NCBI GenBank assembly: GCA_003279935.1 | Contig: QCGL01000001.1 | Coordinates: 1-64,000, forward strand | Direction: 5' to 3' | DNA: 64,000 bases | Source of the DNA: Prochlorococcus sp. AG-388-A04 | GTDB taxonomy: Bacteria > Cyanobacteriota > Cyanobacteriia > PCC-6307 > Cyanobiaceae | Shown here: in pieces, positions 1 to 64,000 of the stretch | Layout: each line of letters begins with the position of its first letter | Position numbering within the stretch: position 1 is the stretch's first letter | Notes under the pieces: model-generated | What the model saw: only the letters and a program-made list of their open reading frames with translations | What the model was told of the DNA's origin: nothing | The model's database searches: none | Program-made: the position numbers and the translations under genes

Positions 1-524
1 TTCTCAGGAAAATCTTTTAATTCAAAAATATCATCGCTACTCCATACTAAATCTGTTCCTGGGATATTTAATTTTTTTGGTTTGCCACCAACTGAAATTA
101 GAATATTTTTGGCACTAACTTTTCTTAAAATATTTTTTGTTTTTGGACAGACTACTTCTATTGTATTTTGATTTAAAAATCTTCCAAGGCCCTCAAAAAC
201 TTTAATGTTTAATTTTTTTAAAGAATTTGAATGTAAAACACTTAATCTAGAAACTTCTTCTTTTACATTATTTAGTAAAATATTAGACTTAAAAGTTATT
301 TCTTTGCTTATTAATCCATACCCTTCAGAAGAAACCATATTTCTTCTATTGTTAGCAGCGTAAACCATCAGTTTTTTTGGTACACAACCTCGGATAACGC
401 AGGTCCCACCAATTTTGTTTACTTCTATTATTGCAACTTTTGCACCATAACTTGCAGCGCGTTTAGCAGCAGCCAACCCTCCCGAACCAGCACCCAAAAC
501 GATTAAGTCAAATTCGTATTCCAA
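1..524 (-). CDS. gor: Glutathione-disulfide reductase, 3' part outside window (TTG start)
   Basis: Reverse-strand translation starts (M)EYEFDLIVLGAGSGGLAAAKRAASYGAKVAIIEVNKIGGTCVIRGCVPKKLMVYAAN: FAD-binding GxGxxG plus redox-active CVxxGC-type disulfide motif. Confidence 0.88.
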   Translation of the reverse strand, partial: MEYEFDLIVLGAGSGGLAAAKRAASYGAKVAIIEVNKIGGTCVIRGCVPKKLMVYAANNRRNMVSSEGYGLISKEITFKSNILLNNVKEEVSRLSVLHSNSLKKLNIKVFEGLGRFLNQNTIEVVCPKTKNILRKVSAKNILISVGGKPKKLNIPGTDLVWSSDDIFELKDFPE

Positions 525-575
525 AACCTTTTAAATCATTTATTATACCGTAAATATAAAGCTTAATTTCAATAA

Positions 576-1805
576 ATGAATAACATCTTGAGTTGGGCCG
601 ATTTAAGTAAATTCGAAATTGATGATATTGATAGAGTTAATGGCATAAATAATTCTTTTTCAAACTTAAGATTATTTGGTCATAGTGAAAAAGAAGTCGA
701 GCTAATTTTGTATAGGGATCGACATTCTTGGTGCCCTTACTGTCAGAAAATATGGTTATGGCTTGAATTCAAAAGGATTCCTTACAAAGTGAAGAAAATA
801 AACATGTATTGTTATGGCAAAAAAGAAGAGTGGTACCTCAAGAAAGTCAGCTCAGGTAAATTACCTGCAATCGAATTTAGTGGCCAGATAATAACTGAAA
901 GTGATAATATTATCACTTTTTTAGAAAATGAATTTGGAACACTTGGTTCCTCTCTATTTTCAAATGATATTCGAGAAGCTAGAAATTTAGAAAGAGAAAT
1001 TTTTAGATCATGGTGTAATTGGCTTTGCAGAAATAGCTTTAGTTATTTAGATGAATCCTTTCGAAAGAATAAATTTAGAGAATCTATTTCCAAATTAGAA
1101 AAAATACTAAGTTTATCCAAAACAGGATTTATTGATTCATCAATACATGATTCAGAAAAAACAGAGCCAGGAACTGGAGACATAATTTTTATTCCGTACA
1201 TGGAAAGAATGAACGCTTCATTAAGTTATTACAAGGGGTTCGATTTAAGAAATAATTATCCTTTTATTGATAGATGGTTAACCCTTTTTGAAAATTTCAG
1301 TGCATATAGAGCCACTCAAGGTGATTTTCATACTCATTCCCATGATCTACCTCCTCAAATGGGCGGCTGCTTTAAGGATGTTAATGATCAACAAATTTCC
1401 TTTTCTAATCTAATAGATGTTGGAGAAGGACTAGGGAACTTGGAATTTAATCAAGATATAGACTTCGATTATTGCGCTAAATTTGCACTTAAAAGAGTCC
1501 TAAAACATAAAAACAATATTATTAATGCTAATCCTTATGAAAAAGACTTATTTGAGGAATCATTAAGGTCAGCTCTTACCTATATGATTACCTCTGAAAT
1601 CAATGAAGTTCCAAATAAGGCAGTTACTTCGATCATTTACTTAAAAAATAGAATTTCTGTGCCAAGAGATATGCCTATAATTTCTGCAAGGATATTAAGA
1701 CAATCTTTAAATAAAATTGTGCCAACGAATCATAATTCCGAAATTGATACGATTCCAGAAAAACATCGATATGATCAAGATCCTTCCAGATTTATAATGA
1801 AATAA
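576..1805 (+). CDS. Glutathione S-transferase family protein
   Basis: Thioredoxin-fold N-terminus RDRHSWCPYCQKIWLWLEFKRIPYKVKKIN...GKLPAIEF; next to gor. Confidence 0.8.
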   Translation: MNNILSWADLSKFEIDDIDRVNGINNSFSNLRLFGHSEKEVELILYRDRHSWCPYCQKIWLWLEFKRIPYKVKKINMYCYGKKEEWYLKKVSSGKLPAIEFSGQIITESDNIITFLENEFGTLGSSLFSNDIREARNLEREIFRSWCNWLCRNSFSYLDESFRKNKFRESISKLEKILSLSKTGFIDSSIHDSEKTEPGTGDIIFIPYMERMNASLSYYKGFDLRNNYPFIDRWLTLFENFSAYRATQGDFHTHSHDLPPQMGGCFKDVNDQQISFSNLIDVGEGLGNLEFNQDIDFDYCAKFALKRVLKHKNNIINANPYEKDLFEESLRSALTYMITSEINEVPNKAVTSIIYLKNRISVPRDMPIISARILRQSLNKIVPTNHNSEIDTIPEKHRYDQDPSRFIMK

Positions 1806-1808
1806 AGA

Positions 1809-3200
1809 TTATAAATTTTTTCTTGAATCAATTTGAAGTAAATCTTTTATTTTTTGAACTTGGCTGGCAACATTTGGATCACTTGACAATTTTTTTTCCA
1901 CTTGATCAATAGCATACATAACTGTTGTATGGTCTTTACCTCCAAATTCATCTCCAATTTTTGGAAGGCTTAGATCAGTTCCCTGCCTCATTAGATACAT
2001 GCCTATTTGCCTTGCCTGACTAATTGACTTTCTTCTGCTTGAACTAACTAATTCTTCAGCTGAAACTTCAAAGAAATCTGAGACTTTACTTATTACTTGC
2101 TTAGGAGTCACTACTACTCCAACGCTATTTGGATCAAGCATTGGAGCAATTGATTGAACTGTCATAGGTAATCCAGTTATTGAGGCAAAAGCTACTGCCC
2201 TAGTGAAGGCTCCCTCTAATTCTCTAATATTTGAGGAAAATCTTCCTGCGATAAATTGAATCAAATCTCTTGGGAGATTCATTCTTTCTTGTTCAGCTTT
2301 TTTCTGCAGAATCGCCATTCTTGTCTCTATATCAGGAGGTTGAATATCTGCTATTAATCCCATTGAGAATCTAGAAATTAGCCTTTCTTGTAATTTAGGT
2401 ATTTGACTAGGAGGCCTATCACTTGCAATAACAATTTGTTTACCCGCTTCATATAAAGCATTGAAAGTATTAAAAAATTCTTCTTGTGTGTATTCCTTGC
2501 CCTCTAAGAATTGAATATCGTCAATTAATAATAGATCAACTGATCTATATTTATTTTTAAAGGCGTGCATTCCATCTTTTCTAATAGATTGAATTAAATC
2601 ACTACTGAAAGTTTCAGTAGAGACATATAAAACTTTCGCATCTGGATCAATTTCTACTCGGTAATGACCTACAGCTTGCATCAAGTGAGTCTTTCCAAGG
2701 CCAACACCACCACAAATAAATAAGGGATTAAACTCTCTTCCTGGAGATTCTGCCACTGCTAAAGCGGCAGCATGGGCCATTCGACTATTAGGCCCTACAA
2801 CAAATCTTTTAAAGACATAACGTGTATTTAAAGAATGAGATTTTTTTGATCTATTAACTAAATTATTAACTTGATTTGTTGAAAATGATTTTGATTGAGA
2901 GTTAATATTTTGCAGGCTAGGAGAATCAGAAGATTTTGAATTGTTGATAATATTAGTTTCAGACTTAAAAACTACTTTTACATTATGTCCACAAATTTCT
3001 TCTGCAGCTTTTTCAATAGTTTCACTATAATTTTTTCTTAGCCAATCACTTGTAAAGTTATTTGGAGTAATCAAAGTTAACAATCCATTTTCAAAACAAT
3101 TAAATTTTGCTGGCCTTATCCAAGTTTCGAAAGAAGGCTTGCTTAAATTCTTTTGCAGTAATTGTTGAACTTCTGCCCAAATAGGATTGGCTGCTTGCAC
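1809..3200 (-). CDS. dnaA: Chromosomal replication initiator protein DnaA
   Basis: Walker [31 protein letters not shown]-terminal [18 protein letters not shown]. Confidence 0.98.
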
Positions 3201-3368
3201 TAAATTTTTTTAATAGATATTTAATCTAGTGCGAATTTATTAATTGGTCATTCTCAAATCATAAGATCATGATAAATTTAAAATTTATTAACAATGCAGA
3301 TTATAAATTTCAAAAAGTGAAATCTATTAATTGCCTAAACCTTATAATAATTACATCTTGTTTATGAT

Positions 3369-4004
3369 TTGTTGGATAAAGCACTACTCATAATGATGGC
3401 TAAGTGGCATGCTTATGGTCGTTGTAAAAATAGATTATCAAAAGATATAGGGAAAATTAGTTCTGCAAAAGTGCAGAAAAAAATGACAGGTCATACTGTT
3501 TCAGTTGCGAAATTTCTGGAAAATAAGGGTTTGATTGATCTTTCCTTAGCCATATCTGGACTAGGATTTAAAAATAGTAAAAGGTGGAGTAATGAATTAG
3601 GAATTAAAAACTTTAATTTACAAGGTAGAGGATGTTTAGGAGAAAAGATGAGAAGGCAAATTCTCATAAATAAAAAAAAAAGTTTAAAAAAAAAAAGGAG
3701 TATTATTTTTATAGGTACTGATCTTCCAGATTTTTGTCATATGGATTTATTAAATACTCTTTCAAAACTTAAAAAAAATGATCTGATTTTAGGTCCCTCA
3801 AATGATGGAGGATATTGGCTTATTGCTTTTTCTGAAAGATTATTATCTACTGATTTATATTTACCCTTCATAAACATTAAATGGGGTAGAGAAGAAGTTC
3901 TTGACCAAACTATTAAGAACTTTTCTTCAATGAACTTAAAACATGACTTCCTTCATAGAAAAATAGATATTGATACAATAATAGATATCGAAAAAAGAGA
4001 ATAA
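3369..4004 (+). CDS. TIGR04282-type (arsenosugar biosynthesis-associated) glycosyltransferase-like protein, TTG start
   Basis: IIFIGTDLPDF, DLILGPSNDGGYWLIAF motifs; paired with a GT2 gene downstream. Confidence 0.7.
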   Translation: MLDKALLIMMAKWHAYGRCKNRLSKDIGKISSAKVQKKMTGHTVSVAKFLENKGLIDLSLAISGLGFKNSKRWSNELGIKNFNLQGRGCLGEKMRRQILINKKKSLKKKRSIIFIGTDLPDFCHMDLLNTLSKLKKNDLILGPSNDGGYWLIAFSERLLSTDLYLPFINIKWGREEVLDQTIKNFSSMNLKHDFLHRKIDIDTIIDIEKRE

Positions 4005-4009
4005 TTAAG

Positions 4010-4693
4010 TTGCCTAAAATCTCAATTATTATTCCAACGTATAATGAATCTCAACACTTACCATTACTTCTCTCGGATTTATCAATTTCTAATGAGGAAG
4101 CCGAAATTATAATTGTAGATTGTCATAGTGAGGATAAAACTATAGAGATAGGAAAGTTATATGGATCAAAGATATATAAATCAAAAAAAAAGAACAGAGG
4201 GTTGCAATTAAATATCGGAGCCAAAAAGGCTAAAGGGAAATGGTTTATTTTCTTACATGCCGATTCCAGGCTTAGTCAATATTGGTTAAAAAAAGTGAAG
4301 TCTGTAATAAGATACGATGAAAATTCTGTTTGTTTTTTTAAATTCAAAATTAATAATAAAAAGATTATTTACAGATTTCTCGAGATAGTTGTAAATCTTA
4401 GAAGCTACATCTTCAAAGATCCATATGGTGATCAGGGTCTCTTGATTCAAAGAGAAACATATTTTAAAAATAAAGGTTATCGAAAAATCCCTTTGATGGA
4501 GGATTTAGATTTTATAAAAAGATTAAAGAATAAGGTATCTTTAAAAAGATTAACAATTCCAATTTATACAAGTAGTAGGAAGTGGGAAAAAACTAATATT
4601 ATTTTTCAAGCATTCAAGAATTGGAGTTATAGGAAAAGATGGTTAAGAGGGGAGTCAATAAAATCTTTACATAATGATTATTATAAAAATTAA
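4010..4693 (+). CDS. TIGR04283-type (arsenosugar biosynthesis-associated) family 2 glycosyltransferase
   Basis: ISIIIPTYNESQHLPLLL, EIIIVDCHSEDKT, NIGAKKAKGKWFIFLHADSRL, DPYGDQGLLIQRETY. Confidence 0.8.
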   Translation: MPKISIIIPTYNESQHLPLLLSDLSISNEEAEIIIVDCHSEDKTIEIGKLYGSKIYKSKKKNRGLQLNIGAKKAKGKWFIFLHADSRLSQYWLKKVKSVIRYDENSVCFFKFKINNKKIIYRFLEIVVNLRSYIFKDPYGDQGLLIQRETYFKNKGYRKIPLMEDLDFIKRLKNKVSLKRLTIPIYTSSRKWEKTNIIFQAFKNWSYRKRWLRGESIKSLHNDYYKN

Positions 4694-4694
4694 A

Positions 4695-5225
4695 TTAATT
4701 TGCATACCAAAAAGCACATTTTGAACCTTTTGGTTCTAATTCCCAACCCTGCCTTTTATAAAATGAAACCACCTCAGCATCCGCAAATAAAGTAACCTTT
4801 GATATTCCAATTTTTTTTAATTCTTGCAATATATATTTCATTAATTCTTTACCTAAACCAAGCCCTTGATAAACAGGATTGACAGCAACATCCCAAATTG
4901 TTGCCTCAATAATCCCGTCCCCAGTACATCTAGCAAAACCTACAAGCCTAGGAAATTTCTCATCATGACGCCATACCCCAACCACTAGAATACTAAACTC
5001 TAAAGCTCTTTTAACTCTCCTTATTGGCCTCCTGCTCCATCCTACAGTCTGCAAAAGTTGATCTAACTCAATAAGATCAAACTCCTTGACCTTGCTACAA
5101 ACAAAAATCTCTTTTTTCTCTTGATGGGTGAATTCATAAGAATTTAAACCATAATATTTAATCAGCTCATCTTGAGAAAGAGTATTTGTTTTCTTAATTA
5201 ATGATTTTTTGTTCCTAAAAATCAT
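4695..5225 (-). CDS. GNAT family N-acetyltransferase (Ycf52-like)
   Basis: VGFARCTGDGIIEATIWDVAVNPVYQGLGLGKELMKYILQEL: acetyl-CoA binding motif. Confidence 0.8.
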   Translation of the reverse strand: MIFRNKKSLIKKTNTLSQDELIKYYGLNSYEFTHQEKKEIFVCSKVKEFDLIELDQLLQTVGWSRRPIRRVKRALEFSILVVGVWRHDEKFPRLVGFARCTGDGIIEATIWDVAVNPVYQGLGLGKELMKYILQELKKIGISKVTLFADAEVVSFYKRQGWELEPKGSKCAFWYAN

Positions 5226-7018
5226 TAAAAGCTAGCAAATCCTTTTTCTTGAAGCTCGGAAAGTTGGAAATATAATCCTTTTTTGAGTCTAAGCTCTCTA
5301 TGATTCCCTTCTTCAATTAACGCTCCCCCTTTTAAGACTAATATTTTATCAGATTTCTCAATAGTAGCTAATCTATGCGCAATCACTAATGCCGTTCTTT
5401 TATTCAATAACCTTTCAAGATCTTTTTGCAAGGTGGCTTCTGTAGATGGATCCATAAATGCAGTAGCTTCATCCATTATCAAGATAATTGGATTTCTTAT
5501 GGCTACCCTAGCTACAGAAAGAAGTTGTCTCTCTCCTGATGAAAGATTTCCTCCTCTCTCTCTAAGATAAGTATTCAAACCATCAGGCAACTTTTTTAAT
5601 AAAGTATCTAAACCAAGCTCCATACAAATATTTTCTAAGTCTTGTTTATTAATATCGGTACTTAATTTTAAGTTTTCTGCAACATCACCACTAAAAATAA
5701 AAGTATCTTGCAGCACGACACCAAGCATATTTCTAAGTCTTGCTATTGGTATATCCTTAATATCTACATCATCTATCAAAATCTGGCCTTCTTGAGGCTC
5801 ATATAGTCTACATAACAACCTTATTATGGTTGTTTTACCAGAACCAGTTGGGCCAACAAAAGCTACATGTTCTCCTGGATTAACTAAAAATGATAGGTCT
5901 TTTATTACATGTTCTCCCTCGTTATAAAAGAAATTTACATTCCGAAATTCAATTTTCCCTTTAAATTTATAATCCTTACTTATAATTCCTACTGAAAGTT
6001 GTGGAGGAATAGAGTCTTTAATATCAATTTCTTCATCTAATAATTCATTTATTCTCTCTACAGCAGTAAGTCCCCCTTGAATCTGTGTAAATCTCTCTGC
6101 TAACTGTCTTAAAGGCTCGAAGAGTCTTTGGGAGTAAAGAATAAAAGTTGTTAATGTTCCTAAGCCAATATTGCCCGAAGTTACTAGATACCCTCCCACA
6201 GCCAATACTAATGATACTGCTGCAAGGGATATCCATTCTATAAAAGCGGATATACTACTATCGTAAAAAATGGTCCCATTAACTGCTTTCTGGTAAGCAA
6301 TACCTGTATTAGAAAATTTCCTACTATTGAAAAATTCTCTCCTAAACATTTGAACGACCTCTAAACCTTGAAGATTCTCTTGGAAGTCAGAGTTAAGTTG
6401 AGACAACTCCTCTCTTACTTGATAATTTGCTTTTCTATAGCGTTTTTGAAGCCAAATAATAAAATATGAAACCGGAATTTGAGTTAAAAGAAGCAAAGTT
6501 GCCAATCCTTTATCTATAGAAAGCATTGTTAACGAAATGACTATAAGACTAACAAAATCAGCAATGACTCCGACGGCTCCACTGCCAAAAACTTCAGCCA
6601 AGGCATCCACATCATTGGTAAGTCTTGTTAGTAATTTACCGACAGGCATTTTATCGTGAAACTTAAGAGAAAGAGAAATAGAATGTTCGAAAAGTTCTCT
6701 TCTAATCCTTGCTGTTAATCTTTGTCCAACAGATTGAATATTATATGATTGATAACCTTGCAAAACTAATCTAAATAGAACAGTTATAAACAAAGTGATA
6801 ATAATTATATTTATTGATTGCCCAAAGAAGGTTTTACTTAACCAGACATCTGTGCTCTCATTTTTTAAGATCGTTATGGCTTGACCAACTAATAATGGTT
6901 GAATAGCCCCTGCAAATGAAACAGGTAATAAGACTATTAATATAAGATAAATAGTTTTTTTATCTTTAATTAAATATCTACCTAACTTTTTTATTCTATC
7001 AAAATCATTCAAAAACAT
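5225..7018 (-). CDS. ABC transporter, fused permease/ATPase (MsbA/MdlB-like)
   Basis: Walker A GPTGSGKTTIIRLL, signature NLSSGERQLLSVARV, Walker B ILIMDEATAFMDP; N-terminal membrane domain. Confidence 0.92.
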   Translation of the reverse strand: MFLNDFDRIKKLGRYLIKDKKTIYLILIVLLPVSFAGAIQPLLVGQAITILKNESTDVWLSKTFFGQSINIIIITLFITVLFRLVLQGYQSYNIQSVGQRLTARIRRELFEHSISLSLKFHDKMPVGKLLTRLTNDVDALAEVFGSGAVGVIADFVSLIVISLTMLSIDKGLATLLLLTQIPVSYFIIWLQKRYRKANYQVREELSQLNSDFQENLQGLEVVQMFRREFFNSRKFSNTGIAYQKAVNGTIFYDSSISAFIEWISLAAVSLVLAVGGYLVTSGNIGLGTLTTFILYSQRLFEPLRQLAERFTQIQGGLTAVERINELLDEEIDIKDSIPPQLSVGIISKDYKFKGKIEFRNVNFFYNEGEHVIKDLSFLVNPGEHVAFVGPTGSGKTTIIRLLCRLYEPQEGQILIDDVDIKDIPIARLRNMLGVVLQDTFIFSGDVAENLKLSTDINKQDLENICMELGLDTLLKKLPDGLNTYLRERGGNLSSGERQLLSVARVAIRNPIILIMDEATAFMDPSTEATLQKDLERLLNKRTALVIAHRLATIEKSDKILVLKGGALIEEGNHRELRLKKGLYFQLSELQEKGFASF

Positions 7019-7022
7019 TACT

Positions 7023-7670
7023 TTAAATATTTAATATATCCTTAGAAGATTCTATTGATAAAATCACATCTCTGAGAGGGTTGCTATCTAATCTAAGAGA
7101 GAGAGGATTAGCTATTAACCTCGCAGTTGAATAAAAAAGATCGTCAATTTTACTTAAACCGTTTTCTTTAAGAGTCTTACCTGTAGCAACCAAATCTATT
7201 ATAGCTTCTGCCATTCCTGTAATAGGGCCAAGCTCTACTGATCCCGTTAGATGAACAATCTCAACTGGTATATTTAAGTCATCAAAATAGGCTCTTGCAG
7301 TTTTTGTGAATTTACTTGCCACCTTACAATTAGCGGGAAGATCCGTAGGTTTTAAATAATTACTATTATTTTTTACAGCAAGTGACATGTGACATCCACC
7401 AAACTCTAAATCAAGCAATTTAGCAACTTTCAACTCAGATTCCCGTAACACGTCATATCCTACGATTCCTAAATCTGCTTGCCCGTAACTTACATAAACT
7501 GGAACGTCTCCATTTCTTACCAATAAGGCTTTGGCTCTTTTACATTTCGATTCAATAGTTAATGATCTATTATTCTCTAGTAGTGCATCAGAAAAGTCCA
7601 ATCCTGCTTTTTTAAAAATTGAAATTGAATCTTCTAGCAGAGCTCCTTTAGGTAAAGCTATAGTAATCAT
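7023..7670 (-). CDS. hisG: ATP phosphoribosyltransferase (short form)
   Basis: [64 protein letters not shown]. Confidence 0.93.
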
Positions 7671-7712
7671 ATATCAATTTATTTTCAAACATTTTTTAAT
7701 TCTAAGATAATA

Positions 7713-8453
7713 ATGGAATTTAATAAAGAGCAAAAAATAATTGGGATTAGAGTTCTAAGTGATAATGTAATTTGGCTCTGGGAAAAAAATAACTCAGCAG
7801 TAGTTATTGATCCTGCTCTTTCACAACCTGTAATAGAATACTTGAAAACTAATAATCTTTATTTAGAGGCTATATTACAAACTCATCATCATTCAGATCA
7901 TATTGGAGGGACTAGAGAACTAATAAAGGAATGGCCAAATGTTAAGGTTATAGCTTCCTTTAAAGAAAAAGATCGTATACCATTTCAAAACTCGTCAGTT
8001 AAGGATGGAGACACACTATTGTTATTAGGTGAAGAGGTTAAAGTAATCGAGGTAATAGGACACACAAGATCTCATATAGCTTTCTACATAAATAACAAAG
8101 TCCCTATCCTTTTTGTTGGTGATACTTTATTTTCAGCTGGATGTGGAAGAATCTTTGAAGGCACTTATAAACAAATGTATAATTCTCTTAAAATAATTAA
8201 GTCATTACCTAAAAACACTCTCATTTATTGTGCCCATGAATATACGAAGTCAAATCTTTTGTGGGCCTTAGATCTTGAACCAGAGAATCAAATTATTAAA
8301 AATAAACTCATTGAAGTTGAAAAGAAAATTGCTTTAAAAGAACTTTCAATTCCATGCCTACTTGAAGAAGAGATGAAAATCAATTTGTTTTTAAGAGCAG
8401 ATAATTTAAAAGTTTTTTCTTCTTTAAGAGCGAATAAAGATACATGGGTTTAA
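7713..8453 (+). CDS. gloB: Hydroxyacylglutathione hydrolase (glyoxalase II)
   Basis: Metallo-beta-lactamase motif [39 protein letters not shown]. Confidence 0.93.
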
Positions 8454-8477
8454 ATTTATATAAATAACCCTAATCAT

Positions 8478-8870
8478 ATGTCTTCACCAAAAGTAATTAA
8501 GACTTCTAATGCACCAGACCCTGTTGGTCCTTATAACCAAGCAATCAAAGCCGGAAATTTTATTTATTGTTCGGGTCAAATTGCCATTGATCCAGTTACA
8601 AATGAAATAAATTGCCTAGGTAATATTGAGAAAGAAACTACTCAAGTTTTAAAAAATCTTTTAGCTGTTCTTAGTGCGGGAGGAGCAAAAGCAGAAGATG
8701 TAATTAAAACGACTATTTATTTAACTGATTTAAAAAACTTTAAAACTGTTAATGATATATACAGTAATTTTTTTAAAGTAGAGAACCCACCTGCAAGAGC
8801 ATGTGTAGAAGTTTCTTCTTTGCCAAAAGGCGTTTTAATTGAAATAGATTGCGTCGCTTTTTTAGATTAA
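8478..8870 (+). CDS. ridA: RidA family (reactive intermediate deaminase)
   Basis: APDPVGPYNQAIKAGNFIYCSGQIAIDP, ENPPARACVEVSSLPKGVLIEIDCVA. Confidence 0.93.
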   Translation: MSSPKVIKTSNAPDPVGPYNQAIKAGNFIYCSGQIAIDPVTNEINCLGNIEKETTQVLKNLLAVLSAGGAKAEDVIKTTIYLTDLKNFKTVNDIYSNFFKVENPPARACVEVSSLPKGVLIEIDCVAFLD

Positions 8871-8955
8871 TTTATTATTATTTAGAAATTTGAAATAAGA
8901 GCCAATTATGCACCATATTTGTATAGATTATTAATTAACAAAACTTCTTTGATCT

Positions 8956-9183
8956 ATGACAGCAGCAAAGCTAAATATAGACGAACTAGAAGCCGGTTAC
9001 CCTTTATTTTGTAAAGCGCTAAGGTTATTAATTTTAAAAGGAAATTCTCTTAAAGAGATTGAAAGGACAGTTTGTTGGGGTCATCTTGAAACATTAAATA
9101 GATGCCTTCCCGGAAGATATAAAGCCCCTACTTATTTGATGGCTCTAATTAAAAGAGATATAGATAAACCTAATCATTATTAG
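8956..9183 (+). CDS. Small conserved-looking hypothetical protein (75 aa), convergent with the carboxysome operon
   Basis: Clean ATG ORF in a non-overlapped slot; no recognised domain. Confidence 0.7.
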   Translation: MTAAKLNIDELEAGYPLFCKALRLLILKGNSLKEIERTVCWGHLETLNRCLPGRYKAPTYLMALIKRDIDKPNHY

Positions 9184-9188
9184 ATACA

Positions 9189-9428
9189 TTATTTTTCTAA
9201 AAAAAAATTATCTAATTTTATAGAAAATTCTTTTTCATTACTTGGTATTTTCTCAGAATCTAAAAAGATAGATACACTAACAAAATTCTTACCAAAACTA
9301 ATATTAGGATAGATATTTTTTTCTTTACATAATTCATCTGTTTTTTTCAAAAATATACTAATTTTTTGATACTCTTCAAACTCAAATCTTTTTTCAATTC
9401 TTGAAGGCGACTCCCTATGGTTCCACAT
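9189..9428 (-). CDS. Pterin-4a-carbinolamine dehydratase-like, alpha-carboxysome Rubisco assembly factor (acRAF)
   Basis: 79 aa, WNHRESPSRIEKRFEFEEYQKISIFLKKTDELCKEKNIYPNISFGKNFVSVSIF; PCD-like fold signature and position at the end of the cso operon. Confidence 0.8.
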   Translation of the reverse strand: MWNHRESPSRIEKRFEFEEYQKISIFLKKTDELCKEKNIYPNISFGKNFVSVSIFLDSEKIPSNEKEFSIKLDNFFLEK

Positions 9429-9530
9429 TAAGACGTAATTGATAACAACAATTAATACTATACATTTATTTGATATTTTTCCTAATTTTTTTTTGACAAA
9501 GAAATCAGAACAACCAAAAACTATAAAAGT

Positions 9531-9779
9531 CTAATTAGATTCCCAGTAATCAATAATTCCGCCAATAGTTAAATCAGTTTGAACATCTGGATTAGGGCAA
9601 GCAAACCTTGCTGCTGAGCCACTAGCAGTAAAAACCCAATTACCTTCTCTAGCTCCAACAGGATCAACTGCAACAACTTTTTTACCTTTATTATTTTCTA
9701 AAATTCTCAAATTCATGTGTCCAAGGCCAGCTACTCTTTGGGTACAGACCATTCTTCCACATACCTTCATTATTTCCAA
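9531..9779 (-). CDS. csoS4B: Carboxysome shell vertex pentamer CsoS4B (start may be internal Met at 9770)
   Basis: MKVCGRMVCTQRVAGLGHMNLRIL...VAVDPVGAREGNWVFTASGSAAR: EutN/CcmL family. Confidence 0.95.
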   Translation of the reverse strand: MEIMKVCGRMVCTQRVAGLGHMNLRILENNKGKKVVAVDPVGAREGNWVFTASGSAARFACPNPDVQTDLTIGGIIDYWESN

Positions 9780-9784
9780 AATTT

Positions 9785-10051
9785 CTACACCTCAATTTGT
9801 TTTGGACTATCTGGGTCCCAATGATCAATAATTCCAACAATTGTTAAATCACTTGGATACGATTTACTCCCTGCAGCTTCTCTAGCAGCAGAACTACCAA
9901 CACAAATAACCCAGTCACCGGGCTTACATCCAACAGCATCAACAGCAACCTTATTAGAAGATCCATCTAAAACTACTTGAAGATGCTTATGCTCGAATCC
10001 AGGTATTCTATTTGTGGAAACAAGTGGTTTTAAAACCTTGCAAATTAACAT
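9785..10051 (-). CDS. csoS4A: Carboxysome shell vertex pentamer CsoS4A
   Basis: MLICKVLKPLVSTNRIPGFEHKHLQVV...VAVDAVGCKPGDWVICVGSSAAREA: EutN/CcmL family. Confidence 0.96.
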   Translation of the reverse strand: MLICKVLKPLVSTNRIPGFEHKHLQVVLDGSSNKVAVDAVGCKPGDWVICVGSSAAREAAGSKSYPSDLTIVGIIDHWDPDSPKQIEV

Positions 10052-10053
10052 AA

Positions 10054-11583
10054 CTAGTGAGCCTCCTCTGTTTTTTTATCTAAAGACATTCCGATAATCT
10101 GAGCGGAATGAATGTTGTCCCTATCTCTAATAGTAAGACAAGTGTGCAACAACCCTTTATCAACTAAATTTTTATATCTAATTGATATCGCATTATTAAC
10201 TCTATAACAATCTTTTGCAGCCCTATCTTTTGCCCCAGGTACTTTCCCAGAATAATCAAATCTTATTACTACGGGAATAGGGAGATCTTGAGAAACATTT
10301 AATCCTTTAAAAATCTTTACTCCTACATCCAAATCAGGAGCCCCTTCTTCAACTGTATCAAGATGAGCAAAATACGTTAAATTTCTTAAATGTACCTCTT
10401 TGAAACCAATCCCCACCCCAATAAACCTTTCAGCATGACCAATATCTTCATAAGAACCTTTATGAAATTTCTTAACGTAATCAATCTGAGAAATATTATT
10501 GACTATTAATTTGAAAACAAACTTATCCAATCCCATTAGTTGATCCTTAGTAGAAGTCCCTGAGATAATCTGACAAATTTCTTTTTCTGCTTCGTCTTTT
10601 GAAAAATTTATTGTGGAATTATAGATATCCAAACTAGAAATAGTATTATCTAAATCAATCTTTCCGTCACTTGAAGATATATGAATCTTTAACGAATCAG
10701 TATCAGTATCAAGACCAATTAACATAAGATCTACTGAAGCCCCGCAGCAAAAGCTATTTTCAACAGCCTCCTTAAAAGCTAGTAATTTTTCACGGCCCAT
10801 TTTAGCTGCTAATTTATCATCACTACCATGAGCCGCACATCCCTGATGTAAAGGGTCAACAGAACTAAAATGGTATGTGACGATTTTTAAATACCTTGTA
10901 TCTTTATCGGCTTCATTTGGATTATTTTCTCTATATCTTTTATGTTCAGTTTTTACCCATCTATTCACAGTATTTTCAATATCGAAGAGTGCCCCTGCAT
11001 GTGATCTTCTTCTAACTGCACTAAATGGAATTCTCATTACATATGCTACTGAATGAGCTAATCTTCCATCAGAGCAAGGTGTTATATCTAACAAGTGAAT
11101 TCCACAATCTAGCAGTTCTGTCTCAAAATTATTTGCGTTATGACTACCAGAAGACCCCTCTAAAGGGTCATTTTCGAAAAAATTATCGCTTAATTTTTCA
11201 TGCTGCTTAAAAGCGCACCATGCATATAAGGCCCTCATATCTAATGGTTTAACCCAAGATTTATCTAAAATATGTGTTGGTAAATCTATTCCTAAATTTT
11301 TATTAGATATAGATTGAGCTGTATTTATGAAATCCTCATGATGTTGTATACGAGCAATTTCTTTCAAAGTAGGGACAATTCTGTCAAAACTGCTTTTTAT
11401 TTGACTTTCATATTTATAAAGTTTTTCATTCTGAGAATTATTAGTTAAGTTATGAGTCTTATCAATATTTCTTAAATTATTTATTTCATTATTCTGTGCA
11501 TGAACATTTTCTGTAAAGGTTTTCATTGGAGCAGTTGGCCCCAATGTGAAGTTCTTGGCTTTAGCCAGTCCTCTCAAAGGCAT
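10054..11583 (-). CDS. csoSCA: Carboxysomal beta-type carbonic anhydrase CsoSCA (CsoS3)
   Basis: LLDCGIHLLDITPCSDGRLAHSVAYVMRIP, THYHFSS-like TYHFSSVDPLHQGCAAHGSDD; operon position. Confidence 0.97.
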   Translation of the reverse strand: MPLRGLAKAKNFTLGPTAPMKTFTENVHAQNNEINNLRNIDKTHNLTNNSQNEKLYKYESQIKSSFDRIVPTLKEIARIQHHEDFINTAQSISNKNLGIDLPTHILDKSWVKPLDMRALYAWCAFKQHEKLSDNFFENDPLEGSSGSHNANNFETELLDCGIHLLDITPCSDGRLAHSVAYVMRIPFSAVRRRSHAGALFDIENTVNRWVKTEHKRYRENNPNEADKDTRYLKIVTYHFSSVDPLHQGCAAHGSDDKLAAKMGREKLLAFKEAVENSFCCGASVDLMLIGLDTDTDSLKIHISSSDGKIDLDNTISSLDIYNSTINFSKDEAEKEICQIISGTSTKDQLMGLDKFVFKLIVNNISQIDYVKKFHKGSYEDIGHAERFIGVGIGFKEVHLRNLTYFAHLDTVEEGAPDLDVGVKIFKGLNVSQDLPIPVVIRFDYSGKVPGAKDRAAKDCYRVNNAISIRYKNLVDKGLLHTCLTIRDRDNIHSAQIIGMSLDKKTEEAH

Positions 11584-11590
11584 TATTTAA

Positions 11591-13897
11591 TTAACCTCTT
11601 GCACCACCTGAAAAGGTAACCAGTTGTCCATCACGAGTGTTACCACTAGATCCAGTTATAAGAAAATCAGGTTTTTCTGTCTCATCATTTCTCTTATTAT
11701 CAACAGGTGGCATTGCTCCCATAAATCCCGCTCTTGATGGATTTCTCTTCCTAGCAGAAACTCCTTCTGTTCCCGTGACTTTATCTCCTCTATCCCAGTC
11801 GTCACCAGTTATATTCCCTGCAGACTGACCCTCACCTGTTATTCTGGAAGACTCTTTTTTATCTGTAGGGATATCAATATTTTGACTTTCTTCTTGTTTC
11901 ATTTTTTGTTTATAAGTCATATTTTTATTAGGTTCAAATCTAAATTGCTCAGTACCCGTGACTTTATCTTCTGCCATATCAAAAGGTCCTGTAATCTTTG
12001 AACTATCTTCATACCTATTACCTGTTACTCCTTCTGTATTTTTAGCTGAATACTTTTCTCTTGATGGTGAATTAACAGAAAATTCCTTCCAAGAATTTGA
12101 GGCTGACTTCTCTTGATTTGCATAAGAAGCATCGCTTGGTGGTGTTTCGCAATTTGATAAAAACTGATCTCCTCCAATATATGGAGTTCCAGTTAAGTTT
12201 TTACAAGCACCTTTTCTTGCACCAGTCATTACTCCACCAATGCCTGGCTGCAGTCCAGTTAATCTTGCATTTGAATTATTTCCAGAATTGACTGTCGCTC
12301 GAGATTTCATATCATCAGCTATTTCAGCATTGCAATTTTCATTAATTTGATCTAAGCCTGCATAAGGAGTTCCTGTTAACACCTTGCATGACCCAGGCTC
12401 ATCTCCTGTTACGATTTTTGATCTACCTGTCATTGTTCCACTTATCAAATTAGATTTTGAAGAGAGACTTAAACCGACTTTCCTAGCCTCAGGCTGTGGA
12501 GTAGATCCGCAGAATTTTTCATATTGCTGGGAACCAATATATTCATCTCCTGTCACATTTTTACAGCTACCATGTTCATTACCTGTTACATAATCAGATC
12601 TTCCTACACCAGTTCCTGTAACGTTATTTCCATTTAAAGTGTCATAACTTCCAACTTTTTCAAATGATTTTCCTTTTGGGCTATGCTCTGATCCCAGATA
12701 TTGATCCCCAGTCAACTGCTTCCCAGATCCTGACTCATCTCCAGTTACTAAGGATGATCTTCCTGGCAAGGAACCAGATACTTTTAATCCATCAGTTGTT
12801 ATGCTTTGCTTTACCTTTGCTGGTTTTTTTATTACTTCCCCACAATATTTTTTTGACTGATTAGCAGAAATATATTCTGTTCCAGTCAAGTTTTTACAAG
12901 TTCCAGGTTCATCACCAGTAACTTTTTCAGATCTGCCGACTTCATTACCAGTAACCTTATTACCGGATGTTGTGGTTGTAACAGAGGCTCTTATCGGTTG
13001 TTTATATTTTGGTTTGTCTTGACAGAATTGATCAGTCACCTCAGCTCCCATATATTGGGTCCCAGTTACTGTTCTACAGGTACTAGCTTCATTACCTGTT
13101 GTTTTCAAAGATCTGTTTGCTTGTGTTCCTGTAACAGTTTGTCCAGAATCTGTTTCACTTTTTCCAACTTTCCAACTTGCATCAGCAATATTTAATTTAG
13201 AACCATTTTTGTTTGGACCACATGGCCTACACTTACCATTACCTTGTTTTGATGTAGATCCTGTTTTACTTCTGAGTTCTCTTACCCTTTGAGAAATTTC
13301 CCTACTAGACAAATCCGGGTCTCCTCTTCTCGCTAAAGAAGCAGCACTTGTATTTTGTTTTGATGCTGATTTTCCATGTTTAGATTGAGCTTCTCTTCTT
13401 GCTAAAACAATATCTCTGCTTGTATTTGTTATGGGTTTTCTCTTTTGATTAATTCTTCTTTTGATATTTTGTTTAACTACTTGATTATCTTGAAAAGTGT
13501 TATTGTGATCTTTTAAGGTCTGAGGTTTTTCGGTTGAAATAACTTTACTAACTTTAATATCACTTTTAACATCAGTACGTGTTCTATCTGAAGAATTAAT
13601 AGCTGATTTACCATGTGTAGACATTGCTTTTCTTCTTTCTATACCAAGTTCTTTACTAGATAATTTTGATGAAGTAGATTTTCTAGCAATTTTATTGGCA
13701 GGTATATTAGATTTACTTGGTGGTGTTAAAACTTTTTTATTCGAAGAAGTTGCTCCAGTTGAATGTATATCTTGAGATGATCTAACTCTATCTTTAGTAG
13801 AAGAAGAATGTAAGGCAGCTTTTTTCCCGCCATCACTCATAGCCTTTCTTCTTTCTAGGGCAATCTCTCTACTGGTTTTTGTTGACATAATCTTCAA
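11591..13897 (-). CDS. csoS2: Carboxysome assembly scaffold CsoS2 (likely start at internal Met, 13888)
   Basis: Four N-terminal SRExxxxRRxAxSxxGK repeats, six M-repeats with VTGxxxGRSxxVTGDExGxCKxLTG, C-terminal QLVTFSGGARG. Confidence 0.97.
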   Translation of the reverse strand: MKIMSTKTSREIALERRKAMSDGGKKAALHSSSTKDRVRSSQDIHSTGATSSNKKVLTPPSKSNIPANKIARKSTSSKLSSKELGIERRKAMSTHGKSAINSSDRTRTDVKSDIKVSKVISTEKPQTLKDHNNTFQDNQVVKQNIKRRINQKRKPITNTSRDIVLARREAQSKHGKSASKQNTSAASLARRGDPDLSSREISQRVRELRSKTGSTSKQGNGKCRPCGPNKNGSKLNIADASWKVGKSETDSGQTVTGTQANRSLKTTGNEASTCRTVTGTQYMGAEVTDQFCQDKPKYKQPIRASVTTTTSGNKVTGNEVGRSEKVTGDEPGTCKNLTGTEYISANQSKKYCGEVIKKPAKVKQSITTDGLKVSGSLPGRSSLVTGDESGSGKQLTGDQYLGSEHSPKGKSFEKVGSYDTLNGNNVTGTGVGRSDYVTGNEHGSCKNVTGDEYIGSQQYEKFCGSTPQPEARKVGLSLSSKSNLISGTMTGRSKIVTGDEPGSCKVLTGTPYAGLDQINENCNAEIADDMKSRATVNSGNNSNARLTGLQPGIGGVMTGARKGACKNLTGTPYIGGDQFLSNCETPPSDASYANQEKSASNSWKEFSVNSPSREKYSAKNTEGVTGNRYEDSSKITGPFDMAEDKVTGTEQFRFEPNKNMTYKQKMKQEESQNIDIPTDKKESSRITGEGQSAGNITGDDWDRGDKVTGTEGVSARKRNPSRAGFMGAMPPVDNKRNDETEKPDFLITGSSGNTRDGQLVTFSGGARG

Positions 13898-13918
13898 ATT
13901 AGTAACTCTTTAAAAAAA

Positions 13919-13955
13919 CTTTCTCCAATAAAAATTTTGTTTTGAAAGGAGAAAG
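13919..13955 (-). other. Intercistronic stem-loop cbbS/csoS2
   Basis: CTTTCTCC ... GGAGAAAG, 8-bp perfect arms around 21 nt. Confidence 0.6.
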
Positions 13956-13977
13956 ATATTGACTGTTAAATAAAAAT

Positions 13978-14319
13978 TTAGCGTCCTTGGAAAACTGCAA
14001 AAGCTGTGCCTTGACTTTGTGTATAAGCGTCATAACCAATGATTCTTACGTGATGATCAGGATATGCTCTATGGCATGCCTCTAACTCACTTACAACCAA
14101 GTTAAGATCTTTTTCCCCAAAGAAAGGGAGCTTCCAATAAGACCAATAAGTTTGCATACTTCCACTTGGATGTACATGCTCAATAACAGGACTCCATCCT
14201 TGAGCAATAATGTAAGCAATCTGGTCGTATATTTCTTCCTGGGTCATCGGTGGTAAAAAACCGAATGTTTCCAGGGTAGCAACTGTTTGATAGTCACCAA
14301 CTGAGCTCTGGAAAGGCAT
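13978..14319 (-). CDS. cbbS: Ribulose bisphosphate carboxylase small subunit (form IA)
   Basis: ETFGFLPPMTQEEIYDQIAYIIAQGWSPVIEH, TYWSYWKLPFFGE. Confidence 0.98.
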   Translation of the reverse strand: MPFQSSVGDYQTVATLETFGFLPPMTQEEIYDQIAYIIAQGWSPVIEHVHPSGSMQTYWSYWKLPFFGEKDLNLVVSELEACHRAYPDHHVRIIGYDAYTQSQGTAFAVFQGR

Positions 14320-14344
14320 AATTAAATGATTTGTGAATGATTTT

Positions 14345-14393
14345 CTCGTAAAAACGAGGTTTGAAAAATTGAGGAGAAATAATTTTTCTCCTC
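14345..14393 (-). other. Two intercistronic stem-loops cbbL/cbbS
   Basis: CTCGT-AAAA-ACGAG (14345-14358) and GAGGAGAAA-TAATT-TTTCTCCTC (14371-14393). Confidence 0.65.
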
Positions 14394-14409
14394 TTGTTTG
14401 AAATCTGAG

Positions 14410-15825
14410 TTAGCCTTGAACGTCGAGCTTATCAACGGTATCAAACTCAAACTTGATTTCTTTCCAAGTTTCGAGTGCAATAGCTAATTCAGGACTATGC
14501 TTAGCAGCTTCCATTAGAATGTCTCTACTCTCTTTTTCGATTTCGCGACCTGCATTACGTGCTTTCACGCAAGCTTCCAATGCAACACGGTTTGCAGCAG
14601 CTCCGGCAGCTGAACCCCATGGATGACCATGAGTTCCTCCTCCGAATTGAAGACAAGAATCATCTCCAAATATTGCAAGCAGTGCTGGCATATGCCAAAC
14701 GTGGATACCACCAGATGCAACAGCAAAAACTCCAGGCATTGATCCCCAATCTTGATCAAAGAAGTTACCTCTTGATCTATCTTCGGGAACAAATGATTCT
14801 CTTAAGTTATCAATGTAACCAAGAGTAGTTTGACGGTCACCTTCTAGTTTTCCAACAACGGTTCCAGTGTGTAACTGATCTCCTCCAGAGAGTCTTAAAC
14901 ATTTCGCTAGAACTCTAAAATGGATACCATGCTTTGGATGTCTATCAATCACAGCATGCATAGCTCTGTGTATATGCAGAAGCATGCCATTTTTACGACA
15001 CCAGTTTGCAAGGCCAGTATTTGCGGTAAATCCACCAGTTATGTAATCATGCATGATGATTGGCATATCAAGCTCTTTAGCAAACTCTGCACGTTCGTAT
15101 AGTTCTTCAGGAGTATTTGCGGTGCAATTTAAATAATGACCTTTTACTTCTCCAGTTTCTTGCTGAGCAAGTTTAACGGCCTCAGCAACGAACTCAAATC
15201 TTTCTCTCCAACGTTGGAATGGCTGAGAATTGATATTCTCATCATCTTTAGTTAGATCAAGACCACCTCTTAGGCATTCATAGACAACCCTTCCGTAGTT
15301 CTTACCAGACAATCCTAATTTAGGTTTGATGGTACAACCAAGAAGTGGTCTTCCATACTTATTAAGTCGATCTCTTTCAACAACTATACCGTTAGGTGGT
15401 CCACCACAGGTCTTAATAAAAGCGATTGGGAATCTAATATCCTCAAGACGAAGATGTCTTAAAGCTTTAAATCCAAATACGTTACCTACTAAAGAGGTTA
15501 ATACGTTTGTAATTGAACCTTCTTCGAAAAGATCTAGAGGGTATGCAATAAATGCATAAAATGCTTCTGGATCACCAGGAACGTCTTCGATTCGATAACA
15601 ACGGCCTTTGTAAAATTCAAGGTCGGTAAGTAACTCGGACCAAACAGTTGACCAAGTACCAGTAGAAGATTCAGCCGCTACCGCAGCTGCAACTTCTTCT
15701 CTTGGGACACCTTCTTGGCCTGTGCATTTGAAACAGGCTAACAAATCAGTGTCGAGGGGGACATATTCAGGAGTCCAGTATGTATCTCTGTACTCCTTTA
15801 CCCCAGCGTCATACTTCTTACTCAT
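14410..15825 (-). CDS. cbbL: Ribulose bisphosphate carboxylase large subunit (form IA)
   Basis: [63 protein letters not shown]. Confidence 0.99.
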
Positions 15826-15861
15826 AAGGATAAATTTAGGTCTATTAAGGGAAATTTATTA

Positions 15862-15878
15862 GCAAAATTAAATTTTGC
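15862..15878 (-). other. Intercistronic stem-loop csoS1/cbbL
   Basis: GCAAAATT-A-AATTTTGC perfect inverted repeat. Confidence 0.6.
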
Positions 15879-15887
15879 TTTATTTAA

Positions 15888-16199
15888 TTAGTCCTTTTGA
15901 CCAAGGAAATCGCCATTACCAAGTGCTGGCTCAACTTCTCTATGAGGGCGAGCAATGATGTGAGCTGCGACAAGACCGTCACCAACTCTCTCACAAGCAT
16001 CAGCTCCGGCTCTTACTGCTGCGTTAACAGCTCCCGTTTCTCCTCTAACTAAAACTGTGACATAACCGCCACCTACGAATTCACGACCGATAAGACGAAC
16101 TTCTGCTGCCTTGGTCATTGCGTCTGCTGCTTCGATTGCAGGTACAAGTCCGCGTGTCTCGATCATGCCGAGTGCGATACCCATTGTTTCTGTAGCCAT
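15888..16199 (-). CDS. csoS1: Carboxysome shell hexamer CsoS1 (BMC-H)
   Basis: MGIALGMIETRGLVPAIEAADAMTKAAEVRLIGREFVGGGYVTVLVRGETGAVNAAVRAG. Confidence 0.98.
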   Translation of the reverse strand: MATETMGIALGMIETRGLVPAIEAADAMTKAAEVRLIGREFVGGGYVTVLVRGETGAVNAAVRAGADACERVGDGLVAAHIIARPHREVEPALGNGDFLGQKD

Positions 16200-16217
16200 T
16201 GCCTACTAATTACTAAA

Positions 16218-16231
16218 TGTGGAATGTTCAA
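16218..16231 (+). repeat. 14-nt direct repeat TGTGGAATGTTCAA, copy 1
   Basis: Identical to 16450-16463. Confidence 0.85.
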
Positions 16232-16255
16232 TCCGAAGAATGGTCCATAACGTAC

Positions 16256-16263
16256 TGATAAGT
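16256..16263 (+). promoter_or_regulatory. Half-site TGATAAGT
   Basis: Exact match to operator arm, 57 bp upstream of csoS1. Confidence 0.4.
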
Positions 16264-16277
16264 CAAGCATTTTTTAC

Positions 16278-16307
16278 TAAATACTCTATTAATGTTTTTT
16301 TTGTCAT
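16278..16307 (-). promoter_or_regulatory. Predicted promoter of the csoS1-cbbLS-cso operon
   Basis: On minus strand ATGACA (16302-16307), 18-bp spacer, TATTTA (16278-16283), about 79 bp upstream of csoS1 ATG; the -35 sits directly next to the palindrome at 16308-16326. Confidence 0.4.
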
Positions 16308-16326
16308 TGATAAGTTAAACTTATCA
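16308..16326. promoter_or_regulatory. Candidate operator: inverted repeat TGATAAGT-TAA-ACTTATCA
   Basis: 8-bp perfect arms, 3-bp spacer. Confidence 0.6.
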
Positions 16327-16339
16327 CCCTTGCTATTAT

Positions 16340-16359
16340 TGATATGTCAATACTTATCA
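16340..16359. promoter_or_regulatory. Second candidate operator: TGATATGT-CAAT-ACTTATCA
   Basis: Same arms with one mismatch and 4-bp spacer. Confidence 0.5.
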
Positions 16360-16410
16360 AAATTAGTTAGTGCATCAAAACATACGGTTGTGTTAATAAA
16401 AAATTTACAT

Positions 16411-16480
16411 TAAGTTATGCGCGTACGAGACAGGCCCTGTCTACACAGGTGTGGAATGTTCAACCTCTCCTGTCTCTGTA
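16411..16480. ncRNA. Candidate structured RNA or leader, GC-rich islet
   Basis: AGACAGG-C-CCTGTCT at 16428-16442, alternative GAGACAGG (16427-16434)/CCTGTCTC (16469-16476) pairing; much richer in GC than surrounding intergenic DNA. Confidence 0.4.
16450..16463 (+). repeat. 14-nt direct repeat TGTGGAATGTTCAA, copy 2
   Basis: Identical to 16218-16231. Confidence 0.85.
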
Positions 16481-16525
16481 TCAAGTTTTAAAGTAAGATA
16501 ATATTCAGATATTTTTTATATTATT

Positions 16526-17113
16526 TTGAATTCTTCTTCTGTTCTTACTATTGCAAGCGGAAATCAAAAGAAGGTATCTGAAATATTAGAAATGTTAGAT
16601 GTTCTATCTTTAAAAGTAAAAAAGCAACCCGAATATTTGAATGTAGAAGAGACAGGTATAACCTATTTTGATAATGCTTTTTTAAAAGCAAAAGCAGCTT
16701 CTTTAGAAACTAAAACTTGGGCCTTAGCCGATGACTCAGGGCTTGAGGTTGATTATTTAGATGGAAGACCTGGTATATATTCTGCAAGATATGCCGACAA
16801 TAATAATGAAAAGCTTACTAAATTACTTAAAGAACTAAGTGATATCCCATACAGAAGCGCAAAATTCATTAGTTGTATGGTTCTATGTGATCCAGAAGGA
16901 AATTTGGTAAAAGATGCAACGGGTATTTGCTGGGGGGAAATTCTTAAAGAACCAAAATATCCTAACGGAGAATTTGAATCTATTTTTTGGGTTAAAGAGG
17001 CTAATTGTGTATATGGAGAATTAAGCCATTCTCAATTGAGTAAACTTGGGAGTAGAGGTAAAGCCGCAAAAAATATAGCTCCTTTTTTAAAAAGAGAATT
17101 TGGAATAGATTAA
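16526..17113 (+). CDS. rdgB: Non-canonical purine NTP pyrophosphatase (RdgB/HAM1)
   Basis: LTIASGNQKKVSEI, WALADDSGLEVDYLDGRPGIYSARYA, LSKLGSRGKAAKNIAPFL. Confidence 0.93.
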   Translation: MNSSSVLTIASGNQKKVSEILEMLDVLSLKVKKQPEYLNVEETGITYFDNAFLKAKAASLETKTWALADDSGLEVDYLDGRPGIYSARYADNNNEKLTKLLKELSDIPYRSAKFISCMVLCDPEGNLVKDATGICWGEILKEPKYPNGEFESIFWVKEANCVYGELSHSQLSKLGSRGKAAKNIAPFLKREFGID

Positions 17114-17122
17114 AAAATCTAT

Positions 17123-17893
17123 TTAATAGTTTGATATTTGATCAATTGCTCTTATCGCAGCTGCTGCGGCCTCTTCAACATCTCCCTCTTTACCTGCGAG
17201 AGTGAGCCTTCCAAAGGCTCCAACGGCTTTTACATCAATGATGGTTATATTTGCGGATTTTTCAGCTTCATTAGCTGCCTTAAGTACATATCCGGCTGGT
17301 TCAGTCTCCAAAATAAACATGCTCATTCCAGATTGAATCATAGATCCACTTCTATTTTGCCTATTGATTAAAACTGCATGATCTGGGGTAATTGCACGAA
17401 TAACTTCTGTCCAACTTGTTGATGGCTTGGTTCTTTTCCTCACTTCACTCCCAATAGCATCTAAAACCACATCTCCTGAATGCAAAACTGTACTTTGGTC
17501 CTTATGGTAAAGAGCTAAAGAGCCAAAGGCTCTTTCCACAATCATCTGACCTAGCCTTACATTACTTGCCTTTAAAGCTATATCAGTAACCCTATGTACT
17601 GCCATTCCGGGAGAAACTTCCATCCATAGGCAAGAATCACCCGGTATTGGTAAAAATCCTCTACTCACAGTCCCCATATATGCAGCTAACTGAGGTTGTA
17701 AAGAGTCTAAAAAAACATATGTCCTTAATTCTATTTGCTCAACTTGACTTGCTTGTCTTGAAACTAATGACTTTTCAGAGTCAGTTGTTATAAAACAGCT
17801 AGCTCCATTGGACTGAGATTGAACTTCAGATCCAGTAACAAGAGAACTTCCTTTTCTTCGATCTCCTCTATTTAGGCTAGAAGTTGGTTCCAT
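17123..17893 (-). CDS. csoS1D: Tandem-BMC shell protein CsoS1D
   Basis: 256 aa with two BMC-like halves ([87 protein letters not shown]). Confidence 0.9.
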
Positions 17894-17991
17894 TCACGAA
17901 ACTATAACGGATTAGGGTTCTTTTTTTTCTATTAAATTAACTTGCATGCTTCGTCCGAAACGATAACTTCAAATTAAAGATATGAAATTTT

Positions 17992-18360
17992 ATGGTAAAT
18001 TCTCAAAAAAAAGCGCCAGATTCTTCTAGCTCTGAAAATGAATTAAGTCCTGATCAAACCCTAGGTTTAGTGAGCTTAAGTTTAATGCAAAAGTTATCTC
18101 AGAAAGATCCTTCATTTAGTTGGTTGGAAGAGATTAAACCAGATCAATTTAATCTTAAAAATCTTAGAGATAGACTAGAGTTAACCGAATTAGCTATTAA
18201 GACAGGTGCACCTCTAACAACTTCCGAAGTTTCAATTTTAATGGGAGCAAAGCCTGGTAAATCAAAGATAGAAAGAGGTGGATTATTAGCCATAAAAGTT
18301 GCCAGGAATGTCTGGAAATTATCTAAACTTGGTCAAGGAAGTTCCTATTACAGAAATTAA
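17992..18360 (+). CDS. Conserved-looking hypothetical protein between csoS1D and chlN
   Basis: 122 aa ORF; TLGLVSLSLMQKL...LRDRLELTELAIKTGAPLTTSEVSILMGAKPGKSKIERGGLLAIKVARNVWKL; helical, HTH-like appearance. Confidence 0.75.
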   Translation: MVNSQKKAPDSSSSENELSPDQTLGLVSLSLMQKLSQKDPSFSWLEEIKPDQFNLKNLRDRLELTELAIKTGAPLTTSEVSILMGAKPGKSKIERGGLLAIKVARNVWKLSKLGQGSSYYRN

Positions 18361-18427
18361 ATTTCAGAGTAAATAAATTAGTTTAATTATTCTTATTAAA
18401 GTTTTTAAACTTTCATATAAGTTTTTT

Positions 18428-18441
18428 AAATGTATACATTT
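18428..18441. promoter_or_regulatory. Perfect 14-bp palindrome AAATGTATACATTT upstream of chlN
   Basis: Direct reading. Confidence 0.45.
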
Positions 18442-18450
18442 TGTAAGAGA

Positions 18451-18458
18451 ACTTATCA
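18451..18458 (+). promoter_or_regulatory. ACTTATCA half-site upstream of chlN
   Basis: Exact match to operator arm, 59 bp upstream of chlN ATG. Confidence 0.4.
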
Positions 18459-18501
18459 ATTAGTGCTTAAATCCAAAAGTTTATGCAAGCTTGAAGAATA
18501 A

Positions 18502-19773
<1,272 letters not shown>

Positions 19774-19776
19774 ATT

Positions 19777-21357
19777 ATGGAATTAACTCTTTGGACATAT
19801 GAAGGGCCTCCTCATGTAGGTGCAATGAGAATTGCATCATCAATGAAAGATATTCATTATGTTCTCCATGCTCCTCAAGGAGATACTTATGCCGATCTTC
19901 TTTTCACAATGATTGAGAGAAGAGGTAAAAGACCACCTGTTACTTATACAACATTTCAGGCTAGAGACTTAGGAGGAGATACAGCAGAATTAGTTAAAAG
20001 GAATATTACTGAAGCAGTTGAAAGATTTAAACCAAAAACTCTTTTAGTAGGTGAAAGTTGTACTGCTGAACTAATACAAGATCAGCCAGGAGCTCTTGCT
20101 AAGGGTATGGGTTTTGATATACCAATAGTGGACCTTGAACTTCCTGCCTATAGCAAAAAAGAAAACTGGGGTGCTTCAGAAACCTTTTATCAAATAATAA
20201 GAACTCTTTTGAAAGATAAGGTAAACGAAATTGAAAAGATTAATCCTAAAAGATGGATGTCTTTAGGTCGAAGACCTAAAGTAAATATATTAGGTCCTAC
20301 TTTATTAGGATTTAGATGCAGAGATGATGTAATCGAGATTCAACGTATACTTTCGGAGCAAGGTATTGATACTAATGTTGTTGCACCGCTCGGTTCAAGT
20401 CCAGATGATATTGCAAGATTAACTGATGCTGATATTAATATTTGCCTTTATCACGAGATTGCTGAGACTTCTTGTGAATGGCTTAAGCGTAATTGCGGAA
20501 TGGAATATACAACTACCATCCCAATTGGTATAAGAAATACAATTAATTTTATAAACGAAGTTCATGAAAAACTTGACCTTCCATTAACAAATCAAGAGGA
20601 ACTAGAGCACAAGTCAAAACTTCCATGGTACTCAAAGTCTGTTGACTCAAATTACTTGACGGGAAAAAGGGTTTTTATTTTTGGTGACGGTACTCATGCT
20701 ATCGCAGCTGCCAAAATTGCCAAAGATGAATTAGGTTTTGAGGTAGTAGGATTGGGAACTTACAGCAGAGAAATGGCAAGGCAAGTAAGAGCCGCAGCTA
20801 AGGATTTAAATATAGAAGCACTAATTACTAATAGCTACCTAGATGTAGAAGATGCGATGAAAAAAGCATCCCCCGAATTAGTTTTAGGGACCCAAATGGA
20901 AAGACACAGCGCAAAAAGACTTGGCATCCCATGCGCAGTAATTAGTACTCCAATGCATGTTCAAGATGTTCCTGCAAGATATAGCCCTCAAATGGGATGG
21001 GAAGGAGCAAATGTGATTTTTGACGACTGGGTTCACCCTCTAATGATGGGTCTTGAAGAACATCTTATTGATATGTTCAAACATGACTTTGAATTTGTTG
21101 ATGGTCATCAAAGTCATCTTGGTCATACTGCCACAAAAGGTCCTGAGAATAAAGAAGATGAGCATTCGCGAAGTAATAACGGTATTCAAAAGAAGGTAAC
21201 TGTAATTTGGACAGACTCTGGAAGAGCAGAACTTACAAAAGTTCCATTTTTTGTAAGAGGTAAAGTTAAATCAAATACTGAGAAATATGCTCTTTCAAAA
21301 GGTTTACCTGAAATTAGCGACGAGACCCTCTACGACGCAAAAGCCTACTTCGGTTAA
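19777..21357 (+). CDS. chlB: Light-independent protochlorophyllide reductase subunit B
   Basis: [49 protein letters not shown]. Confidence 0.98.
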
Positions 21358-21371
21358 TCCTTATAAATAAA

Positions 21372-21410
21372 TTATTATTCTAGCATGAGTATTTTCACTC
21401 ATAATAATAA
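21372..21410 (+). terminator. Stem-loop downstream of chlB
   Basis: TTATTATT-ctagc-ATGAGT-attttc-ACTCAT-AATAATAA. Confidence 0.5.
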
Positions 21411-21483
21411 TTATAATCGCGGAATATCTAGTTATAAACATATATCTTGTATCTTTAATCTTAATAAATAACTATTTGTTGAG

Positions 21484-21523
21484 AAATACATTTCTAGAAG
21501 CATATTCCTGCAAGAATGTATTT
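21484..21523. promoter_or_regulatory. Inverted repeat upstream of chlL
   Basis: AAATACATT ... 22 nt ... AATGTATTT, 9-bp perfect arms. Confidence 0.5.
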
Positions 21524-21548
21524 ATTAACGTGTTAATTTCAGCTTTAA

Positions 21549-22436
<888 letters not shown>

Positions 22437-22440
22437 CTCC

Positions 22441-23445
22441 CTAATCCAATCCAACCAATTTTCTAGTTAATTCATAAGTTTGTCTTGAAATATTTGAATC
22501 AATAATTCTCTTAGACAATTTTTGAGAAAAAGCTTTTCTTCCTAACTTTTGGCGATTTCCCCAACTCCAATGAACTGCCGGCTTAGCAAATTCTTTAAGA
22601 GTAGCTACTTGAGCGACTCTTTCTCCAGCTAATCTTTGAGATACATATCCTTTTGTGATGAATTTTTGAAAGATTGGGAATAAAAATCTAAAAAGCCAAG
22701 GTGTATCCCTAAAGAGTTTTGTATCGGCCACACATCCAGGGTAAAGGGAATTTATAATTATTCTTTCTTTAGGATATTTTTTTGATAATTCTTGTACTGT
22801 TACCATATTGCACAGTTTGCTATCTTTATACGCTTTCCCGGGTTTAAATCTTTTTCCATTTGCCATGCTAATTGGAGATAAAAATCCATTTTTAAATCCA
22901 GATAAATTACCAAGATCAGCTGGAGCAGGTATAGGAATTCTCCCTCCTAGTTCTGAATAATTTGCCGTAACAGTTCCTAAGACGGTTATTCTTGGTTTGA
23001 ATTTAATTGTTCTACCATTTAAATCAATTTCATTCTCAGAGGACAAAATATTATCAAGAAGAAGATTAATCAAGAGAAAATGACCAAAATGATTAACTGC
23101 CATAGAATTTTCAAATCCCTGGGGAGATCTTTCAGGTTTCCGTAATCTTGGCTTATAAACTGCAGCATTACAAATAATAGAATTTATAGGTTTTTGAAAT
23201 TTTTTCAATATTTCATAACAACCATTTCTTACATCATCTAAATCAGACAAATCAATTTCTATAAAATGAATATTTTTCATTTCGGAATCTGTTAAGGATT
23301 TCTGAGCTATTTCTACTGCCCTTAAATTTGAGCGATTTACCGCTATAACCTCCCATCCAAATCTCAACAAAGGTTTTAAGGTATTTAATCCTACTCCTGA
23401 TGTTGTTCCTGTTATTAGAACTAAACCTTTAATACTCTTACCCAC
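22441..23445 (-). CDS. por: Light-dependent protochlorophyllide oxidoreductase
   Basis: SDR TGTTSGVGLNTLKPLL; ICNAAVYKPRLRKPERSPQGFENSMAVNHFGHFLL; KAYKDSKLCNMVTVQELSKKY. Confidence 0.95.
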   Translation of the reverse strand: MGKSIKGLVLITGTTSGVGLNTLKPLLRFGWEVIAVNRSNLRAVEIAQKSLTDSEMKNIHFIEIDLSDLDDVRNGCYEILKKFQKPINSIICNAAVYKPRLRKPERSPQGFENSMAVNHFGHFLLINLLLDNILSSENEIDLNGRTIKFKPRITVLGTVTANYSELGGRIPIPAPADLGNLSGFKNGFLSPISMANGKRFKPGKAYKDSKLCNMVTVQELSKKYPKERIIINSLYPGCVADTKLFRDTPWLFRFLFPIFQKFITKGYVSQRLAGERVAQVATLKEFAKPAVHWSWGNRQKLGRKAFSQKLSKRIIDSNISRQTYELTRKLVGLD

Positions 23446-23498
23446 TAGCTATAAAAATTAAAATGAAAAATTCGATAATTAAATGACTTTATAGTCAC

Positions 23499-23506
23499 AC
23501 TTATCA
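23499..23506 (+). promoter_or_regulatory. ACTTATCA half-site upstream of por
   Basis: Exact match to operator arm, 54 bp upstream of por start (minus strand). Confidence 0.35.
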
Positions 23507-23851
23507 ACGCCATATTACTCTGATTATGTCTCTGGAAATCATTTGATCTTGATCCTTCATAAATCTTTGCTCGCCTTCTAAAGAGATTAAATCATCAAAT
23601 CTACTACTTAAATCATCGAACCTTGATTTTTCATATGAATAAGAATTTTTAATCTCCCTCAATCTAGTTAATCTAACTTTTGAGCTATATCCAATTTTTA
23701 ATAAACTCACTATTGCTAAAAGAGAAAAACAAATTTTTAACCCTAGAAAAACAGAGCTTACAAAATCTTCTTGTTCTTTATAGTTTATCTCAATAGCAGA
23801 TGCTAAAGATCTTTTGTCCGTGGAAGTACTTTTACGGTAATGTTTAGGCAA
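23504..23851 (-). CDS. Small single-TM/coiled-coil hypothetical protein
   Basis: FVSSVFLGLKICFSLLAIVSLLKIGYSS TM followed by heptad-like KNSYSYEKSRFDDLSSRFDDLISLEGEQRFMKDQDQMISRDIIRVIWR. Confidence 0.75.
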   Translation of the reverse strand: MPKHYRKSTSTDKRSLASAIEINYKEQEDFVSSVFLGLKICFSLLAIVSLLKIGYSSKVRLTRLREIKNSYSYEKSRFDDLSSRFDDLISLEGEQRFMKDQDQMISRDIIRVIWR

Positions 23852-23939
23852 ATTATTTTTAAAAATTATATAAAAGACTCAAGAATAAAAGTCTTCTTTA
23901 ATTAATAACATAAAGTTTTTTATAATCAAAATTAGTTTT

Positions 23940-24044
23940 TTATGTTCTAGCTAAACTTATTCCAAGCCTTAAAGCCAATACACCTGCATGCATTACCACA
24001 ATAAGACCAAGTATTATTAGATTGATTGATTGAGATGGCTCCAT
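23940..24044 (-). CDS. psaM: Photosystem I reaction center subunit PsaM (34 aa; absent from supplied ORF track)
   Basis: Manual reverse-strand translation: [34 protein letters not shown]. Confidence 0.93.
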
Positions 24045-24140
24045 AATAAATACATATTTATTTTCTATATTCTCTACCTAAAAGTGAAAAATTGATAGAC
24101 TATTACAAAATGCTGTTACGTAATTAAATCAAAAATAATT

Positions 24141-24848
24141 TTGAAAATAGATAATCAAGCTTTAATTATTTCAACAACGAAATTAACTGGAGTTGATCAA
24201 ATGGCTCTAGATTTACATTTTTTAGAAAAAACTATTTCCAAAGTTGAAATTCTTTTTACATTAAGGTTCTATCATTGGGAGGGAAATTGGATTTCTCTTG
24301 GTTATCATCAAAAAGCAATTCCACCTCATTGGGAAAAGCTATTAGAGGATGGCATCATTAAGGTAGTAAGAAGACCCTCTGGAGGAGGCGCAGTACTTCA
24401 TTCTGGAGGGATCACATACGCTTTAACATTTAAAAAACCTTCTTATAAGATCTTTAGTTATGAGCTAGTAAATAATTGGTTAATTAAAAGTTTTAATGAA
24501 TTAGGTTTAGGTTTAAAAAGAGGGACTTTAAGAAAATCAATAATTAAAGAGAACTGTTTTGAATCATCTTATGTGTCTGATTTAGTTGATCAATATGGTT
24601 TTAAACGTATAGGAAGCGCCCAATACAGAAAGAAAGGGGCATTTCTTCAGCATGGGGAAATTCAGCTTAACCCCCCAAGACACTTGTGGTTCAGATTATT
24701 TGGAGAAGAGCCTCCCAAAAAAATTAATTTAAATCTTACTAATGACGAAATAATTAAATATTTGATTAATTCATTTTTAGAATCGAAGTCAGATATAAAA
24801 ATTGAAAAAATCTACTATAAAAAAGATGAGATTAAAGAATTATTGTGA
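24141..24848 (+). CDS. Lipoate-protein ligase A/BPL_LplA family protein (TTG start)
   Basis: ISLGYHQKAIPPHWEKLLEDGIIKVVRRPSGGGAVLHSGGITYALTF. Confidence 0.8.
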   Translation: MKIDNQALIISTTKLTGVDQMALDLHFLEKTISKVEILFTLRFYHWEGNWISLGYHQKAIPPHWEKLLEDGIIKVVRRPSGGGAVLHSGGITYALTFKKPSYKIFSYELVNNWLIKSFNELGLGLKRGTLRKSIIKENCFESSYVSDLVDQYGFKRIGSAQYRKKGAFLQHGEIQLNPPRHLWFRLFGEEPPKKINLNLTNDEIIKYLINSFLESKSDIKIEKIYYKKDEIKELL

Positions 24849-24855
24849 CTTGAAT

Positions 24856-26082
24856 TTATTCAATTTCTCCTTTTTTTCTCATTAATTTTATAATCTTGGG
24901 TAATTGAATACCCAGTGGATACTGCTCCTTATTATTAAATTTACTGATTAGATTGGAAGGTAAATTTAAACCTAATTTATTAAACACAAAATAACCAATT
25001 TTATTTCTGTCAATAATTCCTAGTGGTATATCAGCAGAATTAAGTACGAGTACTATACCTTCATTAGATTTCTCTATCTTTTCAATAGCTCTCCATAACT
25101 CAGTACTAAAATTGACACTCTCAAATTTCTTAATGGACTTTTTAAAATCCCCAACAAAAGTACGGTCCCATTTTTTTACTGAAACAGATTTTAAAATTTT
25201 TTCCTCAATAAAGCCGTCCCATCTTCCACTATTAGTTAAAAACAAATATTTATCTTGTTTATCTTTTTTACTTTTAACCACATTATTTAACTGCACAAAA
25301 TTTGAATTGTATTCTATTTTTCTTAATGGCTTAAATTTAAGTTCAGAAACTTTACTTAATTTTAAAATATTTTCAATTTTAAAAAATTGATTTTCAGACT
25401 TTGATGAATTAATGCCAAATAATCCCAAAAAAGTAAATAATAAACCATAGTAAAAATTTAAACTAAATAAACATATAATTCCTAAAAGAAAAACTAAAAT
25501 TGATAAAATTAAAGTTAATTTATTTAAAAAATTTCTTCCTTTATTTTTACTTCCTGAAAAATACCAAATAATACTCTTTAACAAATTACCTCCATCTAAA
25601 GGTCCAATAGGAATTAAGTTTAAAAAGCCTAGAAAAAGATTTAATATTGCTACTCTGTTCAATATATTTGAGAATATTTGTTCGTTTGATTCAGTAGGAT
25701 TAATAATGAAAAGAAGAATTAATGCCGTCGAGAAACATAATAAAGGCCTAACTATCGAGATTTTTATATTACCCAAAGCTGTTTGACAATCCTTTTCTAT
25801 TTGCAAAACTGCTCCTAAGAAGTAAAAGGTAATATTTTTTATTTTTACTCCTTGATTTAACGAAACATAAGTATGTATGACCTCATGGAATATAATAGTA
25901 CTTAATAAAAAAAAAGAAGTTAAGAAACCAATTAACCAAGCTTCCTTTAAGTTATAGATTTCGCTAGAAGTTAAATTAACTTGATTAGAAATACTCCATG
26001 AAAATAAAAAAAGGATTGCAAACCAGTAAGGATGTAATTTAAAGGGAATTCCCTTTACTTTAAAAATTTGCAAACTCCTCAA
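24856..26082 (-). CDS. Site-2 protease-like M50 metalloprotease with C-terminal CBS-like region
   Basis: HEVIHTYVSLNQGVKI (HExxH), NLIPIGPLDGGNLLKSIIWYFSG. Confidence 0.87.
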   Translation of the reverse strand: MRSLQIFKVKGIPFKLHPYWFAILFLFSWSISNQVNLTSSEIYNLKEAWLIGFLTSFFLLSTIIFHEVIHTYVSLNQGVKIKNITFYFLGAVLQIEKDCQTALGNIKISIVRPLLCFSTALILLFIINPTESNEQIFSNILNRVAILNLFLGFLNLIPIGPLDGGNLLKSIIWYFSGSKNKGRNFLNKLTLILSILVFLLGIICLFSLNFYYGLLFTFLGLFGINSSKSENQFFKIENILKLSKVSELKFKPLRKIEYNSNFVQLNNVVKSKKDKQDKYLFLTNSGRWDGFIEEKILKSVSVKKWDRTFVGDFKKSIKKFESVNFSTELWRAIEKIEKSNEGIVLVLNSADIPLGIIDRNKIGYFVFNKLGLNLPSNLISKFNNKEQYPLGIQLPKIIKLMRKKGEIE

Positions 26083-26137
26083 AAATAATCTCCGTTATAT
26101 TTACAAATAATATTAATTCTACCTATAAGATAAAGAT

Positions 26138-26794
26138 ATGCTTGAGACCAAAACTTTAGTTAAAATTTGCGGAATAACTTCCATTGAACAAGCTGTTCAA
26201 TTAGCCGAATTAGGAACTAATGCAATAGGTATCATTTCGGTGGATGAATCTCCAAGATATATTTCCCCAGAAAAGAAAAAAGTAATCTTCAAAACTTTAA
26301 AAGATTTATATCCAAATATTGAGAGAGTTTCAGTTGTAAAAAATACTCCTATTGATTCTATTATTAAAGGATTTTTAGGAGAACCAAACGAAACTATAAT
26401 TCAACTCCATGGAGATGAGGATATTGATTATTGTCAAAAATTAAAAAAACGGGTTCCAGGCATTGGCTTATGGAAAGCTTTTAGAATAAAAAATAAAAAA
26501 GATCTTGATAAGATTAAACCTTATGAAAACTTTATAGATGCAATACTTTTAGATTCATGGAATAAAGAAACATATGGTGGTTCGGGGAAAAGAATAAAAC
26601 AACAATATTTAGAAGATTTAAGTTTTAGCAAACCTTGGTGGATTGCAGGAGGCGTTTCCAAAGAATGGATAGGTGAAATTTTAAAAAATATAAAACCAAA
26701 TGGTATTGATATTTCGAGTAGCGTTGAAACCTCCCCAGGAATAAAAGATATTCATAAAGTTGGTTTAATTATTAAAGAGGTAAAAAAATACTAA
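26138..26794 (+). CDS. trpF: Phosphoribosylanthranilate isomerase
   Basis: LVKICGITSIEQAVQLAELGTNAIGIISVDESPRYIS; IQLHGDED; GGSGKR; WIAGGV; GIDISSSVETSPGIKD. Confidence 0.92.
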   Translation: MLETKTLVKICGITSIEQAVQLAELGTNAIGIISVDESPRYISPEKKKVIFKTLKDLYPNIERVSVVKNTPIDSIIKGFLGEPNETIIQLHGDEDIDYCQKLKKRVPGIGLWKAFRIKNKKDLDKIKPYENFIDAILLDSWNKETYGGSGKRIKQQYLEDLSFSKPWWIAGGVSKEWIGEILKNIKPNGIDISSSVETSPGIKDIHKVGLIIKEVKKY

Positions 26795-26797
26795 TTT

Positions 26798-27538
26798 TTA
26801 GTAGTTATTATTAGAAGATTGTTGTCTTACTAGTTCAAAAAATTCTTGTTTTAGACTTATGTCATGTCTAAAATCTCCTCTTACTACTGAATTTATCATG
26901 CTAGTATTCGGCTCTTTAACTCCTCTCCACTTCATACAGTAGTGTTGAGCTTTGACTATTATACCTAGCCCCTTAGGTTCACATAGTTTTTCTATTTCAT
27001 CTGCAAGAATCATTACTGCTTCTTCTTGTATATGTGGTCTAGAGAATACCCAATCCGCTACTCTAGCAAATTTAGAAAGCCCTATAACTTTACTTCCTGG
27101 TTTAATTCCTATCCAACATTCTCCTAAAATTGGAACTAAATGATGAGAGCAAGCGGACCTCACTGTTATTGGTCCGACAGTATAAATTTCATCAAGGTTT
27201 TTATCATTTGGAAAACTTGTAACCTTAGGCTGTTCATGGTATCTACCTTTAAAAACTTCGTTTAGGTACATTTTTGAGACTCTTTCTGCCGTCTCCTGAG
27301 TATTGTGGTCATTATCCACATCAATAACTAAAGACTTAAGTAAATCTTTAATTCTGGAAGCCACCTCCTTTTCTAGAACTCTTAGCTCACCGGGATTAAT
27401 AAATTCAGCGATATTATCATTTGCACTGAATCTTGTACCTTTGCTTTTGATACGATCCCTTATTATCTCGGAGATTAATTTATTAGTAATCTTTTCATCA
27501 ATATTTTTAATATTATCGTTGGGTAATGTAGAAGTCAT
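26798..27538 (-). CDS. folE: GTP cyclohydrolase I
   Basis: VGPITVRSACSHHLVPILGECWIGIKPGSKVIGLSKFARV; QEEAVMILADEIEKL; KAQHYCMKWRGVKEP. Confidence 0.95.
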   Translation of the reverse strand: MTSTLPNDNIKNIDEKITNKLISEIIRDRIKSKGTRFSANDNIAEFINPGELRVLEKEVASRIKDLLKSLVIDVDNDHNTQETAERVSKMYLNEVFKGRYHEQPKVTSFPNDKNLDEIYTVGPITVRSACSHHLVPILGECWIGIKPGSKVIGLSKFARVADWVFSRPHIQEEAVMILADEIEKLCEPKGLGIIVKAQHYCMKWRGVKEPNTSMINSVVRGDFRHDISLKQEFFELVRQQSSNNNY

Positions 27539-27692
27539 AAAATTCTAAACAGGAAATAGCGGGCAAACTTGATTTACTGTAACTTTCTTGGGCTTATTTG
27601 CTTACACACTATATCACATTCTTATGTTTAATCGGGTTCTTCAATCCCTAAAAAAAATTACTTTATCGTTATTGCGACTTGATAAGCTAGGG

Positions 27693-28400
27693 TCAAAAAG
27701 CACCTCCTGCAGGCATAAGAGTTAAGTCTTCAATTAATTGTGATTCAGGTTGTTCAGCAATATATAAAATTGTATTTGAGACGTTAGTTGAAGAAAGCAT
27801 AGATGATCTATCGAAATCTGATTTTATTGATTCCGTCTCCCAAAGAGGTGTATTAACTGAACCTAAAGTAATTGTGCATGCTCTTATCGAGTTAGATCTC
27901 TCTTCTTCTCTAAGACACTTTGTAAACATCGCTAGAGCAGATTTTGATACGCAATAAGCACCCCATTGAGGGAATGCATTATAAGAAGCATGACTGCTGA
28001 CGTTAATAATCAGACCTCCATTTTTCCTCATTTTGGGGACAATTAAACTACATATTTGAAATATACTTGTGAGGTTAATTTGAATTATTTCTTGCCATTT
28101 TGTCAAAGGCATTTCAACTAAATTTCCATTAAAAGCACATCCAGCATTATTTATTAAAACGGTAGGGCACCCATATTTTTTTATTGATTCATTAATTGAA
28201 TTATCTATTTCATTTACATTAGATAAATTGCACTTTACAAGATTAATTGTTGACCCTGTATCTGATAGTTCATCTCTTAATATTTCCAACATCTCTAAAT
28301 CTCTAGCGAGTAAAATCAAATCCCAACCAGCATTTGCGAAACTTACTGCTGTAGCTCTACCAATACCTTTAGTGGCTCCTGTAATGTATGCTAATTTCAA
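27693..28400 (-). CDS. Short-chain dehydrogenase/reductase
   Basis: AYITGATKGIGRATAVSFANAGWDLILLAR; NNAG; YCVSKSALAMF. Confidence 0.88.
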   Translation of the reverse strand: MKLAYITGATKGIGRATAVSFANAGWDLILLARDLEMLEILRDELSDTGSTINLVKCNLSNVNEIDNSINESIKKYGCPTVLINNAGCAFNGNLVEMPLTKWQEIIQINLTSIFQICSLIVPKMRKNGGLIINVSSHASYNAFPQWGAYCVSKSALAMFTKCLREEERSNSIRACTITLGSVNTPLWETESIKSDFDRSSMLSSTNVSNTILYIAEQPESQLIEDLTLMPAGGAF

Positions 28401-28401
28401 T

Positions 28402-29409
28402 TTATTCTGTTATTTGAGGTAATTCTTCCTGAATTTCTTCAAAATTATTTGATTCAATAAATTTTCCCAGAACCCTGAATTTTGAATATCTTTGTTCTAA
28501 AAGTTCCTCTTTCTTCAATCCCATTAATTCATTAAGGTGCTTCTCAATAGCACCTTTTAGAGTATTCCCAGCTTCTATAGGAGCCCAGTTATTACCACCT
28601 GCTGGTTCTGATAAAACTTCATCTATTACACCTAATTCAAGAAGATCTTTTCCAGTTATTTTTAAAGCAGTTGCAGCTTCAGAAGCTTTTGCAGCATCTC
28701 TCCAAAGAATTGAGGCACATGCTTCTGGACTAGCAACAGTATAAACACTATGTTCAAACATCAATAGCCTATCAGCTACCCCGATCCCGAGAGCTCCACC
28801 AGACCCCCCTTCGCCGATAATAGTAGCAATTATTGGGACTTTAAAACCAAACATTTCTCTTAGGTTTCTAGCTATAGCTTCTCCTTGACCTTGTTCTTCT
28901 GCAGAGAGACCTGCATAGGCCCCAGGGGTATCAATAAAAGTAAGAATAGGCAATGAAAATCTATCAGCATGCTGCATTAACCTTAAAGCTTTTCTATAAC
29001 CTCCAGGTTTTGCCATTCCAAAGTTTCTAACTACATTTTCCTTTGTATCCCTTCCTTTCTGATGACCCAATAAAAGAACAGGTTGATTATTTACCGAACC
29101 TAAACCTCCAATTAAAGCCATATCATCTCCTCCATTTCTGTCTCCATGTAACTCAATCCAATCATCACAAAACATTTGAATAAAATCCAAAGTACTTGGT
29201 CTTTGTGGATGTCTAGCTACTTGTATTTTCTGAGCAGGTGTTAGAGATCTAAAAATTTCCTCTCTTCTTCTTGTCGCAAGTGTTTCTAGTTGTAGTAATT
29301 GTTGACTAACATCTACTTCTGAATCTCTTGCTAATTCTCTTATTTGCTCTATTTGCTTTTCAAGCTCTACAAGAGGTTTTTCAAAATCAAGAAGATAACG
29401 TCTTGGCAT
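28402..29409 (-). CDS. accA: Acetyl-CoA carboxylase carboxyltransferase subunit alpha
   Basis: [86 protein letters not shown]. Confidence 0.97.
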
Positions 29410-29412
29410 AAT

Positions 29413-30453
29413 TCAAACTGCTAGTACTTTTGGATGCTTATCTAGGCCAATTGCAGAGAAGCCATGCTTTACAGAAGCAGCTCCAATAAACTCCATTTTC
29501 TCGAGAGATATATTATTTCTTCCCCAGCTAAAGTTTGTATGACATTTTTCAAATTCTAAAATCATTGCTTCTGCAAAGCATGCAAACATTTCTCTTTGGG
29601 GATTTTGCATTTCAGCTAGTTCCATCATATTCCAACCTATATCATTGAAGAATCTTACTATACCTCCTTTTACAACATGTATATTATTTCCTTGAAATTT
29701 TTCATCTAGATTCTTTGGATAACCTCCATCAATCATTAAACATGGTTGTTTAAGATTATTAGCATCGATTTCCATCATCTTTGGCATACTTGCTACCCAT
29801 ACAACAATATCTGCTTCAGGCAATGCTTCATCTAGATTTTTGATAGTTCCACCATCTAATTCTTTTTGCAAAGAATCCAAGGGTTCCTTTTGCCTCGCTA
29901 CCAAAAGAAGTTCCCCAATACCTGTTTTATTGATTAACCATCGACAAACAGCACTGCCTATATCTCCAGTAGCACCAACGACAGCAACTGTTGCACTTTT
30001 AAGATCAATACCTATTTTAGGAGCATTCATCTCTAATTGCCTGCAAATAACCCACGCAGTATGAGTATTCCCAGTTGTAAACCTTTCCCACTCTAGTGAA
30101 GTGTTTCTAATCTGCTTATGTTGAAGGAGATTAAAATTTTCAAAGATGATAGAAGTAAACCCTCCCAAAGCGGTAATATTAATACCTTTTTTTTGAGCTA
30201 ATTCCATTGCATTTAATACTTTTCTTCTTGCCGTTTTAAATCTTGAAAGCATTTCAGGAACGAAACATGAATCAATATAAGAACCTTCAATTGATATACC
30301 TGTAGCACTTTTAACCTCTACATTTTCAACTAGTTGGGGTGGAGCTGTGCACCAAACATCTAAATCACCATCTGCAATATGATCAAAGCCCAATAATGAA
30401 GCCTTTCTTTTTGCATCTTCAAAACTAGTTGAATGACCTATAAGCCCAAACAT
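29413..30453 (-). CDS. aar: Long-chain acyl-[acyl-carrier-protein] reductase
   Basis: [70 protein letters not shown]. Confidence 0.95.
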
Positions 30454-30562
30454 TGAATAACTTATTAATGGAATCTTTATATTGATATGAACAATAGCAC
30501 AGAGCTATTAACTAAATAGAGAAAAATTATTTTTGAATAGACTAATTAAATTTAGAAAAATA

Positions 30563-31294
30563 TTAAACTATAGCAGCCATTGCCATTCTTGCAATTTCTC
30601 TATTATCTAAACCTATTTCAAGGAGCGTGTCCTGATAGGCAATCATGAATTCTTCCATTAATTCTTCCCTATCCATAGCTAGTACTGAAGCATCTTCAGC
30701 GACTTGATCTAACATTTTCTTAATTAATGGGAGATTAACCTTATTAGCATCCATTAGCTCTTCTTTACAAGTCGCTAAATTTTCTTTTAGCCATTCTTGT
30801 CCATAATTTAAATGAAGATATTCATCTTTAACAACACCTTGGGTAATTTTTTTCGCAAAAGGATCGGCAACTTTTATATAGACATGATATGCAGAGATAG
30901 CAAATGCTTCAATTAAAATTGCCTGTATCAATAAACACGTAGTTGTCTTGCCATTAGATAACGCAACTTGAAAGTTACCATGTAATTTAGAAAAGAATTC
31001 TTTAGCAAAAATCATGTCAGCTTGAACACCTAGATTTCTTCCGCATGCAGTAAAGCCTCTTTTGTGCTTAAGCTCCATTTTCGCTAGTTTAGTTAATTCT
31101 TCTAATTCGTTAGGAATTAAAGTCGCTAAGGAAATATAATTATCGTGAGCTTCTTGTTCACCTTCAATAACTATTGCATTTATTCTACTGTAAGAGTCCT
31201 TATAAGAATCAGTAGTAAAGTCAGGTAAATCAATAGAATTTTGATCGATTGAATTTTCTACACTATTTTTTTTATTAGATTCGAGTGTTTGCAT
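30563..31294 (-). CDS. ado: Aldehyde-deformylating oxygenase (cyanobacterial alkane synthase)
   Basis: DSYSRINAIVIEGEQEAHDNYISLATLIPNELEELTKLAKMELKHKRGFTACGRNL; VVKDEYLHLNYGQEWL. Confidence 0.96.
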   Translation of the reverse strand: MQTLESNKKNSVENSIDQNSIDLPDFTTDSYKDSYSRINAIVIEGEQEAHDNYISLATLIPNELEELTKLAKMELKHKRGFTACGRNLGVQADMIFAKEFFSKLHGNFQVALSNGKTTTCLLIQAILIEAFAISAYHVYIKVADPFAKKITQGVVKDEYLHLNYGQEWLKENLATCKEELMDANKVNLPLIKKMLDQVAEDASVLAMDREELMEEFMIAYQDTLLEIGLDNREIARMAMAAIV

Positions 31295-31409
31295 GTCAGT
31301 AATCTTTAGCTCATTATGCCTAAGTTTTACACAATTATAGTGAGATTATTTAAATATGATGAAAATAGTTTCAATTGTTAAACGATATTATTAAATTGAT
31401 ATCGAATAT

Positions 31410-32204
31410 TCATCTTAAATTAGGCCAGTCTGATTTCATAAGATTCATAATTAATTTAAACCAATGATTGATTAATAAGTTCTTTAAACTATTTCCTAGC
31501 TCTTTATTTGAACCTTTACTATCCCCTATAACTCCAGATTTACTTAGATCTTCTGTAAGCCAAGCAGTTGGAGCATTTCCCTCCAAACTCCAACCCTCTG
31601 GAATTTGCGTTTCACCACCGTCACAAGGTCTTTCATCTCCCACAAGTTCAGATTTTAAAGCCATCATCAAACTAGTTTCTGCTAAGGATGCATGTAATCC
31701 ATTCTCAATTTCATTTTTTGTTAAGAGTTTACTTAAACCATTAACTCCACTCCATAAAAAGCAAGGGAAGATTGAGAGTTTGGGAGCAACACTTCTTAAT
31801 TCTCTTGCTGCGGTGTTAAGTAAAGAAATTTGACCTCCATGTGCATTTATTAATATCAATCTTTTAAATCCCATATCCGCTAATTGGACTCCAACTTCTT
31901 TTATCAATGAGGTTATTAAATTCGAAGAAAGAGATATAGTTCCATCAAATCCCTTATGTTCAGGAGAAAAACCTATATATTGAGTTGGAAGTTTTTTTAT
32001 AGGTGTGTCAGACGGAATTAATTTTAAAACTTCGCAAATTATCTCATCAACAAAAATACTATCTGTAGCCAAAGGTAAATGAGGACCATGTTGTTCTACC
32101 GCTCCAAATGGCCAGATAATTGTTGATCTTTTATCTTTTGAAATATTTTTTACTTCAGGCCATGATAAATATTCAAATTCGCTAGGTATTGATTTAAAGT
32201 TCAT
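31410..32204 (-). CDS. Creatininase family protein
   Basis: IIWPFGAVEQHGPHLPLATDSIFVDEI; INAHGGQISLL; HASLAETSLMMAL. Confidence 0.9.
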   Translation of the reverse strand: MNFKSIPSEFEYLSWPEVKNISKDKRSTIIWPFGAVEQHGPHLPLATDSIFVDEIICEVLKLIPSDTPIKKLPTQYIGFSPEHKGFDGTISLSSNLITSLIKEVGVQLADMGFKRLILINAHGGQISLLNTAARELRSVAPKLSIFPCFLWSGVNGLSKLLTKNEIENGLHASLAETSLMMALKSELVGDERPCDGGETQIPEGWSLEGNAPTAWLTEDLSKSGVIGDSKGSNKELGNSLKNLLINHWFKLIMNLMKSDWPNLR

Positions 32205-32267
32205 TATTTTTAATTGTGAGTACTAACATTTAGAATAAGTTAATATTAAATTACTCTTATTTTACCT

Positions 32268-33482
32268 ATGAAGGGAGTTAGTGATAAAGATGCCCAAAAT
32301 AATAAAATAAAGGGCGACAAAAACAATTTTAAGAAGCCACTTCAGGTCCTTCACATAAGCAAAAAGGATACTTTTAGTAAGAAGGAAGAATTAGTTGATG
32401 ACAATCAAAATTCTACAAAAGAAGTCAAAACTGACATCAGTGCTGTAAAGCCTAAAATTATTGAAGCACCAATAAATGAAGTAAAAGAAATTTATTCCAA
32501 CAATAGTAACTTTGAAAATTTAAGTTATAAGGAGTTAGAAAAACCTTTAACTTTCAAAGATGAAGATGAAGATTTCATCACAGAGAGAAAAGTTGATGAG
32601 TTTGATTTTGACGAAAGTGCATTTTTAGAAGCGTTAAACGAAAATGAGCCCATAGGTACAACGGGAGAGACAATTAAGGGGAAAGTTATAGCATTAGAAA
32701 GTGATGGTTTGTATATAGACATTGGTGGTAAAGCACCTGGTTTCATGCCAAAAAAAGAATGTGGATTAGGAGTGATTACCAATTTCAAAGAAAAATTTTC
32801 CATTGGTCTAGAAATGGAAGTTTTAATAATAAAAGAACAAAATGCAGATGGTATGGTCACAGTAAGTGCTCGAGCATTAATTCTTAGACAAAGTTGGGAA
32901 AAAGTTGAAAGTTCTGCGAAAAATGGAGAATTAATTCAAGTTACAATTAATGGTTTTAATAGAGGAGGACTTACTTGCGATGTAGATGGCTTAAGAGGCT
33001 TTATTCCACGTTCACAACTTGAAGATGGTCAAGATTATCAATCTTTAGTAAGTAAAAATTTAAAAGTTGCATTTTTAGAAGTAAATCCAGAGACACGGAA
33101 ACTTGTTTTATCAGAAAAAAAAGCACTATTAGTTTCTAAATTTGCCGATCTAAAATTAGGACAATTAATTGAGGGTGAAGTTTTAGCCATAAAACCATAT
33201 GGCTTCTTTGTTGATTTAGGAGGGGCAAGCGGGCTTCTTCATCAATCCTCAATAACAAATGGATCTATCCGAAATTTAAGAGAAATTTTCGTGGAGGGTG
33301 AGCTCTTAAAGGCACTAATAACAGAAATTGACTTGGAGAGAGGAAGAATTGGTTTAAATACAGCCTTATTAGAAAACTCTCCAGGAGAATTAATTATTGA
33401 TAAAGAAAAAGTTATGATTGAAGCCTCTGAAAGGTCTCTAAAAACTAAGTCACTTTTCGATAAAAAAGATTTAGAAAAATGA
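32268..33482 (+). CDS. 30S ribosomal protein S1-like (multiple S1 RNA-binding domains)
   Basis: GETIKGKVIALESDGLYIDIGGKAPGFMPKKE; LGQLIEGEVLAIKPYGFFVDLGGASGLLHQSSI; acidic/variable N-terminus. Confidence 0.9.
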   Translation: MKGVSDKDAQNNKIKGDKNNFKKPLQVLHISKKDTFSKKEELVDDNQNSTKEVKTDISAVKPKIIEAPINEVKEIYSNNSNFENLSYKELEKPLTFKDEDEDFITERKVDEFDFDESAFLEALNENEPIGTTGETIKGKVIALESDGLYIDIGGKAPGFMPKKECGLGVITNFKEKFSIGLEMEVLIIKEQNADGMVTVSARALILRQSWEKVESSAKNGELIQVTINGFNRGGLTCDVDGLRGFIPRSQLEDGQDYQSLVSKNLKVAFLEVNPETRKLVLSEKKALLVSKFADLKLGQLIEGEVLAIKPYGFFVDLGGASGLLHQSSITNGSIRNLREIFVEGELLKALITEIDLERGRIGLNTALLENSPGELIIDKEKVMIEASERSLKTKSLFDKKDLEK

Positions 33483-34384
33483 CCATCAATGAAAAAATAA
33501 TTTCGAATAAAGAACTTAAAGTGTCAGATTGGGAGTTGGACTTTTATTCGAGGCCAATTATCGAACAAAATGGTAAAAAAAGATGGGAATTAATTATTTC
33601 ATCTTCAAAAAACTTTAAAACAGAGGATATATTTTTATGGAATAAAATATGTCCAGCAAACGAGGTTAATTCAATATGGCTTACAAAAGCTTTAAATGAA
33701 GCTCTTTATGATGCAGAAAAAAAAGGTTGGGCAAAGCCGTCAAAAATAAGATTTTGGAGAGCATCAATGAAATCAATAATTAAGAAATCTATTGAGAATA
33801 TAGGGGTTGAAGCTCTTGTAAGCAGAAGGACATACGAATTATTTGACAGAATCTTATTTCTCGAACAAGAGGTTTACCCTCTAGAAAATGGATATGTCAG
33901 AGGAGTATTAGCTCCAACCTTTACATCTAGTATTTCTAATGATCCTAAACCTTTGCCTGAGGCGGTAAGAGGTGATGCCTTGACAATTTCGGAGATATCT
34001 ATAGAAGAATTAAAACTAGCTCAAAATTGGCCTATTGAATTCGGAGATATTTTCCCAATCCAAAATGCAATTAAAAATGAGAACTTAGTACCTGGTCTTA
34101 GACTTTTTAGTAAAGACAGATCACTTGCTCTTGCCGCTTGGTTTAGTGGTTTAGAACCTGTCAAGCTCCTTATAAAACAGAATCAACTTTTACTTGAAGC
34201 CTCAGAAGATGACAAATGGTTAGTAACAGATTTAAAAGAAAAGGATGCTAAAGAACTAAATGAAAAATTTACGCAATCTAAAAATAATTCTTATGGTTAT
34301 CAGTTTATATCCATACAATCAACTCCTTTTGTTGAAAAATTCGCAGGTTTTTGGATTTTAAAAGATGTTGAATTGATTTCATAA
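33479..34384 (+). CDS. Tab2/Atab2-like RNA-binding protein
   Basis: VSDWELDFYSRPIIEQNGKKRWELIISS; WRASMKSIIKKSIENIGVEALVSRRTYEL; PLPEAVRGDAL; QFISIQSTPFVEKFAGFWIL. Confidence 0.85.
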   Translation: MTINEKIISNKELKVSDWELDFYSRPIIEQNGKKRWELIISSSKNFKTEDIFLWNKICPANEVNSIWLTKALNEALYDAEKKGWAKPSKIRFWRASMKSIIKKSIENIGVEALVSRRTYELFDRILFLEQEVYPLENGYVRGVLAPTFTSSISNDPKPLPEAVRGDALTISEISIEELKLAQNWPIEFGDIFPIQNAIKNENLVPGLRLFSKDRSLALAAWFSGLEPVKLLIKQNQLLLEASEDDKWLVTDLKEKDAKELNEKFTQSKNNSYGYQFISIQSTPFVEKFAGFWILKDVELIS

Positions 34385-34394
34385 AGCCAATTTC

Positions 34395-35171
34395 ATGTCT
34401 TTTAACCAAAAACATTTTCAAGAAAATGAGATGGCGATAAAAGACATAAAACTAAAATATTATTCATCTCCTATCCTTCTTAAAAATAATTTTAAACATG
34501 GTTTTCTTACCAAAACAAGTTCTGAGATTAATCTCACACTTCTATCAAAAAGACTTAATTTAAAAAATAATAATTGCGTTTTAAATCAAATACACAGCAA
34601 TCAAGTAGTTTTCGGATCAAAGACTCAAGAAAAGGAAAGAGTAGAGGCTGATGGAATAGTTTGTGATAAAAAAAATCAAAACTTATGGATATACACCGCA
34701 GATTGTATGCCAATTTTATTTGCTGACAAAACGAAAAGACTTGTTGCTGCAGTACATTGTGGTAGAAAGGGGTTGGAAAATAAAATAATAAGAAATCTCA
34801 TCAAAATTTTTTACGGTAAAGGTTGTTCAAAAGAAGATATCCTTGTAGCTATAGGCCCATCCATATCAAAAAAACATTATCTAATAGATAAAAAAACTTT
34901 ACAAGATTTTTATAAAAAAGCTGTTTCTAATGAACCAATTTTGGACTATACGGGGAATTTATTAAATTTAAAAGAGTTAGTAAAATTAGAAGAAAAAGAT
35001 TCAGTTTCTTTAAATCTAAAAAAATATGCTCATATTCAACTTTTAAAAGAAAATATATCAAATTCAAATATTGATATCTCTAACTTATGCACATATGAAT
35101 CAAATCATAATTTTTATTCTTGGAGAAGATCTAAAACATATTCACGTCAATGGAATTTTATAAGTTCCTAG
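34395..35171 (+). CDS. Laccase-domain (PgeF/YfiH) protein
   Basis: NQIHSNQV; EADGIVCDKKNQNLWIYTADCMPILFADKTKRLVAAVHCGRKGLENKII; CTYESNHNFYSWRR. Confidence 0.88.
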   Translation: MSFNQKHFQENEMAIKDIKLKYYSSPILLKNNFKHGFLTKTSSEINLTLLSKRLNLKNNNCVLNQIHSNQVVFGSKTQEKERVEADGIVCDKKNQNLWIYTADCMPILFADKTKRLVAAVHCGRKGLENKIIRNLIKIFYGKGCSKEDILVAIGPSISKKHYLIDKKTLQDFYKKAVSNEPILDYTGNLLNLKELVKLEEKDSVSLNLKKYAHIQLLKENISNSNIDISNLCTYESNHNFYSWRRSKTYSRQWNFISS

Positions 35172-35177
35172 CAAATT

Positions 35178-35531
35178 TTAATTTTGACAGGTCTCCTTTG
35201 ATAAATTTTTTGCAATTAATAAATCTGACATTTCTTTAGTTTCATTAATATCAAAAACCTTAGCTATTAATATATTTTCTTTGAAACCAATAGGTTTTAT
35301 TTTGACTTTACTTCCTCTCGGAAATTCTTTCTTAAGAAGGTTTAAAGCAATTTTTTCATCATCTTCATTGTTAATTTCTACACAAAATAATTTGATTGCA
35401 AGATCTCTATTTTGATCTCCTACTAAAATACTACTTGAGTTATTTATCTGAAGAATTTCGGCTGAATAAGTTCTAATTGGATATAAAACAACCAGAAAAA
35501 AAATAATTAAAAAAGAAGTTATTTTTTTCAA
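35178..35531 (-). CDS. Secreted hypothetical protein, possible degenerate SNase-like fold
   Basis: Signal peptide-like MKKITSFLIIFFLVVLYPIRTYSA; IKLFCVEI...LLKKEFPRGSKVKIKPIGFKENILIAKVF. Confidence 0.65.
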   Translation of the reverse strand: MKKITSFLIIFFLVVLYPIRTYSAEILQINNSSSILVGDQNRDLAIKLFCVEINNEDDEKIALNLLKKEFPRGSKVKIKPIGFKENILIAKVFDINETKEMSDLLIAKNLSKETCQN

Positions 35532-35588
35532 TTTAAGTATCTATATTAATGTAGTTAATAATTTCAATATTGTATATTTGTACAAAAA

Positions 35589-37352
35589 TCAGCTTTCACT
35601 GTTCACGTAACCCACCATTTGAGCATTACTTTTACCTGGAGGAACCATTGGATAGCAATTTTCACCTCTCCTCACTCGTACATTAATTAAGGCTGGCCCA
35701 TCAAAATCTAAAGCAGATTTAAACTCATTTAATAATTGCTTCCTCTCTGAAATTAAGAACCCTTTTACTCCAAACGATTCCGCGAGTTTAACGAAATCAG
35801 GTTCTCCACAACTCATATCAGAGGAGGAGTACCTTTCATCATAAAAGCTTTCTTGCCACTGTCTCACCATCCCCTGCCAGCGATTATTTATGATCACTAA
35901 TTTAATATTTAAACCGTATTGAGATAAAGTACCCAGTTCTTGTATATTCATCAAAACACTTGCATCTCCAGCTATGCAGATAACTTCCTCGTTAGGCAGA
36001 GCAGCCTTCACTCCCATGGCTGCAGGTAATCCAAAGCCCATCGTTCCTAAACCAGCACTACTTATCCATCTTCTCGGAGCATTTCTTAGATACTGAGCAG
36101 CCCACATTTGATGTTGACCTACATCAGTTGTGATGAAGGCTTCAGGAGAAAAATCCCTTACTTTCAAAAGAACTTCTTGAGGATAAATTTCACCTTCTTC
36201 TGGAGGAACAAATAAAGGATGCTTATTTTTCCAAAAATTAATTTTTTCTAGCCAATTTTTTGTATTGCAGGAGGTTTTATTAATAAAAGATTTTTCATTA
36301 ATTTTGGAAAGAGCTTTAGCTACATCCGAAACAATAGCAACATCAACACGTCTATTTTTATTAACTTCTGCAGGATCGATATCAATATGAATAACCTTTG
36401 CAGATGGGGCGAATGTATCTAATTTCCCTGTAACTCTATCATCAAATCTCGCACCTACAGCAATCAAAAGATCACATTCCGTAACTGCAAAGTTTGCATA
36501 TGCGGTTCCATGCATTCCCAACATTCCAACTGATAAGTCAACCCTCTCGTCAAAGACCCCTTTCCCCATTAACGTAGTGGTTACTGGAATTTGATAATTA
36601 TTAGCTAAGGTTTCTACTTCCTCATGAGCACCTGAAGATATTGCTCCACCTCCTACATATAACAAAGGTCTTGAAGATTCTTGAATCAATTCAATAGCCT
36701 GGTTGATATCAGAATCGTTAATTTCTCCATTCCTTTTAAAACCCTTAGGAATAATCTCACCAGGTAAAATTCTTTCATAATTAAAGAATTCTTGACCCAC
36801 ATCTTTTGGTATATCAATTAAAACTGGGCCAGGTCTTCCAGAAGAAGCAATAAAAAACGCCTCTGAAACTACTTTTGCTATATCAGACGGATCTCTTACA
36901 ACCCATGAATGTTTAACGATAGGGAGTGTAATTCCAAAAATATCAGTCTCTTGAAAAGCATCCGTTCCTATAGCAGGCCTTGGAACTTGGCCAGTAACTA
37001 CTACCAATGGAACTGAATCCATTTGAGCTGTTGCTATACCAGTTACTAAATTCGTAGCCCCTGGACCTGAAGTACCAAAACAAACCCCTACCTCACCTGT
37101 TGACCTGGCATATCCATCTGCAGCATGGGATCCTCCCTGCTCATGTCTTACCATGTAATGTTTTAACCATCCATCATTTTCTGCTTTATGTACCGCATCA
37201 TAAATAGGAAGGATGGCGCCGCCTGGATATCCAAATATCACTTTTACATCATGAACTTTCAGTGAATCCATTAGTGCTTCAGCACCTGTAATCCATATGG
37301 GGTAATTTTTTTCTGAATCATCTTTTGATAAAGATGTCGAAGTAAGCGTCAC
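35589..37352 (-). CDS. ilvB: Acetolactate synthase large subunit
   Basis: [73 protein letters not shown]. Confidence 0.97.
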
Positions 37353-37485
37353 TAAAGAAAATCAATCTATTTAAATAATAAACTTAATTAAAAAATAATG
37401 CCCATTTTGGAAATGTAATGTCAAAAATTTCTTAAAAATTTAATTGCTCTTGGTGAAGTTTTAGAAATTTTTTAATAATATATAT

Positions 37486-38661
37486 TTATAAAATCCCTAG
37501 TTTATGAAGAGGCCCAGAACCTGAAATAAGTTCAATAAAAAGTATAAGGAAGACGATCATAGCAACCCTGCCGTTCCAAACTTCAGAACTATTATTCCAA
37601 CCCCATTGCCATTTTTCCTGAGGGTATAGTTTAACTTTCTCAGGCAATTCAGAAGCCTTCTCTATATTAATTATCGGTCCTTCTAGGCAAGAAACAACTA
37701 GATCACTTAAGCCCTCAATAAAAGTAGGGTGTGTATTTAATGCTTTTACCCTTCTAAAATTAACAATGCCTGCTTTCTCAGCAATTTCTTTATATTCAAT
37801 ATCAATTTCCTGTAAAGTTTCAATATGTTCCCCAACGAAACTTATAGGAACAACTATTAAATCATTTACTTTAGCTTTACCAAGATCTGTCAAAACTTCC
37901 TCTGTGTAGGGTTTTAACCATTCAACTGGACCTACCCTACTTTGATAAGACAGAGTGTAAGGATTGGTATGACCTAAAAATTTTTCAAGTTCGTCAATAA
38001 TTAGAAGGGAACAATCTTCTATTTGTTCTTTGTATGGATCTCCTGCTTCTTCCACATAACTTTTCGGGACTCCATGAGCTGTAAAAAAGATATGTGCACT
38101 ATCAGGCGATTCACATAGCGAAATTTGTTCCGATATGAGCTCAACCATTGATTTTAAGTAACCTGATTGACTAAACCAACTTCTTACACATCTCATTGGT
38201 ATTTTTTTAAACTCAGAATCAGAATCTCTTAATTTTTTTAATTCTCTAAAGCTCGAACCACTTGTACTTATAGAAAAGTGTGGGTACAGAGGCAATACGA
38301 CAATTTGATCTACCCCATCTGCTTTCATATCAGCGATGGCTGATTCTGTGAAAGGATGCCAGTATCTCATAGCTATATAAGTTGTTACATTTAAACCTTT
38401 ATCTCTTAGTTTGCTTTGTAATTCTCTAGCTTGTTGTTCCGTAATTCTTCTGATAGGAGATCCTCCTCCTATTGAAAGATATGCCTGTTGTGAAGTAGTA
38501 CTTCTAAGTGTACTTATTAACCATGCTAAAGGTTTCTGAAATGCTGGGACGGGAAGCCTAATTATTTCAGGATCAGAAAATAGATTATATAAAAATGGGC
38601 CTACATCTGTAATCCTCTCAGGGCCGCCAAGATTCATTAATAAGACGCCTACTTTTTCCAT
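37486..38661 (-). CDS. hemH: Ferrochelatase with C-terminal chlorophyll a/b-binding (CAB-like) TM tail
   Basis: [52 protein letters not shown]; tail [28 protein letters not shown]. Confidence 0.96.
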
Positions 38662-38726
38662 TTAAATTTTATGGAGATTGAAAATAAACATTAAGAACGT
38701 CATTATAAAAATAATTATATAAGTTA

Positions 38727-39896
38727 ATGAACGTAATTCAGGAAATAAATAAAGTCAATGATAAATTTGCTACTGAAGGAAGCAAACTTAGAATTGAAAA
38801 AAGAGGTGAGAAATTAAACATTAGAGGTTCACTACCTTCAAAAAATAATAAAAATGACTTTATGGTTCAACGAATATCTCTTGGACTCAAAGCTGATTTT
38901 AATGGCTTAGAAGAAGCCAAGAAAAAATTACAATTGATAAATTTGCAATTAGAGTTAAATCAATTTGATTGGATCAATTGGGTAAAAAATTCTGATAAAA
39001 AGGAAATAAAAGAAGAATTTAAATTTTTAACTAGACTTAATGATTTTGAGAAATATTTTTTTAGGGAGAATAAAAACGAATACTTAACAAGCACTCGAAA
39101 AACAACTTGGAGAAGCTCTTATAAGCCCTACATTAATAGAATGATATCCATCCAAAAGGATACGAATACTGAAAATTTAGATAATATTTTTACAACCACA
39201 TTAAAAACTTATAAAGAAGGGAGCAGAAGCAGAAAACAATGTGCGACTTCCCTTAGTGTTTTGGCAAAATTTTTAGAACATAAACTTCCTGAAGATTGGA
39301 AATTAATGGCTAAAGGATATGGACTAAATAAAGCAAGCTTTAGGGATCTTCCTACTGACGAGATAATTGAAAATCTATGGGCAAACATCCCAAATAAATC
39401 ATGGAAATATGTTTTCGGGCTTATGGCTACATATGGGTTAAGAAATCATGAAGTCTTTTTTTGTGACTTAAGCTCCTTAACTAATTCTGGAGACAAAATC
39501 ATTAGAGTTTTGCCTACTACAAAAACAGGCGAACATCAGGTTTGGCCTTTTCATCCTAAATGGATAGATAAATTTGAACTTTGTAAATTAGGCAAAGATC
39601 CAGAATTACTTCCAAACATCAATAAAGATCTTAGAGTTACAACTTTGCAAAATATTGGAAAAAAAATAACTGATCAATTTAAACGATATTCAATTAAAAT
39701 CAAACCTTATGACCTAAGACATGCTTGGGCAGTTAGGACGATTTTCTATGATCTACCTGATACAGTTGCCGCAAGAATGATGGGACATTCCGTCAGCCTA
39801 CATACTCAAACGTACCATCACTGGATAACAAAACGAGATCAACAACAAGCTGTTAATAATGCACTTTCAAAATATAAAAAACGTGAAGTTTTTTAA
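38727..39896 (+). CDS. Tyrosine recombinase/integrase family protein, orphan
   Basis: ATYGLRNHEVFF (Arg I), YDLRHAWAVRT (box II), MMGHSVSLHTQTYHHW (GH...Y). Confidence 0.87.
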   Translation: MNVIQEINKVNDKFATEGSKLRIEKRGEKLNIRGSLPSKNNKNDFMVQRISLGLKADFNGLEEAKKKLQLINLQLELNQFDWINWVKNSDKKEIKEEFKFLTRLNDFEKYFFRENKNEYLTSTRKTTWRSSYKPYINRMISIQKDTNTENLDNIFTTTLKTYKEGSRSRKQCATSLSVLAKFLEHKLPEDWKLMAKGYGLNKASFRDLPTDEIIENLWANIPNKSWKYVFGLMATYGLRNHEVFFCDLSSLTNSGDKIIRVLPTTKTGEHQVWPFHPKWIDKFELCKLGKDPELLPNINKDLRVTTLQNIGKKITDQFKRYSIKIKPYDLRHAWAVRTIFYDLPDTVAARMMGHSVSLHTQTYHHWITKRDQQQAVNNALSKYKKREVF

Positions 39897-39924
39897 TCAC
39901 TATAATCTGAGTAAAAGTTATTTT

Positions 39925-40620
39925 ATGGCTGATGAGACACAACCCTCTTCAAAGAATTTAACTAGTCTTGATATTCAGGCTAAAGAACTTGGGATAGGGG
40001 GAAATTTATCTCCTGAAACAGATGAGAGTCTTTATAAAAAAAGAATGCAAAAAAGAAAAGAAGTGCAATCAAAGAGATTACGAGTAAGGAAAACAAAAAA
40101 AGGTTTATTAATTGTTTTTACAGGAAATGGGAAAGGGAAAACAACTGCCTCTTTAGGAATGGCGTTAAGAACTATTGGACATGGTCATAAAGTGGCAATT
40201 ATTCAATTTATTAAAGGTGGTTGGACTACTGGTGAAGAAAAAGCTCTTAAAAATTTATCATCAAATATTTCATGGCATGCATTAGGTGAGGGATTTACTT
40301 GGGAAACACAAGATAGAGTAAGGGATGAAGAATTAGTTAAAGAAGCTTGGCAAGTTGCTAAGAGATTCATCAAAGATGAATCATATAAACTTATAATTCT
40401 TGATGAAATAAATATCGCAACTAAACTTGGATACCTTTCTCCAGAAGAAATAATTAAGTTTATAAAAAGTCTGAATAATAGAAAAAATCACATAGTTTTA
40501 ACAGGAAGAGGAGCTTCCGAATCAATCATTAATCAAGCTGATCTGGTAACAGAGATGAAATTAATTAGGCATCCTTTTAAAGAACAGGGAATAAAAGCTC
40601 AAGAGTGTGTAGAGTATTAG
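39925..40620 (+). CDS. cobO: Cob(I)yrinic acid a,c-diamide adenosyltransferase
   Basis: LLIVFTGNGKGKTTASLGMALRTIGHGHKVAIIQFIKGGW; LIILDEINIATKLGYL. Start placed at ATG 39925 because the ORF-track start overlaps the integrase gene. Confidence 0.93.
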   Translation: MADETQPSSKNLTSLDIQAKELGIGGNLSPETDESLYKKRMQKRKEVQSKRLRVRKTKKGLLIVFTGNGKGKTTASLGMALRTIGHGHKVAIIQFIKGGWTTGEEKALKNLSSNISWHALGEGFTWETQDRVRDEELVKEAWQVAKRFIKDESYKLIILDEINIATKLGYLSPEEIIKFIKSLNNRKNHIVLTGRGASESIINQADLVTEMKLIRHPFKEQGIKAQECVEY

Positions 40621-40749
40621 AATTTTAGTGGAGTTTTAATTTGTTTTTCTGTTTTTCGATTGAGAATTGTTTAAAGACGCAAGCATTATTATCCTAAAAA
40701 AGAAATTCTGTATATTTACTTGCTAAGGTCATAAAAGTATGATTATTGA

Positions 40750-41454
40750 ATGACTTACAAAAGAGTACTTTTAAAGCTTAGTGGTGAAGCACTAATGGGA
40801 GATAAACCGTACGGTATAGACCCTGCGATAGTTCAATCAATAGCTGAAGATGTTGAGAAAGTAATCGCAAATAAAGTTCAACTTGCAATAGTTGTTGGGG
40901 GCGGCAACATATTTAGAGGACTAAAAGGTTCTGCTGATGGTATGGACAGAGCTACAGCTGACTATGTAGGAATGTTAGCAACAGTGATGAATGCTATTTC
41001 CCTCCAAGATGGATTAGAAAGAGTTGGAGTTGAAACTAGAGTACAAACAGCGATAGAGATGCAAGAAATTGCCGAACCTTATATTAGAAGAAGAGCAATG
41101 AGACATTTAGAGAAAGGAAGAGTTGTAGTTTTTGGAGGTGGTTGTGGAAATCCATTTTTTACTACAGATACTACTGCTGCTTTGAGAGCCGCAGAAATAA
41201 ATGCTGAAGTTGTTATGAAGGCGACAAAAGTTGACGGAGTTTATGATCGTGATCCCAATAAATTTAAAGAAGCAAAAAAGTACTCCTCTCTCACATATCA
41301 ACAAGTTCTTAGTGATGAAATCGCTGTGATGGACAGCACTGCTATTGCTCTATGTAAAGATAATAATATTCCAATTATGGTTTTTGATATTTTTAAAAAA
41401 GGAAATATCTCCAGAGCTGTTGCCGGAGAGTCTATAGGCTCTTTAATAAGTTAA
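40750..41454 (+). CDS. pyrH: UMP kinase
   Basis: [44 protein letters not shown]. Confidence 0.97.
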
Positions 41455-41482
41455 AACTTATTTAAGTTAATTATTTCTAATT

Positions 41483-42031
41483 ATGAAAGAACAAGAAATT
41501 CAATCGAGCATGAACAAAAGTGTTGAAGCCACTCAAAGAAACTTTAATACTATTAGGACTGGGAGGGCTAACGCATCATTATTAGACAGAATTAGTGTTG
41601 AGTATTATGGAGCAGAAACCCCAATTAAATCACTTGCCTCAATATCAACTATAGATTCACAAACAATTTCAATACAACCATTTGATATTTCTTCCCTACA
41701 AACTATTGAAAAAGCAATCTCAGTTAGTGATTTAGGTATCACCCCCAACAATGATGGGAAGGTCATAAGAATAAATGTCCCACCATTAACTGAAGAAAGA
41801 AGAAAAGAGTTTTGCAAGTTAGCTTCTAAATACGCAGAGGAAGGTAAAGTAGCGCTAAGAAATATTAGAAGAGATGCTGTTGACAAAGAGAAAAAAGATG
41901 AGAAAGAAGGTTTAATATCAAAAGATGTATCAAGAGATAATCAATTAGAGATACAAAAATTTACTGACAAATATATTTCTTTAATAGAAACTAAATTATC
42001 TGAAAAGGAGAAAGAAATTCTAAAAGTTTGA
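41483..42031 (+). CDS. frr: Ribosome recycling factor
   Basis: [49 protein letters not shown]. Confidence 0.97.
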
Positions 42032-43161
42032 AGGAATTCGACATTATAATTATTGGAGGAGGTCTCTCAGGATCTTCTACAGCACTTAACTTATCAAAAA
42101 AAGGCTATTCAGTTTTAATTATAGAGAAGGAGGCATCAGGAAATATAAAGCCCTGCGCAGGAGGGATGGCATCCTCAATGAAAAAATATCTCCCATTAGA
42201 TATAGATGAATCAATAGAATCTAAAATTAGGAAGGTTGAATTCAGATGGGAGTCATCTGATAATGTTGTTGCCGACCTTAGTGGTGAATCACCTTTTTGG
42301 ATAATTAGAAGAGAAAAATTAGATAAATTATTACTTGATGAAGCTATAAAATATGGAGGTGAGATACTAAGACCAGTACATGTCGAAAAAATAACGCAGC
42401 AAAATAAGACTTGGATAATAAAATGCAGCAATAAAGTTACATATAAATCTAAATTTCTTGTTATTGCCGACGGTTCACAATCTAAATGGGCTGAATATTT
42501 CAACTTAGGTCCAAGAAAGCCAAAATTTGCTAATACTATCGCCTTGAGGCTAAAAGGATTTGGGAATATTCCTAAAGATTCAGTTAGATTTGAGTTTGGA
42601 TTTGTTAAGTATGGATTTGCTTGGGCATTTCCATTAAAAGACAGTGTTAATATTGGCTTAGGCACTTTTATAAATAATAAACTTCTAGAAAATAAAGATC
42701 TCAATAATAAAGTAATAAAAAGTTTCGGATTTGAAGATTTATCTTTTAAGGTGGTTCATAAAAAACTAAGAATTTGGAATGGTCTAAACAAGCTTAATGG
42801 AGATAGGGTGATTGCTGTAGGGGATGCAGCATCACTTTGCGATCCGTTTTTGGCCGAAGGTATTAGACCTTCACTAATTAGTAGTTATTTTGCTGCAGAA
42901 AGTATTGACCACTGTTTGTCCAGAAATAATAATGATTTAAATAATTATTCAACAAACATTAATAATGAATGGGGAAAATCAATGGCATGGGGAAAGAGAA
43001 TTGCTCAAATCTTTTATAGATTCCCAAGAACTGGCTATCAATTAGGTATCAAAAGGAAAACAGCACCTCAACGTATTGCTCAAATATTATCTGGTCAAAT
43101 GAATTATGAAGACATTGCAATGAGAGTTATAAAGAGACTTCTAACCAAAAGCAAAGATTAA
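42028..43161 (+). CDS. Geranylgeranyl reductase family FAD-dependent oxidoreductase
   Basis: [64 protein letters not shown]; overlaps frr by 4 nt. Confidence 0.87.
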
Positions 43162-43186
43162 TTTTATGTTTTAATAAAAATTAAAT

Positions 43187-44188
43187 CTAAGTTGTAGAAA
43201 TTAATTTTTGATTATTAATTTCTGAAAGTCTTTTTAATAACAACTCTTCTAATTCTTCTATTGCTTTGCTGAAGCCTGTTATTCCTTCACTAAGCTTTTC
43301 ACTTGCCATTTGATCCTCTAACATACTTAATCTAAAGTCTTTCTCATCAAAATAATAATCAATAGAACTATTGGATTGAGTATCTTCATCTAATTTTTTA
43401 ATTAATTCACCTTCCTCTCTATTAAGTTCGTCTAAAAATTTTGGAGCAATCGTTAGAAGGTCACATCCTGCTAATTCTTTTATTTCATCTATATTTCTAA
43501 AGCTTGCACCCATTACTTCAGTTTTAAATCCTTTTTCTTTAAAATAATTATAGATTTTGGTTACGGATATAACTCCTGGATCTTCACACCCTGCAAAGTT
43601 ATCTTTGCCAGTTTTTGCTTTATGCCAATCCAATATTCGCCCCACGAAAGGCGAGATTAAGGTTATTTTTGCATTAGCACAAGCTACAGCTTGGCAGAAG
43701 TTAAAAAGTAAAGTTAAATTGCATTTAATACCTTCTTTTTCCAATATTTCAGCTGCCTTAATTCCTTCCCAAGTTGAAGCGATCTTAATCAATATTCTTT
43801 CTTTATCTATTCCAAAACTTTTATAGTGATCTATTAACTTTCTGGCTTTTGTAACTGTTGCTTCAGTATCAAAACTTAGTCTTGCATCAACTTCTGTAGA
43901 TACTCTTCCAGAAATAAGATTAAGAATCTCCTTGCCAAAAAATACTGAAACCTGATCTATAGTCTCTTTAATTAATTCACTTTCAGAAAAGCCATTAGGT
44001 AGGGATTTTCTTGAGCATTCCAAAGCTTGATCTATTAATTTTATGTACTCAGGATTCTTAGCCGCAGCCAATATTAGTGATGGATTTGTAGTAGCATCTC
44101 TAGGTTGAAACTTTTTAATCGCCTCTAAATCTCCAGTATCAGCAACAACAACAGTAATAGAAGATAATTGTTCTAAAATCGATTTCAT
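43187..44188 (-). CDS. tal: Transaldolase
   Basis: [55 protein letters not shown]. Start moved to MKSILEQ. Confidence 0.95.
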
Positions 44189-44278
44189 TTCTAGATAACC
44201 ATATATTTTATAAGATAGCTTCAATTTCAAATGAAATCATTAAATTAATGAACTAATTAACTAAAAACCAGAATAATT

Positions 44279-46030
44279 TCAGGGTTTTTTAACAATTTTG
44301 ATATTTTCTTCAATTTGGGGCGGTATTTTTTCAATAACAATTAAACTTTCGATAATTTCTTTTGCGATTGGCACTGCAACCGTTGAACCATAAGCGTATG
44401 CTTTCGAGGGTTCGTCAATAACAACAAGCACAACATACTTTGGATTATTTACAGGAAAAGAAGCTACAAAACTACAAACCTTTTTATTAGTATATCTTCC
44501 ATTAACTGCCTTTTGAGAAGTTCCAGTTTTCCCTCCAATTCTATATCCATCAATTTTCGCTCCTTTTCCACTGCCATTCTCAACAACACTTTCCATCCAT
44601 TTAAGAACGGTTTTTGATACCTCTTTAGAAAAGATTTCTTTTGGCGAATTATTGTTAAGGTGAGCTTTAAAATTTAAAGTAACATGAGGGATTATTTCAA
44701 TTCCCCCATTAGCTAGAACAGCGTGAAGTTGAGCTAATTTTAAAGGAGAAATAGAAAAACCCTTTCCAAAAGATGCTACTGCTGGCTCAATAGAATGATT
44801 AACAAATATATCTTTTGACTTTAATTGACCAGCAGTAGATTCAAATAAATCAGTCTCCAAACGTTTATTAATCCCTAGTTTATTCATCCAATTCCAATAA
44901 GTTTTAGGCGGCAAATTTTGCATTATTTTTACCATCCCCACATTACTTGAAACTTGTAAAACTTTTGGATAATCAATATAGCCATTTCCTTTTTTGTCCC
45001 AATTTGAAAGGCTCCATCCTCCAACCTTAACCTTCCCACTATCTTCAACTAAACCATCTTTTTGGATTACTTTTTCTTCTAATGCCAAGGCTAGATTTAA
45101 TGGTTTGAAAGTCGAACCAGGCTCGAATAAATCTTGCGAATACCAACCTCTAAAGACTTCGGAATCATAATCCCAATATTTGTTTGGATCATAAGATGGG
45201 ATTGATGCAAGTGATAAGATCTCTCCATTATTTACATTCATTACTATCGCAAAGCCTTTCTTAGCGTTCCACTTCATTACTTGTTTACTTAGAGCTTTAA
45301 AAGTAGTTTTTTGTAATCTTGAATCTATTGTTAAACCTAAACTCTCGTAGTCATTAATAAAATCTCTTGGACCCGAATTATCTGGGAGAGGTGTTCCATC
45401 TCCTCCTTTCTTAATCAAATTACTTTTGTTAAGTACTTTAATTTGATTATCTAAATGCAGTTCTAAACCAGCTGAACCTTTATTCTCATAATTAACAAAA
45501 CCAATAAGATTTGAATACAAATTACGTTGAGGATAATATCTTTGAGAATATTTAATGAGATCCAAACCACTAATATGAAGGTTCTTGATCTTTTTTGCTT
45601 GATTCTCTGTTATTTCATCCAGCAATTCAATTCCTAACATTTTATTTTCAAACTTTGATAGAAGAAATTCATCTTTTACGTTTAAAATTGGAATCAATTT
45701 ATTAACAACTTCATCAATAGTTCTTACTCTACTAGTTGAATCTCCAGGGAAGTTAAAGTATTTAGGATGAGCCCATAATCTGTAGAGAGGTTTATCATAG
45801 GCAATCAATCTATTATTTCTATCTACTATTGATCTTCTCTTATTTAAAGAACTAATCTTGGTGAATTGTATTAATCTCGCTTTTTTTTGTAAGTCAGAGG
45901 CACTAAAAACTTGTAAATTTACCAGCCTTCCATATAGTCCAAAAATTAATAGCAAACAAAAAATATAAGTGACTTTAAACCTTCGAGCTTTGAGAGGTAC
46001 CAAATGAATAATTTTCTTATTTTTTTTCAT
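44279..46030 (-). CDS. ftsI: Peptidoglycan D,D-transpeptidase FtsI (class B PBP)
   Basis: FEPGSTFKPLNLALALEE (SxxK), SSNVGMVKI (SxN), GGKTGTSQKA (KTG). Confidence 0.94.
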   Translation of the reverse strand: MKKNKKIIHLVPLKARRFKVTYIFCLLLIFGLYGRLVNLQVFSASDLQKKARLIQFTKISSLNKRRSIVDRNNRLIAYDKPLYRLWAHPKYFNFPGDSTSRVRTIDEVVNKLIPILNVKDEFLLSKFENKMLGIELLDEITENQAKKIKNLHISGLDLIKYSQRYYPQRNLYSNLIGFVNYENKGSAGLELHLDNQIKVLNKSNLIKKGGDGTPLPDNSGPRDFINDYESLGLTIDSRLQKTTFKALSKQVMKWNAKKGFAIVMNVNNGEILSLASIPSYDPNKYWDYDSEVFRGWYSQDLFEPGSTFKPLNLALALEEKVIQKDGLVEDSGKVKVGGWSLSNWDKKGNGYIDYPKVLQVSSNVGMVKIMQNLPPKTYWNWMNKLGINKRLETDLFESTAGQLKSKDIFVNHSIEPAVASFGKGFSISPLKLAQLHAVLANGGIEIIPHVTLNFKAHLNNNSPKEIFSKEVSKTVLKWMESVVENGSGKGAKIDGYRIGGKTGTSQKAVNGRYTNKKVCSFVASFPVNNPKYVVLVVIDEPSKAYAYGSTVAVPIAKEIIESLIVIEKIPPQIEENIKIVKKP

Positions 46031-46461
46031 TAATATCCTTTTTTATATTTACTGTCTTTTAATCCATCTTTAATAAATTTTATTTTTTTATTTAAATTAT
46101 TTCTCTTATTTTGAGTAATTTGCTTATCAAGATAAATTAAATCTTTTGGAGTTGTTTTTTTTAAAGTATTAAGAGACTCAATTTCATTAATAAAAAATTC
46201 TTCAGTCTTAGAAATATAATCAATAAGATTATTATTATTTGCTCTTGTTTTGATTAAATTTATATATATGCTTGTCCATTTTCTTTGACTATTGAAAGAA
46301 AGAAAAGATAATATAAAAATCAAAATTAATAAAGATATATTTACGCTGTCAAATATTCTATGAATAAATTTTAGATTAAATAATTTTATTTTTTTTAAAG
46401 TTATTTTATTACCATCATGAAGGTTATACTTTAAAGAATTTTCATTCTTATTTATATTCAT
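46030..46461 (-). CDS. Small bitopic membrane protein immediately upstream of ftsI; FtsL-like candidate
   Basis: Short basic N-terminus, one TM (VNISLLILIFILSFLSF), helical C-terminal tail; stop abuts/overlaps ftsI start. Confidence 0.7.
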   Translation of the reverse strand: MNINKNENSLKYNLHDGNKITLKKIKLFNLKFIHRIFDSVNISLLILIFILSFLSFNSQRKWTSIYINLIKTRANNNNLIDYISKTEEFFINEIESLNTLKKTTPKDLIYLDKQITQNKRNNLNKKIKFIKDGLKDSKYKKGY

Positions 46462-46546
46462 CTCTTAGTAATATTATAAATATAAAAAGTGTTATAAATC
46501 AAATAAACATTTTTTAAATTAATTCGCAAGCAATATAGCTAAATCT

Positions 46547-47905
46547 TTATGTTCTCAACAGAAACAAATTCAAAAAAGTCATCCCATTCCACAAAGAATG
46601 CATAATAACAGAAGAGGCTAATCTACCTGATATAAGCCTAGTAGTTCCCAGTCCTATACCCAAGGTAAACAATGGGATCATTTCACCGATACTCAAATGC
46701 GCCAGGGCAAAAATAAAAGCAGAGATAGTGATACCTAAAATTATTCCAAATTCTCTTGATAAAATTGGTAGTAAAACGCCTCTAAAAATAACCTCCTCAA
46801 ATATTGGAGCTAAAAATGTAGTTGTTAAAAATAAAAGAACAAATGAAACATAATTATTACTATTTAAAACGATCTCAAGTAGAGGATTACTCCCATTTTG
46901 ATTATCAACTAAAAGATTCATAATTAATGACACCAGCAAAACAAAAGGGATTATCATTAAAAACCCTTTGAATCCCTGAAAAAAAGAATCTTTTATCGGT
47001 AAGAAATTGAATTGAAAATAATCTTTTTTTAAAATAATTTTTTTTTCAAAAGATTTTATTTGATAATAAATTATCAATAGAGGGGGTAATGCCATAAATA
47101 GATAGCCAAAAAATATTTTTAATGATTGTGTCAATTCGATTGATAAATTAGAGGCTACTGATTCAACTAAGGTGATTGAAAATAATGGCGAAATGACTTC
47201 TCCTAAAACGACAAATCCTCCCGATATCAACAAAACCATATCTAACAAATCTAAATTTAAGGGTTTAAATTCTTTCCATTCAATTTTTCTTGAAGCTAAA
47301 ACACTCCATAATGTCCTCAGAACTAGTAAAGAGCCAAAGACTATTGTTAAAAGAGGTAATAATCTAATAGCTATTATTTTTAAAAACATTTTTTTTGAAA
47401 GTGTATTTGTTATTAATTGACTCTCATCAAAAGAAAATCTTTTGCTCAACAAATGGTAAAGAAATCTATCCTCGTTAAATAACTCTAGTAAATTAACATT
47501 AGGTTTATATGAATTATCTAGATTACTTTTACTTAAATTTTCTACTACCAATTTATAATTTTTATTATCAAAGTTATTAAGATACTCTTTATTATTGTTT
47601 ATCTGATTATTCGTGGAAGAAATTAGCCATATAAATTGATTCCTTTCTGTTAATTCATCAAAAGAAATCTCAGAAAGAGAATTATTAATATCCTCAATGG
47701 GATCGTTAATAATAAGGAGGTTTCTTAAATTAATTGGTATTGCAGGCAAAGCTAATTCTGCAATTTCTTTTTCTTTTTGACTAATATCAAAGCTAACCGA
47801 TGGTCGACTGAGACTATCTCGAAGCCCTTGTTGCCACACAAAAAAAGTTATAATTAGAGAAATAAAAGCTAAAAATAGTTTTGTCTTAGAAATATTTTTA
47901 TTCAT
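46547..47905 (-). CDS. CPBP family intramembrane metalloprotease
   Basis: FLAPIFEEVIFRGVLLPIL; FALAHLSIGEMIPLFTLGIGLGTTRL; SVIMHSLWNGMTFL. Confidence 0.9.
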   Translation of the reverse strand: MNKNISKTKLFLAFISLIITFFVWQQGLRDSLSRPSVSFDISQKEKEIAELALPAIPINLRNLLIINDPIEDINNSLSEISFDELTERNQFIWLISSTNNQINNNKEYLNNFDNKNYKLVVENLSKSNLDNSYKPNVNLLELFNEDRFLYHLLSKRFSFDESQLITNTLSKKMFLKIIAIRLLPLLTIVFGSLLVLRTLWSVLASRKIEWKEFKPLNLDLLDMVLLISGGFVVLGEVISPLFSITLVESVASNLSIELTQSLKIFFGYLFMALPPLLIIYYQIKSFEKKIILKKDYFQFNFLPIKDSFFQGFKGFLMIIPFVLLVSLIMNLLVDNQNGSNPLLEIVLNSNNYVSFVLLFLTTTFLAPIFEEVIFRGVLLPILSREFGIILGITISAFIFALAHLSIGEMIPLFTLGIGLGTTRLISGRLASSVIMHSLWNGMTFLNLFLLRT

Positions 47906-48022
47906 GTAATTAATAATAAAATATAAAACTTAATTTAGTTTTCATTGAAATTCCTAATAATCATATATCTATTTTTATCACGCCATGAGATGATTAAATT
48001 ACTATAATTTAAAATTTATATA

Positions 48023-49351
48023 ATGAGCATTAGATTAGTTTTAGTAAGACATGGGCTTAGCAGTTTTAATGAAAAAGGTTTAGTTCAAGGTAGGACAGAT
48101 GATTCATATTTAACCGATAAAGGATACGAGCAGGCACTAAAATCTGGGGAGGTTTTATCAGGGATTAATTTCGACAAGATATATTCATCTCCACTTGTAA
48201 GAGCAGCAGAGACTGCAAAAACAATTCAGAAAAACTTAAAAGGAGAAAATAATATTATTTATGATAAAAATTTATTAGAGGTTGATCTTGGTTCATGGTC
48301 TGGTTTAACTATTAATGAAATAAAAAACAAGTATCCAAAAGACTATCTTCTTTGGAAAAATGATCCTGAGAATTTAATTTTAGAGAGTATTCATAATTCA
48401 ACTTATCAACCAATTAAAGAATTATATGTACAGGCAGATGTATTTATTAAAAGTATTTTTAAAATCTATTTAGAAAAAGAAGAAGCAAATATTTTAGTAA
48501 TTGGTCATAATGCAATCCTTAGATGCTTAATTTTATTACTAATTGGGAAACCTAAAAAAGGTTTTAGAAAAATAAAGTTAGATAATGCCTCTCTTTCAAT
48601 CCTTAATATTGTGAAGAAAAGAAATTCATATAATACACAAATTGAATGTTTAAACCAAACTTCTCATCTAGATAAAAGAATTCCTGATCAGATTGGAGAC
48701 TCAAGAATATTTTTAGTTAGGCATGGTGAAACCAACTGGAATAAAGAGGGTCGATTCCAAGGGCAAATCAATATTCCTTTAAATAATAATGGGAAAGATC
48801 AGGCGGGAAAGGCCTCTAAATATTTAGAAGAAGTTAACTTCAACAAAGCTTTTTCAAGTTCAATGGATAGACCATATGAAACCGCACAAATAATTCTTCA
48901 AAACAAATCAGATTTAGAAATAAAAAAGATTGAAAATTTAGTAGAAATAAGCCATGGATTATGGGAAGGCAAATTAGAAAATCAAATTAAGCAACAATGG
49001 CCAGAATTACTTAAAAATTGGCATGAAAAACCTGAAGAAGTGCTTATGCCCGAGGGTGAGAGTATCAAAGAAGTCTCTGAAAGATCAGTTAAGGCTTGGG
49101 GAGAAATATGTTTAGCTCAAAAGAATAAAGATTTGACCTTATTAGTCGCACATGATGCAGTAAATAAAACCCTTATTTGTAATTTATTAGGAATTGATTT
49201 TTCTAATATCTGGATGATAAAGCAAGGTAATGGAGGTATAACTATTATTGATCTTTTTAAGGATCCTCAAAAAGATAATGTAATTAGTGCTTTGAATATT
49301 ACGACACATCTTGGTGGAATACTGGACTCAACGGTATCCGGGGCTCTTTAA
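48023..49351 (+). CDS. Tandem two-domain histidine phosphatase (phosphoglycerate mutase-like)
   Basis: Two RHG motifs: LVLVRHGLSSFNEKGLVQGR and IFLVRHGETNWNKEGRFQGQ; two later catalytic His motifs VIGHNAILR and LVAHDAVNK. Confidence 0.9.
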   Translation: MSIRLVLVRHGLSSFNEKGLVQGRTDDSYLTDKGYEQALKSGEVLSGINFDKIYSSPLVRAAETAKTIQKNLKGENNIIYDKNLLEVDLGSWSGLTINEIKNKYPKDYLLWKNDPENLILESIHNSTYQPIKELYVQADVFIKSIFKIYLEKEEANILVIGHNAILRCLILLLIGKPKKGFRKIKLDNASLSILNIVKKRNSYNTQIECLNQTSHLDKRIPDQIGDSRIFLVRHGETNWNKEGRFQGQINIPLNNNGKDQAGKASKYLEEVNFNKAFSSSMDRPYETAQIILQNKSDLEIKKIENLVEISHGLWEGKLENQIKQQWPELLKNWHEKPEEVLMPEGESIKEVSERSVKAWGEICLAQKNKDLTLLVAHDAVNKTLICNLLGIDFSNIWMIKQGNGGITIIDLFKDPQKDNVISALNITTHLGGILDSTVSGAL

Positions 49352-49352
49352 A

Positions 49353-50606
49353 ATGGGGAAAAGCTTTTTTTTTGAAAATATAAATATTTTGATGGGTTCC
49401 AATGCGACAGTTATTAAAGATAATTTATTAATTATCGATGGCAAAATAAAAGCATTTGGTAAAAAGGCTAAAGAGGAGGCGTTCAAGAAGAATATTAAAA
49501 TTTCTAAATCTGGTAATAAAATATTGGCTCCAATGCTTGTTGATAGTCACTCATTTTTAGAAGATCCCTTAACAGGAGTTAATGATAACCTAGAAAATTT
49601 AAAGTTTAGAGCAAAGAAATCAGGTTTTGGTACAATCGCCTTTCTTCCAAATAGTAAAAACTGGAGAGATAATCCTGAAAAAATACCCTTTCAGAAAAAT
49701 TATGATTTTGATTTAAATATTTATTTTTGGGGAAGTTTAAGTTTGGAAGATGAAGGCAAAAAACTATCTCCCCATAGTGAACTTTTGAAATCAGGTGCAA
49801 TAGGTCTCTCTACTAAAAACTTTTTGGATAACTCAATCATTTTGAAAAGTCTTTCTTTAGATGCAATCAAGACATCACCAATATTATTTTCGTTAACAAA
49901 AAAAAATTCACTACAGAAAGGAATTATAAATAAGGACATAAAATCACTACAATCAGGATTTTATATTATTGAAAATAATAATGAGATTGCAGAAGTTAAA
50001 AATATTTTAGGAATCAAGAATATTTTTCCAGATAAAAATATAGTAATTAAAAATATCTCAGATTTAAATTCTCTGAAAGAAATAGAAAAATATACTATTC
50101 CAATTTTAACAACAATAAGTTGGTGGAGCTTAATCGCCGATACAAACAATCTCGAGTTTGATGATCTTGGCTGGAAAGTAGATCCCCCTTTGGGCTCTCA
50201 GGAAAATAGAGAATTTTTAATAAAAGGTTTAGAAAATGATTTAATTCAAGCTATTGCAGTAAACTCAAAGGCATTAAGTGATGAAGATACATTTATTCCC
50301 ATAAATGATAGACCCGCAGGGATAAGCTCTTTTGAATTAGTTTTACCGTTATTGTGGAAAGAATTAGTAGTAAAAAGAGATTGGCCAATCCCAATGCTTT
50401 GGAAATATTTAAGTTTTAATCCCTCTAATTTATTAGGAATAATGCAAGAGAAATTGTCTATCGGCAGTAAAAGATGGCTTATATTTGACCCTGATCAAAA
50501 ATGGCTAAATAATCAAATCAATTTAGGTTATGATTCCCCTTCAAATTTTCCCAAGAAAAATAAATTAATTAAAGGGAAAGTGATTCATGTAGGGCTTGAT
50601 TTTTAA
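49353..50606 (+). CDS. Dihydroorotase-like protein, predicted non-catalytic (metal ligands not conserved)
   Basis: Amidohydrolase layout with NPPL-like DPPLGSQENREFLIKGL and FELVLPLLW, but HxH, HH and DHAPH motifs substituted. Start placed at ATG 49353. Confidence 0.82.
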   Translation: MGKSFFFENINILMGSNATVIKDNLLIIDGKIKAFGKKAKEEAFKKNIKISKSGNKILAPMLVDSHSFLEDPLTGVNDNLENLKFRAKKSGFGTIAFLPNSKNWRDNPEKIPFQKNYDFDLNIYFWGSLSLEDEGKKLSPHSELLKSGAIGLSTKNFLDNSIILKSLSLDAIKTSPILFSLTKKNSLQKGIINKDIKSLQSGFYIIENNNEIAEVKNILGIKNIFPDKNIVIKNISDLNSLKEIEKYTIPILTTISWWSLIADTNNLEFDDLGWKVDPPLGSQENREFLIKGLENDLIQAIAVNSKALSDEDTFIPINDRPAGISSFELVLPLLWKELVVKRDWPIPMLWKYLSFNPSNLLGIMQEKLSIGSKRWLIFDPDQKWLNNQINLGYDSPSNFPKKNKLIKGKVIHVGLDF

Positions 50607-51255
50607 AAAGCCCAAAATTCTTTAGAGGCCAAAACCTAAAATAAGCTTTCCCAATTATTTCTTTTTTATGAAGAAATTTACTACCAGGCCAATATCTTCC
50701 ATCCCAGCTATTTGATCTATTGTCACCTAAAACCAAAAAATGATCCTCCGGTACTTTCAAACTTTTAAATTCTCCGCAATTATTAAAAAAGGATTCTGAA
50801 CAGAAATTAATAACATATGGCTCAAAAATCTTTTTATTATTAACTATCACTTCGCCTTTAATATTGACACTCACTAATTCTCCAGGCAATGCTACTACTC
50901 TTTTTATATAAGCATCACAAGCCTGATCTCTTAATCCAGGGATGAATGACATTGGAGGAAAACCCATAAAAAAACAATAACTTTTATTTGGTAAGGGGTT
51001 AGATCTTGATGCAATAAGTTTTTCATCAAAAGAAAAAGGGGATTTAAAAACAATAATGTCTCCTCTTTGAGGTGATGAATTTTTTAAGGAAATTTTTTCA
51101 ATAATTAATCTATCGTTTATTTGTAATTCAGGAAGCATTGAACCAGAGGGAATATAACGAGGTTCGGCTAAAAAAGATCTGCAAGAAGAGACAAAAAAAG
51201 CTAAGAGAAGTAATGGTCCCCACTCAAAAAGTATATTTTTAAAAGAGAAATTCAT
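50569..51255 (-). CDS. lepB: Signal peptidase I
   Basis: RYIPSGSMLPELQINDRLIIEKI; YIKRVVALPGE; VLGDNRSNSWDGRYWPG. Confidence 0.95.
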   Translation of the reverse strand: MNFSFKNILFEWGPLLLLAFFVSSCRSFLAEPRYIPSGSMLPELQINDRLIIEKISLKNSSPQRGDIIVFKSPFSFDEKLIASRSNPLPNKSYCFFMGFPPMSFIPGLRDQACDAYIKRVVALPGELVSVNIKGEVIVNNKKIFEPYVINFCSESFFNNCGEFKSLKVPEDHFLVLGDNRSNSWDGRYWPGSKFLHKKEIIGKAYFRFWPLKNFGLFKNQALHESLSL

Positions 51256-51284
51256 AAAATTTACAAACCTATAAAATTAAATAC

Positions 51285-51641
51285 CTATTTGAGGTTTGCG
51301 ATATATTCAGACTCATTGAATCCAAGTATTAATTTACTTTCATTAATAATTAGAAATGGTCTTTTGATTAATTTTCCATCATTTGACAATAGTTCAATAA
51401 TTTTTGTTTTGGTTAAGTCAAGAATATCAATCCCGATTAACTTATAACTCTTACCTCTTGTATTAAATATCTTCTTAATGTCTAAAGAAAATTGTATTAA
51501 AGCCAGTTCCAAAAATTTTTTTGAAGGTGGTTCTTTAACAATATCTATTAATTGATAATTAATATTATTTTGATCAAGCCACTTGGACGCTTTTCTACAT
51601 GTAGAGCATTTTGGATAGCTATAAAAAATTACTCTTTTCAA
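51285..51641 (-). CDS. ArsC/Spx family thioredoxin-fold protein
   Basis: IFYSYPKCSTCRKASKWLDQNNINYQLIDI; GKLIKRPFLI; LILGFNESEY. Confidence 0.87.
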   Translation of the reverse strand: MKRVIFYSYPKCSTCRKASKWLDQNNINYQLIDIVKEPPSKKFLELALIQFSLDIKKIFNTRGKSYKLIGIDILDLTKTKIIELLSNDGKLIKRPFLIINESKLILGFNESEYIANLK

Positions 51642-51642
51642 T

Positions 51643-52191
51643 TTATTTAACTATTGATGATTTTTTTAAAACTTTAAAGGATTTCTTTTTTTTTGGTGTA
51701 CATTTTCTTAAAAGTTCTTCAACTACTTCAAAATCTCTCCAACCATCTATTTGAACCGTCCTTCCATCTAAACCTTTGCTTGTTCTAAAAAATTCTGCAA
51801 CATCTTCTAATTGATTAGATGCTATTTGATTAATGCTAATTATATTTTCTTGCCTAGGATTAGATATAGGAACACATAAAAGTTTCCCATCATATTGCCC
51901 ACAGTCATGCATATCTAAGACACCTATAGGTCTTGCTTTTATTAAACAACCTGCGAATGTTGGCTCATCCATAATTACCATTGCATCTAGTGGAGCACCA
52001 TCATCAGCTAGGGTATTTGGGACAAAGCCATAGTCAAATGGGTAGCGGACTGAAGAATGCAAAATCCTATCAAGTGCCATAATTCCAGCTTGAGAACAAT
52101 ATTCATATTTATTCCTGCTACCAGCTGGTATTTCAACAACTAAATTAACTATGCCCTTCATAGGAGATGGAGGTATCAAACTAAGATCCAT
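51643..52191 (-). CDS. ppa: Inorganic pyrophosphatase family I
   Basis: VVEIPAGSRNKYEY; YPFDYGFVPNTLADDGAPLDAMVIMDEPTFAGC. Confidence 0.95.
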   Translation of the reverse strand: MDLSLIPPSPMKGIVNLVVEIPAGSRNKYEYCSQAGIMALDRILHSSVRYPFDYGFVPNTLADDGAPLDAMVIMDEPTFAGCLIKARPIGVLDMHDCGQYDGKLLCVPISNPRQENIISINQIASNQLEDVAEFFRTSKGLDGRTVQIDGWRDFEVVEELLRKCTPKKKKSFKVLKKSSIVK

Positions 52192-52438
52192 CTTTTTTAA
52201 TTAAGTGAAAAGAAGTAATCTCATTTCCTTGAGATAAAGGTCTACCAAGTAAAATACAAATTGAGGGCAATAGAATTGTTAGGGAGGCTATAATAATCCC
52301 AAGAAACGAAATTGATAAACTCTTCATACTTAAGGGGTCATCATCATCATCTCTTTCCAATTCACTTGAAATAGTAATAAAAGAAGATTTTTTGCTTAAA
52401 TTACTTTTGACAAACCGCTTTGAATTTGTGTATCTCAA
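52181..52438 (-). CDS. Small single-TM hypothetical protein
   Basis: 85 aa, DDDDDPLSMKSLSISFLGIIIASLTILLPSICILLG; short overlap with ppa. Confidence 0.65.
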   Translation of the reverse strand: MRYTNSKRFVKSNLSKKSSFITISSELERDDDDDPLSMKSLSISFLGIIIASLTILLPSICILLGRPLSQGNEITSFHLIKKDGS

Positions 52439-52524
52439 GAGATTTACTTGTTAAAAGTTTAGTAATATACTTAACAAAATTATTTTACAATTAAAAAGTA
52501 CATAAATCAAAATATAGTTTAAGA

Positions 52525-52875
52525 TTAATTTTTTTCTAGTAAAGATCTAATACTTTTTAATTCTTCAAGGATTTGAGAGAGCGTGTTTTGTGCAGCTGAA
52601 GATGGAGAATTAAAAACTTCGACAGTAACTTCTTTAATTCTTAAAATATCCTTAGCAAATCTTGCAACTTCATTAGGGTGAAAACGTAATGGTTCTTTCT
52701 GATCAGTTCTATATTCAGGATTTAATTTTCTCGGGTTAAAGCTAGGATTTAAATTTCTTAGATCTGTATTTGTGTACCTGTAAACAGAAGCTCTTGATCG
52801 GTTAAGGAATTTCTGAACTTCATCAATACCAACTAATTCTTCTGAACTAGAAATATTAGAATCTATATTTTCCAT
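52525..52875 (-). CDS. HTH (MerR/excisionase-like) DNA-binding protein with C-terminal coiled coil, hypothetical
   Basis: LVGIDEVQKFLNRSRASVYRYTNTDLRNLNPSFNPRKLNPEYRTDQKEPLRFHPNEVARFA...LSQILEELKSIRSLLEKN. Confidence 0.65.
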   Translation of the reverse strand: MENIDSNISSSEELVGIDEVQKFLNRSRASVYRYTNTDLRNLNPSFNPRKLNPEYRTDQKEPLRFHPNEVARFAKDILRIKEVTVEVFNSPSSAAQNTLSQILEELKSIRSLLEKN

Positions 52876-53052
52876 AACTTTATTAAAAATTTCATTCAGG
52901 TTATTGAATTCACTTAAAAATTTTAAGTTTTATTATTGCAGAAATTAGCAGAAAGGGTAAATCTAAACTACCTGCCTTCAGGGACTCAAGACACTTTAAA
53001 ATTTTTTTACACCTGAATTGATAAAATTGATTAAATTTATAAGTTTCTTTTT

Positions 53053-54855
53053 ATGCGTGTCACTACCTCATTTCCTCTGGGGACGCTTCGCGACACTCCT
53101 TCTGAAGCAGAAATTATTTCTCATCAATTACTTTTAAAAGGGGGTTATATTCGCAGACTTAATAGTGGCATTTATGCATACATGCCAATAATGCTTAGAG
53201 TTATCGAAAAAATATCTGCCATAATTGAAAAAGAACTTAATAATATTTATTGTTCGAAATTACTTTTACCCCAACTCCACCCAGCAGAATTATGGAAAAA
53301 AAGTGAAAGATGGGAAGGTTACACCGCAGGAGAAGGGATAATGTTCAATTTAAAGGATAGACAAGGAAAAGAATTTGGCTTGGCACCTACACATGAAGAA
53401 GTCATTACAAGTATTGCATCAGAAATGATAAATTCATATAAACAGCTTCCTATATGTTTTTACCAAATACAAACAAAATTTAGGGATGAGATTAGACCTA
53501 GATTTGGATTAATGAGAAGTAGGGAATTTATAATGAAGGATGCTTATTCTTTTCACTCTTCAAAAGAAGATTTATCTTCTTTTTACGAAAAAATGGAAAT
53601 AGCTTATGAAAATATTTTTAAAAATTGTGGATTAGATACAGTCGGCGTGGATGCCGATAGTGGAGCAATTGGAGGAGCAGCATCTAAAGAGTTTATGGTA
53701 ACAGCAGATGCAGGGGAGGATTCTATTTTATTTACTGAGAGTGGTTCATATGCGGCCAACATTGAAAAAGCCGTTTCTTTACCATCTAAAGAGATTCCTT
53801 TAATAATGTCCCAAGAAGAATGGATAGAAACCCCTAATCAAAAATCGATTGTTGATATTTGTCAAAATAATAATTTAGATGCAAGTCAAATAATTAAGGT
53901 CGTTATATTCCTTGCAAAATTTGAAGACAAATCTGAAGTCCCAATCCTCGCATGTATTAGAGGAGATCAGAATATTAATGAAGTCAAGCTTTTTAATTTG
54001 ATCAACAAAAAATATATTTCAAACTTGATACACCTAAAAATAGTTGAAGATAATGCCATTATTAATAAAAATCTAACTAATTTTCCATTAGGTTTTATTG
54101 GGCCAGATATAAACGATGAAACAATAAAAATTAATTCCAGTTGGGATAAAAGTTGGATAAGAATCGCTGACTACTCTGCCAGTAATCTTTCCAGTTTTGT
54201 GAGTGGTGGTAACAAAGTTGATTTTCACAAAGTATTCCGTGCATTTTCATTTATTGAGAAAAAGTTTTTAATATCAGATATAAGGAATGCAAAAAAAGGA
54301 GATTACATCAGCCATGAAAGTAATGAAGAGTTAAAAGAAAAAAGAGGTATTGAAATTGGACATATTTTTCAATTGGGCCAAAAATATAGTGAGAAATTAA
54401 ATGCAAAGTTTTCTGATAGGGATGGTCAATTGAAAAATTTATGGATGGGTTGTTATGGAATAGGGGTAACAAGAATAGCACAAGCGGCAATTGAACAGAA
54501 TCATGATGAAAATGGTATTTCTTGGCCAATTCAAATTTCTCCATTTGAGATTTTAATTATTCCGACTAATTTGAAAGATCCCATTCAAAAAGCACTTACT
54601 GAAGAGATTTATGAAGACTTTAGAAGCAACCAAATCGATGTTCTCCTTGACGACCGAGATGATAGAGCAGGAGTGAAATTTAAAGATGCAGATTTAATTG
54701 GAATTCCTTTTCAAATAATTATTGGCAGAGACTCAATTAATAAAGAAGTAGAATTCTTCTCTAGATCAAGCAAAAGTAAAATTAAGATAGCATCTAAAAA
54801 TTTATTAGAGAAATTTATTTCCGAATCAAAAGTAATGTACAATAAAAATTCTTAA
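53053..54855 (+). CDS. proS: Prolyl-tRNA synthetase
   Basis: TTSFPLGTLRDTPSEAEIISHQLLLKGGYIRRLNSGIYAYMP; FRDEIRPRFGLMRSREFIMKDAYSF; GCYGIGVTRIAQAAIEQ. Confidence 0.97.
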   Translation: MRVTTSFPLGTLRDTPSEAEIISHQLLLKGGYIRRLNSGIYAYMPIMLRVIEKISAIIEKELNNIYCSKLLLPQLHPAELWKKSERWEGYTAGEGIMFNLKDRQGKEFGLAPTHEEVITSIASEMINSYKQLPICFYQIQTKFRDEIRPRFGLMRSREFIMKDAYSFHSSKEDLSSFYEKMEIAYENIFKNCGLDTVGVDADSGAIGGAASKEFMVTADAGEDSILFTESGSYAANIEKAVSLPSKEIPLIMSQEEWIETPNQKSIVDICQNNNLDASQIIKVVIFLAKFEDKSEVPILACIRGDQNINEVKLFNLINKKYISNLIHLKIVEDNAIINKNLTNFPLGFIGPDINDETIKINSSWDKSWIRIADYSASNLSSFVSGGNKVDFHKVFRAFSFIEKKFLISDIRNAKKGDYISHESNEELKEKRGIEIGHIFQLGQKYSEKLNAKFSDRDGQLKNLWMGCYGIGVTRIAQAAIEQNHDENGISWPIQISPFEILIIPTNLKDPIQKALTEEIYEDFRSNQIDVLLDDRDDRAGVKFKDADLIGIPFQIIIGRDSINKEVEFFSRSSKSKIKIASKNLLEKFISESKVMYNKNS

Positions 54856-54881
54856 AGCTAAATTTTATTCGGAGTTAAGTT

Positions 54882-55319
54882 ATGTTAGTTAAAAAGATGA
54901 CTGAATTATTTTCTAGATTTTTTGTAAAAGCTTTATCTTTTGCTATTTGTATATCTGTTTTTTTTACACTATTTAATTCTCCATCATATGCAGCAAAGAC
55001 TTCTATGACAGGTGATTATGCAAAAGACACAATATCAGTTGTTAAAACCCTACAAATTGCCGTTGAAACTCCAAAAGATTCTCCTGATAAGGATAAGGTT
55101 AGAGATGAATCACTTGCTCTAATAACTGATTATATTTCTAGATACAGAAACAGAGGCATGGTTAATAAAACTCAATCATTTACTACAATGCAGACAGCAT
55201 TAAACGCCATGGCAGGTCATTACAAAAACTTTGCAACTAGGCCTCTACCAGATAAGCTTAAAGAGCGTTTAACTAAAGAATTCACTCTTGCCGAAAAAAT
55301 GGTTCTCAGAGAAAGTTAA
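54882..55319 (+). CDS. psb27: Photosystem II assembly protein Psb27
   Basis: Signal peptide then TGDYAKDTISVVKTLQIAVETPKDSPDKDKVRDESLALITDYISRYR. Confidence 0.9.
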   Translation: MLVKKMTELFSRFFVKALSFAICISVFFTLFNSPSYAAKTSMTGDYAKDTISVVKTLQIAVETPKDSPDKDKVRDESLALITDYISRYRNRGMVNKTQSFTTMQTALNAMAGHYKNFATRPLPDKLKERLTKEFTLAEKMVLRES

Positions 55320-55328
55320 TACAAATGA

Positions 55329-56711
<1,383 letters not shown>

Positions 56712-56729
56712 TCAAGAAATCTGACCTCA

Positions 56730-57746
56730 ATGATAGAAAAAAACAACCTTTTTGATCTAAAAAAAGATATAGACCTTATTGGATTAGGAAATGCAATAGT
56801 TGATATTATTGTTAATGTGGATGATGAATTTTTAGAGATAAATACCCTCAAAAAGGGATCTATGAATCTTATCAACTCTAATGAATCTGAAGCTTTATTA
56901 AAAAATTGCACAGTAATTAAAAAAATATCAGGGGGGTCTTCTGCTAATACTGTCGTATGCTTAGCTGAATTAGATAATAATGTTCAATTTATTGGAAGAG
57001 TAAAGAATGACAATTTTGGAAATTTCTTCTCTACTGATATTAAAAGAAGTAATACTATTTTTAACACCCCGCCAATAGATAAAGGGCCCTCAAGTGCACA
57101 TTCAATAATTTTTATAACTCCAGATGCGCAAAGAACAATGTGCACATATTTGGGGGCTTCAATTGAATTTGAACCTAAAGATGTAAATTATAACTTAATA
57201 GCAAATAGCAAATATTTATACTTGGAAGGATACTTATGGGATAGTGATTTAGCCAAAAATGCCTTTCTTCAAGCTGCAAAGCTTGCCAAAGAATCCGATA
57301 CAAAAATAATACTTTCATTATCGGACTCTTTTTGTGTAGATAGGCATCGAGAAAGTTTCTTAGAATTAATTGAAAACTACATTGATATAGTTTTTTGTAA
57401 TGAATCAGAAGTTTTGAGTCTATTTCAAGAGAATGATTTACAAAGATGCCAAGAATCTATTTCTTCAATATGTGAATTAGTAATAATCACTTTAGGAAGT
57501 AAAGGTTCTTTAATTGTCAATAAAGGCAAGTCTGAAGAAATAAAACCAAAACTATTAGGAAAAATTATTGATACAACCGGCGCAGGAGATCTTTATGCTG
57601 GTGGATTTATACATGGACTAATTAATAATTATTCTTTAAAAAAGTGCGGAGAAATAGGCTCAATATGCGCTGGTCATATAATTACTCAGTTAGGTTCTAG
57701 ATCTAATATTAATCTTCAAAAGTTATTACGGACACACCTGATTTGA
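56730..57746 (+). CDS. PfkB family carbohydrate/adenosine kinase
   Basis: DLIGLGNAIVDIIVNVDDEFLE; ISGGSSANTVVCLAEL; IDTTGAGDLYAGGFIHGL. Confidence 0.9.
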   Translation: MIEKNNLFDLKKDIDLIGLGNAIVDIIVNVDDEFLEINTLKKGSMNLINSNESEALLKNCTVIKKISGGSSANTVVCLAELDNNVQFIGRVKNDNFGNFFSTDIKRSNTIFNTPPIDKGPSSAHSIIFITPDAQRTMCTYLGASIEFEPKDVNYNLIANSKYLYLEGYLWDSDLAKNAFLQAAKLAKESDTKIILSLSDSFCVDRHRESFLELIENYIDIVFCNESEVLSLFQENDLQRCQESISSICELVIITLGSKGSLIVNKGKSEEIKPKLLGKIIDTTGAGDLYAGGFIHGLINNYSLKKCGEIGSICAGHIITQLGSRSNINLQKLLRTHLI

Positions 57747-58052
57747 ACAAGATTTATTTACCCAATTAGAATATTCTTTTGCAGAATTAAACTTTTTATA
57801 AATAATTTGTGGAATATCATAAGATATCTGCTTTTGTAAGAAAACTACCAAAGCATTTTTCAACTCTGGTTTACTTTTTATTATAATTTCACACTCATTA
57901 ACATCCTCAATTTTTCCTTTCCACTCATAAATGGAATTAATCTCTTTTAATGAGACACACGCTGCAAGCTTTTTTTCGAGTAATAATTTAGCTATTTTTT
58001 TAGCTGCTTTTTTATTGCATTCAGTTGCTACCAAAAGTAAAACTTTCTTCAT
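57726..58052 (-). CDS. cutA: Divalent cation tolerance protein CutA
   Basis: LLLVATECNKKAAKKIAKLLLEKKLAACVSLKEINSIYEWKGKIEDVNECEIIIKS. Confidence 0.9.
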   Translation of the reverse strand: MKKVLLLVATECNKKAAKKIAKLLLEKKLAACVSLKEINSIYEWKGKIEDVNECEIIIKSKPELKNALVVFLQKQISYDIPQIIYKKFNSAKEYSNWVNKSCSNQVCP

Positions 58053-58858
58053 CCTAAAGTGATGTTTTTACCAGTTAATTGATTTATCAACTTATCATAA
58101 TCAAAAAATATAAGCGAGTTTCTAAATTTTAGGTTTGGCCTTTTTACTAAAAATAACTTCATATCACTTTTATAAACAATTTCCTCCCAATTCATTTGTG
58201 CATAACTTCCAGAATCTCTGCAAAGTATATAATCTATCTTCCAATGATCACATAGTTTTTTTTCTAAAATGTTTCCTTTGTTTTTACTAGGTTCGAGTAT
58301 TGCTATGTTTGAATTCTTTATACATGAGGCAAAAGCTTTGGATATGCTTTCATATGTTGGAATTACTCTTGTAAATACATTTGCACCACATTTTAAATAA
58401 TAACTTGCCGTCTCATTTAGTAGTCTAGATCCTATTGCTAAAAGAATATTTTTATTGACTAAAACTTCCTTGTTTATATTTTTTAGACCCTTTATGTAAT
58501 AAAAGTTTTTAAATGGTTTTATTTCCGATTTCCTTTCAAAAGCCAAAAGAGGCTTTTTGATTTTTTTACATGCTTCATCTAGATTTTGAGAAATAATTAA
58601 AGCAAATGGATGAGTTGCATCTATTACATAATTAATTTTATTTTTTTCAATAAAGTTGATGATTTCACTTGAATCATTTAATTTTCCTGTAATGATGTGT
58701 AACTTTGAATTTTCAACGTAAGAGTTACTTGCTTTATGCGTGACAACACTTACGAATACTACATAATTAAGTTTTAATAGTTTGTTAACTATGACTGGTC
58801 CATCTGAAGTTCCTGAAAGGATCCAAACATTTTCGTGGCAATTTTCTGAATTGTGCAT
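58049..58858 (-). CDS. cobK: Precorrin-6A reductase (CobK/CbiJ)
   Basis: VWILSGTSDGPVIVNKLLKLNYVVFVSVVTHKAS; NYVIDATHPFALIISQNLDEAC; ILCRDSGSYAQMNWE. Start moved to MHNSENC to avoid overlapping ssb. Confidence 0.85.
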   Translation of the reverse strand: MHNSENCHENVWILSGTSDGPVIVNKLLKLNYVVFVSVVTHKASNSYVENSKLHIITGKLNDSSEIINFIEKNKINYVIDATHPFALIISQNLDEACKKIKKPLLAFERKSEIKPFKNFYYIKGLKNINKEVLVNKNILLAIGSRLLNETASYYLKCGANVFTRVIPTYESISKAFASCIKNSNIAILEPSKNKGNILEKKLCDHWKIDYILCRDSGSYAQMNWEEIVYKSDMKLFLVKRPNLKFRNSLIFFDYDKLINQLTGKNITLG

Positions 58859-58887
58859 CAAGATATTTGTAATTAAATAGAAAGTTA

Positions 58888-59337
58888 ATGAATCATTGTT
58901 TAATTCAAGCAGTAATAAATAGCGCTCCTCAGATGAGATATACCAAAGAGAATAAAACACCCATTGCTGAAATGACCGTTAATTTCAAAGGATTACGCGA
59001 TGAAGATCCATTTAGAGAATTAAAAGTTTTAGGTTGGGGTACTATTGCTCAAGAAATGGTGGGAGAATTAAAAGAAGGTCAAAACATAGTTATTGAGGGA
59101 CGTCTAAGAATGAACTCAGTAACCAGAAAAGATGGCACTAAGGAAAAGCAGCCTGAACTGACAGCTTCAAGAATTCATAATATAAGTCCTGGAGTACAAA
59201 TAACCTCAGAGAAAAAAGAAACTAACATCTCTCATAGCAACAATAGCAATTCTTCTGAAGAAAAATCGGGAAATACCGAAAATTCACAATGGAACACCTC
59301 TCCTCTAGTCCCTGAAGTTGACGAAATACCCTTTTAA
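58888..59337 (+). CDS. ssb: Single-stranded DNA-binding protein
   Basis: OB-fold MNHCLIQAVINSAPQMRYTKENKTPIAEMTVNF; GWGTIAQEMVGELKEGQNIVIEGRL; C-terminal DEIPF. Confidence 0.9.
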   Translation: MNHCLIQAVINSAPQMRYTKENKTPIAEMTVNFKGLRDEDPFRELKVLGWGTIAQEMVGELKEGQNIVIEGRLRMNSVTRKDGTKEKQPELTASRIHNISPGVQITSEKKETNISHSNNSNSSEEKSGNTENSQWNTSPLVPEVDEIPF

Positions 59338-59339
59338 AA

Positions 59340-59522
59340 TCAAGTCTCAATATTTGATTCTTGAACACGTATAATAAGTTTGCTTATTTTTCTTTCAAGA
59401 TCAGCCAGTTCACTCCTAATCTCTGACCATTTACCTTTATCAAGATTCTCTAACAACCATGCTCTATCTTGATCAAGTTTTAAAATTAAATCTTCTTGAT
59501 TTGTAGAATTATGATCTTGCAT
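59340..59522 (-). CDS. Small helical hypothetical protein (60 aa)
   Basis: ORF fills the gap: EDLILKLDQDRAWLLENLDKGKWSEIRSELADLERKISKLI. Confidence 0.65.
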   Translation of the reverse strand: MQDHNSTNQEDLILKLDQDRAWLLENLDKGKWSEIRSELADLERKISKLIIRVQESNIET

Positions 59523-59552
59523 AATATAAAATAACTTTTCTAATAAAATAAA

Positions 59553-60083
59553 ATGAAGAAATACCTATCTCCTGCAAACATAATAACAGTCGCAGGAGGT
59601 GTTTTGGCTTTTATTGGGATGACAGCTTATTTTACTGAGTCAGTAAATCTAAGCGTGCCTACGTTTTTTTATGGAGTCCCTATTTTACTAATTGGACTTG
59701 GTTTGAAAACTTCTGAAATACCTCCAGTTAAATTAGTAAATAGAAATGATTTTAAGAAAAATAAATTTAATAGACCCAAAGAATTAACCGCATTAGTTAG
59801 AGATGTAACCAGATGGAGGTATGGAATAAAAGCGCATCTTGAATCTTCATTAGAGGCCTTAAATTTATGGAATGAAGATAATCCTCCCCAACTTAAAGAG
59901 ATTGAAGAAATTACAAAAGAAGAAAAGAATGGTTTTAAGATGCATTTTGAAATCAATGATGTCCCCTTTGAACAATGGATTGAAAAACAAGAGAGATTAA
60001 ACAGGTTTTTCGTCAAAGGTCTTGAATCAGAATTTATTATCAACGATAATGAAAAGGAATTCGATTTGATTTTCTTTTATTAA
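59553..60083 (+). CDS. DUF2854-like membrane protein
   Basis: [52 protein letters not shown]. Confidence 0.8.
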
Positions 60084-60094
60084 ATATTCTTTTC

Positions 60095-60949
60095 ATGATG
60101 GACGATTCCCTAAGAGTATCAATATTAAGCGAGGCACTTCCATACATACAAAGTTTTTCAGGTAGAAAAATTGTTGTTAAGTATGGTGGTTCTATTATGG
60201 AAGATGAAAAATTAAAAGAAGCTTTCTTCAGAGATATTGCTCTATTATCAAGTGTTGGTGTATGCCCAGTCGTTATACATGGAGGTGGCCCCGAAATCAA
60301 TCGTTGGCTAAACAAATTAGAAATATCACCAAAATTTGAAAATGGGTTAAGAGTTACCGATGAGAAAACAATGGAAATAGTTGAGATGGTGCTTATGGGA
60401 AGAGTAAATAAACAGATTGTTAGGGGGATCAATAAAACAGGTTCATTAGCCGTAGGAATTTCAGGACTCGATGGCAACTTAATTCAGTCAAGAGAATTAG
60501 GAGATGGAAGTCATGGATTAGTTGGAGAGGTCACACAAATCAACTCTGAGTTATTAGATCCTCTTATTTCGAAAGGATATATTCCTGTTATATCAAGTAT
60601 TGGATCTACAGCAGATGGCATTTCTCATAACATCAATGCTGATTTCGTAGCTGGCGAAGTTGCTGCTGCAATAAATGCAGAAAAACTTATTCTTCTAACT
60701 GATACTCCAGGGATACTAAAAGAAAAAGATAACCCAAATAGTCTCGCAAAACAAATCAATCTAAAAGAGGCCAGAAAATTTATTGAAAAAAATATTGTTT
60801 CTAATGGCATGCTACCAAAAACGGAATGTTGTATTAGAGCCCTAGCTCAAGGAGTAAAAGCTGCCCATATAATTGATGGAAGGATTGAACATTCATTACT
60901 TCTAGAAATTTTCACAAATTTAGGTATTGGAACAATGATTAATGCTTGA
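60095..60949 (+). CDS. argB: Acetylglutamate kinase
   Basis: [68 protein letters not shown]. Confidence 0.97.
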
Positions 60950-62058
60950 GAATGGATTCATACAAGCAAGTTGTTGAAAAGGCAGAGTTAGCTCTTATTA
61001 AAGGTGAATATAATTTCTGTATTGAATATTTATACCCAATAATCGAATCTTACCCTCCCTCTAGTAAAGAAGGGGCAAATTTACGAACCATACTAATTAC
61101 AGCCCTATCGGGCATTAATAAAAAGGAAGAGGCAAAAATATTTTGCAAAGAACTTTTAAAATCTCTTGATTATAAAGTGCGTGAAAATGCAAAGTATTTA
61201 ATGGAAATTATCGATTCTCCTGAAATTAAAAAACCTGAGAATTGGAATATTACTTTTGAAAGTAATCCTGCCTTAGACAAAACATCCTTTTCCTCTCTAA
61301 AACCTAATAATCAGAAGAAAGAAAAAAAGTTTATAGATACATCAAATATTCCAACTGGTCAAACAAAGCCATTTCAGAAAGGATTTATATTTATCATTTC
61401 TTTATTATTATTATTACTAATTCCACTGTTAAGCGGGTGCGTTAAAGTTGAAGACACTATAGATATTAGTGAGATTGACTCAATTACTAATAATTTCGAA
61501 ATTGAAAGCAAATATATTAAAAAATTTCCTTGGCAAATAAATTTCGAACAAAAAATCAAAGAAATTTTTCCTGATGGAGAAATATCAACAGGAGAATTGG
61601 ATTTTTCATTTAAAAATAAAAATCTAAGTATGGAAAGTGCTCAAGAAACTCTTTATAAAATACAAAAAATAGCCGGTGAAGTTTTAGGAGAGTCAACTGA
61701 TCTACAAATTGACAGTATTGAAAATAATTTTTTCTTTTTAAAAAAATATAACTTCAAAGTAGATTTTGATCTTCAAAATCTTTTATATGTAGAAGATTTA
61801 GAACTAACTCTCAATATTGTTAACCCAAATAAAGTTAGAGTGAGAGACATAGGAAATTCTAATGTAGAAGTATCTAATAATTTTATAAAGTGGGAATTAA
61901 TCCCTGGAGAACTAAATAGTCTGGAGTTCTCATTTTGGAATTGGAACAAATTATTATTAGGATTTTTAATTATTTTATTGTTAATATCAATTGCTTATTT
62001 TTTAAGGTTTTATAGATACCAAATAGGATCTAATTTTCCAGAACTTCCATCTAGTTAG
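60946..62058 (+). CDS. DUF3153-like lipoprotein/membrane protein with N-terminal TPR-like region
   Basis: [46 protein letters not shown] lipobox-like; C-terminal TM; overlaps argB by 4 nt. Confidence 0.75.
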
Positions 62059-64000
62059 CTATAACTCTACCGGATTCAAATCAATTGATAAAAACACATT
62101 TTTAGGAATTTTTTGCCAAAGACTAGACCTATCAGGCAAAGGGAATTCCGAATTTTCTGGGCCATGTATTAATATTTGCCACCTAAATTTATTACCAACC
62201 TTTGCAATTAAACTTGGAGCAGGACCAATTACCGTCCATTTATTATCTTTACAAAAACTTATCATATATTTCGCTAGCTTAGCCGCAGTTATTTCCGTAA
62301 GTTCGAAGTTTTCCCCAGAAACTTTTAAAAGACATACCTTACAAAAAGGGAATAATTTTGCATCTTTTCTTAATTTCGAGCTTTCGGATAAAAATCCCTC
62401 ATAATTTCTATTTTTGAGATATGAAAGTACAGGATGACTCGGTTTATACGTTTGAAAGATAACCTTTCCTGATTTTTTAGCTCTGCCTGCTCTACCTGCT
62501 AATTGTAGAAATAATTGTAATGATTTTTCTTCTGCTGAAATATCTGGTCGGTGAAGTAATCCATCTGCGGCAATAACCACTGAAAGAGTAACATTGGGGA
62601 TATCAATACCTTTTGCTAACATTTGAGTCCCTACAAGAATATCTGCATTCCCATTAGAAAACTTTGAAAGAATATTTCTATGACCATCTTTACCTGAGGT
62701 GGTGTCTCTATCAAAACGAAGTACCCTCAGTTCAGGAAATTCATTATTCAAGAACTCAATAACCCTTTGAGTCCCAATACCAAAAGGCTTAAAGGCATTT
62801 GATTCGCAATCTGGACAAGTGTTGATAAGTTTTGCTTTATGATCACACCAGTGACAGCTAAGCCACTTTTTACCTTTTGAGCCCACATGAACAGATAAAG
62901 GTACATCACAATTAGGGCAACTTACTATAAATCCACAATTTCTACAACTTAGAAAACCGTTATAACCTCTTCTAGGAATCAAAACTATTGCTTGTTCCTG
63001 ATTCGCTTTAAGCTGAGAAATTAATTCTAATAATTCGCCACAAAAGATTTTTGTATTTCCCTTTTTAAATTCACAACGCATATCAACAACTTTAATTTCC
63101 GGTATTTCAGTAAGAGATATTCTTTCTTTCATTCTCAGCATCTTTAACTTTTTTTCAAAAACAACTCTTTTCCAAGTTCTCATTGATGGAGTTGCACTTC
63201 CGAAAATTAGCTTTGCTGGATTTCTTTTTACTCTTTCAAGAGCGACATCCCTCGCATCGTAACAAGGCATTGGGCTGTCTTGCTTATATGAAACGTCATG
63301 TTCTTCATCCAAAATTATTAAGCCTAAATTCTGAATAGGAAGGAATACTGCGGACCTTGTCCCGATAACTATAAGAGGTTCATCTTCATCTATTATCTTT
63401 TTCCAAACTAAAGTTCTATGCCTCGCAGAACAATTACTGTGATATTCAAAAACGTCATTTTGAAATCTTGTACTGAATCTATCAATAAGTTGAGGAATTA
63501 AGCCAATTTCTGGAGCCAGTATTAAACAGCTGTTTTTATTAAGTAGTTGATCTTCCGCCATTCTCATATAAATTTCAGTTTTTCCTGAACCTGTTTCTCC
63601 CCATAGCAAACAGACATCTCCCGGTTGCATCTCTTGCATTTCCTTATATATTTTTTTTTGTTCCTGAGTAAGATTTGGTCTTTTTAATTTAATACAATCA
63701 TTTTTAAAGGAACTTAATTTAGTACTAACTATTTTTTTTCTTTTAGTCTTTATTAGTAGTTTTTTACTAACCATTGAATTTATAATTGTGGAATTAAAAC
63801 CAATTCTTAATAATTCGCTTTGCCATTTCCCTTTAAGACGCAAAATATCTATTAGTGAAAGTTCTCTCTTTGTTAAGTCATCATTATTGAATCCCAAATC
63901 TATTTGAGATTCAATCCATATTTGATATTTAAAGTTTTGAGATAATTTTTTATGTTTACCAATCCATCCAGGGGGGAAAGCTGTTTTAAACATTTTTAAA
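62059..64000 (-). CDS. priA: Primosomal helicase PriA; probably continues past window end
   Basis: LLWGETGSGKTEIYMRM; IILDEEHDVSYKQ; Zn-binding CRNCGFIVSCPNCDVPLSVH...CHWCDHKAKLINTCPDCES; frame still open at 64000. Confidence 0.94.
   Translation of the reverse strand, partial: LKMFKTAFPPGWIGKHKKLSQNFKYQIWIESQIDLGFNNDDLTKRELSLIDILRLKGKWQSELLRIGFNSTIINSMVSKKLLIKTKRKKIVSTKLSSFKNDCIKLKRPNLTQEQKKIYKEMQEMQPGDVCLLWGETGSGKTEIYMRMAEDQLLNKNSCLILAPEIGLIPQLIDRFSTRFQNDVFEYHSNCSARHRTLVWKKIIDEDEPLIVIGTRSAVFLPIQNLGLIILDEEHDVSYKQDSPMPCYDARDVALERVKRNPAKLIFGSATPSMRTWKRVVFEKKLKMLRMKERISLTEIPEIKVVDMRCEFKKGNTKIFCGELLELISQLKANQEQAIVLIPRRGYNGFLSCRNCGFIVSCPNCDVPLSVHVGSKGKKWLSCHWCDHKAKLINTCPDCESNAFKPFGIGTQRVIEFLNNEFPELRVLRFDRDTTSGKDGHRNILSKFSNGNADILVGTQMLAKGIDIPNVTLSVVIAADGLLHRPDISAEEKSLQLFLQLAGRAGRAKKSGKVIFQTYKPSHPVLSYLKNRNYEGFLSESSKLRKDAKLFPFCKVCLLKVSGENFELTEITAAKLAKYMISFCKDNKWTVIGPAPSLIAKVGNKFRWQILIHGPENSEFPLPDRSSLWQKIPKNVFLSIDLNPVEL

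Follow-up and report, generated by a model that had tools for sequence, protein, structure and literature searches.

The GC-rich islet between csoS1 and rdgB in the 64,000-nt stretch of Prochlorococcus DNA that we analyzed (the window) is, as judged by comparative sequence analysis, a conserved structured RNA element read on the + strand, toward rdgB. Of the explanations considered, the one we find likely is that the islet gives rise to a base-pairing RNA of ~60 nt from its own promoter, which would make it harder for ribosomes to load on csoS1, the gene that heads the carboxysome operon. Such an RNA probably controls the amount of carboxysome made. Two of its segments are complementary to two sites on the csoS1 mRNA (Table 1), and both have coevolved with these sites.

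Table 1. Genes, predicted RNA and promoter elements, and pairing sites at the csoS1-rdgB locus of the window
Feature	Position	Strand	Description
csoS1	15888..16199	-	major shell protein with a BMC domain, heads the carboxysome operon; Pfam BMC E 1.5e-26
rbcL	14410-15825		next after csoS1
rdgB	16526..17113	+	Ham1 family NTP pyrophosphatase, 3´ of the RNA, same strand; Pfam Ham1p_like E 2.4e-44
Structured RNA	16423..16481	+	predicted 5´ end ~16423, through the end of closing stem P1
RNA promoter, -35-like TTGTGT	16388..16393	+	TTG-16/18-TANNNT in 61/81 loci
RNA promoter, -10-like TAAGTT	16411..16416	+	17-nt spacer to TTGTGT
Closing stem P1, 5´ strand GAGACAGG	16427..16434	+	two-sided changes at 8/8 pairs
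Closing stem P1, 3´ strand CCTGTCTC	16469..16476	+	covariation in 81 loci
Hairpin P2, CCTGT-CTAC-ACAGG	16436..16449	+	predicted fold; covaries, 86.9% of cells paired
P2 loop region TGTCTAC	16438..16444	+	matches target site 2 (16200-16206, csoS1 Shine-Dalgarno region) by 6 Watson-Crick pairs and 1 G.U
Seed AGGTGTGGAATGTTCAA	16447..16463	+	complementary to the csoS1 mRNA 5´ end; 14 Watson-Crick pairs and extension
Target site 1 TTGAACATTCCACATTT	16215..16231	-	predicted csoS1 mRNA 5´ end
Target site 2 GTAGGCA	16200..16206	-	directly 5´ of the csoS1 ATG, Shine-Dalgarno region
csoS1 promoter, -35 TTGACT	16261..16266	-	TTGAC exactly 37 nt 5´ of GAAC in 54/56 loci
csoS1 promoter, -10 CATTCT (CATTGT in most)	16237..16242	-	conserved columns -13 to -8

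The initial annotation had singled out this islet for its GC content and self-complementarity, and both held up: the GC content is 0.54, the segments GAGACAGG, CCTGTCT (16436-16442) and CCTGTCTC lie exactly where they had been placed, and the stem covaries throughout the family. When 88 loci from the same genus are aligned, hardly any change is seen in a block of ~60 nt around 16427-16487, in contrast to the remaining spacer and even to rdgB codons, which vary. Compensatory substitutions in relatives, which the annotation had named as a test, are strongly present. In 81 loci obtained with a 56-sequence alignment and a covariance model, 99.1% of the cells of closing stem P1 are paired and every one of its eight pairs has changed on both sides, as have 14 of the 15 pairs of the whole structure. 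None of 500 shuffles matched the observed covariation scores, and the signal was lost when the partner strand was slid. Distant lineages have swapped entire stems (GCAACACG/CGTGTTGC in L163 and GGAACCGGC/GCCGGUUCC in L255). In the predicted fold, the closing stem joins a short hairpin and the loop that bears the GGAAUGUUC segment at a three-way junction. Single-sequence fold z-scores are unremarkable (-0.70 for the + strand, -1.89 for the - strand and -1.52 for the trimmed + RNA), so from one genome alone the structure does not rise above chance.

The strand can be read from the same stem. The cells of P1 that are not Watson-Crick comprise, on the + strand, 32 G.U pairs versus at most six other mismatches, a ratio that would be reversed for the - strand, and thus the RNA appears to be read on the + strand. 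Transcription in either direction had initially been allowed for; the + strand, toward rdgB, is favored by this asymmetry and by the promoter described below, and the asymmetry argues strongly against an RNA from the - strand. The proposal that GAGACAGG forms mutually exclusive helices, either with the adjacent CCTGTCT or with the distal CCTGTCTC, fared less well and is not conserved. No more than 5 bp can form in the adjacent pairing, with a loop of 5 nt, and outside the window's genus the adjacent sequence is CCCTAGG or similar, with no pairing of the GAGACAGG/CCTGTCT type. Because the adjacent partner exists in the window's clade only, a riboswitch-like two-state leader is not supported.

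By the covariance model, 198 of 300 genomes of the family carry the element, mostly as a single copy, and these represent 45 of 59 genera; we take this family (Cyanobiaceae) to be the alpha-carboxysome cyanobacteria. The model (R1) matches the window at 16419-16485 with 61.8 bits (E 6.9e-17). A spread outside the family was rejected, a class-wide sample of 242 genomes giving two marginal matches only (E 0.0015 and 0.006). A weak match in genome G155, which sits in an ABC-transporter-like coding sequence, was put down to chance. Viral carriage was also considered and set aside: 40 contigs share a 15-16-mer, but their covariance model scores are weak (≤24.8 bits). Rfam 15 gave no match to the window at the gathering threshold and none to four homologous loci at E ≤ 1.

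The key to finding the csoS1 mRNA target was an exact 14-nt repeat, TGTGGAATGTTCAA, that had been overlooked in the initial annotation. One copy lies within the islet (16450-16463) and the other just 5´ of csoS1 (16218-16231), where it is as invariant as the islet block in the 88 same-genus loci. Other genera repeat this layout, with GAACATTCC at ~-262 and ~-30 relative to csoS1, and in Prochlorococcus and marine Synechococcus the spacing between the two GAACATTCC copies is tight, at 230-238 bp. The GGAAUGUUC loop is complementary to the predicted first bases of the csoS1-rbcLS-cso mRNA, with 14 exact pairs in the window and ~15 across the family. When each RNA was compared with its own csoS1 mRNA, positions -6 to +8 were each paired in 69-77 of 77 unique combinations, with sharp edges on both sides. 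Position -3, where the window's genus has T:A and other genera mostly G:C (T:A 38, G:C 30, G:T 4, A:T 2), was paired in 74 cases versus 36.6 on permutation, and mismatches in the flanks were G.U in 95 cells versus A.C in 4. When each of 36 genera was represented by a single locus, all nine core pairs held (324/324 cells) and flank pairing exceeded that seen on partner exchange (z 5.8, 0/5000), bearing in mind that permutation tests remove shared ancestry only in part and that the duplex tests for both contacts were designed after the sequences had been seen.

The exact 9-mer GAACATTCC is found 5´ of csoS1 in all 179 element-positive loci (179/179), and most genera that lack the element according to the model have a degenerate copy (g37, g32, g24, g54, g59, g25, g35 and g44). 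There are exceptions in which the csoS1 GAACATTCC site is kept without a clear element: L294 (g18), L259 (g9), L299 (g5), L304 (one g51) and g34, where the element is weak. For L294, L259, L304 and L299, the explanation would be either an RNA that has relocated and diverged or another role of the GAACATTCC site. Cyanobium-type genomes have sbtA-sbtB, a bicarbonate transporter/PII-like pair on the csoS1 strand, inserted between csoS1 on one side and the element and rdgB on the other (1230-2511 in L253, 952-2302 in L252). There, 14-16 pairs are still kept although the element and the csoS1 site are 1.6-1.9 kb apart. Within the window, a search with TGAACATTCCAY found no further exact targets beyond the two sites.

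A second match, UGUCUAC/GUAGGCA, was found by cofolding the window's RNA with the csoS1 mRNA, and all 139 loci that share the window's clade type are free of internal mismatches in it. Elsewhere the P2 loop tracks the local csoS1 start, with loop/target combinations such as CAUUGCC/GGCAAUG, CAUUGUCU/AGACAAUG, GCUUUGC/GCAAGGC and CCUGGAG/CUCCAGG. Across 36 genera, the energy of loops with their own targets was -11.86 kcal/mol, versus -10.68 for swapped partners (sd 0.25, 0/2000) and -8.96 for shuffled loops (0/500). This signal is weaker than that of the first contact: pairing is reduced to just 3-5 bp in some genera, and when 15 csoS1 windows were compared in each of 20 loci, the csoS1 start region ranked first in only 3.

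Promoter-like sequences point to divergent transcription. On the + strand, a TANNNT begins 8-18 nt 5´ of the stem in 81/81 loci (22 in shuffles) and is preceded at 16-18 nt by a TTG in 61/81 (1.5 in shuffles), giving the RNA a predicted promoter of its own that diverges from the carboxysome operon. On the csoS1 side, TTGAC starts 37 nt and CATTGT 13 nt ahead of GAACATTCC, a spacing that places the predicted csoS1 mRNA start at or beside GAACAUUCC. A generic consensus promoter scan at a strict threshold detected neither of these two promoters. The csoS1 promoter region also contains a palindrome, GATAAG-N4/5-CTTAT (16309-16324 on the - strand of the window), ~125-130 nt 5´ of the csoS1 ATG. Of 19 lineages examined, 13 have this palindrome, and it may serve as the site of a regulator, perhaps one of the LysR type.

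A terminator scan of the window found no intrinsic terminator 3´ of the element, and rdgB adjoins the element in nearly all genomes, its start usually ~35-75 nt away. In view of these two observations a free sRNA is a candidate only; the 3´ end of the RNA may arise by processing, or the RNA may be an rdgB leader. Both of the roles suggested at the outset, an rdgB leader and a carboxysome-linked sRNA, stand: the RNA shares its strand with rdgB, and the mRNA with which it would pair is that of the carboxysome operon. In many genera, as seen in L253, L272, L274, L254, L164, L151 and L167, a conserved CANAATGG motif lies ~40-50 nt 3´ of the element, before rdgB, and may be the -10 element of a separate rdgB promoter. 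In the window's clade the apparent start codon of rdgB (16526) is TTG, not ATG, and the frame upstream of it varies between clades.

In the model that we favor, the RNA would be transcribed on the + strand, divergently from the carboxysome operon, and its exposed GGAAUGUUC seed would bind the very first bases of the csoS1-rbcLS-cso mRNA while the loop of the P2 hairpin would pair with the csoS1 Shine-Dalgarno and start-codon region. Together, the two contacts would most likely impede ribosome loading and lower csoS1 translation, and mRNA decay could be affected as well. The acting form could be a free sRNA or an rdgB-leader RNA. A broader version of this model seems to us evenly balanced between right and wrong. 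In it, an RNA with two contacts, shared by the whole family, would link the carboxysome operon to the housekeeping gene next to it; one loop would hold the 5´ end of the csoS1 mRNA and the other its start codon, both having co-evolved with their sites throughout the alpha-carboxysome cyanobacteria. The RNA, possibly as an rdgB leader, would set shell-to-Rubisco output post-transcriptionally in bacteria that have very few protein regulators.

Two alternatives keep the same RNA and change its purpose, and because they share the structure and the pairing of the favored model, our estimates for them overlap with that for the model itself. The element could primarily be a structured 5´ leader of the rdgB mRNA, with the pairing to the 5´ end of the abundant csoS1 mRNA acting on rdgB or in both directions. 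The shared strand, the short distance to the rdgB start and the lack of a terminator before rdgB all fit such a leader, as does the fact that the element remains with rdgB where sbtAB parts it from csoS1. However, the rdgB frame is ~0.7 kb 3´ of the element in L252, and a loop that tracks the csoS1 start region would be pointless unless csoS1 were acted on; we consider a primary leader function possible but doubtful. The main rival as regards the sign of regulation is a positive effect, whereby covering the 5´ end of the cso mRNA would shield it from 5´-end-dependent decay. The strongest contact is indeed at the predicted mRNA 5´ end and not at the Shine-Dalgarno sequence, and an antisense RNA to rbcL acts positively in Synechocystis (PMC5306279). 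The second contact covers the Shine-Dalgarno sequence and start codon and coevolves with them, which favors repression, and we think protection unlikely.

Other readings would dispense with the RNA-RNA pairing or with the strand proposed here. The two GAACATTCC copies could be DNA sites for a regulator of the divergent promoters, a looping operator pair for which the complementarity is incidental. Their tight spacing in Prochlorococcus and marine Synechococcus is what such a pair might show, but identity is kept at a spacing of 1.6 kb in sbtAB-bearing genomes, the flanks covary with tolerance for G.U and not A.C, and the distal copy lies inside the covarying RNA structure, all of which make this explanation highly improbable. 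Most improbable of all is a structured RNA on the - strand that forms a long leader of the cso operon: although the window sequence folds slightly more stably as the minus strand, the G.U asymmetry, the orientation of the promoter and the position of the csoS1 promoter at -37/-13 of GAAC oppose it.

The base-pairing RNA that we propose resembles Yfr1, Yfr10, Yfr28 and other Yfr RNAs of Prochlorococcus in being short, structured, intergenic and base-pairing. Yfr28 also overlaps the 5´ UTR of its neighbor ftsZ (PMC7368042), and Yfr10 pulls down csoS1 and csoS2 mRNA (PMC6778093). The ACUCCUCACAC motif of Yfr1 and Yfr10 (PMC2518516) is, in contrast, absent from the element, and the seed is not that motif. 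The comparison with the Yfr catalogue suggested in the initial annotation covered Yfr8-Yfr21: the MED4 table of these RNAs (PMC2518516) has no locus at 0.50-0.55 Mb, the csoS1 zone in most of the complete genomes of the genus that we examined, and the RNA could already have been named in later Yfr lists. As their cluster 87, Axmann et al. (2005) list a conserved element that was predicted "upstream of the rbcLS cluster containing conserved promoter", with an alignment length of 336 and marked as not tested; this cluster may overlap the RNA locus (PMC1242208). It differs in that it was taken as a promoter region from two sequences, and the entry for the cluster gives no structure, strand, target pairing or distribution (PMC1242208). 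RblR of Synechocystis is likewise a regulatory RNA that acts on a carbon-fixation mRNA, but it is 113 nt long, completely complementary to rbcL, positive in effect and from a beta-carboxysome organism (PMC5306279).

If the model is true, an ancient RNA that acts at the head gene of the carboxysome-Rubisco operon would offer a control point that is direct and testable. Much of the carbon fixation in the ocean is due to Prochlorococcus and marine Synechococcus, whose genomes encode few protein regulators. From the covarying pairs one can predict exactly the mutations that should abolish control by pairing and those that should restore it.
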